From Pyrodictiaceae archaeon (GTDB lineage Archaea; Thermoproteota; Thermoprotei_A; Sulfolobales; Pyrodictiaceae): a stretch of 64,000 bases of DNA. The notes beneath the pieces were generated by a model, which ran no database searches, was not told the DNA's origin, and saw only the letters and a program-made list of their open reading frames with translations. A program made the position numbers and the translations under genes. How positions within the stretch are numbered: the stretch's first letter is position 1; each line of letters begins with the position of its first letter. The stretch covers positions 128,880-192,879 of the forward strand of contig JALVSY010000007.1 in assembly GCA_027036135.1 (NCBI GenBank), read 5' to 3'. Shown here one piece after another: positions 1 to 64,000 of this stretch.

Positions 1-407
1 AGCTAAGACCAGACGCCGCAATAGCACTAGACGTTACAACAGCGAACGACGTACCAGACGTGCCGCCACAGGACAAGGTAGTGGAGCTAGGCAAGGGCCC
101 CGCGATAAAAGTAGCCGATGGGAGAGGAGCAAGCGGGCTCATAGCACACCCCAAGATATTCCACCTCCTAGTAGAAACCGCCAAGGAGGAAGGCATACCC
201 TACCAACTAGAACTACTACCCGGAGGAACCACCGACGCAGCAGCGATAGCATTCACAGTAGAGGGAGTACCAGCAGGAGCCATCTCAATACCAACCAGGT
301 ACATCCACAGCCCAGTAGAGCTACTAGACCTAAGAGACGCCCTGAACAGTGCCAAGCTACTCGAAAAAGCAACACTAAGAATAACCAAACAATACCTAGA
401 ACAATAG
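1..407 (+). CDS. M42-family aminopeptidase, C-terminal part
   Basis: The window opens inside this gene, read in phase from base 3, and about 134 codons remain before TAG. It is the C-terminal part of an M42 metallopeptidase (glutamyl aminopeptidase/endoglucanase type), a cytosolic multisubunit enzyme that trims peptides. Visible family motifs are ALDVTTANDVP at the visible start, GKGPAIKVADGRG, LPGGTTDAAAI and, near the end, IPTRYIHSPVE, whose His is a metal ligand in the family. A GTG at base 60 is only an internal codon; the true start lies outside the window. Peptide trimming fits the peptide-fermentation enzymes IorAB at 16.8-19.3 kb. The family call is firm; the substrate cannot be read from the fragment. 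Confidence 0.9.
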   Translation, partial: LRPDAAIALDVTTANDVPDVPPQDKVVELGKGPAIKVADGRGASGLIAHPKIFHLLVETAKEEGIPYQLELLPGGTTDAAAIAFTVEGVPAGAISIPTRYIHSPVELLDLRDALNSAKLLEKATLRITKQYLEQ

Positions 408-532
408 TTTTTGTCTCCTTACCTATCCCTTAATAATTCCCTTAATAATCCATATGATGGGGCTGCGACGAGTAGGAACAGTGTCAAAGGACTAGTTAGT
501 GCTGAACTAGCAGACGGGAGGATGCAAAGAAT

Positions 533-760
533 ATGGCTCCAACTAATAACGACTTAGGTGAGCTATTTCGCCGAAAAGATCCATGGGGCTACTACGTTAT
601 CCCTGCAAAACGTGATGCTCTGAGCGAGCTTCCAAGCGATTTGCTAAAGGCGCTTAACATAGAGGATGCTGGTGATGTTATACTTTTAAGGACGCGCTCA
701 AGAGCCTTAGCGAGAAAAATAGCACTAATTCTTTTGAGAAAAAGTCTCCTAGCACAATGA
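533..760 (+). CDS. Small hypothetical protein (75 aa)
   Basis: I do not recognise this gene. An ATG follows a purine-rich GGGAGG eleven bases upstream, a credible ribosome site. The protein is mixed in charge: an acidic/aromatic N-terminal half with DPWGYYVIP, then a basic amphipathic C-terminus rich in Arg, Leu and Lys (residues 52-70). There is no membrane segment or Cys motif. It sits alone, 126 bases after the peptidase. Just before it, at 430-455, is a short tandem repeat, CCCTTAATAAT twice. The C-terminal helix resembles the end of small antitoxin-like or DNA-associated proteins only in the loosest sense, so I assign no function. Confidence 0.4.
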   Translation: MAPTNNDLGELFRRKDPWGYYVIPAKRDALSELPSDLLKALNIEDAGDVILLRTRSRALARKIALILLRKSLLAQ

Positions 761-971
761 AGCAGAATGTTGCCCAGGCTTTTCTTCCCCCATCGTAGAC
801 GCTGAGATTACTTACTAGTAATATTATAATGTTGCTTGGAATATTTTTGTCCTCCCCAGTTCCCCGGTCAGAGATAAGTTTAAACGAGGTAAGCACTATT
901 CAATAATACTTATACTATTCTACACGGAGGAAGCGAGAAACTAGGTAAAGGGACCACGGGGGTGAGGCCAT

Positions 972-1454
972 GTGACGAGGAGGGGTATTAACTGGGCGGC
1001 TGAAGTCCTCAAGAGGATTAAGGGCCTAGAGTTCCCGATAACCAAGGAGCAGCTAAAGGAGAGGCTCAAGGACTTCTACTACCACGGCATACCAGCAACT
1101 AGGATCGTTGACGAGGTTGACAAGGAGAGCTTTGCTAGCCCAGCAGAGCTACTAAAGGCTCTATCAGAGGCTATCAGAAAGCTAGAGGAGAGGGGCGAGC
1201 TACCAAGGGTAACTGGTAGGCGCGGCATCAACTGGGCCGCCGAGGTACTGAGGAGGATTAAGGGCCTAAGCTTCCCAGTGACTAAGGAGCAGCTAAAGGA
1301 GAGGCTAGCTGGGCTACAGTGGCAGGGCATTGAGATAACGAAGATACTTGACGAGATCGAGAAGGAGAGCTTCGCCTCCCCCGCCGAGCTGCTACACGAG
1401 CTAGCAGAGGCTATCAGAAAGCTAGAGGAGAGAGGAGAGGTACAGGCAAGCTGA
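972..1454 (+). CDS. Internally duplicated DUF2795-like small protein
   Basis: The 160-residue protein is two copies of one domain of about 75 residues, repeated head to tail. Both copies begin RRGINWAAEVL and RIKGL, continue with FP[IV]TKEQLKERL, then ESFASPAELL, and end EAIRKLEERGE. The pattern FP-x-TKEQL followed by a SPAEL motif resembles the small DUF2795 family; this is a tentative match by eye. An ATG at 970 is immediately followed by TGA, so the GTG at 972 in the next frame is the start, with GGGGGTGAGG just upstream. A TATA-like ACTTATAC lies about 60 bases before it. The duplication is also obvious at the DNA level. Function unknown; it may be a small helical nucleic-acid or protein-binding module. 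Confidence 0.75.
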   Translation: MTRRGINWAAEVLKRIKGLEFPITKEQLKERLKDFYYHGIPATRIVDEVDKESFASPAELLKALSEAIRKLEERGELPRVTGRRGINWAAEVLRRIKGLSFPVTKEQLKERLAGLQWQGIEITKILDEIEKESFASPAELLHELAEAIRKLEERGEVQAS

Positions 1455-1471
1455 GGAACGACTTAGTCCCT

Positions 1472-1666
1472 CTAGTCATCGTTTTTCTTAAGATTCTCGC
1501 ATAGCGCTATCTCACTTTGTAGTTTCTCTGATTCCTCCTCTATTTCTTCGAAGCTTGTCTCGCCGAACTTGGGATAATTAAGCGCTAGCTCAAAGGGATC
1601 TGGCACTAATTCCGTTGTTTCTGTTCTTTCACCGGTGCTATGTATTCTGATACCATGTCTTGTCAT
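1472..1666 (-). CDS. Small acidic hypothetical protein (64 aa)
   Basis: The gene is convergent with the duplicated protein, ending 18 bases from it. The product is acidic, with a Glu-rich helical C-terminal half (EEIEEESEKL) and no membrane segment. A good archaeal TATA box (about 1695-1706) sits about 30 bases before the ATG, which would give a transcript with almost no leader and supports a real gene. The size and acidic helix recall an antitoxin, but no PIN or HEPN gene lies next to it. I do not recognise the family. Confidence 0.45.
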   Translation of the reverse strand: MTRHGIRIHSTGERTETTELVPDPFELALNYPKFGETSFEEIEEESEKLQSEIALCENLKKNDD

Positions 1667-1693
1667 TACGTCTACCCTATGGTTCTCCTAGTC

Positions 1694-1707
1694 CCCTTTA
1701 TATGATA
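1694..1707 (-). promoter_or_regulatory. TATA box for the 64-aa gene
   Basis: On the minus strand the sequence TTTTTATCATATAAAGG contains an archaeal TATA element about 30 bases before the ATG at 1666. That is the spacing expected for a leaderless or short-leader mRNA. Confidence 0.45.
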
Positions 1708-1829
1708 AAAATGCTGCGAGAGGTTATTGTTAACACGCGAAACATAATTAGGGCGAAGCTGTTTCGGAATCATGTTCCGGGATGAGTCTCTAGCCGGGAT
1801 AATGGTGGAGCCCCGGGTGATTAATTGCT

Positions 1830-2039
1830 ATGATTCTAGAAGCGCTGCGCCGCGTCGTGAACAACTATGTCTTTGGCTTCGTAGTCGTGACGCTTGTTTT
1901 CGCGCTGATGCTGCGCGGGCTCATCGCGGCGGGGGAGAGCATGCATGTAGGCCGCGACGTTGTCTTGGCTAGTGTCGCGCTGGCCACGCTTCTCTACGGG
2001 CTAGCTGTCGCAGCGACCCTCTATATTCGCAGGAAGTAG
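1830..2039 (+). CDS. Small two-helix membrane protein
   Basis: The 69-residue product has two predicted membrane helices, about residues 13-33 (VFGFVVVTLVFALML) and 44-65 (VVLASVALATLLYGLAVAA), joined by a short polar loop and closed by a basic RRK tail. That suggests a hairpin in the membrane with the C-terminus inside. The start is ATG with no clear ribosome site. The gene is alone between small unknown ORFs. I recognise no family. The hydrophobic pattern and GC-rich wobble positions make it more likely coding than not. Confidence 0.4.
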   Translation: MILEALRRVVNNYVFGFVVVTLVFALMLRGLIAAGESMHVGRDVVLASVALATLLYGLAVAATLYIRRK

Positions 2040-2287
2040 TGCAGCAGCACCCACTGTGGCCGAGCAGCGCTCCTTATACAATGGCGCCTCCCCGACTTGT
2101 TTTCGCGACTATTCTTCGCCGAGAATCCTCCTTGTTGCTCTATTGTTGGTTGATTTCTCCGAGGCCTTAACTAGGGCTTTTATTGCCGCTATTATTACTT
2201 CTAGGCCGCTGGGAGCGGTATTTTGGTTTGTTCTTTCCGGGCTACGTAGGTCTTAGCTAGTGAGGCTGCCAAGGGTAGGGGGTCTAC

Positions 2288-3028
2288 TTGGCTGGTCGCA
2301 GCGGTGTGTCGGGGAGTATTGTCTTTGGAGAGGAGGTATCCTCAGGTCCTTGGAGGCTTAGGCGTAATGGTGTTGCCCGCATAGAGTTCCGTGACAACGT
2401 TATGAGGCTCTGTATGGGGCCTACTGAGGCGCTCTATTATTCCAACGCCGAGGTTAGTGATGGTGGGTTCGACTACTTGCCTCATAGTAGTGGTGTCTTG
2501 GAGGTTAATGCTAGGCTTACCCGGATGCACTTTGGTAGCGCGGGGTGGGGTTTCTGGAACTATAGTATGAGGATTGATGAGAGCTACCCTGTCTGGTTCA
2601 TCTACCTCTACACCCCCGGGCCCTACTTGCTCAAGGGCTTCTTCGCCCAGACTGGGGGCTTGTTCACCCCGGTAACGCTCTATCACCGCGGGGGCCGCGA
2701 GAAGCTCTACTACAGACTAATAGCGATTCTTTCTAGGATTGGGCTGGGGTTCGTACCTATACGTATTAGCCCTGGCCGCCCTGTTCTACCAGGCTTTGAT
2801 GTGACAAGGCCGCATAATTACCGTATTGAGTGGAGGCAGGGAGTTGCCCGCTACTATATCGATGGGAGGCTAGTCGCCGAGCATAGTGCTAGGCAGCTAC
2901 AGGCCCGCGTCGATATATGGATTGACAACGCTGTCTATACTCCCAGGCGCGGTGACCCCGCGAGGGTTTATCGCCACGTAACTATGGAGAACCGGGCCGA
3001 GGCCTGCCTAGAGATTATTGGGCTCTAG
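2288..3028 (+). CDS. Concanavalin-A-like lectin/glucanase-fold protein
   Basis: The 246-residue protein looks like a single jelly-roll domain of the concanavalin A-like/GH16-like kind. It has alternating beta-strand segments, a GGFDYLPHSSGVLEVNARL segment, aromatic-rich strands (WGFWNYSMRI, YPVWFIYLY) and the late HNYRIEWRQGVARYYIDG motif, common in LamG/GH16-like folds where a ligand strand ends in xYxDG. I do not see the paired-Glu catalytic motif of true GH16 enzymes, so binding is more likely than hydrolysis. There is no signal peptide, and the start is TTG. Its stop codon overlaps the kinase stop on the other strand by a few bases. Function is inferred from fold pattern only. Confidence 0.55.
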   Translation: MAGRSGVSGSIVFGEEVSSGPWRLRRNGVARIEFRDNVMRLCMGPTEALYYSNAEVSDGGFDYLPHSSGVLEVNARLTRMHFGSAGWGFWNYSMRIDESYPVWFIYLYTPGPYLLKGFFAQTGGLFTPVTLYHRGGREKLYYRLIAILSRIGLGFVPIRISPGRPVLPGFDVTRPHNYRIEWRQGVARYYIDGRLVAEHSARQLQARVDIWIDNAVYTPRRGDPARVYRHVTMENRAEACLEIIGL

Positions 3029-4947
3029 TGGGAAGGGCATAGCTTGTTGCAGATGCTCCACTCGCTTGGCCCGCGGCTAGCTATGCACGCTAGGCATGCC
3101 GCTACCTGGCTTGCTGCTGGCCTCTCCCCGGGGTTTGTCGAGAGCATTTTCTCTAGCAGGGGTGCTAGTTTCTCGGCGCTACTCCTCCTAAGGAGCTTCG
3201 TTGCTTGTTCTGTGCTGCATGCCAGGCCTTTCTCGTAGTCTATTCTGCATAGCCTTGTGTGCTTGAAGCTTATGACTTGTTTCTGCTTCATACCGGTTAG
3301 TAGCTGAAGGAGTATCATCCCTAGGCTATACGTGTCCTGGCTAGGCTCTGCCACGGGTATTCTTGTACAAATAGGGGCTGTTTTCTTTCCCAGCTCGTTG
3401 CAGACCAGGTCGTAGCCCTCTAGCTCTGGTGCAGCGTAGCCAGGGGTGAGCTGCACCACTGGGCTACCTATCTTCACCGCTGCCCCTAGGTCGGATAGCT
3501 TGGGGACAATGCTTGCCCTCTCTGGTTCTAGTAGGGCTCTCTGTAGCTCGGGTAGCAGCCTTGTTGGCTCCACGGGGGGCTTCGAGGTGAACAAGATATT
3601 CTCGGGCTTCATGTCGCCGTGAACGTAGCCGCTTCCATGGACGTGGGCGAGGGCCTTAGCCACTACCGCGCCTATGGCGGCCACGACCCTGACCCACGAG
3701 GGGTTATTGGGGCTCGCTACTCGCCTCCTCCTAGCCTCCTCTAGGAACCCTACCAGGCTGCCACCGCCGAGGTACTCCATTATTATCGCTGGCGGCGATA
3801 CCATGTATATCTCTAGGCTGTCTTCCCTCACAGCCCTCGCGAGCCTCTCGGAGTCAATGTGTATCGCGCGCAGCCTCGCGACGTAGGGGCTCTTCTCGCT
3901 AAGCTCCCTGAGACTCATAGCCTCGCGCTCCAAGTCCCTCGCTACCACGAGGACGTCGCGTACAAGCCTGCTAGTAGTCTCCCCTGGGACCGGTGGCGGG
4001 AGAGGAACCAGGAGCTTGATCGCGGCCTTGTCCCCGGGGTCTTCGCGGGCATGTGCGCGCAGCACTACCCCGAATCCACCACTACCAATAAACTCCTCGA
4101 CAACGTAGCCATGAATCTCTCTCCCCACGAGGCACTTCTCCACGACCTCTCTACGGTTACGCGCTAGCTCCGAGAGCCTCACACCCCTGCAACTATCGCT
4201 CTGGGAAGGAGCACTGTTCACAGATTCCCCGCGGGGAGCCTGTACTTGCCTGGGCACGGCTACTCGCTGCGCCGTCTTAGGCCTCGCCACAACTACTCTG
4301 GGCTTCTCCATTGCCTGTTTCTTGGCCGCGCGCCGCGCAAGCGCTAGCTCGTAGCCCATGTAGATGAGCGCAGCCGAGGCTGTATAGTAGAGGACTGCCT
4401 CGTAGAGCGTGACACTTAGGCCTAGGAGGGGGCGACTGGTTAGCGGCGTGCTTGGCTTTGGTAGGCCTAGGTAGCTCCAAGAAGCGTCGTAGAACGAGTA
4501 GAGGAGAGCAACTATGCCCACTACGCTGCTAGTGGTCGCGGCGAGCCCGAGGCCTAGGAAGAAGAGAGGCGAGGACAAGTAAGCAGAGTAGATCATATCC
4601 TTTACCGGGGCCTGCCGGAGCAGTGCTGGTAACTGTAGGTGAGTAACTGATAACAGGTAGCTAGTTAGGGGCGGGACTAGGGGCGCGAGGAGACCATAGT
4701 ACCCGGATAGAACTCCTAGCCTACTCCACCCTAGACTCATTATGACCAAGCCGCTGAAGACAGCGAAGTAGGCTATAGCTGAGAACAACGTGTAGTTGCC
4801 TAGCTGGCCCCCCGTGCCCAGGCCGTAGAGCCACCACTTAAACGGGTCGAATACGAGGCCCTGGCTACGAGCCATTAGCTCTAGGAGAGCAGCCGAGTAT
4901 AGCCCGATTACTAGTAGCGCGTAGCCAGCTATGCGCGAGCGCTCCAT
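3025..4947 (-). CDS. Membrane-anchored eukaryotic-type Ser/Thr protein kinase
   Basis: The 640-residue protein is predicted to phosphorylate Ser/Thr residues on partner proteins. Residues 1-205 hold about five or six membrane helices. A basic/Pro-rich linker to about 250 leads to a cytosolic kinase domain at roughly 278-625. Kinase motifs are the glycine loop GSGGFG (288-293), Lys311 in AAIKLL, the alpha-C Glu in LEREAMSL, the catalytic loop HGDMKPEN (Asp445), DLG in place of DFG (Asp486) and AAPE (505-508). HGD instead of HRD means activation-loop phosphorylation is probably not required. Cysteines cluster near the C-terminus. The PPP phosphatase gene lies nine bases upstream on the same strand, so kinase and opposing phosphatase are very likely one operon. 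Closeness to ArnA/ArnB-like genes suggests these as substrates. Confidence 0.9.
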   Translation of the reverse strand: MERSRIAGYALLVIGLYSAALLELMARSQGLVFDPFKWWLYGLGTGGQLGNYTLFSAIAYFAVFSGLVIMSLGWSRLGVLSGYYGLLAPLVPPLTSYLLSVTHLQLPALLRQAPVKDMIYSAYLSSPLFFLGLGLAATTSSVVGIVALLYSFYDASWSYLGLPKPSTPLTSRPLLGLSVTLYEAVLYYTASAALIYMGYELALARRAAKKQAMEKPRVVVARPKTAQRVAVPRQVQAPRGESVNSAPSQSDSCRGVRLSELARNRREVVEKCLVGREIHGYVVEEFIGSGGFGVVLRAHAREDPGDKAAIKLLVPLPPPVPGETTSRLVRDVLVVARDLEREAMSLRELSEKSPYVARLRAIHIDSERLARAVREDSLEIYMVSPPAIIMEYLGGGSLVGFLEEARRRRVASPNNPSWVRVVAAIGAVVAKALAHVHGSGYVHGDMKPENILFTSKPPVEPTRLLPELQRALLEPERASIVPKLSDLGAAVKIGSPVVQLTPGYAAPELEGYDLVCNELGKKTAPICTRIPVAEPSQDTYSLGMILLQLLTGMKQKQVISFKHTRLCRIDYEKGLACSTEQATKLLRRSSAEKLAPLLEKMLSTNPGERPAASQVAACLACIASRGPSEWSICNKLCPSH

Positions 4948-4956
4948 GAATCATCC

Positions 4957-5940
4957 CTATGTGTTGCCGAGAACGCTCTCGTCCCGGGCACCCTCCTCGC
5001 CGCTACCAGGGCCCTCCTCCGAGCCATGGGTGTCGCCGGGGTAGTATATGGGCTTTAGCTTCTCCTCACCAAGATCCAGTAGGAGCACTGCCGCCCGCCT
5101 CCCGTGATAGAGGCTAGAGAACACAGTCACGACCCCATACTCTAGCTCACCGAGACCAACCTCTCCCTCAAGGACCCGTTGCCCGCCATTGCCGAGCCAG
5201 GCATGGGTGCCATCAACTACCTCGTGGCCCCGGATTATCAGGGATAAGCCGTTTTCTCGGAGAAACTCCCTCCACGCAGCCCTCCCGTAGAGATAGGTGC
5301 CAGGCCCCCGTGGCCCAGGGAGGAACCACTCAATAGTCCCGCGGGGATCGTTCCACAGGAGCTGGCCGATAACGGGATCCGCCTCCAAGGGGTAGAAGGC
5401 CTTGTCACTACTCCTCATCTTCTCGGCGCGCTCAGCTATCTCCTCGAGCGAGACTGGCGGCTCGGGGCTCATAGAGCACTTCTTACAGGGAACACCAGCG
5501 TGGACGAGGAGCACGGGGCCAGCGATAGCGGCCACGGGCATAGCTATGTAGACTATGCTTGCTGCACCGAAGTAGTTCTCACCCCTCTTCTCATAGGCCT
5601 CCTCGGCGAACCCGTAGCTAAGATTCATCCCCGGGTCCTCATGGTTACCCCGCAACAAGTAGACATTATCGTTCTCGAGGAAGACTCTCAGAACAAGCTC
5701 AAGATTCTCGACGCCACGCGGGCCACGGTCAACATAGTCCCCGAGGAAAACAACAGCGTCAACACCCTCCTCTCTCGCTACCCTGAGAGCCCACTCAGAG
5801 ACCTCGGGATAGCCATGAGTATCTCCGACAACGAGGAAGCGCTCACCACTCAGCCGGAGCACCGCTGGCTGCTCAGCAAGCCTCCCCGCAGCCTCCTCCA
5901 AGAGACTAAAAGACTCGTCAAACCCGGTACCAGAACCCAA
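4957..5940 (-). CDS. PPP-family Ser/Thr protein phosphatase
   Basis: This 327-residue metallophosphoesterase carries the full PPP signature: GDTHG (39-43), GDYVDRG (about 67-73) and RGNHE (about 97-101), followed by the later His ligands in LVHAGV and IRGHE. It should remove phosphate from Ser/Thr using a two-metal centre, as in archaeal PP1/PP2A-like enzymes. The C-terminal 30 residues are acidic and Gly-rich, probably disordered. It is the first gene of a two-gene unit with the membrane kinase, nine bases apart, so writer and eraser are produced together. Two Cys in PCKKCS sit between the catalytic motifs and could be redox or metal sensitive (inference). The family call is firm. Confidence 0.93.
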   Translation of the reverse strand: MGSGTGFDESFSLLEEAAGRLAEQPAVLRLSGERFLVVGDTHGYPEVSEWALRVAREEGVDAVVFLGDYVDRGPRGVENLELVLRVFLENDNVYLLRGNHEDPGMNLSYGFAEEAYEKRGENYFGAASIVYIAMPVAAIAGPVLLVHAGVPCKKCSMSPEPPVSLEEIAERAEKMRSSDKAFYPLEADPVIGQLLWNDPRGTIEWFLPGPRGPGTYLYGRAAWREFLRENGLSLIIRGHEVVDGTHAWLGNGGQRVLEGEVGLGELEYGVVTVFSSLYHGRRAAVLLLDLGEEKLKPIYYPGDTHGSEEGPGSGEEGARDESVLGNT

Positions 5941-6036
5941 GCCAAATCACCCAGCAACGACGAAGAAGGCACACTCTAGCTACGGCTAGGAGCTTCAACC
6001 AGGCCCCCTTTATAGGGACTAGGGGCCGGGAAGAGC

Positions 6037-6390
6037 CTAGACTAGCAGCGCCCTTATTGGGCGAAGAACGCGCTTGAAGGGGTCAAGCACTAGGCCAAAT
6101 ACCTCGAGAGTCACTACCCCGAGAAGATTCTCGTCATCCTTCTCCCCGAGCACAACGGGTGTATGCCTCTCACCATACCCAGGTAGCTCGAGAAGAACCT
6201 CTGAGACCTTACGCTTAACAACACTGCCATCGGCTAGGACAAACTCCATCTCACCCAGAGGCTCTAGGGCAAGCCAGCGCCACACATCCTCGCGCAAAAC
6301 AGTGTACGTCGCACCACTATCCACGAGAAAGCGCACTCTCTTCTCCCTACCACGATGCTTCACAACACCATCAACGTATACAATACCCAT
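6037..6390 (-). CDS. Retropepsin-like (clan AA) aspartic protease domain protein
   Basis: This small protein is a single retropepsin-like half-protease. The active-site motif FLVDSGATYTVL is followed about 60 residues later by LLGVVTLEVFGLVLDP, the usual second signature of clan AA single-domain proteases. Such proteins work as homodimers, each giving one catalytic Asp. The ORF is open to 6417, but I chose the ATG at 6390 because AGGTGGTGAG lies a few bases before it on the minus strand. It lies next to the kinase/phosphatase operon with a 97-base gap. Substrate unknown. Many archaeal members are uncharacterised, so proteolytic activity is an inference from the DSGAT motif. Confidence 0.75.
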   Translation of the reverse strand: MGIVYVDGVVKHRGREKRVRFLVDSGATYTVLREDVWRWLALEPLGEMEFVLADGSVVKRKVSEVLLELPGYGERHTPVVLGEKDDENLLGVVTLEVFGLVLDPFKRVLRPIRALLV

Positions 6391-6551
6391 TAACAGCTCA
6401 CCACCTGCTATGTACACATGTTTTAAGGTTTAGAAACTAACAGCTTATTTGAACACTTGTCTCACCGTTACCATTACTAATTAGTGCTTTACGTTATTAG
6501 GGGCTTGCCGAAGAGGCGGCTCAGAGCCTATTAGTTAGTACCTGGGTAACT

Positions 6552-6837
6552 ATGTTTCTTAGGGTGACTGTGCCTGGCCAAGTTACGGGCAAAAGTTAGG
6601 GTTGGTAAGCGAGGCGTTATAGTTATTCCGAAGAATATTCGTGAAGAACTAGGAATAGCGGAAGGCATGGTGCTTGAGCTAAGCGTTGAGGATGACCGTA
6701 TAGTCCTTCGTAAGGATAAGGATCTATGGAGTGAACTGAGAGAACGTGGCAAGAGGCTCAAGGCGGACATTGATAAGGCTGAATCGGAGCTAGATGAGGC
6801 GGAGGAGCTTTGGGAGAAGAGACTAGAAGAGTACTAG
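6552..6837 (+). pseudogene. AbrB/SpoVT-type VapB antitoxin, frameshifted near the 5' end
   Basis: From 6592 the frame ending at 6837 encodes a typical AbrB-fold antitoxin: VRVGKRGVIVIPKNIREELG, then a strand pair and an acidic coiled C-terminus (AESELDEAEELWEK) that would mask the toxin. This frame has no ATG, GTG or TTG after the upstream stop. In the neighbouring frame an ATG at 6552 starts MFLRVTVPGQVTGK and runs into TAG just after an AAAA run (6591-6594). Removing one A joins the two pieces into a complete AbrB protein, so a single-base insertion is the simplest reading. The stop overlaps the toxin gene. If the break is real, toxin is made without normal antitoxin, unless slippage or a non-standard start restores it. 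Confidence 0.65.
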
Positions 6838-7265
6838 TTGACACTTATGCTATTATCGCTGACTTAACGGGCCAAGTCACGCCAAAGGCTCGCCAGCTCT
6901 TAGAAGAGATAAGGCTAGGAGTTGCTGAAGGCGTTTTGCACTATCTCATAATTTATGAACTCTTTTATCATTGGAGAAGAGGCAGACTGCCCTTTAGGGA
7001 TGAAGAGGAATTACTGGATTTTGTTAACTCGTACTTCATTGTCAAGGCGCTGGATACAACGATTGCGATAAAGGCCTCGGAGGTAAAGCTTCTTGGAGAC
7101 AGATTGCTAGTAGCAGCTAGTAATCCCAGGCTTCGTAGAAGAAGACTATCAGTGGCTGATGCAACGACTATAGCTATAGCCAAGGTAGAGAATATGCCTA
7201 TAGTTACGGGAGATATTGACTTATCCTATGTCGCTAAAAATCTCGGAGTCAGTATTATATGGTAA
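6810..7265 (+). CDS. vapC: VapC-type PIN-domain toxin ribonuclease
   Basis: The 151-residue PIN-domain protein should act as a Mg-dependent RNase toxin. Acidic residues are in place: VDTYAII (first Asp), IYELFYHW (Glu), LSVADATTIAIA (Asp) and VTGDIDLSYVAK (last acidic cluster). The start is TTG with GGAGGAG directly upstream, inside the antitoxin 3' end, so translation is probably coupled. This toxin is intact although the antitoxin frame before it is broken. It resembles the decayed toxin at 20583-21046 (VDTYALLA, VTGD/ITGDRGLGYVA), so the two loci are likely paralogues. Confidence 0.85.
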   Translation: MGEETRRVLVDTYAIIADLTGQVTPKARQLLEEIRLGVAEGVLHYLIIYELFYHWRRGRLPFRDEEELLDFVNSYFIVKALDTTIAIKASEVKLLGDRLLVAASNPRLRRRRLSVADATTIAIAKVENMPIVTGDIDLSYVAKNLGVSIIW

Positions 7266-7311
7266 TTATTATTGTGTCATATTATAATTAACTGGCGCAA
7301 CTTGTAAATTG

Positions 7312-7333
7312 TTATAAATTTATAAATAAATAG
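7312..7333 (+). promoter_or_regulatory. AT-rich TATA element
   Basis: The stretch TTATAAATTTATAAATAAAT is the strongest TATA-like element in the window. Its centre lies about 25 bases before the ATG at 7349, the spacing expected if transcription starts at the start codon. Confidence 0.5.
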
Positions 7334-7348
7334 GATATAGGGTACCAG

Positions 7349-7489
7349 ATGGGGAAAATCTTGCCCAGATTCGTTAAGACCCTTGATAAGGATACCTTGG
7401 ACTTAATCAAGATGCTCAAAGAGACGAGAGCCTACGGCGACTATGTTGATTATTTCAAAGAATACGATTATGAGGATATAGGTGGCTAA
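7349..7489 (+). CDS. Very small acidic hypothetical protein (46 aa)
   Basis: This short ORF runs from ATG to TAA. The product begins MGKILPRFVKTL, has a mixed-charge helix, and ends in an acidic, Tyr-rich tail (DYFKEYDYEDIGG). It follows a strong TATA element at the spacing of a leaderless transcript, the main reason to list it. It has no recognised family. It lies between the VapC toxin and the VWA gene on opposite strands. The tail could mimic nucleic acid or mask a basic partner, as in small antitoxins, but nothing proves this. Confidence 0.35.
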   Translation: MGKILPRFVKTLDKDTLDLIKMLKETRAYGDYVDYFKEYDYEDIGG

Positions 7490-7589
7490 ATTGTCCTTCA
7501 TTATCCAGGGGGACTTTATGCTTGGCGCTCTACATAGCGCTCTCTTCGTCCTAGTAATAGAATGTCCTGGGTGTGGGTGTAAGGGATTG

Positions 7590-8753
7590 TTAGGCTGTGC
7601 GTAGTCTTTTTGTTGCTTCACTGAGCAGTCTTCTCGTTGCTTCTTCTGCTTCTACTCCCTTGAGTCTCTTGGTCTTCTCGGCTGTTTCCAATAGTCTCTT
7701 GGTCTGCACGACGAGGTCTATTCTCTTTGTCTTCTCTGCTTGTTTCTCCGCCTCTGCTAGCCTCTTTGTTGCTGCCTCTAGGTCTCCTTTCATGAGCAAG
7801 CGGTGGGCTTCCTCTACGTATACCTGGTAGAGATAGTTGTCGTAGACGTCGCGGTTTATCCCCTTTATGTACTCCTCCCTGGTCTTGGCTGGCTCGACTA
7901 CGTAGCTGAACCTCTTGGTCTCGGTCTTGCCTGTTGCTGGGTCCTCATAGGAGACTATTACCCGGGCTACTTCGCCGCTGAACTTTGCCGGTATCTCTAC
8001 CTCGCCGTAAAGCTCCATGGATTCCTCTGAGAGGGCTGGTATGCTCAGGGTTAGCTCGTCGTAACCTATTAGCCTAGCCTCTCCCGCTATTGGCTCAACT
8101 GTTATCTCAAGGTTCTTCGCGTAGGCCTCTGGGGCTGCTGCCTCCTCGAATACCTCTACTAGTTTCTCCACGTCGGCCTCGCTCACGTGCTCCATTACGC
8201 CGTGGCCTAGCTCCGCTAGGAGCGCTAACAGCTCCTTGTTGTAGTCCAGCCCAACGCCTATCACGTAGGCCTTCATCTTCTCGGGCCACTTGAGCTCCCG
8301 GTACTTCTCAGTACTCGTTATATCGGTTGGCTTCCCATCGGTCACGAGCACTATGTAGCCTGGCTCCCGATAGGCCTCGGCTATCTCGAAGGCCCTCTTT
8401 AGGGCACGGTAGAGCGGGGTACCGTCATCCGGGACTATAGTTGCCACAGCATCTAGTATCGCTTCCCTAGACTTCTCCGCATCAGCGTGCACGACGAGGT
8501 CGCGGGCCTGTAGCCCACCGAGGCCAAAGGCTATCAGTGTGACATAGTTGCCCCCGGGTATGAGCTCGACAAGCCTAGCAATAGCCTTCCTGGCGGCCTC
8601 TATCTTCTCCCCCTTCATGGAGCCACTAGCATCAATCAACACTATGTAGTGTAGCCCCTTGACACGGGCCGGGGCAGAGGAGGGCGCTAGGCGGAGACGA
8701 AACGCACCCTTCACAGGGGATACGAAGCTGTACTTATGGCTCTGCTCAAACAC
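7590..8753 (-). CDS. arnB: VWA-domain protein, ArnB-like, with repeated Thr motifs in its tail
   Basis: The 387-residue protein has a von Willebrand A domain with a complete MIDAS site: DASGSM (41-46), the Thr in DDGTPLY and the Asp in VTDGKPTD. A beta-rich middle domain follows (about 200-300), then a helical C-terminal tail. The tail (about 324-386) has six T-[KR]-R-[LI] motifs at Thr 329, 342, 351, 361, 373 and 381. This architecture, next to a zinc-ribbon/FHA gene on the other strand, matches ArnB of Sulfolobus, a VWA protein that is phosphorylated, binds the FHA protein ArnA and represses archaellum genes. The start is GTG. Orthology is inferred from domain order and neighbourhood. Stand-alone CobT/ChlD-like function is an alternative, but no AAA+ partner is present. 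Confidence 0.82.
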   Translation of the reverse strand: MFEQSHKYSFVSPVKGAFRLRLAPSSAPARVKGLHYIVLIDASGSMKGEKIEAARKAIARLVELIPGGNYVTLIAFGLGGLQARDLVVHADAEKSREAILDAVATIVPDDGTPLYRALKRAFEIAEAYREPGYIVLVTDGKPTDITSTEKYRELKWPEKMKAYVIGVGLDYNKELLALLAELGHGVMEHVSEADVEKLVEVFEEAAAPEAYAKNLEITVEPIAGEARLIGYDELTLSIPALSEESMELYGEVEIPAKFSGEVARVIVSYEDPATGKTETKRFSYVVEPAKTREEYIKGINRDVYDNYLYQVYVEEAHRLLMKGDLEAATKRLAEAEKQAEKTKRIDLVVQTKRLLETAEKTKRLKGVEAEEATRRLLSEATKRLRTA

Positions 8754-8925
8754 TATGTCTAGGCCCAGGAGAAACCACCCATACGGAACCTAGCCAAGGC
8801 CAGCCCCCATTATCTCTAACTACAGGGCAAGACAGATAACGATACGGCAAAAACACATGGCGCTGATGCGTGGTGCTGCTTTTCTACCCACGATACGGTT
8901 ACTCGTATACTGGTAGGGGAGAGCT

Positions 8926-9615
8926 ATGCCCTGGAAATGCCCAGTCTGCGGCCACGTAAACCCGGATGACAAGGAGTTCTGCGAGGTCTGTGGTGCGAAG
9001 AGGCCAGAGAACCCGGAGATCGTTGAAGCAGCTAGCCCCGAGGCTGTTAAGCTACAGGAGCCGAGAACCGTGGAGCCAGTCGGGGAACAGGCCGCGCAGG
9101 AGCAGAGCCCTGAGCAAGTAGAGGCAGTTACCGCCGAGGCCGGGGCAGTAGAGGAGAGCGCCGAGGAGAAGGTTGAGGAAGCTACCGAGGTTACCGAGGA
9201 GGCTGGAAAGGAAGCCAGAGCCGCCGAGAAGCCCGAGGAGACGGAGACCGCTAAGGAGCCCGTTGAGGAAAAGGCCCCGGAGACCATTTATCTCGAGGTC
9301 GTTAATAGCCCGGCCCCGGAGCTCATTGGGAAGAAGATACCCGTGCTTCTCAAGGTGTTCCCCCAAGTCAGTATTGGGAGGAGCCCAGAGAACGTGATAA
9401 TACTACCCGATCCCACGGTTTCCCGGAGACACGCAGTGATAAAGACCGAGGATGGGAAGCTAGTGCTCGAGGACCTTGGCAGCACTAATGGGACCTACGT
9501 ATACCGCCAAGAGAGCGGTGGCTTCGAGAAGGTTGAGAAAGTGGTGCTCGAGCCCGGTATGATCATAAGGTTCGGCGAGCAAACCATTGTACGCGTCACC
9601 ACGGAGCCAGCCTAG
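8926..9615 (+). CDS. arnA: Zinc-ribbon/FHA-domain protein, ArnA-like
   Basis: The 229-residue protein has three parts. A double-CxxC zinc ribbon lies at the N-terminus (Cys 5, 8, 19, 22: CPVCGHV and CEVCGAK). A long Glu/Ala/Pro-rich, probably disordered linker spans about 28-118. An FHA domain at about 120-226 has the core GRSPEN (151-156), SRRHA (166-170) and GSTNGTYV (185-192), which hold phospho-threonine in the family. This is the layout of ArnA, partner of the VWA protein ArnB, encoded here on the opposite strand from a shared 172-base intergenic region. Its likely role is to read phosphorylated Thr on the VWA tail or the kinase. A hairpin with a T-run follows the stop. Confidence 0.85.
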   Translation: MPWKCPVCGHVNPDDKEFCEVCGAKRPENPEIVEAASPEAVKLQEPRTVEPVGEQAAQEQSPEQVEAVTAEAGAVEESAEEKVEEATEVTEEAGKEARAAEKPEETETAKEPVEEKAPETIYLEVVNSPAPELIGKKIPVLLKVFPQVSIGRSPENVIILPDPTVSRRHAVIKTEDGKLVLEDLGSTNGTYVYRQESGGFEKVEKVVLEPGMIIRFGEQTIVRVTTEPA

Positions 9616-9628
9616 GAGAAGAGGTGGT

Positions 9629-9648
9629 CGCCTAGCCTAGGCGTTTTT
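9629..9648 (+). terminator. Hairpin plus T-run after the FHA gene
   Basis: CGCCTAG and CTAGGCG form a perfect 7-bp inverted repeat around a single C, immediately followed by TTTTT, 14 bases after the stop. This looks like an intrinsic-type terminator. Confidence 0.5.
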
Positions 9649-9697
9649 GTCCCCGCCTAGCCCTCTTTATCCTCTAGCTATACCCGGTGTAATTCCC

Positions 9698-10742
9698 GTG
9701 ACTGATAGGGTTTTGCTCGATTTTGCTCCTGGGCTACGTGTACGCTTCGCTAACCGTGAGCGGGGCCTTAAGCGGATACAGGGCTTCGCTGGCGAGGCAC
9801 TAGCCTACCCGTGGTTATTTATGGCCCTGAGGGCTCCAGCAAGACGGCGCTCCTGCGCCAAGCGATGGTGCTTCTCCGGGAGCATGGGTACGAGGTCATC
9901 TACATTGATGCCTTGGCCGAGTCCCTTGGCGGCGCTGTCTCTGCGACCCCGGGTATCGGTGAGGCGCTACGAGGGCTTCTCCGCAGCCTCGTGGGCGAGA
10001 AGATCCAGGGCCTCGTTGAGGCCGTCTCGGTGCTTGTACGCGAGGCCCTGCGTAGGCTGGAGAGGCCCCGGCTAGCAGTGCTCCTCGATGATGCTTTCCA
10101 GGCTATTGGGCTAGGCAGGGTAGAGGCTTATGTGAAGCAGTTGCTTAACCTCATAGAGTACCCGGGCGCGGAGTACGATAGACTAGTGGTAATGGTTACG
10201 AGTAGTGAGGGGCGCTCACGCATAGTCCTCTCCAGGCATGCTTGGAGCATGAGCCTCTACCTATGGAACATGGATATGAACGGGCTCCGGGAGCTCTACG
10301 AGCAGCTGCCCGGCGACAAGCCAGGCCTAGGCACCGCGTGGCGTGTGAGCGGTGGTAATCCACGAGTGCTCCGGATCCTCTATGCGATGGGTTGGAGCAT
10401 TGAGGACGCCGTGGCCTGGCTAGTTGAGGAGAAGAGAGCCTAGCCGCGCTGCTGAGAAGGCTTAGACGGGAATCGCTTGAGGCCCTACGGCTCTTAGTCG
10501 AGGATCCTGGTGCTGCCGAGGAGAGGGTTCTCGGGGATAGGGAGCTACTAGGCCTGCTAGTGGATCATAACCTTGTATCAGTTATACCCGAGAGAAGGGA
10601 ATCCTTGTGGCTGGACAACGTGCCCCCGGCTAGGGACAGGGTACTGGGCATAGGAGGGAGCGTGGCGTGGCAGACCCCGCTTCACCGAGACGCCGTGGCT
10701 CACGTGCTCCAGCGCCTCTGGGCACGCACGGCCAAGGGGTAG
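9698..10742 (+). pseudogene. Archaeal ATPase-family gene with two frameshifts
   Basis: Three consecutive frames together spell one archaeal ATPase (PF01637-like) of about 345 residues. Frame one starts at GTG 9698 (TDRVLLDFAPGLRV) and runs to AYP near 9808. Frame two gives VVIYGPEGSSKTALLRQ, whose GPEGSSKT is the Walker A loop, then AVLLDDAFQAIG (Walker B region), to the TAG at 10441. Frame three continues as LLRRLRRESLEALRLLVEDPG to TAG 10742. Both breaks are one-base deletions by alignment of the sense. The first falls just before the P-loop, so the product cannot be a normal ATPase. Its 3' end overlaps the MFS pseudogene on the other strand. An intact relative lies at 30972-32003. Sequencing error is possible but the neighbour is also broken. 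Confidence 0.75.
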
Positions 10743-11971
10743 AGCCCCAGGGTGGCTAGGAGCACTGCTGCAGCGACGAGGAATGGTAGGGAGCGCCCCG
10801 GGATTATCCATAGGCTCTCCTTGCCTAGCTGGGAGTAGAGCCACCCAGCTACGAGGGGCCCAACTACCTGGCCGAGACTGGACAACATGTTTGACAAGCC
10901 GACGAGGCTCGCGTAGACGCCCCGGCCTCCTCCCAGGGCTACAGCGTTCCTGGTTAGCGGGAGACTAGCCCTCCCAGCAGCGAGCGCCGCTGAGAGCCCG
11001 AGGAGGACGATGAGCGGGGAGCCGCCGAGACCGAGCAACAAGTGGCCAATAATACCCAGGAACAGCACCGCTACTAGCACCCTGCCAGTGCCGAGCCGGT
11101 CACTGAGCGGCCCACAGCCAGCACCACTCCGAGGGCTAGGAGACCCGCGGAGGAGAGGACATCGCTTATCATCCTCTTCGTGTACCCATAGGCGCTGTGG
11201 AGATATATGTAGAGGAACTCGCGGAGAATGCCCGAGGCATAACCAGCAGCGAAAGCAGCCAATATTATCCAGAAAGCCATGGGCCCGGCCCCCAGCACCT
11301 CGGAGAAGCCCCGAATACCACGACCCCTATGCTTGACCCCAATACGCTCCAGCGGGGCCCGGGCCCCAACATAGGCAAACCCGGCACCAGACACAACGAA
11401 GAGCAGCACAGAGAAGCGCAGCACATCGGCATCGCCTAGGCCTAGGCGCCCGTAGAGAAACTGACCAAGAAGGGTACCCAGGGACCCAATAGCGAAGTAG
11501 ACCGACATAACGGTGCCACTACGCCTCGGGGAAAGCGACGAGGCAACAGTCTGTACCAGAGGCCAGAACAAGCCACCCATAAAAACCCCAAGCAGTGTTA
11601 AGGCCGATGATCGCTGCCACGGAGCGCGATAAGCTAATACGATAAACCAGGGTAGCAACCACGAAGAGCGAAGAAGCAACAATCAGCCTCCTAGCCAGGG
11701 GGGACAAATCGCTCCAAACACTACCAAGAATGGAGGATGCGGAGCGAGCACCCATAAACCAGCTAGTAAGACTAGAAACAGTAACCACGCCAGCTCCGAG
11801 GCCAGCAAGGTAGAACGCAAGCCCGAGACGAGACAAGCCAGCAGCAATAGCCGATACAAACACACTAACATATACCACGAAGAGATGCCTAGTCACATAC
11901 CCGCTACCCATAACAGACACCAAGGCACCTCTAGGATCTAGACCCCTTGTCACGCAACCAAGCCGCCTCAT
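10700..11971 (-). pseudogene. MFS transporter with two compensating frameshifts
   Basis: Three minus-strand pieces make up a 12-helix major facilitator transporter of about 420 residues. Piece one (from 11971, or ATG 11911) covers the first helices. A break near 11600 (after AAIIGL) moves to a second frame reading LTLLGVFMGGLFWPLVQT through the central loop. A second break near 11100 returns to the first frame at LSDRLGTGRVLVA, the conserved D-R-x-G loop between helices 8 and 9. Net shift is zero, but about 170 codons between the breaks depend on the shifted frame. Substrate unknown. Neighbouring ATPase is also broken, so I read this as a decaying accessory pair. A reading error in the source sequence is the alternative. 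Confidence 0.7.
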
Positions 11972-12099
11972 CAGCCTTTAGTAATTCCGCCCAGTACATA
12001 GCAGAAAGCGTGACCCAGCTCCCCCCATTATTTACGCAATTCTTATAACTAGCTTAATACATTCCTAAGTATAACAGAAGAGTAATGGAGTGATCCATA

Positions 12100-14484
12100 T
12101 TGCTGCAAGAGAGTTCTATTCACCGCGGACCCCGAGCCAGGGGGTACCGTGGTATATCAACCGCGATAGCAGGGCTAATAGTGCTCACATTCCTCCTAGC
12201 CGTAGCCATACCGCTTCTCCTCAACATATACTCAGGGAGCGTACAATCACACCTCGCACTCAGCAACGAGCTAGCAAAGAAGCTGCAGGCTGTGTCACAG
12301 AACGTGAACATAACATATGACCCAGCTAGCTCGTCACCCCCAAGTCTGAGAGTCTACATAATGGAGAATAATGGGCCAAGTGATGCACATATAGAGTTCT
12401 ACGTTGTCACAGATGGCGCCAAAACCTATCTCGTAAAGGCTGCTAATACTTATAACAAGTATTTCCCGGTTAAAGACATTGAGATAGAAACCGAGCCCGT
12501 TTCCGCCTCAAATATAGTAGGCAGCTATATTGTGCTGAAGGCGCCTCTAGGCAAAGCATTAGTGAGGGTTATCAACGGGAAGCTTCTCGGAGCAATATTG
12601 GCGACGGGGAACTATATCCACGTAAACACGCCAGGAGTCACAGGAGCTACGGCTACTTATGCAGAAGTAGCCGCAAGTATAAAGACGAATTATATTAACT
12701 TGACAACGTTTAGCAGCCTCACGGGACTCTTTAACGACCCTAACATAATAATTGCTACGAATCCAGCTGCTAACCAGAGTAACTCCACATTATTGAACCA
12801 AGGAGCGTTCCAAGCCATTTGCTTTACTGGAACCAATCCCGACGACCCTAGCGGGGGGGTTAGTGGCGGCTTCCAGCCAACCGTTGACTCGGAGCAAGTA
12901 AACGCTGTCTATATTCATAATCTAGGGATATGGCCTGGCTCCATGGTGCTCGGGGGACGAAGCACAGACTATAGTACTAACTCAATACGATTCAGCCTAT
13001 ATATGGCAGGATATAGTCTCATAGCGTACAATACTAGCGAGCCCGGATTCCTCGCAATAACCACGGCTCATGATGGAAACGCGCTATGCTATAGCTTCGT
13101 CTTCAGCGATGGATACGTTATTAGCGATTGTATGCCAGAGGGAAGCATCACATGGGCATCATCCTTTATATCCTATGCGCTCTACAAGACTATGGCTGGA
13201 AAGCCCCAATACGGTACCTCGTACGTAGCAAGCGACACGCTCAATACAGTATTTAACACGGTGTATAGTGGTAAACTAGGCCTACTCTTCTGGAACAGTA
13301 ACTTCGTGGCTTATTGTCCTCCAGGCAGCTTTCATCTAAGCACAATGAGCGGTGAATACGTCTTCAACGTGACCGGGACTTGCTGGTTTGCTGAAAGATG
13401 GGAGAGTTACTGGGGTGAGGGAGCCTATGAAGGCATTATTAACGCTGGTAGCACGCTTACAATAACGTCTCCTCAAGAAATATTCGGGGATAATGACGTC
13501 GGAATAAAAGGTGAGGCAAGCGGCAATGTGCACTATGTGATAGAGTACATGCTAGATGCAAACCCTCTCGAGGTAAACGATAACCCTGACTTCGTGCAGG
13601 AATTCCCACAGTATCCGTCAGTGATAAAACTAACTTATTTAGCGGGTGATAAGAACCTACTCAGCGTATATGATAACACAGCAGGGAGAATTAAAAGAGG
13701 AGTTAATGCTTTCGGCATTTATCTCTACGGAGGAGAGTATCTAGCAACCGAGAGTGGGGCATCATACATTTACTATTACATACACGACTTATACGGCGAG
13801 GACGGCTATATAAGCGTATTTCAGTTCCAATTAGGAACCACGAGCGGATTAAGACCTTATATGGTACTCGCCGATACTGATGGAAACGGGCTTACTGAAC
13901 TCGTCTTGATAGATGAATGGTTTAGTCCAGATTATTATTATCATACTCATACAGATCTCTCAGATCTAGTAGGCGCCGGCGATATACGCTCAAGGTACTC
14001 ATATCACCCAGCAGCAGGGCTAATTGATACCTATGTCGGGTATGGCTGTGTTGCAAAAACCCTTGGCTACTTCTACATCAAGTTTGGCGGACAGTATGCA
14101 GTGAATGGTAGCCAGATAGCCGAGGTAAGCGTCCAGATACGCTTCAGCTACCACGACAACGTCGCAGGCGACGTAGATGAGGTAGACAACAGCACCACAG
14201 GTCTATTTGGCTTCGCCCTCGTGAACAGCAATGGAACCGAGGTATCAAGCAGCATGTACAACTACCAACAACTAGCGCCCCTCGAGGACACGTGGCCCAT
14301 CAGCATGCCTTTCCAGAGCCAGAGCGTCTACCTACCCGTGCCCGACAAGCCCGAGCTCTACTACGTTGTGTTCAAGTTCGGCGACCCTTATTCCTACGTC
14401 TATAGCGCGCGTAAACTCATACATGACGACGTCGACATGACTATAAGAGTTGAGTGGCTCGGAATATGGTATCTGCACCGCTAG
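12100..14484 (+). CDS. Large secreted pilin-like surface protein
   Basis: The 794-residue protein starts at TTG. It has an archaeal class III (type IV pilin-like) signal: basic RARGYRG, a cleavage site after Gly18, then the hydrophobic stretch ISTAIAGLIVLTFLLAVAI. The rest is an extracellular, beta-rich, Gly/Ser/Tyr/Asn-rich region with many N-glycosylation sequons and a few Cys. This is far longer than ordinary pilins (120-250 residues), so it may be an adhesin or tip protein assembled by pilus machinery. A TATA-like CTTATAAC lies about 55 bases upstream. A smaller pilin-like gene follows after 17 bases, forming an operon. The next genes upstream encode Arn-like signalling proteins. I recognise no named family for the ectodomain. 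Confidence 0.75.
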   Translation: MLQESSIHRGPRARGYRGISTAIAGLIVLTFLLAVAIPLLLNIYSGSVQSHLALSNELAKKLQAVSQNVNITYDPASSSPPSLRVYIMENNGPSDAHIEFYVVTDGAKTYLVKAANTYNKYFPVKDIEIETEPVSASNIVGSYIVLKAPLGKALVRVINGKLLGAILATGNYIHVNTPGVTGATATYAEVAASIKTNYINLTTFSSLTGLFNDPNIIIATNPAANQSNSTLLNQGAFQAICFTGTNPDDPSGGVSGGFQPTVDSEQVNAVYIHNLGIWPGSMVLGGRSTDYSTNSIRFSLYMAGYSLIAYNTSEPGFLAITTAHDGNALCYSFVFSDGYVISDCMPEGSITWASSFISYALYKTMAGKPQYGTSYVASDTLNTVFNTVYSGKLGLLFWNSNFVAYCPPGSFHLSTMSGEYVFNVTGTCWFAERWESYWGEGAYEGIINAGSTLTITSPQEIFGDNDVGIKGEASGNVHYVIEYMLDANPLEVNDNPDFVQEFPQYPSVIKLTYLAGDKNLLSVYDNTAGRIKRGVNAFGIYLYGGEYLATESGASYIYYYIHDLYGEDGYISVFQFQLGTTSGLRPYMVLADTDGNGLTELVLIDEWFSPDYYYHTHTDLSDLVGAGDIRSRYSYHPAAGLIDTYVGYGCVAKTLGYFYIKFGGQYAVNGSQIAEVSVQIRFSYHDNVAGDVDEVDNSTTGLFGFALVNSNGTEVSSSMYNYQQLAPLEDTWPISMPFQSQSVYLPVPDKPELYYVVFKFGDPYSYVYSARKLIHDDVDMTIRVEWLGIWYLHR

Positions 14485-14501
14485 GAAGTGGGTGAAGCGC
14501 T

Positions 14502-15125
14502 TTGAGGGCGCAGGCGGAGGTTATATCAACCGCTATAATAGTATCGGTCGCGCTTATAGTGGCGCTTGGGCTGATTTATTACCTTAACCCGTTTACTGCA
14601 AGATCCCAGAGCCAGTATAAGCTCTACAGTCTCTTAACCTCCTATGCATCCGAGCTGGAAATAGCTCCCGTATCAACCATTAATACTACCTTGAATACTA
14701 CATCAGTGCTCATTGTTAAGAATACAGGGTCTCTGGGATTCCGTGCCTACTTGACGATAGTACCGTTCTACCAACGAGCCCCCGTAGAGGCTAATGTAAC
14801 CGGGCTAGTGTATAATATGACGAGTAACTACTCTGTTATTGATCCGGGTGATTTCACTGGGTGGACCCAGCTTAATGGGACAAATGTATCAGCGTTCAAT
14901 ATTCATCTCTACATTACTTCATCGTATTACAGATTATCCGACTTCGTTGGTGCAGCGAATGTAGCAGTGTACGATCTGGGAGTATTGAGTCCAGGTACTA
15001 CCCGTGTACTTAAAGTTGTACTAGTAAACCCTATCCCTACATATAGTTACTCAGTTATTATTCTTGCACGTGTTAGTAATGATTACTACGAGGTAGGGCG
15101 CTTCATACTATATAGTAGCGGCTAA
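14502..15125 (+). CDS. Pilin/archaellin-like secreted protein
   Basis: The 207-residue protein begins MRAQAEVISTAIIVSVALIV, an archaeal pilin/archaellin-type N-terminus. The hydrophobic helix is about residues 7-27 and the processing site probably follows the short polar head. The remainder is beta-rich, Thr/Ser/Asn-rich and has several N-x-S/T sequons, as expected outside the cell. The start is TTG with GGGTGAAG upstream. It lies 17 bases after the giant pilin-like gene, so the two are co-transcribed and probably co-assembled. No assembly ATPase is adjacent; the nearest one here is at 58.9-60.3 kb. Whether it forms a filament is inference. Confidence 0.75.
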   Translation: MRAQAEVISTAIIVSVALIVALGLIYYLNPFTARSQSQYKLYSLLTSYASELEIAPVSTINTTLNTTSVLIVKNTGSLGFRAYLTIVPFYQRAPVEANVTGLVYNMTSNYSVIDPGDFTGWTQLNGTNVSAFNIHLYITSSYYRLSDFVGAANVAVYDLGVLSPGTTRVLKVVLVNPIPTYSYSVIILARVSNDYYEVGRFILYSSG

Positions 15126-15222
15126 AATACTAGCTTATTTGCATGGGGCGAGATTTGACTCTAAGGGTTACTTGAGGCAATCAGAGAAGCGCTTATGCCG
15201 AAGGAGTGTAATCATGTACTGT

Positions 15223-15594
15223 CTAGTATCCCAGTGTCCTTTTTATCTGCTCTATTAGCTGCTCCGCTGCACTTACCATGGCTTCTACGTCTTCTTTTGT
15301 GCATGTCTTCTCTGTTGCGCATTGATGTAGCCCGGCTGCGCGCTGGAATACGTCTAGGACTATGTCTCCGAGCTTCGTTGCTAAGTGGTTTTTGAGGCTC
15401 CAGAGCTCCTCGTCGCTCTCTATCCGCTTGCCCTCGGTCGCGTATATGTAGGCCTTGACTGCTAGGCTTACCGCGTCCCAGAGCATCTCGGCCGCCAAGT
15501 CCTTGCGCTCCGGGATGTTCTTCCTCGCTCTCTCTACGAGCTCCCTTGCCGTCTCTATGCACTCGTGTGCTCGTTCACGGAGACCCGTACACAT
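15223..15594 (-). CDS. PaREP1-type HEPN-domain protein
   Basis: The 123-residue all-helical protein matches the PaREP1/HEPN pattern of crenarchaea: an amphipathic first helix (ARELVERARKN), then AAEMLWDAVSLAVKAYIYA, then SLKNHLATKLGDIV and a closing helix. HEPN proteins are often RNase toxins or nucleotide-binding partners. Here no obvious R-x4-6-H motif is seen and no nucleotidyltransferase lies beside it, so activity is uncertain. Two Cys near the end (CATEKTC) may form a disulfide. A TATA-like TTTAAATA sits about 90 bases upstream on the minus strand. A related HEPN gene is at 49627-50019. Confidence 0.7.
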   Translation of the reverse strand: MCTGLRERAHECIETARELVERARKNIPERKDLAAEMLWDAVSLAVKAYIYATEGKRIESDEELWSLKNHLATKLGDIVLDVFQRAAGLHQCATEKTCTKEDVEAMVSAAEQLIEQIKRTLGY

Positions 15595-15900
15595 ACCAGT
15601 TATTACCCCCTATGGATGCCATCATGCCTGGGGCTGTGGGCTTCTTAGCCCCCCGGGCCCTGGGGAAAACTGTGGGTATATTTAAACACTATCTAGTAAA
15701 TGCACGGTTCCTGGAGCGGTATATCGGCTACTTTATGTGGCTCCTTGTTGTCTGCGTTGGCTCTTTTTCCTTTGTCGAAGAATTGTAGTGAAATGGGGAA
15801 TCAGTGAGAATCAAGTATCGTTACAATGAAGGCTGAATAGTTTATATAGTTTATAAGGATATCTAGATATTCTTCTTAGCCATCGTGTTTATGGATGTGA

Positions 15901-16343
15901 TTATGGGAGTACTCTGAGCCATGGTATTCTCTTAAAGTCTTCGTCAAAGGTGAGGATAGTGTCTATCCGTAGTGCTTACAGGTAAGTGCTATGATCCCGT
16001 CTGCTGGGAGGAGATTGAAGCGCTTAATAACATCTACGAGTTCTTGGAGGGAGGCTTTGTCTTCAAGTACTGTTATGCCGAGTTGCCTTATGAGCTCGTA
16101 GACCATATCTATTTCTTTCTCAAATGATTTATAGCCATGCCTTCTTATGTATTCTCTTAGTTCCTCTATGCGTTTTATGCCAAGGTCTCTCCAGGCCTTC
16201 ATCCGAGTAAGAGTATATATGACCTCGTCGATTACTTTTATGCTTGTATAGAGGTTTTCTCCCGTTACGAGATTCTCTATAATCTCGGAATACGGTCTTA
16301 CATCATGTAGGTAGTATACTATAACGTTCGTGTCTAGAAACAT
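15901..16343 (-). pseudogene. VapC PIN-domain toxin with a C-terminal frameshift
   Basis: The first 126 residues form a PIN domain: MFLDTNVIVYY (first Asp), KVIDEVIYTL (Glu) and LPADGIIALTCKHYG (third Asp). The frame then stops at 15963. In the next frame the sequence continues as IDTILTFDEDFKRIPWLRVLP and ends at TAA 15901. This is exactly the missing PIN C-terminus with its last acidic residues. Adding one G to the GG at the junction would rejoin them. The antitoxin gene upstream is intact and separated by four bases. The truncated toxin may be inactive or partly active. Confidence 0.75.
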
Positions 16344-16347
16344 TCCC

Positions 16348-16560
16348 TTATTGCTCCTCCGCTTCTAGCATGAACTTGTCTAGCAGCTCTTTGGGGGCTG
16401 GGCCCAGTACTCCACGGTATTTTCGCAGGATACGTTTTCTTTCCTCAGTATTAATTATTTTTATTAGTAGCTCCTCTCCCTCCCTCAATTCTACCTTGTC
16501 GAGAGGCTTGAGTACACCGTTCTCGTATCTTACGCGGATAACCTTGGACAATGAATGCAC
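16348..16560 (-). CDS. vapB: DUF104-family VapB antitoxin
   Basis: The 70-residue protein belongs to the DUF104 (AF2212-like) antitoxin family. SKVIRVRYENGVLKPL forms the N-terminal DNA-binding strands, then VELREGEEL, then a C-terminal toxin-binding segment (RKILRKYRGVLG-like) with an acidic helix. GTG at 16560 and TTG at 16551 are both possible; the TTG gives the usual short N-terminus. It is followed by the frameshifted PIN toxin. A close paralogue is at 30462-30674, also intact and also followed by a broken toxin. It probably still represses its own promoter. Confidence 0.85.
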   Translation of the reverse strand: MHSLSKVIRVRYENGVLKPLDKVELREGEELLIKIINTEERKRILRKYRGVLGPAPKELLDKFMLEAEEQ

Positions 16561-16767
16561 CTAGTACTTCCTTGGTAATATATTCCTACCTTGTGCTTAG
16601 CTTAATAGTTTTAGTTCATTGTCTAACTCCTTGCATAGCCTGGTCCCATTATTTGGACACTTGTTGTGTAATATTACTGGGGGTAGTTTCCGGGGTGGGT
16701 CTTCTTATGGCTGCTTTCTCTCCTCTCGTCTCTTGAGAGTGCCTCGGTTACCTGGCTAGGTTATTGT

Positions 16768-18657
16768 GTGGTGTCTTGCTTGGCTTGTCCTGTTAATCCT
16801 CTTGTTGCTGGGCCTGGTTGTCGCTATGCGCTTATGGGTAATGAGGCTATTGCCCGGGGTGTTGTTGAGGCTGGGGCTAGTGTTGTGACGGGGTATCCGG
16901 GTACTCCTAGCTCTGAGGTTATTGAGACTCTTCAGCGTCTTGGCAAGGAGCTGGGGATTTATGCTGAGTGGGCTGTTAATGAGCGTGTTGCGTTCGAGAT
17001 AGCTTATGGCGCTGCTATTGCTGGGGCCCGGTCAATGGCTACTATGAAGGCTCCTGGGCTCAACGTTGCCGCGGACCCAGTGGTGTCTGCCGCTTATGGC
17101 GGTGTTGATGGCGGGCTCGTGGTCCTTGTCGCTGATGACCCTGGGCCTCATACTACTCAGACCGAGCAGGATAGTAGGTGGTTTGCCCACGTAGCTAAAC
17201 TGCCTATGATTACTCCCTCGTCGCCGCAGGAGGCGAAGGACTTCACTGTTAAGGGGTTCTTGCTAAGCGAGGCCCTAGGGCTACCAGTACTCCTCCGAAC
17301 CACTACCAGGGTTAATCACGCGGTCGGCGAGGTCGTGACGGGGGAGCGCTCTGAGCCGCGCTGGGCCCGGGGGTTCAGGAAGCAGGTTGAGCGCTTCGTG
17401 AGGGCCGGGATGTCGTGGAACCTTGAGAGGCATCGCTGGCTTAACAGGCAACTAGCTAGGGCAGAGCTTGTTGCCGAGGAGCTTGGGCTTAACCGCGTAG
17501 AGGGAAGCGGGGAGCTATGTGTCGTCACCGAGGGCTCCGCGTACAACTATGTTGTCGAGGCGCTGAGGGAGCTGGGCCTAGGGGCCCGTGTTGTTAAGCT
17601 TGAGTTGCTCCACCCGTTCCCGAGGAGCTTCGTCTCCAGGGCTCTAGCTGGCTGCGAGAGAGTAGTTGTTGTCGAGGAGCTCGACCCCTACGTAGAGACC
17701 ATGGTTAAGAAACTGGTAGCCGAGGAGGAGAGACTGCACGGCCTAACCGTGCTGGGCAAGGACGAGGACCTAATGCCATTGGAGGGCGAGCTGGGCCCAG
17801 GCCTCGTGAAAAACGCGCTAGCAAGAGCCGCTGGCCTAGAGTACAAGCACCAGGAGATTGAGGCGCCTAGGGCTCCTCCTAGGCCGCCACCCCTCTGCCC
17901 CGGGTGCCCCCATCGCGGCACCTACCTGGGTATATTGATTGGTATTAGCCGGGCTGGATATCGCCGCGACGAGGTACCCGTGTTCGGCGATATTGGCTGC
18001 TATGCTCTGAGCGTAGGGGAGCCACTGAGGGCTATCTGGACTGAGCACAGCATGGGCGCTAGTATCTCGATGGCTGTGGGGCTCAAGCTAGCTGGGTTCA
18101 GAAACCCTGTTATAGCTACCATCGGTGACTCCACTTTCTTCCATGCCGGGGTTCAGCCACTAATAGAGGCTGTCCATAAGCGCGTCGATATCTTGGTTGT
18201 TGTCCTCGATAACCAGGTAGTGGCTATGACTGGGCACCAGTCCACGCCAGCGTGGCCCCAGACAGAGACTGGCAGGGAGACTAGGCCGGTGAGCCTCGAG
18301 GAGGTTATCCGCTCGATCGGCGTTGATAACTTGGTGATAGTTGACCCCGAGAACGTTGACGAGGTAGCAGACACGGTCGCTAAGCTGCTCAGAGCCCCGG
18401 GCGTAAACGTGATCATTGCTAGGAGGCCCTGCGCGCTACTAGACGCTAGGCTTAACGGGGTTAGGCGCCGCTACCGCGTGGTCGAGGAAAAGTGCACAGG
18501 GTGTAATGCCTGCATAGCTGCTACTGGGTGCCCAGCGCTCTACCGAGCAGAGAACGGCAAGGTAGCGATAATGGAGGCTGATTGCCTCGGGTGTGGTATC
18601 TGTACCCGCTTCTGCCCATACAACGCGATAGTCCCCGTGGAGGAGGATAAGCAATGA
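16768..18657 (+). CDS. iorA: Indolepyruvate:ferredoxin oxidoreductase, alpha subunit
   Basis: The 629-residue protein is the large subunit of the enzyme that oxidatively decarboxylates aryl-pyruvates from aromatic amino acids to aryl-acetyl-CoA, reducing ferredoxin. The N-terminal pyruvate-binding domain has GYPGTPSSEV. The thiamine diphosphate domain has GDIGCYAL, GDSTFFHAG and VLDNQVVAMTGHQ. The C-terminus has two [4Fe-4S] motifs, CTGCNACIAATGCP and CLGCGICTRFCP. Length and motifs are normal for archaeal IorA. GTG start is likely. It overlaps iorB by four bases (ATGA), so the two subunits are translated together. It indicates amino-acid fermentation. Confidence 0.96.
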   Translation: MVSCLACPVNPLVAGPGCRYALMGNEAIARGVVEAGASVVTGYPGTPSSEVIETLQRLGKELGIYAEWAVNERVAFEIAYGAAIAGARSMATMKAPGLNVAADPVVSAAYGGVDGGLVVLVADDPGPHTTQTEQDSRWFAHVAKLPMITPSSPQEAKDFTVKGFLLSEALGLPVLLRTTTRVNHAVGEVVTGERSEPRWARGFRKQVERFVRAGMSWNLERHRWLNRQLARAELVAEELGLNRVEGSGELCVVTEGSAYNYVVEALRELGLGARVVKLELLHPFPRSFVSRALAGCERVVVVEELDPYVETMVKKLVAEEERLHGLTVLGKDEDLMPLEGELGPGLVKNALARAAGLEYKHQEIEAPRAPPRPPPLCPGCPHRGTYLGILIGISRAGYRRDEVPVFGDIGCYALSVGEPLRAIWTEHSMGASISMAVGLKLAGFRNPVIATIGDSTFFHAGVQPLIEAVHKRVDILVVVLDNQVVAMTGHQSTPAWPQTETGRETRPVSLEEVIRSIGVDNLVIVDPENVDEVADTVAKLLRAPGVNVIIARRPCALLDARLNGVRRRYRVVEEKCTGCNACIAATGCPALYRAENGKVAIMEADCLGCGICTRFCPYNAIVPVEEDKQ

Positions 18658-19307
18658 ACCGTGTCATTAACATCCTCGTTGCCTCGGTTGGGGGCCAGGG
18701 AGGCCTAACACTCTCCAGAGTAATAGCAGCAGCCGCCGTCATGGCAGGCTACAGTGTGAGAACCGGGGAGACGCTGGGAATGGCGCAGCGCTTCGGCTCA
18801 GTAAAGAGCTACATAAGAATAGGCGTGGATACACCGGTATACTCCCCGATATTCGAGCCAGGAGAAGCAGACATCCTAGTAGGAATGGAGGTTACAGAGG
18901 CCTACCGTAACCACCACTACCTAAGACCCATGGGACTAGCAGTGCTGAGCACCGAGGAGAAGCCGCCAATAAGCGTCTCACTAGGCAAAGCAGAGCCAGT
19001 AACCATGGAGAAGCTCATAGAGGCCCTGGAGAGCCACGGGGCAGAAATCATCATAATCGATGCACCACGACTAGCTAGAGAAGCAGGCAACCCTAGGGCA
19101 GCGAACATGGTCCTACTAGGAGCAATGAACACCGCGAAGAAAATCCTACCAGACAACGCTGTAGAGGAAGCGATAAAGGCCATACTGGGAGGCAAACGCG
19201 CAGAAACCTCGATCAAGGCCTACTACCTAGGCAAGGAATACACAGAGAAACACAAACCAAGCAAAGAACATAAAGAGGACAAAACACATGCATCTGAACA
19301 AACGTAG
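18654..19307 (+). CDS. iorB: Indolepyruvate:ferredoxin oxidoreductase, beta subunit
   Basis: The 217-residue protein is the gamma-type domain subunit of IorAB. The diagnostic N-terminus has VGGQGGLTLSRVIAAAA, then GETLGMAQRFGSVKSY. It completes the 2-oxoacid oxidoreductase active site with IorA. The ATG overlaps the iorA stop. The last 25 residues are Lys/Glu/His-rich and probably disordered, a slightly long tail for the family. The cytoplasmic complex passes electrons to ferredoxin. Confidence 0.95.
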   Translation: MNRVINILVASVGGQGGLTLSRVIAAAAVMAGYSVRTGETLGMAQRFGSVKSYIRIGVDTPVYSPIFEPGEADILVGMEVTEAYRNHHYLRPMGLAVLSTEEKPPISVSLGKAEPVTMEKLIEALESHGAEIIIIDAPRLAREAGNPRAANMVLLGAMNTAKKILPDNAVEEAIKAILGGKRAETSIKAYYLGKEYTEKHKPSKEHKEDKTHASEQT

Positions 19308-19344
19308 TTTCGTTCTTTTCCCTTTTCTCTATTCACCTATCCTA

Positions 19345-19560
19345 TACAGCGCCGGGAGCGTAAGCCTTAGCTAGAACCCCCGTAACATAGACTATACTGG
19401 GGTGTCCCGCCCGGCGCCCCAGAGGTCCCCGGCGGCAGTCATATGCGCACCCGACTCCTCATAAATCAGAGAGACGCTTGCCTACCATCCCGCCGCGGGT
19501 CATGCCCCTGGGGCGCCGGGTCTCGGGCCCCCACAAGCTTCTAGGAGAGGCATTACGTGA
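19345..19560. ncRNA. Candidate structured RNA in a 404-base gene-free stretch
   Basis: Between iorB and the binding-protein gene no reading frame is convincing, but the sequence folds strongly. CCCGGCGCCCCAG (19410-19422) and CTGGGGCGCCGGG (19508-19520) are perfect 13-base reverse complements. Inside them GGCGG (19431-19435) pairs with CCGCC (19490-19494) and extends with one mismatch. Outside, GGGG..CCC pairs with GGG..CCCC. This gives one long rod with small internal loops and an apical domain of about 55 bases. Rod-like shape recalls SRP 7S RNA, but I could not find its helix 8 signature. Nor could I complete the RNase P core. Strand is unknown. Structure is seen; RNA identity is inference. 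Confidence 0.4.
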
Positions 19561-19711
19561 TAAGGCCTCAGCTTTTCCTCGGAGGAAAGGAATCTCCTCT
19601 CTTGCCTGCCAGTCCTTCGTGACTGTCTAGGATTATAGTGCTTCGCCACACGTTTTAGTGCCCCCTTTATGCCTACTGTAGTATCGAAGAAGGAGCTTAG
19701 GAGGTACCCTT

Positions 19712-20491
19712 GTGTTGCGTATTGTTAGTCTCGCGCCCGCTATTACTGAGACTCTTGTGCTCCTCGGAGCCGGTGACGAGTTGGTCGGTGTCTCTGTTTA
19801 TTGCAGGGACTATGCCCCGGGCAAGCCCGTTGTCGGTACCTATATCTCGGTTATTTGGAGGAGACTCGAGCAGGCCCGGCCCGATATCGTCTTGTTGCAG
19901 GATTATGTGCAGCGAGGCCTCTACGAGGAGCTGAGGAGACAGGGCTACCGGGCCTATATTCTCCCGCTCCCAAGCAGCCTCCACGGCGTGGCAGAGAATG
20001 TTGCAGCTGTTGGAGCCGTTACTGGGAGAAGGCTGGAGGGCCTCGTGCTTGCAGAGAAGCTTGAGGACGAGATAACCCAGCTCGGGGAGACAAAGCCGGA
20101 GAAAACTATGAGGGTTTATGCCGAGTACATCTGGCCCGACTACACCACGCGCATGAGCCCCGGGGCACTGAGCTTCGCTGACCATGCTCTCCGCTTGGCG
20201 GGCGCGGAGAACATCTACGCAGGGGAGCCACGAGCCTTTGTCGAGCCACGGCCAGAGGACGTCATCGCAGCCGAGCCAGAGGCCGTGATAGTCTCGGCCG
20301 AGAAGCTCATGAATCTAACCAAGGAGAAGTACCTAGAGAAGACCCCCTGGATAAGAAGACTAAGAGCCATAGAGGAGGACAAGCTAATAATGCTGAGAGG
20401 CGGGCCCGGCCAAGACCTAGCACACCCAGGGCCCTCGATAATCGAGACCACTAAGAAACTAAGAACACTCCTAAAGAAATACAGAACATAA
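19712..20491 (+). CDS. BtuF/FecB-like substrate-binding protein without a signal peptide
   Basis: The 259-residue protein has the helical-backbone binding-protein fold of cobalamin/siderophore ABC systems: IVSLAPAITETLVLLGAGD at the start, VGTYISV, PDIVLLQ and late AEPEAVIVSAE. The pattern matches BtuF-type proteins for vitamin B12 or related corrinoids. Unusually the protein starts directly at the mature domain (GTG start after TAGGAGGT). There is no signal peptide or lipobox, and no permease or ATPase gene is adjacent. It may be a cytoplasmic member or bind a ligand inside the cell. Corrinoid context is suggested by cobN at 34 kb, but this is not linked directly. Confidence 0.75.
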   Translation: MLRIVSLAPAITETLVLLGAGDELVGVSVYCRDYAPGKPVVGTYISVIWRRLEQARPDIVLLQDYVQRGLYEELRRQGYRAYILPLPSSLHGVAENVAAVGAVTGRRLEGLVLAEKLEDEITQLGETKPEKTMRVYAEYIWPDYTTRMSPGALSFADHALRLAGAENIYAGEPRAFVEPRPEDVIAAEPEAVIVSAEKLMNLTKEKYLEKTPWIRRLRAIEEDKLIMLRGGPGQDLAHPGPSIIETTKKLRTLLKKYRT

Positions 20492-20582
20492 AAACGAGGC
20501 ATAATTAACGAGAAACAGCATTGATTGAAAAGAAGCCGAGCAGGATTGCAGCCTATCTGAGTTATCATAAGGGTACCATACC

Positions 20583-21046
20583 TTACCGTATAACTCTCAG
20601 CCCTAGGCCCGAAGCAACGTAACCCAGGCCCCGATCACCAGTAATTATTGGAGCCCTGTAACGCATAGCTGTCACAATTATTGTTGAATCTACTAGGCTT
20701 AGCCTCCTAGCTCGTAGCAATGGACGCTAGAGGCGCGTAGCAATTCATCCCCTCTATGCTTTATATCTGGGCCGACTCAACCCAGTCGTTCAAGCTAAGC
20801 TCTATTACAACAGTAAAATATCTCGTAAGGAACGTTAAGACCTCCTCTATGCTCTCAGGTATACGGCCACGCAGCCAGTGCACAACATACTAATATAAAC
20901 AACTGTTGCCGGAATAAGACCTCTTACCCTGCACGTCTAATTCCCTGTAAGAGCCTTGCTGCATCCGCGCCCAGCTCTCCATAAGCCATTGCAAGAAGCG
21001 CATACGTATCTACTACTACTTTGTGCGGCTCCTCCTCGCCCGCCAC
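20583..21046 (-). pseudogene. Decayed VapC PIN-domain toxin
   Basis: No continuous frame exists here, but pieces of a PIN toxin can be read in order on the minus strand. A GTG at 21046 gives AGEEEPHKVVVDTYALLAMA and AARLLQGIRRAG. After a shift comes GLIPATVVY, then in another frame HWLRGRIPESIEEVLTFL, and finally ARRLSLVDSTIIVTAMRYRA with IITGDRGLGYVASGLGL to TAA 20583. First Asp, third Asp and ITGD motifs are recognisable. Several frameshifts separate them, so no toxin can be made. It is closest in pattern to the intact toxin at 6810-7265. It fills most of an otherwise empty 0.7 kb. Confidence 0.7.
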
Positions 21047-21258
21047 TCGTTCTCCTCCTCATCAAGCTCTCTTTCAGCCTCCTTGGCCGAGCCTTTGCAA
21101 CAACCCCGGACCTTGTCCCAGAGATCAGGCGGGCGAAGAACTATCTCGCGACTCCTCACCTCTAGCTCCAAGAGAGTACCTCAGCAATACCGAGGGACTC
21201 TCACACTCTTAGGCAGAACTATCGTTCCCATTCGTCCAATTCTTATAGTCAGGCTCAT
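21016..21258 (-). pseudogene. Decayed AbrB-type VapB antitoxin
   Basis: An ATG at 21258 (minus strand) starts MSLTIRIGRMGTIVLPKSVR, an AbrB-fold N-terminus, but the frame ends after a shift. The next frame reads ESLGIAE. A further shift gives LELEVRSREIVLRPPDLWDK and an acidic C-terminus ending at TAG 21016-21018. Two one-base changes would restore the protein. The gene overlaps the decayed toxin by about 30 bases, the usual vapBC layout. Both members are therefore dead together. Confidence 0.7.
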
Positions 21259-21348
21259 AAATTAGACCCACTAGTTAGTCTAAGTCACTGCTCCTATTTT
21301 AGGTTCCATTTCCCGGTCTCTTAACAGCTAGTCCTGCACTCATTCTTT

Positions 21349-21480
21349 TCACTGTCCCGGCCTAACAGAGACCGAGAACCAAGCGCATAATAACATAGCA
21401 ACGCCAACCATTATGAGCACTAACAGAGCCCCAGGCAGCAATAGTGCTCGAGCCACACTAGTAGTAAGCAATTTATCCAC
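21349..21480 (-). CDS. Possible leaderless single-helix membrane peptide (43 aa)
   Basis: A short minus-strand ORF begins at GTG 21480 and encodes one hydrophobic helix (about residues 12-38: ALLLPGALLVLIMVGVAML) with a short polar head and tail. A TATA-like TTATAATT lies about 28 bases before the GTG, so transcription could begin at the start codon. It is divergent from the secreted transglutaminase gene, whose own TATA-like TTAAATATA lies nearby. No family is recognised. It is listed because promoter and hydrophobic pattern agree. Confidence 0.3.
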   Translation of the reverse strand: MDKLLTTSVARALLLPGALLVLIMVGVAMLLCAWFSVSVRPGQ

Positions 21481-21580
21481 TGCCCTAGAACCCTTAAGAG
21501 TACAAATTATAACAAGTGAGGGGATTAAATATACCGGCTACAGTGTCCGGGCACCTAGCAGGTATACTCTGCACTAGCTC

Positions 21581-23602
21581 ATGGAGGCCGAGAGAGCTTT
21601 GGGCAAAGCGGCTTTAGCGGTCCTAGTCATAGTTGCTTTCATAGCGGGGCTACTAGTCTCAGAGGCCCCGATCATAGGCAAGGAGGCTAAACGGGTACTC
21701 TCGGGCCTAGGGCTCTTAGAGACGACGCGGCCAGAAACAATAACCGTTACGAGGGAAAACACGGTAGCAGTAACCCTTACCGCGACAAAGACCGTGACAA
21801 AAACAGTAGAGAAAACCGTGACTGCGACGAGAAGCCTAGTGACCACTATAAAGGAGACCATTACAAAAACAGTTACAAGTACCACGACAAGGACAATAAC
21901 AGTAACAAAGACAACCACCCAGCCAGTAACGATGCCGCTGACGCAGACCAGTCCCGCGCCAAGAACCATGCTGAGCCAAGGAGTCCGGAAAGGGCTAGAG
22001 AGGCTAATCGAGGGCCCCTCGCCACCAGTGCCCGGGAGCCCAGCCTACACGTATGGGGGGCTAAGGCTCTACGCCGGGAAATACCTCGCGGTTAGGAGAC
22101 CGAGGTACCCCGGCTACTATGTCGCAACAATATACGTTGAGAGCCATGGGGCTACTCGCTACCTTGTGCCCTGCTGCCTAAACACGAGCGAGATGCTACC
22201 CCCGAGCCTCCTACTAGCCAACAGTACTTCCTTCACAGAGTACTATAGCGCAAGGAGCCTCTACTCATTCCTCGGGCCCGGGCCCCACACCATAGACGTG
22301 CCCATAGATAGTGGACACGCAGTCGAGTGCAAGCTATGGATAACAAACAGCAATGTCGCGCTGAGTGGTTGCAAGCCAGTAATGGTACATGTTAGCGGGC
22401 CCAGGCTGAACGGGTACCCCTCCCTCCTAGACGCTGTGCTCGAGTCCTACAACGAGACAGTGTTCGAGAAGCTGAGAAACATAGTGTACGGTGGCAAGCC
22501 GCCCAGCGACCTCGCTGAGGCTGCTTGGACAGCACTGAGCTGGGTGAGTAAGCACATCAGCTACGACTATGCGAAGGAGAGGGAGAGGAGCCCCGCTGTC
22601 TACTCGCCGCTACAGCTCCTAGAGAAAGGCAAAGGTGTCTGCGGCGACTACGCCGTATTCCTCGCCGCAGCGCTGCTAGCAGCGGGGGCGAAGACCGCCT
22701 ACGTGATAGCTATTAGCCTGAAACCAATCCCCCACGCTGTCGCCGCGATAAGCCTTAACCACACAATGTTCATCCTCGACCAGCACCTGCCCCCGATAGA
22801 GGCCGGGGACTACGCAGAGTACCTCCTAGGAAACAGGACAATACATGTCTACGTAATCAAGGCGACGTGGACGAGTAGCGGCGTAGCAGTAAAGGCGTAC
22901 CCAGCGAAGCTGAGCCCAGGGCTAGACACCTACCCATGGGACAGGATACCCGTGGAGACCGTGGAGGAAGCAATAAGCCTAATAAGCAGGGATACTGGGG
23001 CAAAGCCAGCCAAGGAGCTAGAAACAGTCATCGAGACCGGGAACGTCTACACCTATGTAGACCGCTACCTAGAGCCCCTAGCAGGGATAACCGGGCACCC
23101 CGTGCCAATAGGGCTCCTCTACAGCCCAGTGTTCGACAAGGAGTGGGCCAAGACAATAGCCGCTACCGGGGAACAAATACTGAGACAATACTACCCCCAG
23201 GCACTAGGACAGGGCTCCTTCTGGCTCACCTTGAACCAGACAATGGAGGAGACAAGGATAGAGCTATACGCGGTCCCGTTCCCCGAGCCAAGGATAACCA
23301 TAACCCGGGAAGGAGACAACCTAATAATAACGATAGAGGCATGGCAAAGAGTCACAGAGACCAGTATCCAGCTCATAATATACAATAGCGACAAGACAGT
23401 ATGCGCCGCAATAGCTCCACAGGGCTACACCTATCCAGGCACCACGACAATAACCGCGACAAAGTGGACAACAAGGCAAAACACCGTAACAATAACACTG
23501 GATAAGACCAGGCTCCTAGAAGCTACGAGCCAGTGCACAAGCCCAGTACTAGACATATGGATGAACAAAGCAATAATATACTCACTAAGAATAAAACCAT
23601 AA
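21581..23602 (+). CDS. Surface-anchored transglutaminase-like protein with a Thr-rich stalk
   Basis: The 673-residue protein has an N-terminal membrane anchor (about 8-26: AALAVLVIVAFIAGLLV). A Thr/Val repeat stalk at about 50-120 is full of TVT, TKT and TTT units. A globular region follows, with a transglutaminase-like core near 340-420: GKGVCGDYAVFLAAALLAAG (Cys), IPHAVAAIS (His) and FILDQHLPP (Asp), the Cys-His-Asp triad. A beta-rich C-terminal domain closes it. Such proteins are often proteases or cross-linking enzymes outside the cell; the reaction here is unknown. Several N-x-S/T sequons fit an extracellular place. A second protein with the same plan is at 32945-34213. A TATA-like TTAAATATA sits about 50 bases upstream. 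Confidence 0.82.
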   Translation: MEAERALGKAALAVLVIVAFIAGLLVSEAPIIGKEAKRVLSGLGLLETTRPETITVTRENTVAVTLTATKTVTKTVEKTVTATRSLVTTIKETITKTVTSTTTRTITVTKTTTQPVTMPLTQTSPAPRTMLSQGVRKGLERLIEGPSPPVPGSPAYTYGGLRLYAGKYLAVRRPRYPGYYVATIYVESHGATRYLVPCCLNTSEMLPPSLLLANSTSFTEYYSARSLYSFLGPGPHTIDVPIDSGHAVECKLWITNSNVALSGCKPVMVHVSGPRLNGYPSLLDAVLESYNETVFEKLRNIVYGGKPPSDLAEAAWTALSWVSKHISYDYAKERERSPAVYSPLQLLEKGKGVCGDYAVFLAAALLAAGAKTAYVIAISLKPIPHAVAAISLNHTMFILDQHLPPIEAGDYAEYLLGNRTIHVYVIKATWTSSGVAVKAYPAKLSPGLDTYPWDRIPVETVEEAISLISRDTGAKPAKELETVIETGNVYTYVDRYLEPLAGITGHPVPIGLLYSPVFDKEWAKTIAATGEQILRQYYPQALGQGSFWLTLNQTMEETRIELYAVPFPEPRITITREGDNLIITIEAWQRVTETSIQLIIYNSDKTVCAAIAPQGYTYPGTTTITATKWTTRQNTVTITLDKTRLLEATSQCTSPVLDIWMNKAIIYSLRIKP

Positions 23603-23696
23603 GAAGCAAAGAAACCGGCTCTTCGCGCCCCTCGCCGAGAAGAGACCATCAACTATGCTTGGGAACAGACTTAGGGCAATGCTTCTTGCCAAGGAA

Positions 23697-23912
23697 CTAG
23701 GCTAATCTGTTCCCCTCCCTGTTCTCCGGGACTAGCTGTCTTAGTTTTCTTAGTGCTTCTTCCCTGCTTATCTCGCCCATTATCCAGGCCGTGTAGGTCT
23801 CTGCTGCTTCCTCGCCCCTACCCTCCAGGTAGGCTCTATATGCTAGCCTAGCTATCTCGTCTAGCTCCTGTTGTCTCTTTCTAGCCCTTCTTAGTAGCAG
23901 AGCGGTGTCCAA
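23697..23912 (-). CDS. Small helical partner of a PIN-like gene (putative antitoxin)
   Basis: The 71-residue protein is all-helical and charged: RRARKRQQELDEIARLAYRA, then a short turn, then GEISREEALRKLRQLV. It starts inside the PIN-like gene, overlapping it by 32 bases, so the two are translationally coupled. A homologue occupies the same place after the decayed PIN gene at 32291-32780: both share ELxRAYLxA, EEA, GEI and EEALxxLRxL. In ordinary vapBC loci the antitoxin comes first; here the small gene comes second. Antitoxin role is inferred from size, coupling and recurrence. No DNA-binding fold is evident. Confidence 0.6.
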   Translation of the reverse strand: MDTALLLRRARKRQQELDEIARLAYRAYLEGRGEEAAETYTAWIMGEISREEALRKLRQLVPENREGNRLA

Positions 23913-24384
23913 TCCTCAACCCTCGTGTACACACAGCATACTCCCAGCCTAATAGCTCTCCTACAAGCCGCCAAGTCCCCGTAACAAGGTCGGCTCCTAT
24001 CTCCTTGGCTAATAGGGCGTAAATAGTGTCATGAACCGTGTTAATGGATACACTCGAGGGGTCAACCCCTAGGGATTTGAGAGCATCTAGGGCTCTTAGA
24101 AAGAGTGCCTTGAACCTATCCCTTGTGAGGGATAGGAGCTTTATCTCGTAGTCTTCGATTGTTCTCCTAAGCTCTCTGCGCAGAACCTGGCGCTCCCTAG
24201 GATCCTCTACCCGTGCCTCAAGCTCGTAGAACACTAGGCGTGAAGCACATAACAAACCCTTGTTACGCACAGCGAACTCTTGAGCCCTCTTATCACCCCT
24301 AGCAAGGTCCACTACGAAATTAGTATTGACGAGATACCTACAACGCCTCGCTGGCATCTCTAGATACCACTCCTCTTTCTCCAA
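23881..24384 (-). CDS. PIN-like protein with altered first catalytic residue
   Basis: The product has up to 167 residues and PIN-domain layout. RYLVNTNFVVDLARG is the first strand, where most PIN proteins have DTN but this has NTN, replacing the first catalytic Asp. LVFYELEARV supplies the Glu. NTVHDTIYALLAKEIGADLV gives the third acidic residue. TGTWRLVGELL takes the place of the usual TxD. Both the first and last acidic positions are thus changed, so RNase activity may be lost. ATG 24384 or ATG 24354 could be the start. The downstream small helical gene overlaps it by 32 bases. Its closest relative here is the broken gene at 32291-32780, which keeps DTS. Confidence 0.65.
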   Translation of the reverse strand: MEKEEWYLEMPARRCRYLVNTNFVVDLARGDKRAQEFAVRNKGLLCASRLVFYELEARVEDPRERQVLRRELRRTIEDYEIKLLSLTRDRFKALFLRALDALKSLGVDPSSVSINTVHDTIYALLAKEIGADLVTGTWRLVGELLGWEYAVCTRGLRIGHRSATKKG

Positions 24385-24588
24385 GTGCTAACATAATTGC
24401 GAATTCATGGTAACAAGATAACCAGGCATGGTAGCTTATAGATGAGTGAGGCTAGCCAAGCCCCTAGCCTACATGTTAACCCAACCCTCAAGATTATCTC
24501 CTCCTATTAGAACCTTTAAGTAGCGGAGAGGGAATGTAGAGAAAAACAGTGCATAGAATGCTAGAATTCGCTAGTGGTGCGGTAAGCG

Positions 24589-25422
24589 ATGCATAGGTGT
24601 TTCCAGGAGGGCTTGGAGAAGCTGTTCCGAGGTCCCTTGGCTGAGGCCTTCATAGAGCTCGCGGAATCCATGTGGGAGCGTGGCCGGAGAGAAGCAGAGA
24701 ACATTGCCACAATGCTACAGCGCCACGGCGTGGGCCCCGGGGCTAGGCTTCTAGAGCTCGGGGCAGGTATTGGCCGGGTAGCAGGCCACCTAGCAGCAAT
24801 GGGCTACAGGGTACTAGGCATAGACTACTCGGAGAAATTCGTTGAGAAGGGGAGAGAAATACTAGCCGAGAAAGGCATCACCGGCGTCGAGCTATTGGTA
24901 GCGGATGCATACACTCTCGAGGATGTACCCGGGCTAGGAAGCTACGACGCAGCCTATACGACGTGGACAACCCTCCTCGGCTACAGCCCCAGCCCAGAGT
25001 GCGACAAACAACTCCTAGAGACACTACACCGGGCAATCAAGCCAGGAGGACTACTAGTAATAGCCAATACCGCTAGCTACGACCGAGCCGCCTTCACCCA
25101 GGGCCTCTGCGGCTGCCGAGGCCCATTCCTCACCATACTAGAGAACTACGCCCTCACAGAGCAACCAGTACTAGACCCCGAGACAAACACCCTTACAAAC
25201 ACATGGACAATATACCGGCTAGACGGCAAAAACCTCCTATACCTAGACGAGGCAACCTTCAAGCTAAGACTCTACACCCTCAAAGAACTAAAACAGCTAG
25301 CCGAGCAAACAGGCTGGAAACTAGAAGCAGCCTACCACGACCCACAACACGGAACAACATACAAGCCGGGAATAAGCAGCCTCAACACAGTACTAAGACG
25401 AGGGGATGGTATCCTAGGATAG
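24589..25422 (+). CDS. Class I SAM-dependent methyltransferase
   Basis: The 277-residue protein has a Rossmann methyltransferase domain: motif I LLELGAGIGRVAGHL (about 56-70), the acidic end of strand 2 in GIDYSEKFV, motif III VADAYTLED, motif IV YDAAYTTWTTLLGY and post-motif AIKPGGLLVIAN. Substrate specificity is not readable; a small-molecule methyltransferase is the nearest description. Length is usual. The start is ATG after GGTAAGCG. The gene is alone, downstream of the divergent PIN-like unit. The last third becomes polar and Thr-rich, with a TTYKPG segment. Confidence 0.85.
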   Translation: MHRCFQEGLEKLFRGPLAEAFIELAESMWERGRREAENIATMLQRHGVGPGARLLELGAGIGRVAGHLAAMGYRVLGIDYSEKFVEKGREILAEKGITGVELLVADAYTLEDVPGLGSYDAAYTTWTTLLGYSPSPECDKQLLETLHRAIKPGGLLVIANTASYDRAAFTQGLCGCRGPFLTILENYALTEQPVLDPETNTLTNTWTIYRLDGKNLLYLDEATFKLRLYTLKELKQLAEQTGWKLEAAYHDPQHGTTYKPGISSLNTVLRRGDGILG

Positions 25423-25488
25423 GGCCGAGCGCGTTAGGGAACAAAAACTACTAGGGGCTAAAAAGGGTAAAAACATGGACTAGGACTT

Positions 25489-25638
25489 TTAAGCTACTAC
25501 GCCGACATCAAACTCTTTAGATTCTGTGGGTAGTAGCTGCTTCGCGGCTAGTATTACGGCTGCCATTGCTGCTACGAATACCATCTTTAGTACTGGATCG
25601 TTCTTCACGAGTAGGGCTAGTTTCCTTGCGGCCTTCAT
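25489..25638 (-). CDS. Small single-helix membrane protein (49 aa)
   Basis: This minus-strand ORF starts at ATG 25638 with AGAGGTG eight to fourteen bases upstream, a good ribosome site. The protein has a basic head (MKAARKLALLVKNDPVLK), one membrane helix (MVFVAAMAAVILAAKQLL) and an acidic tail (TESKEFDVGVV). This gives a positive-inside arrangement with the N-terminus in the cytoplasm. It is too short for most gene finders. It looks like a real small protein, but I recognise no family. It lies convergent to the methyltransferase. Confidence 0.5.
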   Translation of the reverse strand: MKAARKLALLVKNDPVLKMVFVAAMAAVILAAKQLLPTESKEFDVGVVA

Positions 25639-25742
25639 GCTTCATACACCTCTGCCTAGGCTATCGCCATGCACTATATTAGTGCGGTGGATACGCATTA
25701 TAAGATTCATGAGGCCTTAATACAGAGGCTAGGAGGAGTATA

Positions 25743-26914
25743 ATGGCGACTAGCATAAATAGGATCCCTTGCTATAAGGCGTTGGGGAGCACTGTCTCCG
25801 TGAGCGACGAGAAAAAGAAGCAAGGAGAAGGGCTAAAGGAGATTGCTATAAAGCTTTCATGTCATGATTTCAGGTTGGAGCCGGACAAATTCGGTTTAAC
25901 AAAACCAGCGCTGACCTCGTTAATAAGAAGGCTCCCGGACCCCATAGCTCATACTCGTAATATAAAACCTATGGGGTTCAAACACATAATAGTTGGGATA
26001 CGTAGCAAGGAGCTTTGGCGCAGACTAGTAGATGCTACCCTGGTTAAGCAGCTCGCCGGGTACCGTATCCGAGGCTTGTTAGTGTACTCGGGTTCTTTCT
26101 CGGGAATATAATTCACGTAGCATATATCGTGCATGAGTCCCTCTTTAACCTGGTCTATAGGGAGGTAAGTGCCTGGGTAGAGGATCTCGAGAGAAAAGGA
26201 GTTAGCATTGAGTACTTTTTTAGTGGATACAGTATCCCGGTTAGGAATTGTACTGGGTCTCTGGGCTTTAGCGATAAAGTCATTAATTCTGCTCGAGAAG
26301 CGTTCAACTCCTTGTTGAAGGATACTAGGTATAGTTCTCGTATGCCTTTCCTAGACTACATTATTATCGCGACTCTTGATTTGTTTCCGAGACTTACCCT
26401 GAGGCAACTAAGTCATCTCGTGTACGCGGCGAGGGCAAGGCTCGAGAAGGAGCTCGATAAGTGGACTCTCTCGTTTCTACGCTACCGGTTCATTAATCGC
26501 CACTATAATGCTTTATCAGAGGCTAGGATCATTGGGCGTATGTGGGTTCCGAGACCGGTTCTCGGAGAATGCTATGAGCGCCTCGGCTTCATAGCTACGG
26601 GTGACTGTGCTGAAGACGTGTACGTTGCTGCTGCCGCTACGCTGGGTGCCGCTAACATAGTTGTTTCAAGGGAGTACGTTATGGCTACTATAGGTATCCT
26701 GCCAGAGTACCGCAACGAGGTTATCAATCGGATTAGGGACTGTGTTTTAAAGACCTTAGTGTCTTATAAGGCTAGGGTATTTCCTTTGCCTTTTGAGCTT
26801 TATGACCCGGTGCACAGGGTTTGGCGCACCGAGCCTGTGGGCTATGATCTTTACTCGTTGCTTCGCAGGTTTAGGCTCATGGAGAAAAGGGAGGGTGGGA
26901 AGAGGGGGAAGTGA
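25743..26914 (+). pseudogene. Unknown ~390-aa protein split by one frameshift
   Basis: The first frame from ATG 25743 encodes 122 residues, ending LLVYSGSFSGI. The second frame, from about 26096, reads FFLGNIIHVAYIVHESLFNL and continues without a stop to TGA 26914. Joining at LLVYSG/FFLG gives one smooth protein of about 390 residues. A one-base loss explains the break. The second half is alpha-helical with a basic middle (LRQLSHLVYAARARLEKEL), a possible winged-helix or nucleic-acid-binding part. It ends in a Lys/Arg/Gly tail. The GTG at 26129 could serve the second half as its own gene. No family is recognised. It could be two genes, but the sense across the join favours one. Confidence 0.5.
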
Positions 26915-27020
26915 ATTCTTTTGGGTGTACTGTTTTATGTTTTTCGTAGGGTCTGGGATATGGGTTCCTTACGCGAGGAGTTTTTAAGAATATTGTGGCC
27001 TAGTAATACGTAGAGAAGGG

Positions 27021-27344
27021 GTGTCCCTAGGTATGGTATCTGTGGAGGAGGTTAGGAGGAGGCTTATGGGTAGCATGATGGGGTTGTATGCGGTGCTGAA
27101 TAGCGCTGCGAAGAAGAGCCATGGGCGTAGCTTCGAGGAGCTAGTGGTTAGCGACCCCGATGCTGCCCGGGAGCTCTTGGAGCGCGTGCTGGGCTCCCGT
27201 GCCCGCGTAGTTGCCGAGATATTGTTTCGGGGAGTTAATGGCTCCTTTCAAGGGGGAACAGGAGCGGGGGTAGAGGGTGCTGGCTGGGTTGATCCCTTTC
27301 CCCGCGGCTTCTATGGCCTTGGGCGTCTCCGGATCCTAGCATAG
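27021..27344 (+). CDS. Unknown helical protein, paralogue of the gene at 54871
   Basis: The first 75 residues are helical and share a spaced pattern with the 54871-55209 protein: RRLMGSMMGLYAVLNSAAKK, then F-x-x-L-x-V-x-DP-x-x-A, then LL and a basic turn. The last 35 residues are Gly-rich (GGTGAGVEGAGW) and do not resemble the paralogue, so the C-terminus may be out of frame or altered. The start may be TTG 27021 or the in-frame ATG at 27033, which is preceded by GGGGTGTCC. Function unknown. Confidence 0.5.
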   Translation: MSLGMVSVEEVRRRLMGSMMGLYAVLNSAAKKSHGRSFEELVVSDPDAARELLERVLGSRARVVAEILFRGVNGSFQGGTGAGVEGAGWVDPFPRGFYGLGRLRILA

Positions 27345-27543
27345 CCCTGTGCCGCGCCTAAGGGTTCTCCAGTACCTCTAAGCAGGCCTCTCCGCGGTAA
27401 TCCTCCTAGCTAGGACTATTATAGAGCACCTATAGGGCCTCTTGGATTTCTTCTATTTCGTTCCCCTCTTGTGTTGCCTGGGTGTACTGGTTGGTTGATG
27501 CACCCGTGTACCTGGTTCTCGTTTTTCTCTCGGGGTGCCTTAG

Positions 27544-27906
27544 ATGCTTGGGTTAGGGGATATATTTCTTCAGCATTATCATTGTTTTCTCTTGGAGACG
27601 CTTGTCTTGGGCAACATTGACGAGGATGCGCTGATGGTACTGGATATGTATCTCGGTGATATTGTTACAGGGGTTGTTAGGAGGCATGGTTACCCTGTTG
27701 TGCTCGAGGAGGAGTACTACGATATCCTCATGTACATCTACGAGGAGCTGGTCAAGACCTGGTTCGGGGGCAGGGAGCCGGGCATAAGGGAGCTAAGGGA
27801 GAGGCTCAAGAAGGCCCGGAAGGAGAAGGCCCAGCTAGAGGTACTCGTAAGCTACCTTGTAAGCAAGTACCTGGAACAAAGCGGGACACTATACATCACC
27901 AGGTAG
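27544..27906 (+). CDS. Hypothetical helical protein (120 aa)
   Basis: The 120-residue protein is predicted all-helical. It has an aromatic N-terminal part (GDIFLQHYHCFLLETLVL), a middle acidic helix (EEEYYDILMYIYEELVK) and a long charged helix (GIRELRERLKKARKEKAQLE) suited to a coiled coil. It has no membrane segment. It starts at ATG about 200 bases after the preceding gene. I do not recognise it. The final helix and size resemble small regulatory or antitoxin-type proteins only in outline. Confidence 0.45.
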   Translation: MLGLGDIFLQHYHCFLLETLVLGNIDEDALMVLDMYLGDIVTGVVRRHGYPVVLEEEYYDILMYIYEELVKTWFGGREPGIRELRERLKKARKEKAQLEVLVSYLVSKYLEQSGTLYITR

Positions 27907-28051
27907 CTAATACATAGATATTCTAGTGCCGCGAATTATTCACCACTCTTGACCCATGCCTGATCCAGGGCCTTCACCCGCATAATAGGAGTCGCTTTCG
28001 CCAAGCTTTATACTACTGTATACATGGGATAGTCTACATGGGTACACAGAC

Positions 28052-28279
28052 TTGTCTACGACTACTCCGAGCACCCGGATTAAGAGAGAACTCAGGGAGA
28101 AAATGAAGAAGTTTAGCCATGTTGATTGGAGAGCTGAAATAGAGAGATTCATTGAGGAGAGAGTACGCCAAGAGGAGCTAAAGCAATTATTTAGTAAGAT
28201 AGACGAAGTCCTGAGAGACGTCGAGGTTAGTAAAGAGCCTGCATGGAAAACTATTAGAGAATATAGGGAGAAGAGGTAA
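28052..28279 (+). CDS. vapB: VapB-type antitoxin (75 aa)
   Basis: This small charged protein has a ribbon/helix-like N-terminus (TRIKRELREKMKKFS) and the antitoxin helix VDWRAEIERFIEERVRQEEL, then an acidic/aromatic C-terminus (EPAWKTIREYREKR). This pattern is typical of crenarchaeal VapB proteins paired with PIN toxins. The start is TTG. Six bases separate it from the following PIN gene, which is interrupted by TAG. The antitoxin is intact. Confidence 0.75.
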   Translation: MSTTTPSTRIKRELREKMKKFSHVDWRAEIERFIEERVRQEELKQLFSKIDEVLRDVEVSKEPAWKTIREYREKR

Positions 28280-28285
28280 GACAAG

Positions 28286-28711
28286 ATGTTCGTTGTGGAC
28301 TCCTCCATCTACGCAAGCGTCTTAGTGAAGGACTAGAACTATGAGAAGGCACGCAAGTTCCTAGAGCAACATAGGAAAAGCGAGCTTGCTACTGTAGCAA
28401 CCGTCTTTGTAGAGGTTGCTAATGTGTTATGGAAGCGTACTTATTTATTAAAGAGGATATCCTTGGAGGCTTATCGCGAGATGAGCACGCTAATCCAACC
28501 ACTCATTAGCGCTAACGCCTCAGTAATATATGAACCCCTGGACTTGCTAGGCGACGCACTAAGCGCTGCCATCGACTATGGAATAACTATTTACGATGCA
28601 CTCTTTGTTGCAGCTACTTTAAGAACAAGGGGAAAGCTAGTAAGTTTTGATAAAAAGCTTAAACAGAAGCTAATGACTAGGAACCCTGACATCGTATACC
28701 CAATGTCGTAA
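28286..28711 (+). pseudogene. VapC PIN-domain toxin interrupted by an in-frame TAG
   Basis: From ATG 28286 the frame reads FVVDSSIYASVLVKD, then TAG at 28334-28336 (codon 17). It continues in the same frame as NYEKARKFLEQHRKSEL to 28711. The rest is a complete PIN domain: VFVEVANVLW (Glu), YGITIYDALFVAATL (Asp) and LVSFDKKLKQ (last Asp). Only the one codon interrupts a protein of 141 residues. A GAG, AAG or CAG to TAG change would explain it. A GTG or ATG further in (28424) could start a fragment lacking the first Asp. TAG readthrough is unproven. Confidence 0.75.
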
Positions 28712-28714
28712 TTG

Positions 28715-29270
28715 TACAATGGTGCACTCGTAAACGTCACTAATTGATGAAAACTAAATGAATTAGCTTGAGAAACATGGCCACCCGGCCTAGTGACTAG
28801 AAGTGCACGTCTCCCTGAAGCAGCTTGCTGCCGCCCTGTCAGAGACCTTGCCGGGGAAGAGTACATTAGGGTAGAGGGGCCTAGGCCAAGGCTACCAAGA
28901 GGCTCTCATTCTCGGCTTGGCTGAGGTCCTAGGACCTTGCCCTACTGGGCTTGGCTGTCTATGTCTCCATAAAGGTTCCCGGGTATCTAGTGCCCTTTAC
29001 CCTGCACGCAATAGCCTCTACTGTTATTGCTACTCTTTGGATAACATTCGTGGAAAGTGCTTAGTACCTATATCGTAGCGGGGCCTCCGGGTACGTCAGC
29101 CTTCGGGGCCAGTGATCTTGGGCTCCCGAATCTCGGCGGGTTCGCAACTTATAAACCCCAATATATTTAGACTCAATAATATGGTTGTTCCTTGTCTGTT
29201 CTTTCTAATCCCGGCAGTGATGCGGAGAAGCTATAAGCTATGAGAAGTACATCATAATGGTAGGAGGTGT
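28715..29270 (+). other. Gene-free stretch with traces of decayed coding sequence
   Basis: No intact gene is visible. A frame at 28933-29064 encodes a hydrophobic fragment (LALLGLAVYVSIKVPGYLV and a second helix) ending at TAG. It is preceded in frame by other stops, so it looks like the remains of a membrane protein. A TATA-like CTTATAAA at about 29147-29155 probably serves the antitoxin gene downstream. Nothing else is recognised. Confidence 0.35.
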
Positions 29271-29274
29271 AAGT

Positions 29275-29514
29275 ATGGCTCGTGTAGTTGTCGAGGTGTC
29301 TGAGGAAGTAGCTGCATTGCTAGAGAAAGAGCCTTTGCTAAGATTTGCTGTGGCTGAAGCCGTGAAAAAAGAGGTCATGGAATACCTGCTCACAGTTATG
29401 GCCTTAGATAAGCTAACAGAGGATTCTAGACTTAGCGAGGAGGATGTGCTGGAGATAAGCAGGCTTGTTAAGAGAGCTGTACGGGAGAAATGGGATGCTG
29501 AGAGTGGTGGTTGA
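29275..29514 (+). CDS. Antitoxin of a PIN pair
   Basis: The 79-residue helical protein begins MARVVVEVSEEVAALLEKEP, followed by AVAEAVKKEVMEYLL and an acidic helix ending REKWDAESGG. This is the usual plan of antitoxins paired with COG1569-like PIN proteins. I chose ATG 29275 because GGAGGTG lies eight bases before it; an upstream ATG at 29257 has no such site. The next gene overlaps it by 20 bases, so the two are coupled. This is one of the few pairs in the window with both members whole. Confidence 0.8.
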   Translation: MARVVVEVSEEVAALLEKEPLLRFAVAEAVKKEVMEYLLTVMALDKLTEDSRLSEEDVLEISRLVKRAVREKWDAESGG

Positions 29515-29974
29515 TACGAATAAGATAATAGCCTCCTTGCTACGTGAAGGCAAGGTGAGAAGGCTTCTTTTCCATCCAGGCCTAGAAGTATTATTGCCGA
29601 AATATGTCCTGGAAGAGATAAATGAACATAGGAAGTACCTAGAGAGGAAAGTTTCTCCAAAAGCAATAGATCTCATTCTTTCAAAGATCTCGAGGAGGGT
29701 TAGAATAATAGGTGCTAGTGAGCTAAGCAGGGAGACCCTACATAAAGCCCGTAGGCTGGCTGGAGATTTCGATATTGATGACTATCCATTTATAGCCGTA
29801 GCGATAGAATACAATGCAATAATATGGACCAACGATAAAGAGCTTATAAAATACGCATTAATAAGTAACGAGTACCTAGCTGTAGATACACCAGCACTAG
29901 AAGAATTATTAAAAGGCAAAGAACTGTCTAAGATAATACAGACAATGAGAGAAAAGTATGCAACGCGTTATTAG
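29495..29974 (+). CDS. PIN-domain toxin, COG1569-like
   Basis: The protein of about 159 residues starts at ATG 29495 (MLRVVVDTNKIIASLL). It keeps PIN acidic residues: VVDTN (Asp), LEEINEHRKY (Glu), IDDYPFIAVA (Asp) and IWTNDKELI (last Asp). The type with putative DTN near the very start and a long middle helix is that of COG1569 PIN proteins. Upstream antitoxin overlap of 20 bases supports a toxin-antitoxin unit. An upstream in-frame TTG at 29465 exists but sits within the antitoxin and seems less likely. RNase activity is expected from the family. Confidence 0.82.
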   Translation: MLRVVVDTNKIIASLLREGKVRRLLFHPGLEVLLPKYVLEEINEHRKYLERKVSPKAIDLILSKISRRVRIIGASELSRETLHKARRLAGDFDIDDYPFIAVAIEYNAIIWTNDKELIKYALISNEYLAVDTPALEELLKGKELSKIIQTMREKYATRY

Positions 29975-29999
29975 TTAATGAAAGTCTAGTTTCTCAAAT

Positions 30000-30167
30000 A
30001 AGTATACTATAACTATATCTGTGTATATTTTTCAATAATATGTACAGCGATATCTAGTCTTAACCCCCTTAACTCTCAGCTACATAATCTATAATTATTC
30101 AAATATCAAAATTATCGTCTAAGAATAATTCGGAATGAATAATCCTATGATTAATTTATAGGAAGAA
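30000..30167. other. AT-rich gap
   Basis: This stretch between the two PIN loci is much more AT-rich than its surroundings and has no frame or repeat that I can support. It may hold promoters. Confidence 0.4.
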
Positions 30168-30465
30168 TTATAAGGCATTGTCCCATATACTAGGTAATAG
30201 GTATGAAGTAAACTTATCTAGGCTTCCTTTCGCGAAGGATATGCCCTTGCTCCTAATGAGCCTCCTTAGGTCATAGGCCCTCTTTATACCATATTTGTTC
30301 ACGGCTTCTCTTCTTATAATGAAGTGAAGTACCTCGTCAACAACACCGATACTTGTCACTAATAAGGGGTATTTATCATAGGAGTTCTTCTGCTTCAGGA
30401 GCACGGGCACCCTCGTAGAGTAGTTGGATGAACACGTTGGAATCTACAAAGACATATTCCCTCAT
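30168..30465 (-). pseudogene. VapC PIN-domain toxin, frameshifted and truncated
   Basis: The gene starts at ATG 30465, overlapping the antitoxin stop (ATGA). The first frame reads MREYVFVDSNVFIQLLYEGA to EAEELL and stops at TGA. The next frame carries on as DKYPLLVTSIGVVDEVLHFI and KRAYDLRRLIRSKG, so one extra T near 30378 broke the gene. The end (LLPSIWDNAL) stops before the third and fourth acidic motifs, so the C-terminus is lost as well. It is the paralogue of the toxin at 15901-16343. It cannot be an active PIN nuclease. Confidence 0.75.
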
Positions 30466-30674
30466 AGGGGCTCCCACTCTGCCTCAGCTAGCAACTCCTC
30501 TATCTCCTCCTCACTCGCCTTACCTAGTACGCCACGGTACTTTCGCAAAATCCTCTTCCTCTCCTCACCCACTGGGACAAGCACAGCTATTCTCTCCTCG
30601 CCCTCCCGAAGGTCAACAGGCTCTAATGGCTTCAACACACCCTTCTCATACCTCACTTTTACAACTTTAGACAA
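30462..30674 (-). CDS. vapB: DUF104-family VapB antitoxin
   Basis: The 70-residue protein begins SKVVKVRYEKGVLKPLEPVD and has the later RKRILRKYRGVLG motif and acidic C-terminal helix. It is a close paralogue of the antitoxin at 16348-16560. I chose TTG 30674, which gives the usual N-terminus; the frame is open to 30728, but the extra residues look unrelated. The toxin that follows is broken twice. Persistence of an intact antitoxin without working toxin may protect against related toxins or keep a regulatory role (inference). Confidence 0.82.
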   Translation of the reverse strand: MSKVVKVRYEKGVLKPLEPVDLREGEERIAVLVPVGEERKRILRKYRGVLGKASEEEIEELLAEAEWEPL

Positions 30675-30971
30675 CTCCTTGCACCCATATAATGTATGGC
30701 ACCACGAGCCAATTAGCCTTTCCAACAAGGCCGAGTGATTCCAGGCTATCAGTGTGATAATTTATGGTTTCTATCTGGAAACTCTACTTTTATATCTTTG
30801 GGGTAGCGGCACATCTCTTCCAATGCATAGGTACATTACCAGACCACTTACCGCATAACCCATATAATTAATGGCTGATAGTGCTGCTAAGTCAGCGGCT
30901 CTTCAGCGTGCATTACTAGCCCCGACAACGAGTTCTTCCCGGTATACCCTTATTGGCTAGCCGTGAACCCA

Positions 30972-32003
30972 TTAGCGGCATCTATGTAGCCTAGCTTCTT
31001 GCCTCCTAACAGCTTCTAGCAGGTCTTTTGCCCGTAGCTCGTCTGGCGGTACTTGTTTCTCGGCTGCTTGTTCCAGGGCTGTCGCGTATACTGGTAGTTG
31101 GGGGAGGTATCGGCGGGGCAGGCTCGGGCACGGGTAAGCTATGTTTTCCCTAACGAGTATTTCTCCTAGCAAGTGTTGTCTCGGTGTCCTCGGCCTTGCC
31201 CCGCTAAGCAACTCATTGGCCTCCTTGACAACCTCTAGGGGGTCTTCTCCGAGCTCTAGCGCTGCTCGGTAAACCGCGTAGCTCAGCTGGCTAAGTCTCT
31301 CCGAGACCCAGTTGGCGAGCATCTTGTCGCTGAGGCTGCATAGCTCCACGAGGTAGCCTGGATTAGGGCCAGCGAGCCCAGTTATCTCTTCGAGGCTTCT
31401 CTCGCAGCCATTCTTCTCGCGGTACTCCTGGTAGAGCTTGGCGAAGGCCCTGGGATCCATGGGCTCTACGAGGAGGAACCCGGTGGAATACCCGGTGAGC
31501 CTACTAAGTGCCTCCGTTGTGGCAAAGAAGCCCTCGCTAACCGTCACCAGCAAGGAGGGGGTGCCGCAGGGCTTCTTGGCTAGGTAGCCAGCAAGGGCTT
31601 CGAGGGCCACGAGGGCTTGATGAGCATCTGTGAAGAGGAGGTGGAACTCGTCTAGCAGGATGAGGCTGGGCTTCTTCGCGCTCCTAGCTATCTCGGCTAC
31701 CAGGTCCACGAGGTTCACGGGGGCCCCGAGGAGACCCATAAGTTCCCGAAGCAGGCGGAGCGGCTCCACCCTCCCGGGGACCAGCTCGAGGGCCTTCCTC
31801 TCACGAGCATCAACTACTACCGCTCCGCCCACGTGTCTCCGGGCTAGGTAGTAGCGGGCAAGCTCGCTCTTACCAACACCCCGGGGCCCATAAACAACCA
31901 CGCTACGATAACCCCGGAGACTACTAGCCAGCTCATCTAACTCATCCACACGGTCATAGAACCCGGTCCCAAGACCAGTCCTGTATGCTGCGTCGATGAA
32001 CAT
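30972..32003 (-). CDS. Archaeal ATPase-family protein (intact)
   Basis: The 343-residue protein is a STAND/AAA-like archaeal ATPase (PF01637 type): YGPRGVGKSELARYY is Walker A (about 38-45), SLILLDEFHLLF is Walker B, LLVTVSEGFF is sensor 1. A helical C-terminal half follows. Function of this family is mostly unknown; some act as signalling switches or with mobile elements. It is whole, in contrast with the related pseudogene at 9698-10742, which has the same N-terminal plan. No partner gene is adjacent. Start ATG 32003 is supported by the usual N-terminal sequence FYDRVDELDEL. Confidence 0.85.
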   Translation of the reverse strand: MFIDAAYRTGLGTGFYDRVDELDELASSLRGYRSVVVYGPRGVGKSELARYYLARRHVGGAVVVDARERKALELVPGRVEPLRLLRELMGLLGAPVNLVDLVAEIARSAKKPSLILLDEFHLLFTDAHQALVALEALAGYLAKKPCGTPSLLVTVSEGFFATTEALSRLTGYSTGFLLVEPMDPRAFAKLYQEYREKNGCERSLEEITGLAGPNPGYLVELCSLSDKMLANWVSERLSQLSYAVYRAALELGEDPLEVVKEANELLSGARPRTPRQHLLGEILVRENIAYPCPSLPRRYLPQLPVYATALEQAAEKQVPPDELRAKDLLEAVRRQEARLHRCR

Positions 32004-32105
32004 GTTTCGCGCATTACCCCTCTGTATTCATAGGCCAGAGAGGGCAGTGCCTCTTCTAGGAATAGTATGACTATTCAAGATGAGCTAGGAGCTAGAGACA
32101 CATAC

Positions 32106-32312
32106 CTATATCTGTCTTGCTGGCTCCGTCTTAGCTCGTACCCGTAGTAGCTCCCTAAGGCGCTTTAGGGCCTCCTCAGCCTCTATTTCGCCCTTGAAGC
32201 ATTTCTCCATAATCTTATCAGCTTCCTCTGGATTAGTATCACGAGCCCTTAGATAGGCTCTTGTTAGCTCAAAGCTATGCCTTTTAAGCTCTAAGACCTC
32301 TCTTCTGGCCAA
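32106..32312 (-). CDS. Small helical partner protein, second copy
   Basis: The 68-residue charged helical protein (SFELTRAYLRARDTNPEEAD, GEIEAEEALKRLRELL) is homologous to the 23697-23912 product and lies in the same position. It starts inside the preceding PIN gene and overlaps it by 22 bases. The PIN gene here is dead while this reading frame is whole. The recurrence of the pair is the reason to treat it as a toxin-antitoxin-like module. The DNA-binding part, if any, is not obvious. Confidence 0.6.
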   Translation of the reverse strand: MARREVLELKRHSFELTRAYLRARDTNPEEADKIMEKCFKGEIEAEEALKRLRELLRVRAKTEPARQI

Positions 32313-32780
32313 TGTCCTTCCCGTGTACGGTGATTTATGCAGGGGACTCCTAGTTTAACTGCTCGCTTACATACTCTCTTATCGCTTGTAACAAAGATTG
32401 CGCCAATGCTCTTGGCAGCTAGTATGTGGGCAGTATCATGAATAGTGTTCATTGAGGGATTCTTGGCCCCGAGTTCTCTAAGTATGTTCTCGGCCTGCTT
32501 CAATATACTTGGCCTAACCTATATAATGTCTATACCGTACTCGGCTGCTAATTAATCTACGAGCTACAGAGCCTCTATGAGCTGCCCGGTACTCATATAC
32601 AAGTAGTACCGAGGAGCAAAGCTCTCCCCTATGCTCCCTAACAAATCTAAGGGCTTCTAGCCTCTCTTTCTCTAGGTCGACAAAGAAGCTGGTGTCAAGG
32701 TAGGATTTGCAACGCTTAGCCTCGTCTCTCTCCCTTAATCCCTCTTTATCCCCGTCAACGAAGAAGCTATGGCATAGCAT
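32291..32780 (-). pseudogene. PIN-like gene broken by frameshift and TAG
   Basis: The first piece reads CKSYLDTSFFVDLEKERLEA and LLVYEYRAAHRG to about 32555, with the first Asp and Glu of a PIN domain. A shift leads into a frame reading AAEYGIDII, then TAG at 32519-32521, then VRPSILKQAENILRELG and NTIHDTAHILAAKSIGAIFV with TSDKRV, ending in this frame at 32291. It is the paralogue of the PIN-like gene at 23881-24384 but with standard DTS and TSD acidic motifs, so it was probably catalytic before decay. The partner gene downstream is intact. Confidence 0.65.
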
Positions 32781-32944
32781 TTAAGCAGTATAATCTAGGT
32801 AGTTAAGATCACCGCGCAAGCCAGAGAAAGCCCGGATTAAGCCAAGGCAATAACAATACTAACCAATCCTTAGGCATAATTTAGCCTAGATCCCTAGCCC
32901 TATACTCGGTAGCAAACCCGCCTAGTATCTATAGGGGACATGCC

Positions 32945-34213
32945 ATGAATAGATTGTTCTTGGCTGGGCTCGTCATTGACTTGATTACCGGCATCCTTAT
33001 TACCTATACTGTTGTGGGTGAGCACGCTTCCTCGCAGACCCCGGGCCCGACTAGCGGAGTCGTTACTGTCACGGTTACCTCTACCTATACGAGCATCTAT
33101 ACAAGTACCTATACCGAGACACTTAGGCCCAATACAACGAGCACGACTAGTACTCCTCACCGCATCATAATGGGGACCGTGACCGCTATAATATATCCCA
33201 ACGGCACGGTTATCTATGTGTACGGCCGGGGTGGGGCCGCGTACAACCCGACCATCAGCCCCACGGCAACCAAGACGTCTCTTGAGTGCGAGGAGCTGAG
33301 GCAGAGCTATGAGGAGCAAATAAGGCAGCTAAAGGAGAAGTATGAGGGCGAGAAACTAGCCCTCCAGGCCCATCTCGAGAATCTCAGGGAGAGGCTCCTG
33401 GCCAGGATAAGGCTGCTCAACGATACCGTGGCGGGGCTAGAGAAGACAATAAGCATGCTGGACCAGTGGTACGGGGTCTACACCAGCGACGAGGAAAAGA
33501 CAGGGTTCATACAGGGGCTACTAGTCTTGGCGAGGAACAGTCCTGCAGCAAAGAACCTGGCATCACAACTAGCCACAGAGACCAGGGAGCCCGGGGATAC
33601 TCTCATCGCTTTGTTCTCCTGGATAATGCTCCACCTAGCTTACTACCCCGACCCAGTCATGAACGTCTCCTTGCCAGGCGGAGCTGTTATCGCTACTCAG
33701 CAGTACTGGAGCCTGCCAAGCGAGGTACTCGAGCTACGGGGAGGGGATTGCGAGGACCTCGCGCTACTAGCCTATGCCGTTATTGCCAACATGTTGCCCG
33801 GTGCAGAGACATACCTAGTAGTACTTGGTAATGGGAGCAGCAAGGGCCACGTAGCAGTACTGGTGAGAACCGGGCAAGGCTGCTACATAGTGGACCCCGC
33901 CGGGGACTACTTGGATGGGCGGCAAGCAGCCCTCAGCATAGGCAGCAGCCTAGTAAACCCCCTGAGCCTAGAACCCGATGCAAAGAACACCCTGATAAGC
34001 AGCGGGGAGGCCAAGCTAGTCTACACAACACCACTAGAAACCACGACGAGGCCGAGCATAGAGCCAGCCAAGGATCCATCAGAGCTGTTAAGGGAGTGGC
34101 TAACAATCCTAGGACTAGACCCGAATACAACGAGAATAGAGCTCTACACACCCACATGGAGCCTCAAAGCCACAGGTGTAGAAGCAGTGGTTGAGGCACT
34201 CAGCACTAAGTGA
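32945..34213 (+). CDS. Secreted transglutaminase-like protein with coiled coil
   Basis: The 422-residue protein has an N-terminal membrane anchor (about 4-24), a Thr/Ser-rich stalk (TVTVTSTYTSIYTSTYTET at about 40-58) and a coiled-coil helix at about 115-175 (ELRQSYEEQIRQLKEKYEGE). The transglutaminase-like domain has RGGDCEDLALLAYAVIANM (Cys), KGHVAVLV (His) and CYIVDPAGDYLDG (Asp). It shares its plan with the 673-residue protein at 21581 but not the coiled coil. The triad supports a cysteine-type acyl-transfer or protease activity outside the cell. The substrate is unknown. The start ATG 32945 is followed by a clear signal anchor. Confidence 0.8.
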   Translation: MNRLFLAGLVIDLITGILITYTVVGEHASSQTPGPTSGVVTVTVTSTYTSIYTSTYTETLRPNTTSTTSTPHRIIMGTVTAIIYPNGTVIYVYGRGGAAYNPTISPTATKTSLECEELRQSYEEQIRQLKEKYEGEKLALQAHLENLRERLLARIRLLNDTVAGLEKTISMLDQWYGVYTSDEEKTGFIQGLLVLARNSPAAKNLASQLATETREPGDTLIALFSWIMLHLAYYPDPVMNVSLPGGAVIATQQYWSLPSEVLELRGGDCEDLALLAYAVIANMLPGAETYLVVLGNGSSKGHVAVLVRTGQGCYIVDPAGDYLDGRQAALSIGSSLVNPLSLEPDAKNTLISSGEAKLVYTTPLETTTRPSIEPAKDPSELLREWLTILGLDPNTTRIELYTPTWSLKATGVEAVVEALSTK

Positions 34214-34351
34214 TTCCATGCCTTGCTTCCTTCCAGTTATTCTATTAATTGCCTCTATTCCTCGTGGTAGCAACGTATTTATCTCGTTGCTGTAGCGAGA
34301 TTCTATCACCTTGGGTTAGTACACCTTTTAACATATATAGGTGCACATGGA

Positions 34352-37300
34352 TTGGATACAGAAGACAAACAAGTCAGAGTACTCGTCGTGTCAACGAGAA
34401 CTAGTCTTGCCCCTCTCCTAGAAGCCGCGAGGAGAATCAATGAGGCCCGAGCGGCCAGTATTAGTGTGATTATTTATTATCAGCACGAGCTTGATAGAGA
34501 CCCTGGCCTCCTAGAGGAGCTCTGTAGTGACGCTGTAGAAGCAGACATTGTCCTTATTGACTGGAGGTCTGGGATGAGCAGGGCCCTGGAGCGGCTATCT
34601 GAGTGCCTCTCGAGGAGCAGGGCCCGTCTAGTGATCCCGCTCGTGGCTGGTGATCCGCGTGTACTGAGGCTTGCAAGGATAGGTATCCTTAGGGGCTTTG
34701 AGCCCCGAATGGGGAGCAGCGATCGCATAGACTTGTCTAGGGTGTGGAGGTTTTTCAGCTGGCTAGAGAGGAGCAAGCTGGCTAAGGCTGCTCCGGGGCT
34801 ACGTGATGCGAGGCTATGGGCTCTTGCAGTGAGGTACTGGAGTGAGGGGGACTCTTGGAACATTGAGCAGATGCTGAGAATGCTTCTCTCCAAGCTAGGC
34901 CATGGGCTCAGCTACGAGCCGCCGCGCCGCATAGTAGAGCCTGGTAAGGTTTACTTGCCCGGCAAGGGTGTGCTGGGGCTCCGTGAGGCACAGAGACTCA
35001 TAAAGGAGCCTAGGGTCGCGATTCTACTATATGCTGGTATGCACTTTGACCAGACACGAGTCGTCGCAGAGGCCCTAGCAGACGCGCTTGGGAGAAGAGG
35101 TATAGGCGCGTACATGGTTATTGGGGGTGGAAGCGAGGACTTAGTCGGCCAAACCAGGCTCATAGAGAAGGCACTGAGCGGGGCGAGGATAGAGGCACTG
35201 ATTAATCTCCAGTGGTTCCGCATAGAGGGAGGCCCCTATGGCGGTGACTACGAGGAGGCCATTAACCTCCTCAAGAGATTTGATGTACCTCTCATAGACG
35301 GGCTCATCATGTATATGAGCGAGGTAGAGGAGTGGCGGAGGAGAAGCCAGGGCTTATCACCGATAGAGGTCTTGGCTGGCGTCGCGCTACCCGAGGCTGA
35401 TGGCGCTATTGAGCCGATACCCCTCGCAGGCCTCGATGAAACCAGGGCAAAGAACATGGTGGTTCTCCGCGACCGTGTCGAGAGGAGAGCTGAGCGCATA
35501 TCCTCTTGGGTTAGGCTCCGGGGCAAGAAGAACAGCGAGAAACGAGTAGCAATCATAATCTACAATTACCCGCCGGGCAGAGACAACCTGGGATCAGCTG
35601 CCTATCTCGACGTGTTCCGGAGCATTGAGAGACTCCTAGCCGCGCTAGGCTCCGAGGGGTATAAGGTGGAGCAGCTCTCAGCCACTGAGCTGAAGAGGCT
35701 CTTTGTTGAGGAGGGCCTCTTTAATGCGGGTAAGGAGCCGCCGAGGAGCTGTGGGATACGCGTAGGCGCAGCGACTTACAGGAAGTGGTTTAGTGAGCTG
35801 CCACGATGCCTCCGTGACCGCGTTGTGGCGGTGTGGGGCTCTCCCCCTGGCGAGCTAATGGTTGACGAGAACGGGTTATGTATACCCGGCATAGTTGTCG
35901 GTAATGTCTTCATCGGTGTGCAGCCGTCAAGGGGGGTGCATGAGGATCAAGAGAAACTGTACCATGACAAGGATCTCCCACCGCATCACCAGTACGTGAC
36001 CTTCTACCTATGGCTGAGGAGGGGTTTCCGAGCCGACGCGGTTATTCATCTAGGGACTCATGGCACTCTGGAATTATTGCCTGGGAAGGAGGTGGGGCTC
36101 GATGAGTGTAGCTTCCCGGATGCCTTGATAGGGGATCTCCCCAACATATATGTGTGGCACGTCACTAATTCCTCGGAGATGATAGCGGCTAAGAGGAGGA
36201 GCTACGCCTACATAGTCACGCATCTGCCTCCACCGCCCTCCGAGGCGGGGCTAAGCCCTGGGCTTGAGAAGCTAAGGGAGATGCTAGACGAGTACATCGA
36301 GGCAAAGCAGCTCCATCCGGAGAGGGCTAGGCTTCTCTGGGAGAAGCTTAGGGAGGAAGCAAAGAAGCTAGGCTTTAGCCCAGAGAGCCCAGAGGAGCTA
36401 CACGAGATAATAGAGGATGCCGAGAGGGAGGCAATACCCCTAGGCCTACACATCCTCGGCGACAAATGGGGCGAAGAGGAGATAGAGAGGTACCTTGTCC
36501 TCTACGAGAGGAGGAAACCGAGTGGACTGCATAAAGTAGTAGCCAAGGCACTTGGCTACGACTATGACCGCTTGCTAAGCGATCCAGGCCTCCGCGAAGT
36601 ACTGGCCCGCGTGGATAGAGTCGTAGAGGACTCCATAAGGCGGGTAATGAGAGGGGATAAACGGGGCGCGCTAAGCATCCTACCCGCTAAGGCTAGGAGG
36701 AGCGCCGAGAAGGAGATAGAGACGCTGCTAGACGCTGTTAAACGGATCCGGGAATCCGATGAGATAGAGAGCGTGCTTCACGCGCTTAGAGGAGGCTATG
36801 TTGAGCCCCGTGTGGCTGGTGATCCTCTGAGATACCACGATGTGCTGCCAACGGGCTCGAACGGGTACAGTTTTGATCCGAGACTAGTGCCGAGCGAGGC
36901 TGCCATAGAGCTGGGGTGGAGACTAGCAGAAGAGCTTCTCAAGAGACACGTAGAGAAGCACGGAAAGTGGCCAGAGACAATAGGCCTCGTACTATGGGGC
37001 TTCGAGACAGCCGGTACCCGTGGAGAGACAGTAGGGCTCATATTCGCACTCCTAGGCGTTAGGCTTGTGCGCAAAGGGCCCTGGGGATATCGACTCGAGC
37101 CAGTACCACTCAAGGAACTCGGCAGACCCCGTGTAGACGTCGCTATCTCTATTTGCGGGTTCTTCCGAGACATGTTCCCACACCTCATAGAGATGATTGA
37201 CAGGGCTATTAGGCTAGTAGCTGACCTCGAGGAACCACTAGACTCCAACTATGTGAGGAAGCACGTCATCGAGATGAAGGCCAGGAAGCACCTAGACCCC

Positions 37301-38098
37301 TATGCCAGGATCTTCGGCCCGAAACCCGGGGCCTATAACACGCGGCTAACAGAGCTAATAGAGACCGGGGCATGGGTAAGCCAAGAGGAGCTAGCAAGAA
37401 CCTATCTCGAAGACATGGGCTACATCTATACCGAGAAGCTACACGGGGTAAAGGACACAGAGCACGTCGAGCTACTATTATCGAGCGCTGAGCTCGCGGC
37501 ACAAGTGAGGTATAGTACAGAGTATGACGTAGTAGACCTAGACCACTACTACGAGTTCCTAGGAGGCTTAAAGACAGCCGCGGAGAAGGCCAGGGGAGAA
37601 AACATTGACGCGTACTGGGCTGATACGAGTAGCCATCGGCTCCGAGTAACAACGCTCCAAGAAGCCATAGCGTACTCTAGCCACACAAGGATACTAAACC
37701 CGAAGTGGATAGAAGCAATGCTACGCCACGGCTACGACGGTGTTAGGGAAGTAGCTAACCGTGTAACAAACCTCCTAGGGCTCGCAGCGACAACGAAGAG
37801 CGTGCCAGAAAACATCTGGCACAGCATAGTAAATGAGTACTTAGGGAACAAGCAACGCTTGAGAAAAATGATGCAAGAGAACCCCTATGCGGTGAGAAAG
37901 ATGGCTGAGAAACTACAAGAGGCAGCTCTGAGGGGCTACTGGAGCCCCAGCGAGGAAGAGATGAAAATTATATCGGAGATACTGGAAGAGCTACTGCAGA
38001 GCCACGAGCCTACAGAACACGAGTCCCAGGGATGTACGGCACGCACTGGGCAGCTGGCCCGGGAACAGCATCACGATGTACTGGGAGGCGAAGCCTAG
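34352..38098 (+). CDS. cobN: CobN-like cobaltochelatase large subunit
   Basis: This 1248-residue protein is the porphyrin-binding H/CobN-type subunit of class I metal chelatases, which insert Co (corrin ring) or Mg (porphyrin). Family motifs are HLGTHGTLELLPGKEVGL (about 570-590), LIGDLPNIYVWHVTNSSE and, near the end, ADTSSHRLRVTTLQEAIAYS and LLGLAATTKSVPENIWH. Length is typical of CobN. It starts at TTG. No AAA+ (CobS/ChlI) or VWA (CobT/ChlD) partner is adjacent, although archaeal CobN often works with separately encoded subunits. Tetrapyrrole context is supported by hemA at 52.6-53.8 kb. Cobalt is more likely than Mg by family, but this cannot be proved here. Confidence 0.92.
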   Translation: MDTEDKQVRVLVVSTRTSLAPLLEAARRINEARAASISVIIYYQHELDRDPGLLEELCSDAVEADIVLIDWRSGMSRALERLSECLSRSRARLVIPLVAGDPRVLRLARIGILRGFEPRMGSSDRIDLSRVWRFFSWLERSKLAKAAPGLRDARLWALAVRYWSEGDSWNIEQMLRMLLSKLGHGLSYEPPRRIVEPGKVYLPGKGVLGLREAQRLIKEPRVAILLYAGMHFDQTRVVAEALADALGRRGIGAYMVIGGGSEDLVGQTRLIEKALSGARIEALINLQWFRIEGGPYGGDYEEAINLLKRFDVPLIDGLIMYMSEVEEWRRRSQGLSPIEVLAGVALPEADGAIEPIPLAGLDETRAKNMVVLRDRVERRAERISSWVRLRGKKNSEKRVAIIIYNYPPGRDNLGSAAYLDVFRSIERLLAALGSEGYKVEQLSATELKRLFVEEGLFNAGKEPPRSCGIRVGAATYRKWFSELPRCLRDRVVAVWGSPPGELMVDENGLCIPGIVVGNVFIGVQPSRGVHEDQEKLYHDKDLPPHHQYVTFYLWLRRGFRADAVIHLGTHGTLELLPGKEVGLDECSFPDALIGDLPNIYVWHVTNSSEMIAAKRRSYAYIVTHLPPPPSEAGLSPGLEKLREMLDEYIEAKQLHPERARLLWEKLREEAKKLGFSPESPEELHEIIEDAEREAIPLGLHILGDKWGEEEIERYLVLYERRKPSGLHKVVAKALGYDYDRLLSDPGLREVLARVDRVVEDSIRRVMRGDKRGALSILPAKARRSAEKEIETLLDAVKRIRESDEIESVLHALRGGYVEPRVAGDPLRYHDVLPTGSNGYSFDPRLVPSEAAIELGWRLAEELLKRHVEKHGKWPETIGLVLWGFETAGTRGETVGLIFALLGVRLVRKGPWGYRLEPVPLKELGRPRVDVAISICGFFRDMFPHLIEMIDRAIRLVADLEEPLDSNYVRKHVIEMKARKHLDPYARIFGPKPGAYNTRLTELIETGAWVSQEELARTYLEDMGYIYTEKLHGVKDTEHVELLLSSAELAAQVRYSTEYDVVDLDHYYEFLGGLKTAAEKARGENIDAYWADTSSHRLRVTTLQEAIAYSSHTRILNPKWIEAMLRHGYDGVREVANRVTNLLGLAATTKSVPENIWHSIVNEYLGNKQRLRKMMQENPYAVRKMAEKLQEAALRGYWSPSEEEMKIISEILEELLQSHEPTEHESQGCTARTGQLAREQHHDVLGGEA

Positions 38099-38126
38099 GC
38101 AACTATGGCGCAGGGCTCCATAGGGG

Positions 38127-38184
38127 TGGTTAACTCTACTGCTGGTTGAGTTAACTGCGAGTTAACTTCACCAACAACTCAAGT
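38127..38184. repeat. GTTAAC-rich inverted repeats after cobN
   Basis: GTTAAC occurs three times (38129, 38150, 38161). GTTAACTC (38129-38136) and GAGTTAAC (38148-38155) are perfect 8-base inverted repeats with an 11-base spacer. TTGAGTT (38146) and AACTCAA (38176) make a second nested one. This could be a terminator-like hairpin for cobN or an operator. Confidence 0.45.
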
Positions 38185-38314
38185 GTGGAACTAAACGATA
38201 ATGCTCTCCCAGGACATGACTAGGCAGAAACCCGGAGGGAGAAGAGAGCACAAAGTAGCCAAGGGGCTTGGCACTGGGCTCTCGCTAACCAGGTGCTCGG
38301 AGACAAATACGCTC

Positions 38315-38719
38315 TCAGAGGGCTACTCGGCGAGCTCCCTTGAGGGGCTTTGCCACGTCCCTGGCTTTCCGGAGTATCTCTGTATCCTCTGTGACTAGTA
38401 CTAGGCCTAGCTTCCTAGCAACATAGACATAGGCTGAATCATAGTAGGTTAGCCTCGTCTTCTCTGCTACCCGGGCTATTCCTTCAATGTCCTCTGGCCC
38501 GAGCCTTATTATCTCCAGTATCCTTGCAGCCTTGGTAACTGATTTCATGAATCCGGTGTAGCTTCTCAGCAATTTCCTCCTCCAGGACACGAGAGCAGCG
38601 TTACCTATCTCGTAGAGCGTCAAGTCCAGTATAGCCGAGTCCTCTAATATACTGGTATACTTGTAGGGCTCAAGAATTATAAGGTAGAGGGCTGACGCGT
38701 CCAAGAGGTACTTAGGCAA
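38315..38719 (-). CDS. vapC: VapC PIN-domain toxin (intact)
   Basis: The 134-residue PIN protein has all four acidic sites: KYLLDASALYLI (Asp), DLTLYEIGNAAL (Glu), TYYDSAYVYVARKLG (Asp) and LVTEDTEILRKA (last Asp). It should be a Mg-dependent RNase. Its ATG overlaps the antitoxin 3' end by eight bases, so the two are co-translated. It is one of the few undamaged toxin genes in the window. Lys/Arg-rich C-terminus is usual. Confidence 0.87.
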   Translation of the reverse strand: MPKYLLDASALYLIILEPYKYTSILEDSAILDLTLYEIGNAALVSWRRKLLRSYTGFMKSVTKAARILEIIRLGPEDIEGIARVAEKTRLTYYDSAYVYVARKLGLVLVTEDTEILRKARDVAKPLKGARRVAL

Positions 38720-38945
38720 TGTGAGCTCTGCTCCTCTCCTCTCTTATAATCCTTATCCACTCCTCCTTGCTTAGTCCCTGTAGCTGCTCCCTCATCTCCT
38801 CAAGGGCTTCGAGGAGCTGCTTGCGCCTAGCCTCTCTTATAGCCTCCTCTAGGGCCTTCTCAACCACCTCCCGTACATTGATACCTAGCTGCTCCGCCTC
38901 CCGCTTGAGCTCTTTCCTAACCCTCACAGAGAGTACAGTGCTCAC
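38712..38945 (-). CDS. vapB: VapB-type antitoxin
   Basis: The 77-residue protein begins VSTVLSVRVRKELKREAEQL, a ribbon-helix-helix-like N-terminus of VapB antitoxins, continues INVREVVEKALEEAI and ends in a charged toxin-binding helix (EEWIRIIREERSRAH). The frame stays open upstream to 39059 with a hydrophobic stretch. I chose GTG 38945 because homologous antitoxins start at this point; the upstream part would add an odd membrane segment. It is coupled to the toxin by overlap. Confidence 0.75.
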   Translation of the reverse strand: MSTVLSVRVRKELKREAEQLGINVREVVEKALEEAIREARRKQLLEALEEMREQLQGLSKEEWIRIIREERSRAHIA

Positions 38946-39168
38946 AGCAACCCTCCTCCGAGTATACGGAGGCCACGTATACACTAGATATATCTTACCA
39001 GCAATAAGCAAGGTAACCGACAAGAATCCAATGAATAACAACAACAGAGTAACAAACACCCTAGGTAATACACTAGGAACAGGTACCTCGTGAAACTGGT
39101 GTAGCTGAGCTAGATAAGATGCGGGCCGAGAGCCGGGTAGCTCGGCTAAAACTATTCTGGTAGATACT

Positions 39169-39460
39169 AATATTTTCAGTTATAGGAGCAATGTTTAGAC
39201 CCTACCAAGGATAATACACAACCGGGCCTGTCCCCGTCCCGGGGCCCTCTCTGGTCTAGCTCTTTTATGCCCCGGGCCGCGCATCGCTAGGGCTAATAGT
39301 TATGCTTATTGATCAATATTTTCGCCTATAGGCGTAACTGTTAGGCCTTACCAAGAGTATTACGCCACACGGGGTTCCCAAGTAGGTCTCTGGTGCCTGG
39401 TCTAGCACATTTACTACCCCGGTGTGTAAAAAACTGGGCTAACAGGTTGCTGTTGAGCCT
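39169..39460. repeat. Tandem direct repeat, two units of 146 bp
   Basis: Two diverged copies start at 39169 and 39315, both with AATATTTTC. The later landmarks occur at identical distances in each: CTGGTCTAGC at +82, GGGCTAA at +121. The stretch CCTATAGG-like/TTACCAAG is also shared. By eye identity is roughly two thirds. No coding frame is shared. Unit B contains the palindrome CGCCTATAGGCG. The rest of the gap to 39900 shows no gene. Confidence 0.55.
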
Positions 39461-39899
39461 AAGTGTATCCACTTATGGATCGAGCGGTGTACCGAGTACA
39501 CTGTACTGCTCCTCAATTATAGATATGCTTGTTGATGAGAACGTGTAGGCCTAGAGCGGGGGGAAAAATGTTTATCATGTTAATCCGTGCATCTCTCTGC
39601 CACTTTGCATGGCTACATGTTTTTAACCATATAGCTAGTCATGACTAGGGAATTCTCCGAGGAGAGTGCTGAGAACAAGAAGAGCTACAAATGCCTAGGC
39701 GGGACTGAGTGCAGCGATTCTGCGAGGCTGCATGGTTGTTCTATAATAGTGTGAGCCGGGGGTAAAGGATTAACAGTGATACTCTTGTCCTAGTATTCCG
39801 TGGAGGTGGCTCTCTCTGGCTATCAACGACAGTGCTAGGAGGCGGGAGCTGGTAAGCGAGATAATAAAGGCTATCGAGGAGGATCGTGAGCTACGCTAT

Positions 39900-40514
39900 A
39901 TGCTGCTCGGTGCACTAGGGTTCCAGGAGCTTTTGGAGAGGTTTGCACAGCTAGAGGAGCGCCAACAGAAACTTGAGGAGCGATTCGCCCAGCTAGAGGA
40001 GAGGTTTGCTAGGATTGAGGAAAGACAGCAGAGACTGGAGGAGCGATTCGCCGAGCTTGAGAAGCGTTTTGCTAAGCTTGAGGAGAGGTTTGCTAGGATT
40101 GAGGAGGAGATGAGGGAGACTAGGAGGGTTGTCACAGTTATTGCTCATCGCTTCGGTGTTATTAGTGAGAAGGCTTTCAGGGAGGCTATGAAGTATGTTG
40201 TTGAGGACGTGTTCGGCGTCGCTACTGTAGAGAAGTGGGTATACAAGGACAATGAGGGCGTTGTTTACGGGTACCCGGCTGTTGTCGAGGTTGATGTGCT
40301 TGTACGCGACTCTGAGCACATATTGCTCGAGGTCAAGTCCAGGGTCTCGAAGGCAGATGTATCCGAGCTCTACAGGATAGGTGTGCTCTACGAGAAGGTT
40401 GAGGGGAGGAAGCCCCGGCTAGTCATACTAGGCGGCTTCATAGACGAGGAGGCTAGGAGGCTGGGCAAGAGACTCGGAGTCGAAATAGTACCCATTGTGT
40501 CACCGTCCATGTAG
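39900..40514 (+). CDS. DUF3782-like coiled-coil nuclease-fold protein
   Basis: Residues about 10-75 form a long coiled coil built from seven-residue units of the type LEERFAQ, ARIEERQ and LEKRFAK. The C-terminal half, VISEKAFREAMKYVVED then VVEVDVLVRDSEHILLEVKS, has the PD-(D/E)xK-like pattern (Asp, then E-x-K) seen in DUF3782/restriction-fold proteins. Function is unknown; nuclease activity is inferred from the pattern. In-frame sequence before the ATG (LVSEIIKAIEEDRELRY) continues the usual N-terminus but has no start codon, so the real start may be upstream and obscured by an error or shift near 39806. Confidence 0.7.
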   Translation: MLLGALGFQELLERFAQLEERQQKLEERFAQLEERFARIEERQQRLEERFAELEKRFAKLEERFARIEEEMRETRRVVTVIAHRFGVISEKAFREAMKYVVEDVFGVATVEKWVYKDNEGVVYGYPAVVEVDVLVRDSEHILLEVKSRVSKADVSELYRIGVLYEKVEGRKPRLVILGGFIDEEARRLGKRLGVEIVPIVSPSM

Positions 40515-40627
40515 CTTCTTCCGCCTCCAATTGATACTGGTTATCTTCAGTGCATTGGGTAACCTGTCTCGTTGTGTAATTCTTCGACCCGATTATTCCT
40601 TATCACTGTCTCTGGTGATACCTGGCC

Positions 40628-41053
40628 GTGGATGCGGGTCTGGAAGAGCTTGCTAGGTGCTTGGGCAGGGTTGCGAGACGCTGGGGGCTTCGCTATGTTG
40701 TTCTCTATGGGTCCCGTGCCAGGGGGTATGCTGGACCCCATAGCGACTATGACTTGGCCGTCAAGGCTGGTAGGAGGCTTGGGCTCCGTGAGCGCGGCGC
40801 TTTGTTCTCTGAGCTAGGGTCTTGTCTACCGCCAGGGGCTCGGCTGGACCTAGTATTGCTTGATGACTGGGACCCAGTTCTGGCCTGGGAGGCTCTGGGG
40901 CGCGGCAAGCTCATCTACTACTGTGGAGAGGAGTGTCTAAGGGAGTACTACGAGGACCTTGCCAGGGCCTTGGACGAGGTCGCTGACCTTGAGCCTGTTA
41001 TAAGGTTGTTCCGGAGGGAGGCTAGGCGTGCCCTCGCCGGGCATCGTGACTAG
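40628..41053 (+). CDS. mntA: MNT-type minimal nucleotidyltransferase (antitoxin)
   Basis: The 141-residue protein has the minimal nucleotidyltransferase motif VLYGSRARGYAGPHSDYDLA (GSx10DxD) followed later by a third Asp in LDLVLLDD. Family members in MntA-HepT pairs add AMP to a Tyr of the HEPN toxin and silence it. The start is GTG. The HEPN gene overlaps the 3' end by about eight bases. All three catalytic Asp are present, so it should be active. Confidence 0.85.
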   Translation: MDAGLEELARCLGRVARRWGLRYVVLYGSRARGYAGPHSDYDLAVKAGRRLGLRERGALFSELGSCLPPGARLDLVLLDDWDPVLAWEALGRGKLIYYCGEECLREYYEDLARALDEVADLEPVIRLFRREARRALAGHRD

Positions 41054-41453
41054 GGTTACTCGGGCTCGTAGGAGCCTCGAGAAGCTGAGATGGATAGCTT
41101 CTAGGCCCTATGAGGAATACATGAGCGACGAGGATATCAGGGTACTAGCTGAGCGTTATCTTCACATATTGCTAGAGGCTATACTCGATCTTGCCGCGTT
41201 CATAGCTGCCCGCAGGGGTATTGCTCGGGGACCCACTTATCGCGACGTTGTAGAGGCTGTTATCTCTGCAGGGCTTGTTCCCCAGGAGCTCAAGGAGCTG
41301 GCGAGAAGCATCCCTGGTATGAGGAATATACTTGTCCACGGCTATGCCGAGATAAGACATGATATACTCTACGAGACGCTGAGGAGCGAGCTTGAGGCCT
41401 TGGGGAGGCTGCTCCTTGTTCTCTGGGAGGAGGCTGAGCGGCTAGACCCGTAG
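41046..41453 (+). CDS. hepT: HEPN (DUF86) RNase toxin partner
   Basis: The protein of about 135 residues is a DUF86/HEPN helical protein. The motif RNILVHGYAEI fits R-x4-6-H with the nearby Tyr that is the AMP acceptor in HepT. GTG 41046 (MTRVTRARRSLEKL) is a better start than GTG 41028. Overlap with the MNT gene supports an operon and toxin-antitoxin pair. RNase activity is family-based. This pair is whole, like few others in the window. Confidence 0.83.
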   Translation: MTRVTRARRSLEKLRWIASRPYEEYMSDEDIRVLAERYLHILLEAILDLAAFIAARRGIARGPTYRDVVEAVISAGLVPQELKELARSIPGMRNILVHGYAEIRHDILYETLRSELEALGRLLLVLWEEAERLDP

Positions 41454-41520
41454 ATCACGGGGCTATGAAAATGAACCGGGGAGTATCGGGAAGGTAATGG
41501 GTGCTCTTGACCCCCTGCAC

Positions 41521-43230
41521 CTACTTTTTCGTGCTTTGCTTTGTCTCGGGTGTGTAGCAATATTCTCTCCTTGCATGGTCTAGTGTTATTTTGCCGTCTT
41601 CTAGGTCTTGGAGTATTAGTTGCTCGTCTCTCTGGCAGGGGTCTCCGTAGCCTCCCCCGCCTGGCGTGTTTATGTAGACTGTGTCTCCTGGCCTGAGGAC
41701 TATGGTTTTCTTAGCTCCTAGTTCTATTTTCTCGCCATTAGCTCTTACCACGTAGTGGTGGGATGATTGGCCAGGTTTGCCTCCTCTTAGGCCCCATGGT
41801 CGTAGCCTGTAGCGCTCGGAGAATACTGTGACTGTTGCTTCTTCTAGTACTGTGAATGCTCTTGTTATTCCTAGTCCTCCTCGGTACTTGCCTGCTCCGC
41901 CGCTGTTTGGTCTTAGCTCGTAGGCTTTGAAGAGGACTGGGTACTCTGTCTCTATTACCTCTATAGGTGTGTTGAGCGTGTTGGTCATGTTGGTGTGTAC
42001 TCCGTCTACTCCGTCGCAGCATGGTCTTGCGCCGGTGCCGCAGCCTATGGTCTCGTAGAATGCCCAGGCCCTGCCCCCGACCGTGACGTTGGTCATGGTT
42101 CCGCAGCTGGCCGCTGGTACTTTGTCCGGGAATGCGTCTGCTAGTGCCCGGAGCACCACATCCGCTATGCGCTGCGATGTCTCGACGTTGCCTCCACCCA
42201 CGGGTGCGGGGGGCTCTGGGTTCACTATGGTTCCTCGCGGCGCGTGTATCTCTACTACGCGGTAGAAGCCATGGTTCATAGGCATATCCGGGTCTATTAC
42301 TGATTTCAGCGCATAAGTTGTCGCCGCGACTGTTACTCCATAGACAGCGTTTAGGGGCTCATCCACCTGGCTATGGGACCCCGTGTAGTCTACTCTTATC
42401 CGCTCCCTGGTTATCTCTACCCTAGCGTGTATCCGTGCTAGCTCGCCGCTGCTTAGCTCTAGGTAGTCCTCTGCCTCATAGACCCCGGCTTTACCGTGCT
42501 TCTCTACTAGCTCTACTAGCCGGTTCCTCGTGTAGCGCTCTGTGTAGCCCAGTATCTCGCTCCACGCCTCGAGCAGGGCCTCGGCGCCATACTTCTCTGC
42601 TAGTTCGCGTACACGCTTCTCCCCGAGGCGTAGCGCCGCTATCTGAGCCATGAGGTCTCCTTGGAAGTACCTCGGTGTCCTAACGTTGGCCTGTATGAGG
42701 CGAACTATGTCGCGTCGCAGCTCTCCATTCTCTACTATCTTTACGGGTGGTATCACTGTTCCTTCTTCTAGGAGTAGCTTTGCTCCCCCGCCGATGCTCC
42801 CGGGGACTGCTCCACCCACGTCTACGTGGTGGGCCTTGTTAGCTACTAGTGCTACTAGCTTGTCGCCTACATAGACGGGTTTGAGCACCATGAGGTCGTT
42901 TAGATGAGTGCCCGAGATGTACGGGTCGTTGGTTAGTACTACGTCGTCGGGGCCTAGTTCCTCGCCCTCCTTCTCAAGGTACCTTACTAGGTTCTTTGCC
43001 CCGACTGGCATGCTTCCTAGGTGGACTGGTATGTGCTCTGCCTGTGCGAGTAGGTCGCCGCTCGGGGTTAGTACCGCGCAGCTATGGTCTAGGCGGTCTC
43101 TTATATTGGGGCTGAACGCGGTGTTTCGTAGGACTACTCCCATTTCCTCCGAGGCGTAGATGAGTGCGTGCCTTATTACCTCGACAGTGACGGGGTCAAC
43201 CATTTGTTCCCGCACCTCTTTGCGCCACAA
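41521..43230 (-). CDS. hyuB: Hydantoinase B/oxoprolinase subunit
   Basis: The 569-residue protein is the HyuB subunit of ATP-dependent N-methylhydantoinase/5-oxoprolinase/acetone-carboxylase-like enzymes. Family motifs include AFSPNIRDRLDHSCAVL, HLNDLMVLKPV and HHVDVGGAVPGS near the start, and PGGGGYGDP at the end. It works with HyuA, encoded four bases upstream on the same strand. The likely job is hydrolytic opening of cyclic amides, perhaps of amino-acid derivatives. The exact substrate is not readable. The start is GTG/ATG at 43230 after a short leader. Confidence 0.9.
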   Translation of the reverse strand: MWRKEVREQMVDPVTVEVIRHALIYASEEMGVVLRNTAFSPNIRDRLDHSCAVLTPSGDLLAQAEHIPVHLGSMPVGAKNLVRYLEKEGEELGPDDVVLTNDPYISGTHLNDLMVLKPVYVGDKLVALVANKAHHVDVGGAVPGSIGGGAKLLLEEGTVIPPVKIVENGELRRDIVRLIQANVRTPRYFQGDLMAQIAALRLGEKRVRELAEKYGAEALLEAWSEILGYTERYTRNRLVELVEKHGKAGVYEAEDYLELSSGELARIHARVEITRERIRVDYTGSHSQVDEPLNAVYGVTVAATTYALKSVIDPDMPMNHGFYRVVEIHAPRGTIVNPEPPAPVGGGNVETSQRIADVVLRALADAFPDKVPAASCGTMTNVTVGGRAWAFYETIGCGTGARPCCDGVDGVHTNMTNTLNTPIEVIETEYPVLFKAYELRPNSGGAGKYRGGLGITRAFTVLEEATVTVFSERYRLRPWGLRGGKPGQSSHHYVVRANGEKIELGAKKTIVLRPGDTVYINTPGGGGYGDPCQRDEQLILQDLEDGKITLDHARREYCYTPETKQSTKK

Positions 43231-43234
43231 AGGG

Positions 43235-45286
43235 TTATTGGCGCCTCACATGTATGGAGTAGAAAGAATCTATACTCGCAAAGAAGCCTGGCGGCACCAG
43301 TGCTGTGCTCTCATCGCTCTCGATAACCGCTGGGCCCTCTATCTCGGCGCCTGGGCGTAGCTCTAGGCGCCAGTACACCGGTGTATCCACCCACCCTGTC
43401 TCCTCGAAGAAGACTCGTCTTGTTCTCCGAGGCTCTGGCCTATACGGTCTTGGCTCGCTTCTTGGGAGCCTTGGCTTCGGTATAGCACCTATAGCTACTA
43501 TCCTTGCGTTGACTATTGCTACTGGCTCGCCTCTCATATCGTAGCCATAGCGGGCTCTGTGCTTCTCGTGGAAGGCTTCCACGGCCTCTGCTATGTTGCC
43601 GCGGTAGGGGACTATGAGCTCGTAGGCTTGGCCTAGGTAGCGCATGTCTAGTAGCCTCGTGATCCTTATGTCTCCCTGCTTTACTCCCTCCGATACTAGC
43701 ATCTGGGTTGCCTCCTGCTCTAGCTCGCTGTATATCCTTTCCAACTCCTCCTCGGAGACCTCGTCTGCTCTCTTAACAACTGCTTTGTGGAGGTCGTGAC
43801 GATAATCAGTGACTAGGAGGCCTAGGGCTGAGAAGACTCCGGGAAGCGGGGGAACTATGACCTCCCTTACCCCAATCTCGGCCGCGAGGGCTGCTGCATG
43901 CAGGGGCCCTGCTCCCCCGAAGGCGTACATCGAGAACTCTCTTGGATCATGGCCCCTCTCAACGCTGACTAAGCGGAGCCCACGAGCCATCACGGTGTTA
44001 GAGATCCTTATTATCGATGAGGCTAGCTCAACTATATCCATCCCGAGTTTCTCGGCTAGCTTGGCGAGCGCCTTCTCCGCCAGGTCTCTGTGTAGCTTGA
44101 CTCTTCCACCAGCTAGCTCGTCGGACAACCTGCCAAGGACATAGTTGGCATCCGTTATCGTTGGCTCTGTGCCGCCACGGCCATAGCAGGCTGGGCCTGG
44201 CTCGGCTCCAGCGCTCACGGGTCCTACGCGGAGAGCGCCGCCGGGGTCTATCCAGGCTATTGTGCCCCCGCCTGCGCTGACCTCTGCTAGGTCTATGTAG
44301 GGGTACCTAACGGGGTACCCGGAGCCTCTTAGGAGGCGGCCCATGTGGACCCTGCCGCCTACCTCATACTCCTGCACCACGAGTGGCTCTCCGTTAACAA
44401 CTGTCGAGGCCTTCGCCGTGGTACCGCCCATGTCGAAGCCGAGGGCCTTCCCGATACCCATTAGCTTAGAGAAGTGGGCTACCGCTACTGCTCCTGCTGC
44501 TGGCCCGCTCTCGATGAACGCTGCAGGGTACCTGGTGGCTTCATCGCTGCCGGCTACGCCGCCGCTGCTCTGCATTACGAGGAACTTGCCTCTGAACCCT
44601 CTCCTCCTCAGCTCCTCGACTACTCTCTCTATGTAGCGGGCTAGGAGGGGCTTGAACAGCCCGTTTACCACCGTGGTACTTGTTCTCTCATACTCCTTTG
44701 GCTGGGGATCCGTCTCGTAGCTAGTGACGACTATTGCGCCTGGGCATTCCTCCTCTATTATCTGCTTAGCTCGATGCTCGTGGCTTGGGTTGCGGTAGCT
44801 ATGTAGGAAGCTTATTATGAAGACCTCTGCTTCCCGGCACCACTGCCTAGCTATTCTGCGGACCTGGTTCTCGTCCAGCGGCTCTAGCTCCGAGCCATCG
44901 GGGCCTATGCGGCCCCTTACCCCTATTCTCCGGGACCGTGGGACCAGGGGGGCTGGCCGCTGGAAGAACAGGTTGTATAGCTCTGGTCTGTTCTGCCTAC
45001 CGATCTCCAGGACGTCGCGGAAACCCTCATTGGTTAACAATACTGCCTTGGGTAGGCGTAACCCAACTTGCCCCAGGAAAGTATTGGTGCCAATGGTTGA
45101 GGCATGGACTATTATCTCTACGCTGTCCAAGGCCCAGCCAAGCTTCTCGATACCCTCTATTAATCCGCGCCACGGCTCCCTCGGCGTGGTGAGCACCTTT
45201 AGGTGTAGGATCTCGCCGCTCTCATCGTCGAAGCCAACTACGTCGGTGAAGGTACCGCCTATATCTGCTCCTATACGCCTAGCCAA
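43235..45286 (-). CDS. hyuA: Hydantoinase A/oxoprolinase subunit
   Basis: The 683-residue protein is the ATP-binding HyuA partner. The ASKHA-type N-terminus has RIGADIGGTFTDVVGFD, then GTNTFLGQ, VMQSSGGVAG, LGFDMGGTTAKAST and AEPGPACYGRGG, all family hallmarks. The end domain has the usual beta-rich pattern. It overlaps no gene but lies four bases from hyuB, forming an operon. It hydrolyses ATP during ring opening in the family. The pair suits amino-acid/peptide catabolism. Confidence 0.92.
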   Translation of the reverse strand: MARRIGADIGGTFTDVVGFDDESGEILHLKVLTTPREPWRGLIEGIEKLGWALDSVEIIVHASTIGTNTFLGQVGLRLPKAVLLTNEGFRDVLEIGRQNRPELYNLFFQRPAPLVPRSRRIGVRGRIGPDGSELEPLDENQVRRIARQWCREAEVFIISFLHSYRNPSHEHRAKQIIEEECPGAIVVTSYETDPQPKEYERTSTTVVNGLFKPLLARYIERVVEELRRRGFRGKFLVMQSSGGVAGSDEATRYPAAFIESGPAAGAVAVAHFSKLMGIGKALGFDMGGTTAKASTVVNGEPLVVQEYEVGGRVHMGRLLRGSGYPVRYPYIDLAEVSAGGGTIAWIDPGGALRVGPVSAGAEPGPACYGRGGTEPTITDANYVLGRLSDELAGGRVKLHRDLAEKALAKLAEKLGMDIVELASSIIRISNTVMARGLRLVSVERGHDPREFSMYAFGGAGPLHAAALAAEIGVREVIVPPLPGVFSALGLLVTDYRHDLHKAVVKRADEVSEEELERIYSELEQEATQMLVSEGVKQGDIRITRLLDMRYLGQAYELIVPYRGNIAEAVEAFHEKHRARYGYDMRGEPVAIVNARIVAIGAIPKPRLPRSEPRPYRPEPRRTRRVFFEETGWVDTPVYWRLELRPGAEIEGPAVIESDESTALVPPGFFASIDSFYSIHVRRQ

Positions 45287-45596
45287 AACACATGCACCCG
45301 GAAACTATGTAAATATAGCTAAGGCAAAATAGTATCACTGCTTATCAATAATGCGCTTTATTGTTTGAATCCCTGCTGCAAACGTAATGAATAATGGTAT
45401 CGTTCTAATATATTCTTCCACGAAGGACATGTTGTTGGGTAATACTGGGGCAGTGCTCTCTAGCCTATTTTTCAACAGAATAGGTTCGGGTGGGGGTGAG
45501 GGAGTGGTTATTAGGCATAAGCGCTTCTTCCCCGACGCCGCGCCAGTGATCACGCCGCGCGCTGCACCGCTAATGGAGCCCGGCATAGGCCTATGC
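45287..45596. other. Gap between hyuA and an ATPase gene
   Basis: About 310 bases without a secure gene. A minus-strand frame ending at 45335 closes with a hydrophobic segment (SFVEEYIRTIPLFITF, start ATG 45430, 31 residues), which might be a tiny peptide. I see no ribosome site for it and do not call it. Confidence 0.3.
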
Positions 45597-47009
45597 CTAG
45601 GAGCTGCCACTATGGGCTCGAACTCCATGGGGCGGCATAGGTGACTGTCTCTCCCTCTTTTTTCGCAGAGTCTTCATTATCAATGAGTAGTCAGCAACCA
45701 TCCTTGCCTCGTCGAGTGCTGTGAAGGGCTTATCTAGGTCCCTGATCCTCCTGGCCACTACTGCGTAGTAATTCCTAGGCCCCGTTAATCCTGTCTTAGA
45801 GCTTTTCTTCTCCAAGGCGCTGAGGATCCGCCTTGCCTCCTCTAGGTCTATGTTGCTCCACTTAGCCTCGATGAACGTTGTTGAGTCGCCGGGGCTTCGT
45901 ACAATCAGGTCTATCTCTGTGCCCCGGTGCCACCAGGGACCAGCCTCGTGAGGAGGTGTAGGCACTATTCCGAGAGAGTATAGTTCTCCTATATGGTCTC
46001 TGAGCCATTGCTCAAAGACTCTCGGGGCATAGCTCTCGGCAACCCTTCTTGCCTCGGCAACTATTTCGGGAGGGGTGCCTAGCTCTATGAGGCTCTTTAC
46101 CTTGGCTATGTAGCCGTAGTAGAACTGGAAATACGGGTCTCGTATCAATATTCTCTGGCCACGTCTATATCCAAGCGGCCGGATTCTCTCAACTATGTAT
46201 CTATGCGCGCTTCTAGGGTCTATGCCCGCTTTCTGAGCCGCCTCGCCTGGCTTCGTAGCGCCCTCGGCTATGGCTTTGAGTAATGCTGCATAGCTACGGG
46301 GCTCGCGTAGCTCCTGCCTTAGGAGCGAGGGTGCCTCCTCGAGTAGAGGGGAGCCAGGGGAAAGCACTTTCTCTAGGACATCGCCTAGGTTCTTGGAGCC
46401 GAGTGTCTGTGCTAGGTAGGCTGGGGTGCCACCGACTACACTGTATGAGAGGAGAGCATCTACTGGGTTCATTTCTGGCCAGAAGCCCCATGCCTCCAAG
46501 AGCCTTAGGGGCCGGAGTCTTATCTGAGCTGTTCTCCTCCCGTGGAGTGGGGCCCGGTAGCCTAGGAGCTTTTTCTCGAAGAAGGATACAGAGGAGCCCG
46601 ATAGGATGAGGACTAACTGGGTCCCGGAGAGCACTGTATCAATGCTCCTCATTAGCCTACTGGGGAGCGAGGGCTCGGCCTCCACGAGGTACTGGAATTC
46701 ATCAAGAACCACAGCGAGGCGCTCTCCGCGGCCAGCTATGGATTCTATTGCTTTTATAACATCGTCTCCTGGTACGTATATGCCTAGTTGCCTCCCAGTG
46801 CTCTCAGCGAACTCTCGGCTCAGCTGCTTATAGCTTAGCTCTGCCGCCTCGTAGTAGATGCCCTTGTGCCTCCTAAGCCATTCTAGTATGAGGCGTGTCT
46901 TTCCTACACGGCGTCTACCGTATATGATTACTAGCCTAAACCCTGGCCTATTCCACTCCCGCTCAAGTACACTAAGCTCAACCTCCCTATCAATGAAGGG
47001 TGTCTGCAC
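45597..47009 (-). CDS. Archaeal ATPase with DUF234 C-terminal domain
   Basis: The 470-residue protein has an N-terminal archaeal ATPase domain: YGRRRVGKTRLI is Walker A, LAVVLDEFQYLV is Walker B, LILSGSSVSF sensor 1. A winged-helix region (RPLGYRRGQRIL) follows. The DUF234 restriction-endonuclease-fold domain is near the end: GTEIDLIVRSPG and TTFIEAKWSN give the D-x-EAK pattern. Such proteins are common in thermophiles and of unknown function. Defence or DNA metabolism has been guessed. The gene lies 36 bases downstream of the RNA-kinase gene on the same strand, so both may be co-expressed. Confidence 0.88.
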   Translation of the reverse strand: MQTPFIDREVELSVLEREWNRPGFRLVIIYGRRRVGKTRLILEWLRRHKGIYYEAAELSYKQLSREFAESTGRQLGIYVPGDDVIKAIESIAGRGERLAVVLDEFQYLVEAEPSLPSRLMRSIDTVLSGTQLVLILSGSSVSFFEKKLLGYRAPLHGRRTAQIRLRPLRLLEAWGFWPEMNPVDALLSYSVVGGTPAYLAQTLGSKNLGDVLEKVLSPGSPLLEEAPSLLRQELREPRSYAALLKAIAEGATKPGEAAQKAGIDPRSAHRYIVERIRPLGYRRGQRILIRDPYFQFYYGYIAKVKSLIELGTPPEIVAEARRVAESYAPRVFEQWLRDHIGELYSLGIVPTPPHEAGPWWHRGTEIDLIVRSPGDSTTFIEAKWSNIDLEEARRILSALEKKSSKTGLTGPRNYYAVVARRIRDLDKPFTALDEARMVADYSLIMKTLRKKRERQSPMPPHGVRAHSGSS

Positions 47010-47044
47010 AGCGTACCCTAGTATTCGTATCCAGTTACGCGTAC

Positions 47045-48277
47045 CTAGATACGCTTAGCTCTCAGCGATCTACGCCTAGTCTCTAAGGCCTCTGGGAAAG
47101 GCGCTGGCTGGTAGTGCTCCTCGCTATAGTCATCGCGTATCCTCACCCAGCCGAGAAGTACTAAGCGAACATTATCGGTGCTAATCCCTTTATTCCCAGC
47201 GGGTCTAAGGACTATCTTTTCACCAGGTATGTCTAGATCCTCCACCACTGCCAGGGTGTCACCGTCATTGCTCCTAATGCCTGCTAGTAGGCCCCTAGCC
47301 CAGCCGGGGCGCAGCCACCGAGCCGGGGCATCTGGTCTTCGACGAGACTCTATGAAGACGGTGTTTGTACACGTATAGATTACTTCTTCGCTACTGATAC
47401 TGTATGGGCACAGATGAGCAGCTGGGACTCCTCGCAGCACTATGGGCTTGCTCGCGGAGAAGAGCGAGGCGTAGAGGCGCTGGCGATAGGCTCGCCTATC
47501 GCCTCGACTCCGCAGCCTAACAAGCTCCGGCGGCACACTAGGCGCTCTAACAACATCTACTCCTAGGCCGCTGAGCTCCCTTGCCAATCTCTCCTGGCCC
47601 AGCACTATAACAGTGTCTGGCTCCACAGCCTCTACCAGTGCGCGCTTGTACACAACACCCCTATGGGTTACGAAGCCATCGGTATCCATAACGTATTCTC
47701 TGCACTCACGGGCCGCGCGAGTAGTAGCTGCTATGACCAGGTCTATTACCTTCTCGGCCGAGACATGGCCGACAAAGAACCCCTTACTAGGGACGAGGTC
47801 TTGTAGGGACAAAACGTGCCCATCGCCGGGAGGGGCCAGGGACACCATGCCCGGGGTACCGAACTCGTTCTGGCCTACATCAGCCTCCACCACGCATAGT
47901 CTCAGAGCATTGCGTAGCCAGGTGCTCAGCGTAGACTTCCCGGACTCTGGTGCGCCGACGACTACTATACGCCTAGACCCGGTTTCCTCAAGCTCCTTAA
48001 CCACTCTTTGCCACTCCTCTACAAGCTCGTACCCCTTCTCAACCAGCCTATAGGCGCCATTAGCTCCGAGCCCTAAGCAGAGCCTGGAATCCTCCAAAGC
48101 GTATAGAGATGATCCGCGCTCACCCCTAACAATTATCTCGGCCCCGCCTTCCAGCACAAAACCGGTCGCCATGAAGGAGCCGCGCTCAATAACCACCTTC
48201 GCGGGGCCACTAACCCATACACCACTGCCCCTGGCTACCTCAATGCACTCCATGGCGCGTGCCCCGCTCACGCCCAT
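47045..48277 (-). CDS. Clp1/Grc3-type polynucleotide 5'-kinase
   Basis: The protein of about 410 residues has a Clp1/Grc3 kinase core: VVVGAPESGKSTLSTWL (Walker A), VEADVGQNEFGTPGMV and FFVGHVSAEK are characteristic of RNA 5'-hydroxyl kinases in archaea and eukaryotes. The enzyme phosphorylates 5'-OH ends of RNA or DNA, useful in tRNA/rRNA processing. The frame is open to 48427, but the first 50 residues look unlike the family. ATG 48277 or ATG 48253 (MECIEVARGSG) fits better. A TATA-like TTTTATCT is near 48375. It may be co-transcribed with the ATPase gene downstream. Confidence 0.85.
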   Translation of the reverse strand: MGVSGARAMECIEVARGSGVWVSGPAKVVIERGSFMATGFVLEGGAEIIVRGERGSSLYALEDSRLCLGLGANGAYRLVEKGYELVEEWQRVVKELEETGSRRIVVVGAPESGKSTLSTWLRNALRLCVVEADVGQNEFGTPGMVSLAPPGDGHVLSLQDLVPSKGFFVGHVSAEKVIDLVIAATTRAARECREYVMDTDGFVTHRGVVYKRALVEAVEPDTVIVLGQERLARELSGLGVDVVRAPSVPPELVRLRSRGDRRAYRQRLYASLFSASKPIVLRGVPAAHLCPYSISSEEVIYTCTNTVFIESRRRPDAPARWLRPGWARGLLAGIRSNDGDTLAVVEDLDIPGEKIVLRPAGNKGISTDNVRLVLLGWVRIRDDYSEEHYQPAPFPEALETRRRSLRAKRI

Positions 48278-48483
48278 AATGCACCGAAGTGAATCCAAAA
48301 GCCTAATGGGTGCTTCCCTCCTACAGGGTTCTCGTAATGTTTCTGGAAAGAACTGGGAGAACACGGGGAGAAAGATAAAACATAGTAAGACCCTAGTATA
48401 GCCCCCGGGAGACCCACCCCAGACCACAGAGACCTAGCAGAGCAACGAGTACCTCGTGGGGTGCGCGTGTCTTGGCTTTACTC

Positions 48484-48690
48484 ATGGCGGCTCGTAGAGA
48501 GGAACACATAGTGGGCAAGTACAAAATAACCATACTCTATGACCACGAGGGTAAGCCGATAGGTGCCCTCATAGAAGGCGGGAGACTAACAAAAACACTC
48601 TATATCGCTGCAAAGGAGCGAGCTACTCCACGCCTACCAAGACAGGTGCTAAAGTTCCTCGCCAAGCACGGCTTCAACGTAAAAGCCTAG
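48484..48690 (+). CDS. Small hypothetical protein (68 aa)
   Basis: This short basic protein begins MAARREEHIVGKYKITILYD and ends with a helix (LPRQVLKFLAKHGFNVKA). Strand-strand-helix pattern suggests a small folded domain. ATG 48484 is chosen; a TTG at 48472 is an alternative. It is divergent to the RNA-kinase gene. There is no known family by eye and no membrane part. Confidence 0.5.
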   Translation: MAARREEHIVGKYKITILYDHEGKPIGALIEGGRLTKTLYIAAKERATPRLPRQVLKFLAKHGFNVKA

Positions 48691-48809
48691 AGGCGGCTCG
48701 GCCGTCGGGGCTCTATTCATCGGCTCCGAGGGCCTCGATTCAACGAAAAAGCCTCCTCACAGCCCACTTTCTCCCGATTTCTCCTCGCCCCCTAGCTCAG
48801 TGCCTAGCA

Positions 48810-49619
48810 CTAAGGAACTTGTTCTACCTCGATTCCCTGGTGATCTACGTAGCCTTCTTTAGTAATTGTACCTAGTCCCGACCTGTTTGCCTCAAACCCG
48901 GGACTGCCGAGGAAGAGTTGCTCGAGTTCCTTAGCTAGCTTCTCGGGCTTTGTCTCGGTGCTACGTATCACTGATGAACCGTCTCGGCTGAACCAGTAGA
49001 TTCTCGAGTAATGGCTCGTTATGAGTACTCTAACGCTCTCAGAGAAGTCCTTTTTATCAGCGACTAGTATAAGGTTCTCGATTAAACTTAGCCTATGTGT
49101 AGCATAGCCTGCTACAACGTACCCGTAGTCCTCGAGTACATTAGCCGCCTTCGCAGCTGAGTGGTCAATGAGCTTACTCATACCCATCTTTGACAAGGGA
49201 AGCAAGTTGCCATAGCCTAGCCTGTAGCTTCTCTTCTCCGAGCCCATAGTTACATGGAGTAGTGCTGGCATGTAGCCTGGTTCGACTACGAGCCTCCACC
49301 CTGTTGCTTCCTCGCTCTTTTCCTCGCGCATGTATATCCAGGGGTCAAATGCTATGAGCTCTATTAGTACTAGTTGTGTTAGGCCAGGAGGTCCGACGTG
49401 GCGACATCTAATGAAGAGCTTGTTGCTATGACTTATTGTCTCGAAGGCCTCGTAGGCTCCTATGAAGTGCGCCTTGTCGAGCCTACCCGTGCTCCTCTCG
49501 CAGTAATTCCTAACCATTTCCCTTGAGAACAGCCTCGTAATACCTATGACGACGTAGTCCAATGACCCACTACCGAGTATTTCTAGCCTATTCTTATCCG
49601 GTTCTAGGCTAGCGCGCAT
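48810..49619 (-). CDS. Hypothetical protein downstream of a HEPN gene
   Basis: The 269-residue soluble protein has mixed beta and alpha segments, for example LDYVVIGITRLFSRE, HFIGAYEAFETIS, LVLIELIAFDPW and RIYWFSRDG. It has no known motif that I can see. It lies eight bases after the PaREP1-type HEPN gene, on the same strand, and its ATG is close to that stop. The pair could be an operon with a joint job. The position and size suggest a partner of the HEPN protein, but no evidence of toxicity or nucleotidyltransferase motif is seen. Confidence 0.55.
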   Translation of the reverse strand: MRASLEPDKNRLEILGSGSLDYVVIGITRLFSREMVRNYCERSTGRLDKAHFIGAYEAFETISHSNKLFIRCRHVGPPGLTQLVLIELIAFDPWIYMREEKSEEATGWRLVVEPGYMPALLHVTMGSEKRSYRLGYGNLLPLSKMGMSKLIDHSAAKAANVLEDYGYVVAGYATHRLSLIENLILVADKKDFSESVRVLITSHYSRIYWFSRDGSSVIRSTETKPEKLAKELEQLFLGSPGFEANRSGLGTITKEGYVDHQGIEVEQVP

Positions 49620-49626
49620 GAGGCTC

Positions 49627-50019
49627 TCACGCTCCTAGGAATTCTCCTAGCTTCTCGAGCAGTGATTCAACCCGCTTACTTATTGCCTCGAAGTGCGTCT
49701 CACCGCTAAGCCCTTCGCGCGAAGCTATAAACGCTGCCAACCCGGCATAGAACGCGTCGAGGACGATAACGCCTAGTTGATTAGCCGCGTCGCTGGCTAT
49801 GCCCCAGTACCAGTCTAGGCCCGAGCCCGGGGCAACACCCCTGCTTAGGGCATACGCCTCCAGGCCCAGCAGTACACTAGCCCAGAGCCTCCTGAAGGCC
49901 TCTGGGTACTCGCCCTTAGCTTGATGAGGCTTTGCGTGCTCTAGGCTATTCCGCGCAGCCTCTAGGAGGACACGTGGCTTCTCCTCCCCAGAGACCATGT
50001 CCAGGAGGAGACGGACCAT
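49627..50019 (-). CDS. PaREP1-type HEPN protein
   Basis: The 130-residue protein has the HEPN/PaREP1 helical plan: VLLEAARNSLEHAKPH, AFRRLWASVLLGLEAYAL and a long last helix with FEAISKRVESLLEKLGE. The ATG at 50019 gives this product. The same frame extends upstream to about 50090 with SVLLPETLLRALREEAERRG and TTPEAL, which matches the N-terminus of this family, yet no ATG, GTG or TTG occurs before it. A non-standard start, a sequence error or a frameshift is possible. A TATA-like TAAGTATA is near 50125. It is related to the gene at 15223-15594. Confidence 0.65.
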   Translation of the reverse strand: MVRLLLDMVSGEEKPRVLLEAARNSLEHAKPHQAKGEYPEAFRRLWASVLLGLEAYALSRGVAPGSGLDWYWGIASDAANQLGVIVLDAFYAGLAAFIASREGLSGETHFEAISKRVESLLEKLGEFLGA

Positions 50020-50253
50020 GAGAGCCTCCGGCGTGGTTCCCCTACGCTCAGCTTCCTCGCGTAGAGCACGTAGAAGCGTCTCCGGTAAAAGGACAGAGGA
50101 CAGTAGGCTGCACCCCCATGCTATACTTATTAGGAGCTACTCCCACCCTTATTTGCAGCGCTACTTCTTTCAAAAACCTTACCAACGGGTAACCCAGGAA
50201 TATAACTCGCTCAGCCACATATACTTGTAGTATGAGGAGAGGGAGCCCCGAGA

Positions 50254-50718
50254 ATGGCTAGAGCCATAGTACCCCTTGTAGCCCTATTAGCGTTAATAGC
50301 TCTAGTAATCTCCTCCTTCGCCAGCCTAGGCACCATATTGTCGCCTAAGCCGGGAGCTAGTACTACCTGTAGGCTTGGCCCCCTAAGAGCCAACATTGGA
50401 GCAAGCTACTACGATGACTCGCTTGTAGTTAGCTACGTTATTCAACCACCTAACCCATGCTACAAAGTAGAATCAGTAATTGTACACCAAACCGGGCTAA
50501 GCGGCAACGAGGCAGACATAACATTAATGATGAGGGCGACAGGGCCCGTGCCAGGGAAGATGTGTGTACAGGTACTACCGCCGCCAGTTACTGGCGAAGC
50601 CCACATAAATGTGCTAGGGAAGCCCTTGCTGGTGAGGATAAATATGGAGCTAACACTGGTGCTTGACAACGGCTCCGTGGAGCACTATAGCTGTACCGCG
50701 CTCATAAAGAACTCATAA
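50254..50718 (+). CDS. Secreted or membrane-anchored hypothetical protein
   Basis: The 154-residue protein has an N-terminal hydrophobic segment (about 5-26: IVPLVALLALIALVISSF) like an uncleaved signal anchor, then a beta-rich exterior domain with four Cys (TTCRLG, NPCYKV, KMCVQV, YSCTAL), which could make two disulfides. GTG or ATG start at 50254 follows GGGAGC. No family is recognised. It stands alone before moeA. Confidence 0.55.
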   Translation: MARAIVPLVALLALIALVISSFASLGTILSPKPGASTTCRLGPLRANIGASYYDDSLVVSYVIQPPNPCYKVESVIVHQTGLSGNEADITLMMRATGPVPGKMCVQVLPPPVTGEAHINVLGKPLLVRINMELTLVLDNGSVEHYSCTALIKNS

Positions 50719-50882
50719 AAGAGCAAAACAGGGGAGCCGTAACCCTGTGGGGAAGCAATCTTATACCTTCACGACTCCATACATCGCCATGAGGCACGTA
50801 ACACGTCCCTGGCCATCGTTTTTCAATGCTTCGCGCACTAGAGGAGCACAAGTCTCTCCGTGCCATTAGAGGTGTGTAATGC

Positions 50883-52175
50883 ATGGAGCAAGGCACTGTG
50901 CCCAGGTACTTACAGAAGCTAACCCCTGTTAACGAGGCACTCGAGATAATAAAGAAGAGGATTAAACCCATATCCGAGGCCGAGGAGCTGCCCCTTTGGC
51001 AGGCTGTTGGCAGGGTCTTAGCAGAGGATCTTAGAGCACCACACGATTTTCCTCCTAGGCCCAGGGCTGCTTATGACGGCTACGCTGTTCGCTCGGAGGA
51101 TACTCCTGGGAAGCTACGCGTCATAGGCGAGGCGCCTATAGGCCGGGTCGAGATAGAGTACCGCGTTGAGCCCGGTACGGCTGTGTATGTCTCTACGGGG
51201 GCGTATCTCCCGGAGGGAGCTGATACCGTTGTCCCCGAGGAGGCTGTGCGCCTAGAGGATGGTTACATCGTTATTGATAAGCACTTTGAGCCCGGCAAGA
51301 ACCTCGACCCCGTAGGCTTCTATGCCAAGAAGGGCCAAGTCCTTCTACCCAAGGGCTACGTGCTAACAGAGCTAGACATAGTGGGTCTACTAGACATAGC
51401 AGTGACGAGGGCAAAGGTTTACCGGGAGATAAGGGTAGGGATAATCGCGACTGGGACAGAGTTATTTGAGCCAACGAGCCCCGAGGAGGCAGAGAAGCGC
51501 ATACTCAGAGGAGAGGTAGCGGAGACAACGGCGAAGCTCATAGAGAGCATGATAAACCGCTATACCCCCTGGGCTCGCGTGGTTAGGAGAATACTATTAC
51601 CAGACCATATAGATACTATCGAGTGGGTGCTCCGGCGCCAGACAAGCGGCCTAGACCTAGTCATAATGACTGGTGGCACGGGGCCAAGCGAGGTGGATCC
51701 CTTCTACCAGCTAGCCGAGAGGATGAACGCGGAGGTGCTGTTCCGGGGCCTCTTCGTGAGAGGCGGTAGACCGACCTCTGCGGCGATCCTGCAAAACGGG
51801 GTCCTGCTCCTAGCGCTCTCCGGGCACCCAGTCTCAGCGCTACACGGCTTCCTAAGGCTCCTATACCATGTGCTCAAGCACATGGGCAATGTTGAGCGGG
51901 CAGGAGAGCCACCGATACAAGGCTACGCAGCGTTAGCCTCACCGCTTAAGTCAAAGAGGCCCGAACCAGTTAAGGCGAAGCTCTATTACCGTGATGGCGT
52001 GCTAGTAGCTGAGCCGTTGCCGCGGGAGAGACAATTATCCTCGGTCACGGTTAGCAACGTGGAGGCCGACGGAATACTCCTAGTCGATAAAAAGGAGTAC
52101 GAGCCAGGCGAACTAGTACCAGTAATGATATACCGAGAACCAGTACCACTACCAACAAAGGAGCAAGAGGGGTAA
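50883..52175 (+). CDS. moeA: Molybdopterin molybdotransferase MoeA
   Basis: The 430-residue protein is MoeA, which inserts molybdate or tungstate into adenylated molybdopterin, the last step of Mo/W cofactor synthesis. Motifs are RAAYDGYAVRSED near residue 60, GTAVYVSTGAYLPEGADTVV, VGIIATGTELFEP and VIMTGGTGPSEVD (MPT-binding region), then ALSGHPVSALHGF. Length is typical. Tungsten use is likely in hyperthermophiles (knowledge), not shown here. ATG start. The next gene is a GYD-domain pseudogene 50 bases later. Confidence 0.95.
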   Translation: MEQGTVPRYLQKLTPVNEALEIIKKRIKPISEAEELPLWQAVGRVLAEDLRAPHDFPPRPRAAYDGYAVRSEDTPGKLRVIGEAPIGRVEIEYRVEPGTAVYVSTGAYLPEGADTVVPEEAVRLEDGYIVIDKHFEPGKNLDPVGFYAKKGQVLLPKGYVLTELDIVGLLDIAVTRAKVYREIRVGIIATGTELFEPTSPEEAEKRILRGEVAETTAKLIESMINRYTPWARVVRRILLPDHIDTIEWVLRRQTSGLDLVIMTGGTGPSEVDPFYQLAERMNAEVLFRGLFVRGGRPTSAAILQNGVLLLALSGHPVSALHGFLRLLYHVLKHMGNVERAGEPPIQGYAALASPLKSKRPEPVKAKLYYRDGVLVAEPLPRERQLSSVTVSNVEADGILLVDKKEYEPGELVPVMIYREPVPLPTKEQEG

Positions 52176-52228
52176 CCCAGCAAGTACTTATACTATGAAC
52201 ATGCTTTTATTTACCTGGTGGGAAACAC

Positions 52229-52537
52229 GTGCCACTATACGTTATCCTATCCAAGCTAACCGATAAAGGCGCACAAACAGTTTTCAAGAAGCCGGAGAGA
52301 ATCCTAGAGGTGAACAAGGAGCTCGAGGAAATGGGGCTAAGAGTAATCCACCAGTACCTTGTCTTCGGTGACTAGGATTTCTTAAACATAGTTGAGGCCC
52401 GGAACAACGAAGCCCTCGCAGCAGCACTGATAAACCTGAACATAAGGGGCACTATAAGAACAACTACCTACAAGCTAATGAGCATCGACGAGTTAATAAA
52501 AGCGGTCAAGAAGACCGCAGAGAAGAAAGAAGACTAA
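52229..52537 (+). pseudogene. GYD-domain protein interrupted by one in-frame TAG
   Basis: From GTG 52229 the frame reads PLYVILSKLTDKGAQTVFKK, then LVFGD followed by TAG at 52373-52375 (codon 49), then DFLNIVEARNNEALAAALIN to TAA 52535-52537, in all 102 codons. This is a GYD-domain protein, a small dimeric alpha/beta family of unknown function. In homologous proteins an aromatic residue stands at the TAG position (G-[QRD]-[YW]-D), so TAC/TAT or TGG to TAG fits. Everything else is intact, so the change may be recent. Without readthrough the product is a 48-residue fragment. Confidence 0.75.
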
Positions 52538-52552
52538 GGAACTGATATTGCT

Positions 52553-53821
52553 CTAGTTGCAGTGGGGCCTAGCCTCTAGTTTTCTAAGTCTTTTCTCTAT
52601 CTCTTTCTCGAAGAACTCTGCTAGCCTTTCTACCTCGTCTAAGCGTCCACTACGCGCCTGCTCCTGTGCATAGAGGATCAGGGGGCGCATGAGTTTCTTC
52701 AACAAGCTCTTAGTGAAGAGGGCCAAGGGCTCAGCAACAACCCCGTCTATCCCGCGTCCCCGTAGCACACTAGTAAGCTCTTCTAGCTCCTCTGAGGCAA
52801 CCATCTCCGCGTATCGCATAATCTTCGCGATAGCCTCGTCAGCCAATCTTTTCTCCCACTTAGCTATGAAAATCCTTATCTCATCCTCTATTATCTTCTC
52901 CGCCTTAGGTATCTCTGCTAAGCGCTTCTCAAGGGTATCCCTTATAGCCTCCTTCACCTCGTCTAGGCCAGCGTACTCGATGTGGCCCGGAACAGGCTTC
53001 TCAACAACTGATGGCACTGATATATCAACTATGAGGGTGCCGGGCTTAAGCACCGAGAGAACATCCCTTGTAAGCACTGGCTTAAGGGCATTAATAGCAA
53101 CGAAGACGATGCGCGCGCTACTGACTGCCTCGCGTAGCTTATCCAGGGGATAAGCACTACCCCCGACCTTTGCTGCTAGCTCGGCTGCTTTCTCATAGCT
53201 ACGATTAACGATGGCTATGCGTGCTCTTGGCCACTTCTCCCTCACGAGACTAGCTATTATAGAGCCAGCATCGCCGGCACCAATAACCGCTACTAGCTCG
53301 TCACCGATATCGCCTAGCCTCTCCCATGCAAGCTTCACAGCCGCTCCGGGAAACCCTACATTGCCCCTGGATATCCCGGTCTCGCTTCGAACAAGCTTAC
53401 CGACGCGAACAGCGAACTGGAAAAGCATAGACAAGTACTTCGAGGCGAAACCCAGGCGACGAGCCTCCTCATAAGCCCGTGCAACTTGGCCAAGAATCTC
53501 GTTCTCACCAATAATGGCTGACTCGAGGCCGGCTGCTACACGGAACAAGTGACGAACAGCATCTACTCCGCGAAACACTCTCGCATAGCCAGCAGCGTCT
53601 CCGAGGAATTCACGGACTCGTGCAAGGAACTCCTCCTGGTCATCGCTGAGCGCGTAGGCCTCGAAACGATTACACGTAGCGAGTACAACGAGTTCACGAG
53701 AAGAACCAGCAAGATAACTATAAGCGTCGCGCGCTCTCTGCTCAAGAGCACCGATAACCTCTAGGGGGGCCCAGCGATGACTAATACTCACCGCAACAAG
53801 GTCATCAAGACCAGGAGCCAC
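52553..53821 (-). CDS. hemA: Glutamyl-tRNA reductase
   Basis: The 422-residue protein is GluTR, the first committed enzyme of tetrapyrrole synthesis by the C5 route; it reduces Glu-tRNA to glutamate-1-semialdehyde with NADPH. The catalytic Cys lies in VVLATCNRFEAYA, the tRNA/substrate motif in AGLESAIIGENEILGQV, the Rossmann domain in VAVIGAGDAG and ARIAIVNRS. A helical dimerisation tail closes it. GTG start. No hemL or hemB is adjacent. It provides precursor for a corrin or heme-type product, in line with cobN. Confidence 0.95.
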   Translation of the reverse strand: MAPGLDDLVAVSISHRWAPLEVIGALEQRARDAYSYLAGSSRELVVLATCNRFEAYALSDDQEEFLARVREFLGDAAGYARVFRGVDAVRHLFRVAAGLESAIIGENEILGQVARAYEEARRLGFASKYLSMLFQFAVRVGKLVRSETGISRGNVGFPGAAVKLAWERLGDIGDELVAVIGAGDAGSIIASLVREKWPRARIAIVNRSYEKAAELAAKVGGSAYPLDKLREAVSSARIVFVAINALKPVLTRDVLSVLKPGTLIVDISVPSVVEKPVPGHIEYAGLDEVKEAIRDTLEKRLAEIPKAEKIIEDEIRIFIAKWEKRLADEAIAKIMRYAEMVASEELEELTSVLRGRGIDGVVAEPLALFTKSLLKKLMRPLILYAQEQARSGRLDEVERLAEFFEKEIEKRLRKLEARPHCN

Positions 53822-54005
53822 GAGCTATCACCATCGTCGTGGCGATAAAACAGGGCACAGCGGTACTGGCTCCACTACCTCACCTTCTCCTATCAACATA
53901 AGCTACCACTATCACTCTTGTAATGGTTTCCCCCTAAAAAATAAGGATGAGGAAGGACACCTAAATAATAGACCGGCGCCGAGAATAGTACCCGAGACTA
54001 AGGAG

Positions 54006-54029
54006 CTGTGCCTAAACATTTTGGCACAG
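54006..54029 (+). promoter_or_regulatory. Perfect 7-bp inverted repeat before a regulator gene
   Basis: CTGTGCC and GGCACAG flank a 10-base AT-rich spacer (TAAACATTTT), ending 58 bases before the GTG of the HTH gene. It could be an autoregulatory operator or a 5' leader hairpin. Confidence 0.4.
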
Positions 54030-54087
54030 TACTATGCGCATACCCTCTACCCCGCACAAGTAATTCGACTCTTTGGACTAAAGGTGC

Positions 54088-54867
54088 GTGAACGTCTTGG
54101 CCCGCACCCCTGCACTAATAGTCGCGATTAAGGAGCCCAGGAACCCCGATGAGTACTGCTTCGCGCAACGCCTCCTCTACCTAGCAGAGAGCATGTGCGA
54201 CACTAGCCAGGCGAGCTGCAAGCTGGGCAGAAGCGGGGCCGAGATCCCATACCCCTTGCTAGTCGCCACAATCCTCCACGCCGCTAGCCGCGGCGACAAG
54301 GTAGAGGGCTGGATAAGGGTGCAGGGAGAGCAACAAGCACTAGCAGCTTTACAAACAGTTCTTCGCCGAGAAAAAGAACTGGCCTTCCAGGTAGTAGCTG
54401 AGACTAAACACAATATACTAGTAAAGATATTAATACCTTTGAATAAGTGGTGTGGTGGTTGCCGCTTCTGCCCACACATAGATACACTGCCAAACACTAT
54501 GCCGGTAAGCATAGTTTTGACTAGCCAATACATAGTCTTTAGCCTGATAGCCTCTAGGCCACAGGTGCTCAGACAAATGGAGGACCTAGGCTTTAGAATA
54601 CTAGACGCGCTACCAGTAACCGAGTACGAGGACCCATTGACCTCGAAGCAGGAGATAGCACTAGTACTAGCCTATCTCTACGGCTACTACGCCCACCCCA
54701 GAAGGACAAGCATAAGGGAGCTAGCAAGCAAGCTAGGCATGTCTGGCTCAGCGCTAGCAGAGCTACTGAGGAAAGCCGAGCTCAAGGTAATAAAGAACTA
54801 TGTTATCGGTAACCTAGCGCACCACATATACCTAACAATCAGGCAGAAGGCGCAAGAAGCAGACTAG
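54088..54867 (+). CDS. Bat-type HTH_10 regulator with cysteine cluster
   Basis: The 259-residue protein ends in a bacterio-opsin-activator-type HTH: LTSKQEIALVLAYLYGYY, then TSIRELASKLGMSGSALAEL, the recognition helix region, at about 200-245. The N-terminal part has Cys clusters, DEYCFA, MCDTSQASC and WCGGCRFC, a pattern that could bind a metal or Fe-S cluster and make it a redox or metal sensor (inference). GTG start. An inverted repeat lies 58 bases upstream. The stop is three bases from the convergent gene at 54871. Confidence 0.75.
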   Translation: MNVLARTPALIVAIKEPRNPDEYCFAQRLLYLAESMCDTSQASCKLGRSGAEIPYPLLVATILHAASRGDKVEGWIRVQGEQQALAALQTVLRREKELAFQVVAETKHNILVKILIPLNKWCGGCRFCPHIDTLPNTMPVSIVLTSQYIVFSLIASRPQVLRQMEDLGFRILDALPVTEYEDPLTSKQEIALVLAYLYGYYAHPRRTSIRELASKLGMSGSALAELLRKAELKVIKNYVIGNLAHHIYLTIRQKAQEAD

Positions 54868-54870
54868 GCA

Positions 54871-55209
54871 CTACCTCCTACCAGCCCTCTTCTTCCAGGC
54901 CTCAATCTCCTCCAACAATGGCCTGGGATCACCCTTCTCAAGCGCATCAATTACTTGTAGAAGCCTACTAGGCGGGATAATCACAACCAATACACTCCGG
55001 AGAAAGAAGCGGGCACGGCGCTTATCGCCTTTCGCGTACTCAAGAAGTACACTATAGGCCTTCAAGGGATCAGTTACAAGGAGCGAGGCGAAATCAGACT
55101 TATACTTCTTAAACGCGATATTGTTGAGCATCGATACAGCGCCCAGCGCAGTACCGCGCAGCCTCCGAGACAAGAGCTGCACAAGCTTATCCTGCGCCGA
55201 AGCCGACAC
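54871..55209 (-). CDS. Unknown helical protein, paralogue of 27021 gene
   Basis: The 112-residue protein is helical and mildly basic: RRLRGTALGAVSMLNNIAFKK, FASLLVTDPLKAYSVLLEYA and RFFLRSVLVVIIPPSRLLQV. It shares a spaced pattern with the 27021-27344 product (RRL-x-G, LN, DP-x-x-A, LL), pointing to a small lineage-specific family. It starts at ATG 55209 and ends convergent to the HTH gene. Function unknown. Confidence 0.55.
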   Translation of the reverse strand: MSASAQDKLVQLLSRRLRGTALGAVSMLNNIAFKKYKSDFASLLVTDPLKAYSVLLEYAKGDKRRARFFLRSVLVVIIPPSRLLQVIDALEKGDPRPLLEEIEAWKKRAGRR

Positions 55210-55367
55210 CCCGATACTACACCTCGCCGCGCTATAAGAACGTAATCCCTGCCCCTAAGCCCCCGCTACCACTCCAAGCCAATAACATTAACTCTGCTTA
55301 GTGGTACAGTAAAAAGCTAGCGCTCATTAATCGGAGACCAGACTAGGTTACCAAATAGATATAGGTG

Positions 55368-56291
55368 TCAAAGAAACACGCTCCCAGCCTCTCGATCCTC
55401 CTTAATCCCGAACTCCTTCATCCTTGGCACACACGTGAACTTTAACACGGAAACAGGATAGACTACTACGTCGCATTCTATGTGCATCGAGACATGATAG
55501 GCTTCAAGCGTCCAGATCTGTCGTAGAGGATCCTCTGAGCCCTTACCAAGCAAGCGAGGCGCCGTGCTAATAAAGACAACAGCGTCATATGTTGATACTA
55601 ATGGGAATCTCTGCATGGCCTCTTTCCCAGGCACTGTATAAATAAAGACACCGAGGACACGCTTCCTCTTATTCCATAGTATGAAGTTGTAAAGCTCCGG
55701 AAGTATCTCTTCTCTCGGATGAAGCGCTTCGAGAAGCTCTACGCCCTCAATCATGAGTATGTCTGGCTTGTAGTGCTCTACGGCGAATCTCATAAGGAGG
55801 AGGAGCTCGTGAACCGTGTAGGCGCTCGGATTAAGTGATATCACGTGCACCGAGCCACCGTTACGTGATCCTAGTTGCTTTGAGAGCTGCTTTGCTAGGC
55901 ATTCGGTTATTTCGCGAAGAGCCGGAGCACTTGTCTTGAAGCTAATTATTAGTATTTTTGCCCCACGTATTGCCTTCTCTAAGCTAGCCAATAGGGTCAC
56001 TAAGAACCGGCTACTGACAGGTATGTCGAGTCCGATAGCTATCTGAGCATCGCGAGATAGCACAAGGCGCGGACATACTTCCTCGATGATCTGGCGCCTC
56101 CTTATATAAGGCATATCTAGTACCACGAGGGGCGGGTTAGTCCTTGAACCATAGATTAATGGTGTACATAGATTATATAGTGTGGAATAATCCGGTGGTG
56201 GTATCTCTTCTAGTTCCTCGGGAGAACTATGTCTATCATTTCGTGGGGCCTTATGTAGAACGTTACCTCGGAGAACCGGATGGGCGCCCAT
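55368..56291 (-). CDS. KaiC/RecA-like protein lacking a P-loop
   Basis: The 307-residue protein keeps the order of a RecA/KaiC-like core without Walker A: AKILIISFKTSAPALREITE for the strand after the P-loop region, PDILMIEGVELLEA for the Walker B-like strand, and VLGVFIYTVPGKEAMQRF for a later strand. No GxxxxGK[ST] is present. It is encoded after and overlapping the true KaiC-like gene by 82 bases, so it may form a complex with that protein as an inactive subunit. The start ATG 56291 lies in the overlap. It is the last gene of the pilus-assembly locus. Confidence 0.65.
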   Translation of the reverse strand: MGAHPVLRGNVLHKAPRNDRHSSPEELEEIPPPDYSTLYNLCTPLIYGSRTNPPLVVLDMPYIRRRQIIEEVCPRLVLSRDAQIAIGLDIPVSSRFLVTLLASLEKAIRGAKILIISFKTSAPALREITECLAKQLSKQLGSRNGGSVHVISLNPSAYTVHELLLLMRFAVEHYKPDILMIEGVELLEALHPREEILPELYNFILWNKRKRVLGVFIYTVPGKEAMQRFPLVSTYDAVVFISTAPRLLGKGSEDPLRQIWTLEAYHVSMHIECDVVVYPVSVLKFTCVPRMKEFGIKEDREAGSVFL

Positions 56292-56986
56292 CGCACCTTC
56301 CTTATCTCCATTATTCGTAGCGGCTTTCCCCTCTTCATGACGGTGCGTAGAATGAATACTGCATCAACAACGAATTCCTCTACGCCCTCGCCTACAACTT
56401 GTGCCCCGTAGGGATGCTCTGCTACGAGGATGCTCGTGACTCCTAGTGACTTGAGACCGTTTACGAAGAAGTTCTGTAGGAGCTTTCTTATCCTGGATTT
56501 CTGCTTCCCTAGTATCTGTAGCATGACCGTGACGCTGTCCACTACTAGGCGCTTAGCGTTCATATCCATGGCCATGCCTATGATGTCCTCTAGTTGCTGT
56601 GCAAGAGCCTCATCATCAGCTATTGTTAGTGCCTCAACGTAGCGGAACAATCCCTGCTTCTCGTATTTCTCGAAGTCTGCTCCAAGGCTCTCCATATGGG
56701 CATAGAAGTCTTGGCGAGGCTCAACGAAGTTCACATAGATGCCTGGCTCGCCGCGCTTAAGCCCCTCATAGATGAACTTGGCAGCGAGAGTTGACTTACC
56801 GGTACCAGGGTTCCCGGCTACTAGGATTATTGCTCCCTTCATGAAGCCCCCGGCGAGGAGGCGGTCAAGCCCACTAATACCACTCGGAGTTATCTCGATG
56901 CGTGCTAGCCGAGGCGCGAACATATTGATTTCTTCTCTTTGCTCCTTGTACCCCTCCTTTCTGGGCTCTTGGGTCATGTCGTGCAC
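56210..56986 (-). CDS. KaiC/FlaH-like ATPase
   Basis: The 258-residue protein is a KaiC-domain (RAD55-type) ATPase. LAGGFMKGAIILVAGNPGTGKSTLAAKF holds Walker A (GNPGTGKST), MDMNAKRLVVDSVTVML the Walker B strand, and ILVAEHPYG a later strand. In archaella the related FlaH works beside the ATPase FlaI and membrane protein FlaJ. Here it lies after the pilus ATPase and membrane genes on the same strand, suggesting an equivalent role. A short gap of 187 bases separates it from the TadC-like gene. The assignment to the filament is inference by position. Confidence 0.8.
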   Translation of the reverse strand: MHDMTQEPRKEGYKEQREEINMFAPRLARIEITPSGISGLDRLLAGGFMKGAIILVAGNPGTGKSTLAAKFIYEGLKRGEPGIYVNFVEPRQDFYAHMESLGADFEKYEKQGLFRYVEALTIADDEALAQQLEDIIGMAMDMNAKRLVVDSVTVMLQILGKQKSRIRKLLQNFFVNGLKSLGVTSILVAEHPYGAQVVGEGVEEFVVDAVFILRTVMKRGKPLRIMEIRKVRWAPIRFSEVTFYIRPHEMIDIVLPRN

Positions 56987-57173
56987 CTCAGCACAGAGCT
57001 ACGAAGGCAATACGGCCAAACTTGTGCTGAATTACTAGGCTTATTCCTATAGGATCGTAGTACGGACGTGGTAATTAACGTACTACCTCCGTTTCCTGGG
57101 AGAGCACTATGTACTCGCATTTATTGTTTATGCAGGACAGATTTGTTCCGGTTTCTATTACTACTTGTGGCTC

Positions 57174-58052
57174 CTAGGTCATTATTCTGGGCGAGAATAG
57201 CATTATGAATGTGTCTAGGAGTGTTAGCATTGCTATGTATTTTGCCGCGAGTAGGCTGTAGCCGTGCACTATCCGTGCTACTATGAAGGCTGCCGCAAGT
57301 ATTATGACTATTAATGAGTAGTAGTAGAGGCCGAGGAGTAGGCCTGGGTTAACGGCTCTACCAAAGCCCGGGAGGCTCATAACGGAGAGCTTCTGGACGA
57401 GGCCTACTACTATTCCTGCTGAGAAGGCGTATGTTATTGATGCAAGGGCTCCTATGAAGCCGTACTCGCTTAGACGAGCCTTGACCAGGCTTAGTAGCCT
57501 ACGAGTGCTCTGCGCGTGGCTGGATGCTACGCCGAGTACGCGGTGCATCATGCCCCTGCTCTTAGTGGCTGTTACTATGTTGTAGGCGTATATCCTTACT
57601 TTGCGGGGCGCGTTGCTAAACGCTGCGCGGAACGCGTTGTCTAGGTCCCCGGTCATCTTGTATATCCTGGCCATTCTCTCCACGAGCATCGACATAGGCT
57701 TATCAAGTATCTTCGAGGCTGCTAGTAGCGCGTCGGCAGCAGAGCCTGTTGAGGCTAGGAGGCTAGCGTAGAGGGAGAGAAGCTCCGCTACCTGGTACTC
57801 AAGAGCCTCTGATATCGCTGCTTCTCTACGGGCATATAGGTAAAGGGGGAGAGCAGCAACTGTTATGGCGCCGGATATCTCTATCATTGTGCCGGGATCA
57901 GTTATCACGGGTATGAACCTGAACAACACGATCTGGTGCCTAGGCACTAGTAGGGCGTAGCCAGTCTTCGCTGCTAGCCCTGGGTAGAGGAAGAGCCAGA
58001 GAAGCGGCAATAGTAGAGCACTCGCCGCTGCGACTAATTGTCGTGTATCCAT
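57174..58052 (-). CDS. TadC/T2SF-domain pilus assembly membrane protein, second half
   Basis: The 292-residue integral membrane protein has helices near residues 8-24, 46-62, and three near the C-terminus (LASITYAFSAGIVVGLV, YYSLIVIILAAAFIVAR). Between them is the cytoplasmic T2SF helical domain (YQVAELLSLYASLLASTGSA). Most crenarchaeal FlaJ/UpsF-type proteins carry two such domains on one chain of about 500 residues. Here they are on two proteins, as TadB/TadC in bacterial Tad pili. The gene starts 5 bases after the first half on the same strand. Confidence 0.8.
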   Translation of the reverse strand: MDTRQLVAAASALLLPLLWLFLYPGLAAKTGYALLVPRHQIVLFRFIPVITDPGTMIEISGAITVAALPLYLYARREAAISEALEYQVAELLSLYASLLASTGSAADALLAASKILDKPMSMLVERMARIYKMTGDLDNAFRAAFSNAPRKVRIYAYNIVTATKSRGMMHRVLGVASSHAQSTRRLLSLVKARLSEYGFIGALASITYAFSAGIVVGLVQKLSVMSLPGFGRAVNPGLLLGLYYYSLIVIILAAAFIVARIVHGYSLLAAKYIAMLTLLDTFIMLFSPRIMT

Positions 58053-58057
58053 GATGC

Positions 58058-58912
58058 TTACACCCTTATGCGCGACACCATCGAGTCAGCCATTACTGCT
58101 ATAGCCGCGCTCGTAGCTGGTATAAGTATGAAGGTTGAGATAAACAATATGTTGTCGAACGAGAGCAGGGGTGTCCTTGGCGGCTGTATAGCGAAGAGGA
58201 GAGCAACCACACCCACCGCGACTGGGAGCATTGCTCCTATAGCGACGAATATCTCTAGGAGCGCGCCGAGAGAAGAGGAGAGATTCTCGACGTATGACTC
58301 TGAGGCATAGAGGTACTCTGATACAACAGTGTCTATCACCTCCTCTATACTGCTACCCGTCTTAGCAGCTGCTGCAAGGCCGCCGAGGAGGCTCTTCAGG
58401 CTAGGGCTAGGAGTTATCTTCGCTGCCTCGCTGAGGGCTTTATCAAGGGGGATACCGGCTCGAATCGCTGAGGCAATGTACTCTAGCTCTATGCTGAACT
58501 CCCTTAGCTCTTCCCTCTCCTTCTCCCACAGCTCTATAAAGGCGGCAGCAATCCCGCTGCCAGCTAGTATGCGTGTTGCTAGCGCTGATGCGAAGGAGAG
58601 GAAGCGTGGCTCAAGCTTGCTCGCACGCCCCTTGTAGGCTGTGCTTGGAAGCATTATGTAGAGCGCGAGGCCTATCACGGCGAAGCTGAAAGCGAAGCCA
58701 ATGCCGAGAACTATTGTGGCCTGGAGCGGGAAGTGCCTGGCCGTGTAGAAGTAGGAGGCGAGTAGAGCCGGAAGCACAGTAGATAATAAGACAATGATTA
58801 TGGTGAACATTGTTGTGTAGCTGTCTAGGCTACGAGCAATCCCGGAGCCAAGGACATGGTACTCGAGGTCAGGGTTAAGGCTTAGCCCCAGCCTCTTAAC
58901 GAGCTCCCTCAT
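58058..58912 (-). CDS. TadB/T2SF-domain pilus assembly membrane protein, first half
   Basis: The 284-residue protein has paired membrane helices near residues 35-55 and 70-90, a cytoplasmic helical domain (ASALATRILAGSGIAAAFIE, AIRAGIPLDKALSEAAKITP) and two C-terminal helices (EIFVAIGAMLPVAVGVVAL and a last one). This is one T2SF unit of the platform protein that anchors a pilus ATPase. ATG overlaps the ATPase stop by four bases, so the two are coupled. The second half follows after five bases. Confidence 0.82.
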   Translation of the reverse strand: MRELVKRLGLSLNPDLEYHVLGSGIARSLDSYTTMFTIIIVLLSTVLPALLASYFYTARHFPLQATIVLGIGFAFSFAVIGLALYIMLPSTAYKGRASKLEPRFLSFASALATRILAGSGIAAAFIELWEKEREELREFSIELEYIASAIRAGIPLDKALSEAAKITPSPSLKSLLGGLAAAAKTGSSIEEVIDTVVSEYLYASESYVENLSSSLGALLEIFVAIGAMLPVAVGVVALLFAIQPPRTPLLSFDNILFISTFILIPATSAAIAVMADSMVSRIRV

Positions 58913-60273
58913 CCCCGGGACACCCTCTTGTAGGTATAGGGCGATGTCTCCGAGAGCGCCTCCTCGTAGACCTTGTCTGGTTCCCTCATGTAGCGTCTCA
59001 CAACCTCGTGTAGCTCCAGCATATCAGCATCCTTCTCAGCTAGCCACTTGATAACAGTAGCCCTCCTCTCAAGGTCGCGCCACACCTCCTTGGAGCTAGT
59101 AACTAGTAGCTCAGCTATGGATGCGACAAAGCTACTCTCGGGGCTTGTTAGAACCCAGTCGTCCTCCCTGCTCCTCCACTGAACCAGTCTATCTAAGTAA
59201 ATCTCGTCCCGGGCCGGGTCATACTCCCTGGTCTCGTCTAAGCGAATAACCTTTCTCGCTACACGGCCCCCTCTCTCAAGCCGCAGTATGTGCACAAATA
59301 GCTTCGTCGCGGCTATGAGGCTCTTGGGCACATTCATGGGGGGCGAGGCAAGACGCCTTATAAGCACATCAGCGCTCTCGGCATGAACCGTTGTCAAGCC
59401 ACCGTGCCCGGTCGCTAGTGCCTGGAAGAACGCGAAGGCTTCGCGGCTACGAATCTCGCCAACAATTATGACGTCTGGCCTCATCCTCAAAGCGCTCTCG
59501 ACTTGTGCTTGCAAGGTAACGTTCTGCACACCAGGCATATCGCTTAGCCTGGTGTGCATCGCTGTCCAGTTATCGTGGAACGGTAAGTAGATCTCCGGGG
59601 TATCCTCTATGCTAACAATCTTGTACTCCGGCGGGAGGAGCATTGCTAAGGCGTTGAGGAGCGTGGTCTTACCGCTCCCCGTGGGCCCATATATGACGAC
59701 GCCCTGCTTGTACTGGATAGCAGCCCAAAGCATAGCCACGATACCAGGGTCAAGTGTGCCCTTGTTAACTAGCTCTATTACCGTGAAGGGCTCGGCGCGG
59801 AACTTACGAATAGTGAAGCTATGCCCACGTCTAGAGACAACATCAAGAACAATATGTACACGGTAGCCCTCGGGGCGGAGAATACCCTCAACAACGGGTC
59901 TCGCGAGGCTAGGCTCTTGGCCAGAGCGGAGACCAAGCTTAAGAACCACGCGCTCAAGCTCAGCCGGGTCATTGAACACAATATTGCTCGTAAGCCACTC
60001 GAACTCGGAGTGATAAACAAACACCGGGGTCAATAACCCGTTGCACGAAATATCCTCTATATGGGGGTCACGGATAATCGGGTCAAGCCTACCATACCCA
60101 ACAAGGTCGCGGGCAAGATAATAAGCGACCCGGGAAGCCTCATCCTCAACACTCCGGCCAACCCTCTTTAACCGGGCACGCAAAGGAGCAAGAGCCCTGC
60201 GAGCCAATGCATAAGCCTCACGAATGCCCTCGCCAAAATCCTCTATAGAGGAGAAGCGACGAAGAAGACCCAT
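58909..60273 (-). CDS. Type IV pilus/Tad secretion ATPase
   Basis: The 454-residue protein is a GspE/VirB11-type ATPase that powers pilus assembly: VVIYGPTGSGKTTLLNALA (Walker A), an Asp box in VSIEDTPEIYLP, RPDVIIVGEIRSREAF (Walker B), and a His box in TGHGGLTTVHAES. The frame continues in phase upstream beyond ATG 60273 to a stop near 60535. It reads plausible N-domain sequence there (PPVAVSVVEDVDGRRFYNVE, ARVLERLRSHILRD), but no ATG, GTG or TTG precedes it. A GGAGG lies near 60466. The true start is therefore uncertain. It overlaps the TadB-like gene by four bases and heads the operon. Confidence 0.9.
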   Translation of the reverse strand: MGLLRRFSSIEDFGEGIREAYALARRALAPLRARLKRVGRSVEDEASRVAYYLARDLVGYGRLDPIIRDPHIEDISCNGLLTPVFVYHSEFEWLTSNIVFNDPAELERVVLKLGLRSGQEPSLARPVVEGILRPEGYRVHIVLDVVSRRGHSFTIRKFRAEPFTVIELVNKGTLDPGIVAMLWAAIQYKQGVVIYGPTGSGKTTLLNALAMLLPPEYKIVSIEDTPEIYLPFHDNWTAMHTRLSDMPGVQNVTLQAQVESALRMRPDVIIVGEIRSREAFAFFQALATGHGGLTTVHAESADVLIRRLASPPMNVPKSLIAATKLFVHILRLERGGRVARKVIRLDETREYDPARDEIYLDRLVQWRSREDDWVLTSPESSFVASIAELLVTSSKEVWRDLERRATVIKWLAEKDADMLELHEVVRRYMREPDKVYEEALSETSPYTYKRVSRG

Positions 60274-60739
60274 ATCACGAAGAATATGGGAACGAAGCCT
60301 CTCAAGAACACGGGCCCCGATATTACTAAGCCCAGGCTCCTCAACATTATAGAAACGCCTACCATCAACATCCTCGACAACACTAACAGCAACAGGAGGC
60401 TCGTCACGAATAAGATATCGGGATAAAAGTCTCGAGGTCTCTCTATTTTGTACTTTTTCGCCTCCTAAGTCTTTGCCTTCATTACTTGTTGATTCTCCGT
60501 AAATACTAGCGCTTGTTTTTGTAATAAAACATCCCCCAAACTAATAACTCCTTAGGTTATCGTTCACCTATTTAAGCAATCGATACCTTGAGTAAAAGCA
60601 ATTAACACTATTTTATCTCAATTTAATTATTCTAATTATTGTATCATTCTCTGAGACAGAAATAAAGGATTAAAAAAGCAAGAGAAGATTTTAAGACTAG
60701 GATGCTCATGCTGCATTTATCCAGTTATATTTAACTCAT

Positions 60740-61174
60740 TTAACTCCGTATAGTTGCTACATAGGTGGCAGTAACACCATCCTTAGTGACCACCTTAACT
60801 ATTATAGTTGATCCCGATTTCAGCGAAAGACCTGTAACATTCACCGAGCCTACGCTACCAGGCGGTATCTCTATATTAGTTACCGAGGTATTTTCCTTTA
60901 TTACCTCACCGTTTGAGGCGTTTATGACATAGACGGTACTGAGATTTACCGGTATATTACCAATATTCCTCACATATACGGTTAGGGTACCACTGCTGGA
61001 GTTATAACTTACACTATCTATCGTTATTCGCTCTTGCAGGCTCGGCGATGACGTAGGTTGATTGCTCACAGTCCCGCTTACCCATGTATAGAGGAGCACT
61101 GAGACAGCTACCGCGATGAGTACTAAGAGCGCTGTAGCCACAACAGGAGATATACCCCTTAGTTGATACTTCAT
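60740..61174 (-). CDS. Archaeal type IV pilin
   Basis: The protein of about 144 residues starts at ATG 61174 with GAGGTG upstream. It has a class III signal: MKYQLRG, then the hydrophobic helix ISPVVATALLVLIAVAVSVL and LYTWVSG, the classic archaeal pilin start (cleavage after Gly). The rest is beta-rich with several N-x-S/T sequons. The frame is open to 61279, but the extra residues are not pilin-like. A TATA element lies at about 61230-61240. Next on the strand are the pilus ATPase and platform genes, after 470 bases, so this is probably the main subunit. Confidence 0.88.
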   Translation of the reverse strand: MKYQLRGISPVVATALLVLIAVAVSVLLYTWVSGTVSNQPTSSPSLQERITIDSVSYNSSSGTLTVYVRNIGNIPVNLSTVYVINASNGEVIKENTSVTNIEIPPGSVGSVNVTGLSLKSGSTIIVKVVTKDGVTATYVATIRS

Positions 61175-61228
61175 AGCGCTTACACCTCTTATTTCTATTC
61201 TCCGCGCTGTGTTTCTTGTATATGTTTT

Positions 61229-61240
61229 TGGTTTAAAAGA
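61229..61240 (-). promoter_or_regulatory. TATA box of the pilin gene
   Basis: On the minus strand CTCTTTTAAACC resembles an archaeal BRE/TATA element. It lies about 60 bases before the pilin ATG, so the mRNA would have a leader of about 35 bases containing GAGGTG. Confidence 0.5.
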
Positions 61241-61411
61241 GTTTGCGTAATGTTTGTAGCCAGATACTAATCTTAGCATAAACCTCGATTTACGCGATTA
61301 CAACAAGTTTATTTTTATTACTCCTTCTAGTCTTGAGGAGAATCCCTTATCTTAGGAATATTCAGAGTAAAAGCGAGATTAGAGGCTAGGGTTGTTCGGC
61401 TTTTAGAGGTT

Positions 61412-62302
61412 TTATGATACTACTCTTGCTACGTAGAGTTTTGATCGTGCTAGGTCGTAGAACATTTCTACTCCCATTAGTCTTGGTAGTTTAGCCAGTA
61501 TGTCTCGTTCCGTCATTATGCCTATTACGTGGTAGTTCTTATCGACTACTGGTAGTGCTGAGACTCCTCTCTTCCTCATTATTCGGAGCGCTGTTGAGAT
61601 GTCTGCCTCGGGCTCTATTGTTGCTGGAGCACCCACTGCTATTCTTAGGACTTCGATGTTGAAGACCTTGTCTTGCTCGCCTCTCTTTATTAGTTCTAGA
61701 CTTTCCTCGGCTGCTAGGAGGTCTAAGAGGTCACGCGCCGATATTATTGCCTCTATGCGCTGCTCCTCGTCAACCACGGGCGCGTGGCGGTGGCGGTGCT
61801 GCACCATTAGGCGGAGGGCGTCTATGACCCTGTCTTCTAGGCCTAGGCTGTGTACTGGCCTTGACATTATTTCGTGGACTGCTGCGTTTATCGAGCTTAG
61901 AGCCATTACGCCCGCTATGTGTTTCTCCGAGATCACTCCTAGTACGCAGCCATCTGAGTCGGTTACTACTACTGCTCCTATGTTTAGCCGGGCCATCGTG
62001 TCCACGACGTCCTCGACACCGAACTCGCCTACCACGAACCTGGGTGCGTCTCTCCTCATTATCGTCTCTACACGTGTATTGTTGAGACGCTCTGCTAAGT
62101 CCCCCTTCTCATAGCCCTCGAGTATCTCGCCTAGCATGCGCCTTATCGATAGTATGCCGCTTAGGCAGCCCCGCTTATCTACCACGACAGCGTGTCTTAC
62201 ACCTCGCTGGTCGAGGGCAACCATTGTTTCTAGTAGGCTCTGGCCCTCCTCGAGGATAACGGGTGGCGGGTAATGGCCTATTAGTACTAGTCTGCGTGAC
62301 AA
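61412..62302 (-). CDS. Four-CBS-domain protein
   Basis: The 296-residue protein consists of four CBS domains in two Bateman pairs. Each unit has the pattern ILSIRRML, VISEKHIAG, IISARDLLDL or IMTERDILAKL preceded by a VVDK/VTDSDG-type turn, at about 40-60, 115-130, 180-195 and 260-275. Such proteins bind adenosine nucleotides and sense energy state. There is no catalytic domain. Start TTG 62302 gives SRRLVLIGHYPPP. It lies between the pilin and reverse-gyrase genes, with no obvious functional link. The family call is firm, the ligand unknown. Confidence 0.9.
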   Translation of the reverse strand: MSRRLVLIGHYPPPVILEEGQSLLETMVALDQRGVRHAVVVDKRGCLSGILSIRRMLGEILEGYEKGDLAERLNNTRVETIMRRDAPRFVVGEFGVEDVVDTMARLNIGAVVVTDSDGCVLGVISEKHIAGVMALSSINAAVHEIMSRPVHSLGLEDRVIDALRLMVQHRHRHAPVVDEEQRIEAIISARDLLDLLAAEESLELIKRGEQDKVFNIEVLRIAVGAPATIEPEADISTALRIMRKRGVSALPVVDKNYHVIGIMTERDILAKLPRLMGVEMFYDLARSKLYVARVVS

Positions 62303-62378
62303 GGCTACTTTGCGCCTCCACGCCTATTGAGGCAGCAAAGTAGGGGCCTAAAATAACCCACTCCTATCCCACGCGGCT

Positions 62379-64000
62379 CTATAATGGGAGTAACTGGTGG
62401 GCTTCCTCTCTTGTTAGCCCGCTCTCCGGGCTCGTCAGCGCTCTTGCTAGCTCGGCTAGGACGTGGTCTAGTACCTGCTGGTAGTCAACGGTTCCCTCCT
62501 CTATCTTGTCCATGGTCTCTTGTAGCTTCCTAGTAACCTCTTCCGATACTAGGCTCGGGAATCTCCGCATCAAGAAGTTGTAGACACCTATACCCCTCTT
62601 CGTGGCCACCATTTTACTAGCCCTCCCCGAGGAGACCACGTAGCCGCGCTTCATCAGCGTCTCTATGATCTTTGCATAGGTACTTGGCCTGCCAATACCC
62701 CTCTCCTTCATCAACCGTACCACGTCTGCCTGGGAGAGTAGCTGGACCGGGCTCCAGACAATTGCTCGTAGCCCCGCTGGCTCGTACTCTGCCTTTACTA
62801 GGGGCTTCTCGGGCCTCAGCACCGGGTATATGTCTAGCCAGGCCTTGTCCACTATCTCGACAACCTTCTCCATTTCCTTGACCAGCTTCTTTGGCTCCTC
62901 GCCCGGGACACGGGCCTCGACTAGTACCTCTGCTCTCTGCTTCCTCACCCTAGCTGGCTTCATCTGGCTAGCTATGAAGCGGCGGAATATGAGGTCATAG
63001 AGCCTATAGTGACGATTACTCAGTGGTCTGGCTAGCTGGAGTGCTCCCTCCTCTACTAGGCGTCTCAGTGTCTCAGTATCAATTGGCCTAGTTGGCCTTA
63101 TTGCTTCGTGGGCTCCCCCGGTGCCCCAGTGGCGCGGGTAGAAGAGCTTCTCTAGGGCCTCGTCTCCGTAGCGGTAGCGGAGGTACTCGCGTGCAACAGC
63201 TATGCCAGCGTCACTTATCCTCGTGCTATCGGTTCGGTGATAGGTTATCAGACCCAGCTCGAAGAGATCCTGAGCGAGCCTCATCGCCTCGGGGGCTGGT
63301 ATCCCGAGCCTCGATGCAGCCTCCGCTAGTAGCGCATCCGTGGTAAAGGGAGGCAGTGGTTTGAGCTCCTCCTCATACTCCTCCAGCTTAGTGACAGTGG
63401 CTCTTATCCCGCCCTGCTCCTTGAGAGCCTTAGTGACCTCTATGATCGCTTTCCTCTTGGCTCGGCGCCTCTCATTAAGCTCCTCGAGCCTCTCCAACGC
63501 ATTATAGTCTCTTAGTACCTGGTCTAGGAGCTTCTTTGACTCCTCTAGCTCTCTCCGTAGCCTCTCGCTTATCTCGTCGCCCCGTAGCTCGAGTACTAGC
63601 TCACCCTCGCCCGTCACCGGTCTTAGGCGTACACGGAACAATGGTATCCTTAGATAGATGTTACCGAGGGTGTGCTCAACTATCCACCCGAGCACGGGGG
63701 TTTGGACGCGGCCAGCGCTTAGGTTGTAGTTCGGTCTCCGGCACTCCTCCCTCATGTGAGCTAGTCTCTCGAGCGCGTTCATCATCGCCATGCTGTTCTT
63801 TAGCTTCCTTACGGCGTGGCGGTGCTTAGCCAGTATGCCCCACTCGCAGAACCATGGCCAGAACTTTGTCCAGAGCACGGGGGATAGCGTGAACCCTATC
63901 CAGCGATCCTCTACTCTCCGGACTATCTGTGCCTCGACGAGTCTCTCGTAGAAGGGTCTCGCGTTATGGATTGCCTCTAGTATCGCCTTCCTCGTTATCT
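62379..64000 (-). CDS. rgy: Reverse gyrase, C-terminal topoisomerase part
   Basis: The gene runs off the right edge and 540 codons are visible, read in frame from 64000. It is the topoisomerase IA half of reverse gyrase, which adds positive supercoils and is the hallmark of hyperthermophiles. Motifs: EAQIVRRVEDRWIGF, NLSAGRVQTPVLGWI, the active Tyr in ITYHRTDSTR, GGAHEAIRPTRPID and ERGIGRPSTYAKIIE. The helicase half lies outside the window. An ATG at 63878 is internal. Plain topoisomerase I is the alternative, but the RWIGF and SAGRVQTPVLGWI pattern fits reverse gyrase. Confidence 0.93.
   Translation of the reverse strand, partial: ITRKAILEAIHNARPFYERLVEAQIVRRVEDRWIGFTLSPVLWTKFWPWFCEWGILAKHRHAVRKLKNSMAMMNALERLAHMREECRRPNYNLSAGRVQTPVLGWIVEHTLGNIYLRIPLFRVRLRPVTGEGELVLELRGDEISERLRRELEESKKLLDQVLRDYNALERLEELNERRRAKRKAIIEVTKALKEQGGIRATVTKLEEYEEELKPLPPFTTDALLAEAASRLGIPAPEAMRLAQDLFELGLITYHRTDSTRISDAGIAVAREYLRYRYGDEALEKLFYPRHWGTGGAHEAIRPTRPIDTETLRRLVEEGALQLARPLSNRHYRLYDLIFRRFIASQMKPARVRKQRAEVLVEARVPGEEPKKLVKEMEKVVEIVDKAWLDIYPVLRPEKPLVKAEYEPAGLRAIVWSPVQLLSQADVVRLMKERGIGRPSTYAKIIETLMKRGYVVSSGRASKMVATKRGIGVYNFLMRRFPSLVSEEVTRKLQETMDKIEEGTVDYQQVLDHVLAELARALTSPESGLTREEAHQLLPL

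What the first reader, a model, noticed from the sequence alone, without database searches (positions are those of the whole stretch)
7590..7784. Six T-[KR]-R-[LI] motifs in the VWA tail: a multivalent phospho-Thr docking array?
The tail has Thr 329, 342, 351, 361, 373 and 381, each in the same T-[KR]-R-[LI] setting, spaced 8-13 residues. FHA domains bind phospho-Thr and read the +3 residue, which here is always Leu or Ile. An FHA protein is encoded next door. The tail could therefore count phosphorylation events or give graded binding.
Basis: partly seen in the sequence, partly recalled or inferred. Interest (0 to 1): 0.75.

Follow-up and report, generated by a model that had tools for sequence, protein, structure and literature searches.

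The report
Archaeal ArnB multi-phosphothreonine docking tail
The tail of this archaeal signalling protein carries six near-identical threonine motifs that line up one-to-one with sites known to be phosphorylated in its Sulfolobus counterpart, so it is a conserved multi-site docking tail for a phosphothreonine-reading partner: a known kind of switch, here in a relative that seems to have no swimming organelle for it to control.

Summary
In detail: T329, 342, 351, 361, 373 and 381 each head T-[KR]-R-[LI]; no shuffle of the tail in 100,000 gave more than two. The protein is ArnB (ArnB_C domain; model TM 0.92 to S. acidocaldarius ArnB), next to ArnA (zinc ribbon + FHA). The six Thr correspond in order to S. 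acidocaldarius T322, T335, T344, T354, T363 and T375 (site 5 by order, not column). Published work reports phosphorylation at five of these, and at T353, beside T354, for the sixth. There the phosphorylated tail binds ArnA's FHA domain, with redundant sites. Added here: the array is near-universal in ArnB; all six Thr are invariant in five Pyrodictiaceae sequences; paralogues that lost sites 4-5 lost the aliphatic +3 residue of site 2 in parallel; +1/+2 basic fits a kinase mark, +3 fits FHA reading, though several +3 residues also face the helix core. Remote VWA proteins paired with FHA-only proteins keep just two Thr. The window genome shows no archaellin or ArlJ, so the array is not kept for motility alone. 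Counting is untested.

The parts
7590..8753 (-). ArnB orthologue: VWA domain (aa 37-187), beta-sandwich, ArnB_C four-helix tail (aa 301-386)
   Evidence: PF13768 3.6e-15, PF18677 1e-7; 8s05_A 6.4e-70; AlphaFold2 pLDDT 94, TM 0.92 to 8s05
7758..7769 (-). site 1, T329-KRL (helix 325-342); = Saci T322
7719..7730 (-). site 2, T342-KRI (C-end of helix 325-342; +3 is the first residue of the next helix); = Saci T335
7692..7703 (-). site 3, T351-KRL (helix 345-363); = Saci T344
7662..7673 (-). site 4, T361-KRL (C-end of helix 345-363); = Saci T354
7626..7637 (-). site 5, T373-RRL (helix 366-386); counterpart of Saci T363 by order, spacing differs
7602..7613 (-). site 6, T381-KRL (helix 366-386); = Saci T375
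8926..9615 (+). ArnA orthologue: zinc ribbon + linker + FHA (reader); phosphate-site residues R152, S166, R167, T187
   Evidence: PF00498 7e-19, PF13240 2.7e-6; 5a8i 8e-32; alignment
3025..4947 (-). Hanks-type kinase with N-terminal hydrophobic (membrane) segments (probable writer)
   Evidence: PF00069 5e-20; HGDMKPEN, DLG, AIK and TM-like segments
4957..5940 (-). PPP-family Ser/Thr phosphatase (probable eraser)
   Evidence: PF00149 1e-25; GDxHG, GDxVDRG, GNHE motifs

Best explanation
[quoted passage not shown] A Hanks-type kinase (probably the membrane kinase encoded alongside) reads the basic T-x-R surroundings and phosphorylates several of the six Thr. In the resting state these sit at helix ends or on inward helix faces of a four-helix bundle, so phosphorylation loosens the bundle and exposes T-x-x-[LI] peptides that the single FHA domain of ArnA can bind interchangeably, while ArnA's zinc ribbon holds a weaker constitutive contact. 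The PPP phosphatase encoded nearby resets it. Shown here: family identity, the site-for-site match, conservation, predicted fold, conserved FHA phosphate pocket, gene neighbourhood. Shown by others in Sulfolobus: phosphorylation, bundle loosening, FHA binding, redundancy, reversal by PP2A. Inferred: that all this holds in the window organism, which kinase writes, and that +3 Leu/Ile is read by the FHA. A graded response by site number is plausible but unproven.
For: ArnB_C hit and fold. Alignment puts window T329/342/351/361/373/381 against S. acidocaldarius T322/335/344/354/363/375. PMC12852372: T353, T363, T375 phosphorylated within 5 min, T322 and T335 later; T353A/T354A or T359A/T363A lowers FHA binding at short times only; HDX shows the tail loosening. 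PMC5300886: T343, T344, T353 in vivo, T344 by both kinases. PMC7472852: phosphorylation drives ArnA/B assembly, PP2A reverses it. All six Thr invariant in five Pyrodictiaceae ArnBs (46-73% identity to the window), tail Thr outside the array not. 34 ArnBs average 4.4 T[KR][KR][LIVM] per tail against 0.08 shuffled. Arg enriched 4.6-fold at +2 of pThr in S. islandicus (PMC7744417). Site 2 +3 aliphatic in 30 of 34 ArnB but 2 of 26 four-site paralogues, lost in parallel with sites 4-5 in nested paralogues. S. islandicus ArnA binds ArnE about nine times less than ArnB (PMC10470591). Kinase-PPP-ArnB-ArnA neighbourhood kept in G401, G408, G410.
Against: No phospho data exist for the window organism. 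At site 4 published MS places the phosphate on T353, whose +3 is Arg, not on T354. PMC12852372 did not see T343 phosphorylated in vitro, unlike PMC5300886. An eight-Thr-to-Ala mutant still bound ArnA after long phosphorylation, so there is no strict dependence on these sites. In family f61 ArnBs the +3 of sites 2 and 6 is Thr or Ala. The neighbouring kinase is not clearly orthologous to ArnC.
Confidence: 0.83

Rival explanations
1. T-[KR]-R-[LI] is mainly a helix pattern: Thr and Leu three apart fall on the same face of an amphipathic helix with K/R outside, so the repeat reflects packing of a helical bundle and not FHA docking.
For: AlphaFold2 puts all six Thr in helices; by helical phase T351 and T373 and the +3 Leu of sites 1, 3, 5, 6 point to the hydrophobic face. 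The ArnE paralogue keeps four sites although S. acidocaldarius ArnE was reported not to bind ArnA (cited in PMC12852372).
Against: A packing role does not explain why Thr, not Ala/Leu/Val, is nearly invariant at five positions in 34 ArnBs, nor why site 5 keeps its motif at a different spacing, nor the mapped phospho-sites. I345 (+3 of site 2) points away from the core yet is aliphatic in ArnB and mostly polar in paralogues.
Confidence: 0.1
2. The motif is only a kinase (and phosphatase) recognition sequence; multi-site phosphorylation acts by charge, melting the bundle, and the FHA reads just one or two sites or other pThr.
For: +2 Arg is the most fixed neighbour at sites 3 and 4 (34 of 34 and 33 of 33) and is the pThr-linked residue in S. 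islandicus. Off-target phosphorylation compensates for site loss. HDX shows order-to-disorder.
Against: The +3 position is aliphatic at most sites and at site 2 is lost together with sites 4-5 in paralogues; remote VWA partners of FHA-only proteins keep T-x-x-[LIV] without the basic residues.
Confidence: 0.3
3. A true counter: binding or output changes only after a set number of phosphates, because low-affinity sites act together (allovalency) or bridge ArnA/B oligomers.
For: Near-equal spacing and equal motifs; phosphorylation yields (ArnA/B)2 and larger complexes (PMC7472852); four-site ArnE binds about nine times less than ArnB (PMC10470591).
Against: No threshold has been measured; ArnE differs elsewhere too; ArnA has one FHA domain; ArnB is bound after three fast sites.
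Confidence: 0.2

Closest known systems
ArnB (Saci_1211) of Sulfolobus acidocaldarius with ArnA (Saci_1210)
   Same: Same fold (TM 0.92, 34% identity), same ArnB_C tail, six Thr sites in the same order, ArnA with zinc ribbon + FHA next door
   Different: Window tail has the strict motif at all six sites; Saci site 1 is TRTV, others TRRM/TRRI/TRRI/TRKI/TKKL; site 5 spacing differs; kinase and PPP phosphatase lie beside arnAB in the window; no archaellin or ArlJ found in the window genome
ArnE / vWA2 (5a8j)
   Same: Same three-domain fold, sites 1, 2, 3 and 6 present; S. islandicus ArnE phosphorylated at T314, T327, T351, whose spacing fits sites 1, 2 and 6
   Different: Lacks the segment with sites 4 and 5; +3 of site 2 is mostly polar or Pro; binds ArnA weakly or not at all
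VWA + FHA-only protein pairs in other families of the order (L027-L030, L038-L046)
   Same: VWA protein with helical tail, FHA gene directly next to it, kinase gene next in L149 and L151; whole proteins align by profile (E 1.4e-45)
   Different: FHA without zinc ribbon; only two invariant tail Thr, in T-x-x-[LIV] without basic residues

Membership tests
ArnB | VWA domain with MIDAS residues | tested here: met
   PF13768/PF00092; D41-x-S43-x-S45, T112, D139 present and invariant in alignment A1
ArnB | ArnB_C domain / three-domain fold | tested here: met
   PF18677 32.1 bits against cut-off 26.3; TM 0.92 to 8s05
ArnB | Extended tail with all six sites, unlike ArnE | tested here: met
   tree from tail-free sequence places Pyrodictiaceae outside the four-site paralogue clades, deep order unresolved
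ArnB | ArnA partner with zinc ribbon and phospho-competent FHA | tested here: met
   R152, S166, R167, T187 equal Saci R132, S146, R147, T167
ArnB | Tail phosphorylated in cells and by a Hanks kinase | not testable with these tools
   Only the Sulfolobus orthologues have data
ArnB | Represses the archaellum | tested here: inconclusive
   No PF01917 and no ArlJ in the window genome, 99.6% complete; a different target is likely, function itself not testable
pT+3 FHA ligand | Aliphatic residue at +3 read by the FHA | tested here: inconclusive
   L/I at +3 in all six; site 2 contrast with paralogues; confounded by helix packing at sites 1, 3, 5, 6; no binding test

The most novel reading that the evidence does not exclude
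T-x-R-[LI] is a composite code in which one stretch carries both the kinase mark (+1/+2 basic) and the FHA mark (+3 aliphatic); a two-Thr VWA-FHA-kinase switch found across the order was expanded in ArnB to a six-site array that tunes binding strength by site number, and in archaellum-less Pyrodictiaceae this module, with writer, eraser, reader and substrate in one locus, controls something other than swimming (perhaps the pilin-like genes just downstream).
Probability: 0.3. Interest if true: 0.68.

Novelty: new member of a known kind. Interest (0 to 1): 0.45.

Why it matters
Archaeal phospho-signalling has very few worked-out motifs. The six-fold T-[KR]-R-[LI] array gives a concrete, testable sequence code for the ArnA-ArnB switch, suggests which Thr in the ambiguous TT pairs of Sulfolobus ArnB is the docking site (only the second has a counterpart in the window), and shows that the switch persists where no archaellum genes were found, so its output is unlikely to be motility alone. 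The natural series of two-, four- and six-site tails would let site number be related to binding.

Tried and rejected
Recent DNA repeat expansion: rejected, codons of the six motifs differ. Low-complexity chance: rejected by shuffles. Named relatives by a scan of genome contigs with the single protein found nothing; a mixed ArnB/ArnE alignment was too diverse to scan with; a Pyrodictiaceae-only alignment found Pyrodictium sp. DIMAG01 and a Pyrodictiaceae MAG. A paper search for a stated T-x-x-I/L motif in ArnB found none in the held library, though many papers are not held, including Reimann 2012. Direct ArnC orthology of the neighbour kinase: not supported, several S. acidocaldarius kinases match about equally. 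Archaellum control as the reason for the array: rejected for this genome.

Full report
Observation. The ORF at 7590-8753 on the minus strand encodes 387 residues. T-[KR]-R-[LI] occurs six times, at T329, 342, 351, 361, 373 and 381, and nowhere else in the protein. Shuffling the last 67 residues 100,000 times gave at most two copies. The six copies use different codons, so they are not a recent DNA repeat.

Identity. Pfam finds a VWA domain and, over residues 301-385, ArnB_C above its cut-off. The closest solved structure is S. acidocaldarius ArnB in the ArnAB complex (8s05, E 6.4e-70). An AlphaFold2 model built with 36 family members (pLDDT 94) matches 8s05 with TM 0.92 and the paralogue ArnE (5a8j) with 0.82. 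The divergently encoded neighbour (8926-9615, +) is ArnA: zinc ribbon plus FHA, with the four phosphate-site residues of Saci ArnA (R132, S146, R147, T167) present as R152, S166, R167 and T187 (alignment; Saci numbering from PMC6509490).

Site-for-site match. Locus L007 carries the S. acidocaldarius ArnB (its tail is identical to chain 8s05_A) and its numbering agrees with the papers. Window T329, 342, 351, 361 and 381 align with Saci T322, T335, T344, T354 and T375; T373 corresponds in order to T363 but with different spacing on both sides. PMC12852372 reports T353, T363 and T375 phosphorylated by ArnC within 5 min and T322 and T335 later. PMC5300886 reports T343, T344 and T353 in vivo and T344 as a target of both ArnC and ArnD. 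Thus every array position has a reported phospho-site at, or (site 4) one residue before, the aligned Thr. In the window only the second Thr of each Saci TT pair exists, which predicts that T344 and T354 are the functional ones.

Known mechanism in Sulfolobus. Tail removal abolishes phosphorylation and weakens ArnA binding (PMC6509490). Phosphorylation loosens the helical bundle and lets the FHA bind; T353A/T354A or T359A/T363A matter only at short phosphorylation times, and even an eight-Thr mutant binds after long times. Phosphorylation drives (ArnA/B)2 and larger complexes, reversed by PP2A (PMC7472852). So redundancy is established; counting is not.

Conservation. In five Pyrodictiaceae ArnBs (46-73% identity to the window) all six Thr are invariant while T357 and T386 are not. 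Across 34 ArnBs (Pyrodictiaceae, the family of S. acidocaldarius, and an outside family, f61) sites 1, 2, 3 and 6 are Thr in 34 of 34 and site 4 in 33 of 34; tails average 4.44 T[KR][KR][LIVM] against 0.08 in shuffles. The window, its congener G401 and G410 have the strict motif at all six positions.

What the flanking residues do. Arg at +2 is fixed at sites 3 and 4 and Arg+2 is enriched 4.6-fold at pThr in the S. islandicus phosphoproteome (PMC7744417): I read +1/+2 as the kinase mark (inference). The +3 residue is ambiguous. At sites 1, 3, 5 and 6 it lies on the hydrophobic helix face, so packing could explain it. Site 2 is the cleaner case: its +3 residue is the first residue of the next helix and points outwards by phase (a crude estimate), yet it is aliphatic in 30 of 34 ArnB and in only 2 of 26 four-site paralogues, where it is otherwise E, Q, P, T, S or A.

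Paralogues as a natural experiment. In a tree made without the tails the four-site tails fall in two separate places: the ArnE clade, and a group (L032-L036) nested among ArnBs. A further nested duplicate, L037, also lacks sites 4-5. All three carry a non-aliphatic residue at +3 of site 2 (two ArnE rows, with Val, excepted), and L111, which has lost site 4, has Pro there. Family f61 is the exception: sites 4-5 kept, +3 of site 2 Thr or Ala. This parallel loss suggests that sites 4-5 and the +3 of site 2 serve one function, most simply FHA docking; the number of events is small. S. islandicus ArnE is phosphorylated at T314, T327 and T351, whose spacing (13, 24) equals that of sites 1, 2 and 6 in its genus, and its ArnA binds ArnE about nine times less than ArnB (PMC10470591), consistent with, but not proof of, graded binding.

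Wider family. VWA proteins in other families of the order, and in Pyrodictiaceae genome G074, are paired with a short FHA-only protein directly next to them, with a kinase gene following in two loci inspected. Their tails keep just two invariant Thr, each with an aliphatic residue at +3 in nearly all, without the basic residues, and profile comparison aligns the whole proteins at E 1.4e-45, with the two Thr next to sites 2 and 3. In 36 chosen genomes all 24 with such a VWA had an FHA gene, against 1 of 12 others (the list was my choice, not a random sample).

Neighbourhood and output. Kinase, PPP phosphatase, ArnB and ArnA lie together in the window and in G401, G408 and G410; f61 has the same four in one cluster. 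The kinase has catalytic motifs and N-terminal hydrophobic segments; the phosphatase has PPP motifs. Neither has been shown to act on ArnB. The window genome (99.6% complete) has no archaellin match and no ArlJ match, although G401, G408, G410 and G208 do. The array is therefore not kept only to control swimming. S. islandicus ArnA represses pili and DNA-damage genes (PMC10470591); in the window two proteins with pilin-like N-termini lie downstream of arnA, also in G401, a lead only.

Verdict. A real, conserved multi-phosphothreonine docking tail: known in kind, new in this lineage, with a clearer motif than had been stated in the papers I could read. Counting remains open.

Noticed in passing
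window 12100-15125 (+): Two genes with pilin-like hydrophobic N-termini (RGISTAIAGLIVL; AQAEVISTAIIV), no Pfam or NCBIfam match, downstream of arnA; both also follow arnA in G401 (L145 10840-14080). Possible output of the switch.
   Followed up: partly
whole genome G000: No archaellin (PF01917) and no ArlJ match, while the congener G401 and other Pyrodictiaceae have them: archaellum apparently lost in this organism.
   Followed up: partly
L149 8600-11829, L151 7750-10956: VWA - FHA-only - kinase gene row with a two-Thr tail, apparently a simpler relative of ArnA/ArnB not described in the papers found.
   Followed up: partly
L152 4887-9839 (genome G332, family f61, outside the order): Kinase, ArnA, PPP phosphatase and ArnB in one cluster; ArnB about 36% identical to the window's. 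Possible gene transfer.
   Followed up: no
window 8754-8771: The ArnB reading frame runs on upstream of the GTG start; relatives begin M-x-L-x-V-x-F and the window reads CTG-G-L-D-I-V-F, so translation may start at a CTG five codons earlier.
   Followed up: no
window 6564-7265 (+): Short ORF resembling an AbrB-type antitoxin followed by a PIN-domain protein (PF01850 7e-12): a VapBC-like pair between the phosphatase and ArnB.
   Followed up: partly
window 6037-6417 (-): Small retropepsin-like aspartyl protease domain protein (PF13650 9e-9).
   Followed up: no
L037 (G244), L111 (G532): Further ArnB copies that have lost sites 4-5 or site 4, independently of ArnE.
   Followed up: partly

Follow-up and report, generated by a model that had tools for sequence, protein, structure and literature searches.

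The locus described here raises the question of whether two overlapping KaiC-like reading frames downstream of a set of pilus genes encode two proteins or one, and of what kind of pilus they accompany. It lies in a 64,000-nucleotide stretch of DNA from a Pyrodictiaceae archaeon (the window; G000:C7:128880-192879, within a 2.2-Mb genome of 40 contigs). An earlier note, made from the letters of the window, had described a Tad-like pilus locus with a split platform protein, in which two KaiC-like proteins, one active and the other an inactive pseudo-KaiC, were suggested to form a heteromer in place of FlaH. On the minus strand the genes run in the order pilin, VirB11/T2SSE-type ATPase, first T2SF protein, second T2SF protein and KaiC-family protein, and the profile matches of the pilin, ATPase, T2SF and KaiC products bore out this order and these identities as the note had given them. 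A startless frame upstream of the ATPase and a small helical gene belonging to the KaiC module had been overlooked. The features, in window coordinates, are the following.

60740..61174, minus: type IV pilin (UpsA/PilA-like) with the class III signal MKYQLRGISPVVA; TIGR02537 above cut-off
58909..60273 as called, minus: VirB11/T2SSE-family pilus assembly ATPase; PF00437, NF058587 329 bits
58058..58912, minus: first platform protein, TadB-like, T2SF; PF00482 36.6 bits
57174..58052, minus: second platform protein, TadC-like, T2SF, diverged; orthologue matches to PF00482
56210..56986, minus: N-terminal (CI-like) KaiC domain with the P-loop GNPGTGKS; PF06745 191 bits
55368..56222, minus: CII-like domain forming the C-terminal part of that KaiC, lacking Walker A; one open reading frame in relatives
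56219..56224, minus: site of a one-base deletion breaking the KaiC frame; nucleotide alignment with G165 and G163
55340..56260, minus: mosaic block over the CII-like domain; sliding identity and dS
54871..55209, minus: small all-helical KaiC partner gene, 112 aa; adjoins two-domain KaiC across the order
54088..54867, plus: HTH_10 transcription regulator, convergent (tail to tail) with the gene for the helical protein; PF04967 55.8 bits

Analysis of the pilin revealed a class III signal (TIGR02537, 30.7 bits; cut-off 20), and orthologous pilins were found at the equivalent position in five relatives (G163, G160, G159, G162 and G173). The ATPase matched PF00437 with 114 bits, as is required of the T2SSE-family member of an archaeal type IV pilus, and the platform was identified through PF00482 matches on the first T2SF protein and on orthologues of the second. 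A prepilin peptidase gene is present elsewhere in the genome (PF01478 over cut-off at G000:C7:1014087). The ATPase scored below cut-off on both the FlaI-type model NF058587 (cut-off 550) and the TadA model TIGR03819 (187 bits; cut-off 373), and compared with structures it reached 286 bits against archaeal GspE, 219 against FlaI and 134 against CpaF. The description of the locus as Tad-like therefore holds for the presence of two platform genes but not for the ATPase, which is nearer the FlaI type (329 bits) than TadA (187 bits), and no other Tad genes were noted at the locus. No other arl genes were noted there either, and the pair expected of an Ups pilus, a single UpsF platform with UpsA, was not recovered (28.8 bits of the 400 needed on the UpsF model; 51 bits for the pilin on the UpsA model, below its cut-off of 130). 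Predicted from its genes alone, the locus is a crenarchaeal type IV pilus operon of known kind.

The ATPase gene is longer than called. Its stop-to-stop frame covers 543 aa and stays open and conserved upstream of 60273 to about 60470, with a YNVEEPGL segment that is conserved in relatives, and this comparison places the predicted true N-terminus upstream of 60273. No ATG, GTG or TTG start was found for the upstream frame in this assembly (window 60273-60540), possibly reflecting a further indel.

The platform split was examined by phylogeny of the ATPase. The second T2SF protein had no T2SF match of its own; six of the eight sequences in its orthologue set matched PF00482 (best 9.4e-10). Its gene was a conserved neighbour across the order, and the first T2SF protein was encoded by a separate gene in all relatives. 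Two platform genes followed the ATPase at eight more loci within the family to which the window belongs, and at 17 loci from six other families. All 30 of 30 split-platform loci (eight families) grouped on one side of a branch with support 99/98. On the other side were 12 loci with a single platform gene of 585-640 aa, the FlaH-linked ATPases together with S. acidocaldarius FlaI (support 100/100), a long-branched split locus (G167) and a secondary split in G012, where a platform of the single type occupies two open reading frames (L174:5277-7183) that are one in the unsplit sister G011, probably through a recent split or a frameshift. The tree contains long branches that leave its deep joins unsure, and the placement of the window within it is firm (nested groups 100/99 and 99/98). 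The constant two-gene state on one branch of the ATPase tree upholds the split that the earlier note had described and rules out a degraded single gene; as judged from this phylogeny, the split is genuine, old and the ancestral arrangement. A profile scan of the genome contigs with the second platform protein returned four loci, all from Pyrodictiaceae, and the named matches were Pyrodictium and Pyrodictiaceae MAGs. Profile-to-profile comparison of both platform proteins was uninformative, and the comparison of the two T2SF genes with bacterial tadB and tadC is one of gene number.

Examination of the KaiC region in relatives gave a different result for the second supposed split. KaiC and pseudo-KaiC formed a single open reading frame in all nine relatives in which the region is intact (G165, G163, G160, G161, G159, G162, G173, G172 and G171), with a fused length of about 495-540 aa from the first start. 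In G165, which belongs to the same genus, the protein sequence continues uninterrupted across the junction (...IVLPEELEEIPPPDYS... / ...EMIDIVLPEELEEIPPPDYS...). The P-loop GNPGTGKS/T was present in the first domain and a Walker A motif absent from the second in nine of nine fused proteins. The fused protein was modelled from its G165 version (mean pLDDT 72.7), and the model aligned with two-domain KaiC over about 490 columns (1tf7_A, TM 0.63/0.69); the profile scored 267 bits against a KaiC chain versus 44 bits against the FlaH chain 4yds. Both domains are thus found in one protein in the nine relatives and by fold, and in the window only across the frameshift. Since the two parts are one frame in relatives, match two-domain KaiC in fold over both domains and have a KaiC-like profile score, we assign the pseudo-KaiC to the CII-like half of one KaiC. 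The RecA-like part that the note had recognised as lacking a P-loop is real as a domain, on the sequences of relatives and the fold match; the open reading frame called for it (55368-56291) starts with about 23 codons in the wrong frame. Cyanobacterial KaiC has a Walker A in each of its two domains. Among the two-domain KaiCs read beside the helical gene elsewhere in the order, most have one such motif and those at L098 and L101 have a pair, so loss from the second domain was likely secondary.

We also examined the surroundings of KaiC, where a small gene follows on the same strand. In a gene-order check the linkage of KaiC to pilus genes recurred in most family members. The pilus genes were followed by KaiC and the helical gene in G163, G160, G161, G159, G162, G173 and G171, and in G165 from the second platform gene on; the order pilin-ATPase-TadB-TadC-KaiC-helical was complete in G163, G160, G159, G162 and G173 and partial or contig-limited in G161, G165 and G171. 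The family member G170 has the pilus genes and lacks the KaiC module, and no match to KaiC or the helical gene was found in G167. Outside the family KaiC is mostly located elsewhere, usually not beside the pilus locus; a two-domain KaiC lies near pilus genes in G072 and G073, and a relative of the helical gene stands near pilus genes without KaiC in G153, G155, G156 and G109 (in other families, loci L143, L144, L141 and L147). In G163 the main KaiC is separated from the second platform gene by an extra KaiC-helical module that runs on the other strand (L036:9512-11289), and the KaiC of this module spans two frames.

The helical family occurred in 70 of the 229 genomes searched. Two-domain KaiC adjoined the helical gene in the window and, of 19 other loci read in the order with 1.5-kb flanks, at 14, three of the rest being cut by contig ends, and on this adjacency we count the helical gene as part of the KaiC module. 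Its product was predicted to be all-helical (pLDDT 94). The best structural match was PH0832 (2p9x; Z 10.2, 95 residues, rmsd 3.1), the next reaching Z 4.7. Its structure matches gave no sign of the DEATH-domain likeness that has been claimed for arCOG03758, a negative that does not prove the likeness absent. An HTH_10 gene adjoined the module in G165, G166, G163, G173, G172 and G171, and may have a role in the pilus/KaiC system. In the window a 187-bp gap separates the second platform gene from KaiC, so co-transcription of the two is not certain.

Taken together, these data make it probable that the locus is a crenarchaeal type IV pilus operon with a two-gene platform and, downstream, a two-domain KaiC regulator with a helical partner, the apparent KaiC pair being one gene broken by one base. 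The class III pilins would presumably be cut by the prepilin peptidase encoded elsewhere, and the ATPase, acting as a putative hexamer, would push them into the filament by way of the two separate T2SF platform proteins. The first KaiC domain is predicted to bind ATP; the second, having lost its P-loop, is probably a docking or sensing domain. KaiC, with the helical protein as its candidate binding partner, would most likely serve as an on-off switch for the ATPase or for the expression of the pilus genes. A KaiC relative, ArlH, binds and modulates its motor ATPase (PMC8978795), which makes control of the motor plausible here and is not evidence for it.

The alternative that survives best concerns the target of this regulation. 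KaiC and the helical protein, the latter replacing a KaiB-like partner, may act on transcription or timing, feeding the HTH_10 regulator and leaving the pilus motor untouched. Many loci of the order carry KaiC with the helical gene and have no pilus genes nearby, HTH_10 adjoins the module in several relatives, and a role of this kind has been suggested for arCOG01174/arCOG03758 (PMC4858521). However, the tight linkage to pilus genes in most of the family and the behaviour of ArlH, a single-domain KaiC relative, count against this reading, and we regard a purely transcriptional or timing role as quite possible while leaning somewhat against it.

The break in the window's KaiC was located by nucleotide alignment. 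At the junction, near 56220, the window reads GTTCT-CCCGAGG and G165 reads GTGCTCCCCGAGG, i.e. CCC versus CCCC, and this one-base deletion produces the two overlapping reading frames. A census of orthologous reading frames (244 kb of this genome, 359 kb of G163) revealed seven of 144 genes with a broken frame in this assembly versus none truly broken in G163, where one flagged break came from a misframed comparison of KaiC. Among the genes broken here are those for an MFS transporter, a PIN-domain protein and a 2-hydroxyacid dehydrogenase. Breaks relative to G163 were observed within the window at 10718-11842, 15907-16343 and 25818-26902 (MFS transporter, PIN-domain protein and a family without a Pfam match). 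Two other candidates were discarded: one at 43072 was an antisense-ORF artefact, and one at 47048-48433 arose from N joined into a concatenated comparison and was absent from the later census. Programmed frameshifting is unsupported, as relatives have no stop at the junction and no slippery run was seen.

The deletion sits just inside the edge of a block in which the window departs from its relative. Identity to G165 was 86-98% over most of 52200-57500 and 58-82% around the gap upstream of KaiC, and fell to 63-77% in a sharply bounded block of about 0.9 kb (from about 56260 to 55340). Between the window and G165, dS was 2.68 in the block compared with 0.44 for the first KaiC domain, 0.32 for the tail of the platform gene and 0.27 for the helical gene. 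Sliding identity revealed no such drop between G165 and G166. Between G160 and G161 the whole KaiC gene was elevated (dS 1.2 and 1.7, versus 0.25, 0.37 and 0.65 in neighbouring genes; the ATPase values were misframed and excluded). These patterns come from two genome pairs, a small number, and are most simply explained by recombination with diverged alleles.

An assembly error or a recent mutation is the likely origin of the KaiC break, because the same assembly breaks seven of 144 genes; a sequence error appears most likely, and its chief rival is a real mutation of recent date. A real deletion would truncate KaiC after its first domain, through decay or a reversible switch at the C run, and would leave the pilus locked on or off. 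Its position where a diverged and probably recombined block begins is consistent with this, as are the dispensable types among the broken genes (MFS transporter, PIN domain) and the broken frame of the second KaiC module inserted in G163. However, the other broken genes of the assembly suggest sequence errors generally, the C run is short, and the CII frame contains no other stop and has a dN/dS of 0.06 in the block (where dS is near saturation). We therefore consider a real mutation unlikely, if still to be reckoned with, and prefer sequence error. A bolder proposal, that the domain lacking the P-loop is a fast-evolving cassette repeatedly swapped by recombination among Pyrodictiaceae, whose edge frame breaks are real and switch the pilus regulator, would mean phase variation in a hyperthermophilic archaeon; we find it improbable.

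Analysis of FlaH-type genes bore on the remaining reading. The KaiC of the locus scored 57.6 bits on the ArlH model (cut-off 215). Besides this locus, G163 encodes a FlaH (229 bits; cut-off 194) next to a FlaI (661 bits; cut-off 550), and a near-cut-off FlaH was found in G159; these archaellum-motor genes of FlaH-FlaI type lie at L152:6704-9215 (G163) and L040:1289-3836 (G159). In the genome that holds the window, none of the other T2SSE genes had a KaiC or FlaH match beside it. Because a true FlaH-FlaI motor exists elsewhere in the close relative G163, and the profile is closer to two-domain KaiC, the locus KaiC is not a replacement for FlaH. A heteromer of separate active and inactive proteins standing in for FlaH, suggested by two overlapping reading frames in this assembly, the second without a P-loop and with its ATG preceded at a few bases' distance by GGAAGG, is thus highly improbable, the two parts being one polypeptide in every relative with the region intact.

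With the false two-gene KaiC model removed, the locus takes its place among crenarchaeal pili in an old lineage with two platform genes, and KaiC with its helical partner, joined to the pilus in one family, forms a compact candidate for KaiC control of archaeal surface filaments. Two features deserve further attention: the helical partner, whose gene is shared across the order, and the mosaic second KaiC domain. Platforms made of two genes, an association with KaiC and the pairing of KaiC with a helical protein are already known from archaeal pili (Makarova et al. 2016; PMC4858521), where loci with one or two TadC-like genes were described, KaiC ATPases were placed within pilus operons or close to them, and the pairing of KaiC with a small helical protein was tied to one pilus clade. 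The loci of that survey (subclades 4A/4H/4I/4J and 4B) share with ours the ATPase, TadC-like genes (one or two) and pilins of the PilA family, and some have KaiC ATPases and the KaiC-helical pair within or near them; here, in contrast, the second platform gene is immediately followed by KaiC and the helical gene in most members of one family. The pair arCOG01174/arCOG03758 shows the same adjacency as the window, a likeness drawn from its description. PH0832, a hypothetical helical protein of Pyrococcus horikoshii, is the best fold match to the helical partner, although the sequence link is marginal (E 0.005) and helical bundles can reach Z 10.2 without kinship. With two-domain KaiC, whether cyanobacterial or archaeal double, the protein of relatives shares both domains in one chain and a fold match over both, but its C-terminal domain lacks Walker A and is poorly conserved. 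Like the archaellum motor (ArlI/ArlJ/ArlH), the locus has a homologous ATPase, a T2SF fold and an adjoining KaiC-family protein; unlike it, there are two platform genes rather than one, the KaiC is two-domain and far below the ArlH cut-off, and the ATPase is below the FlaI cut-off. The bacterial Tad pilus (TadA/TadB/TadC) resembles the locus in its two separate platform proteins, whereas the ATPase here is nearer archaeal GspE and FlaI than CpaF/TadA and the pilin is of the archaeal class III type.
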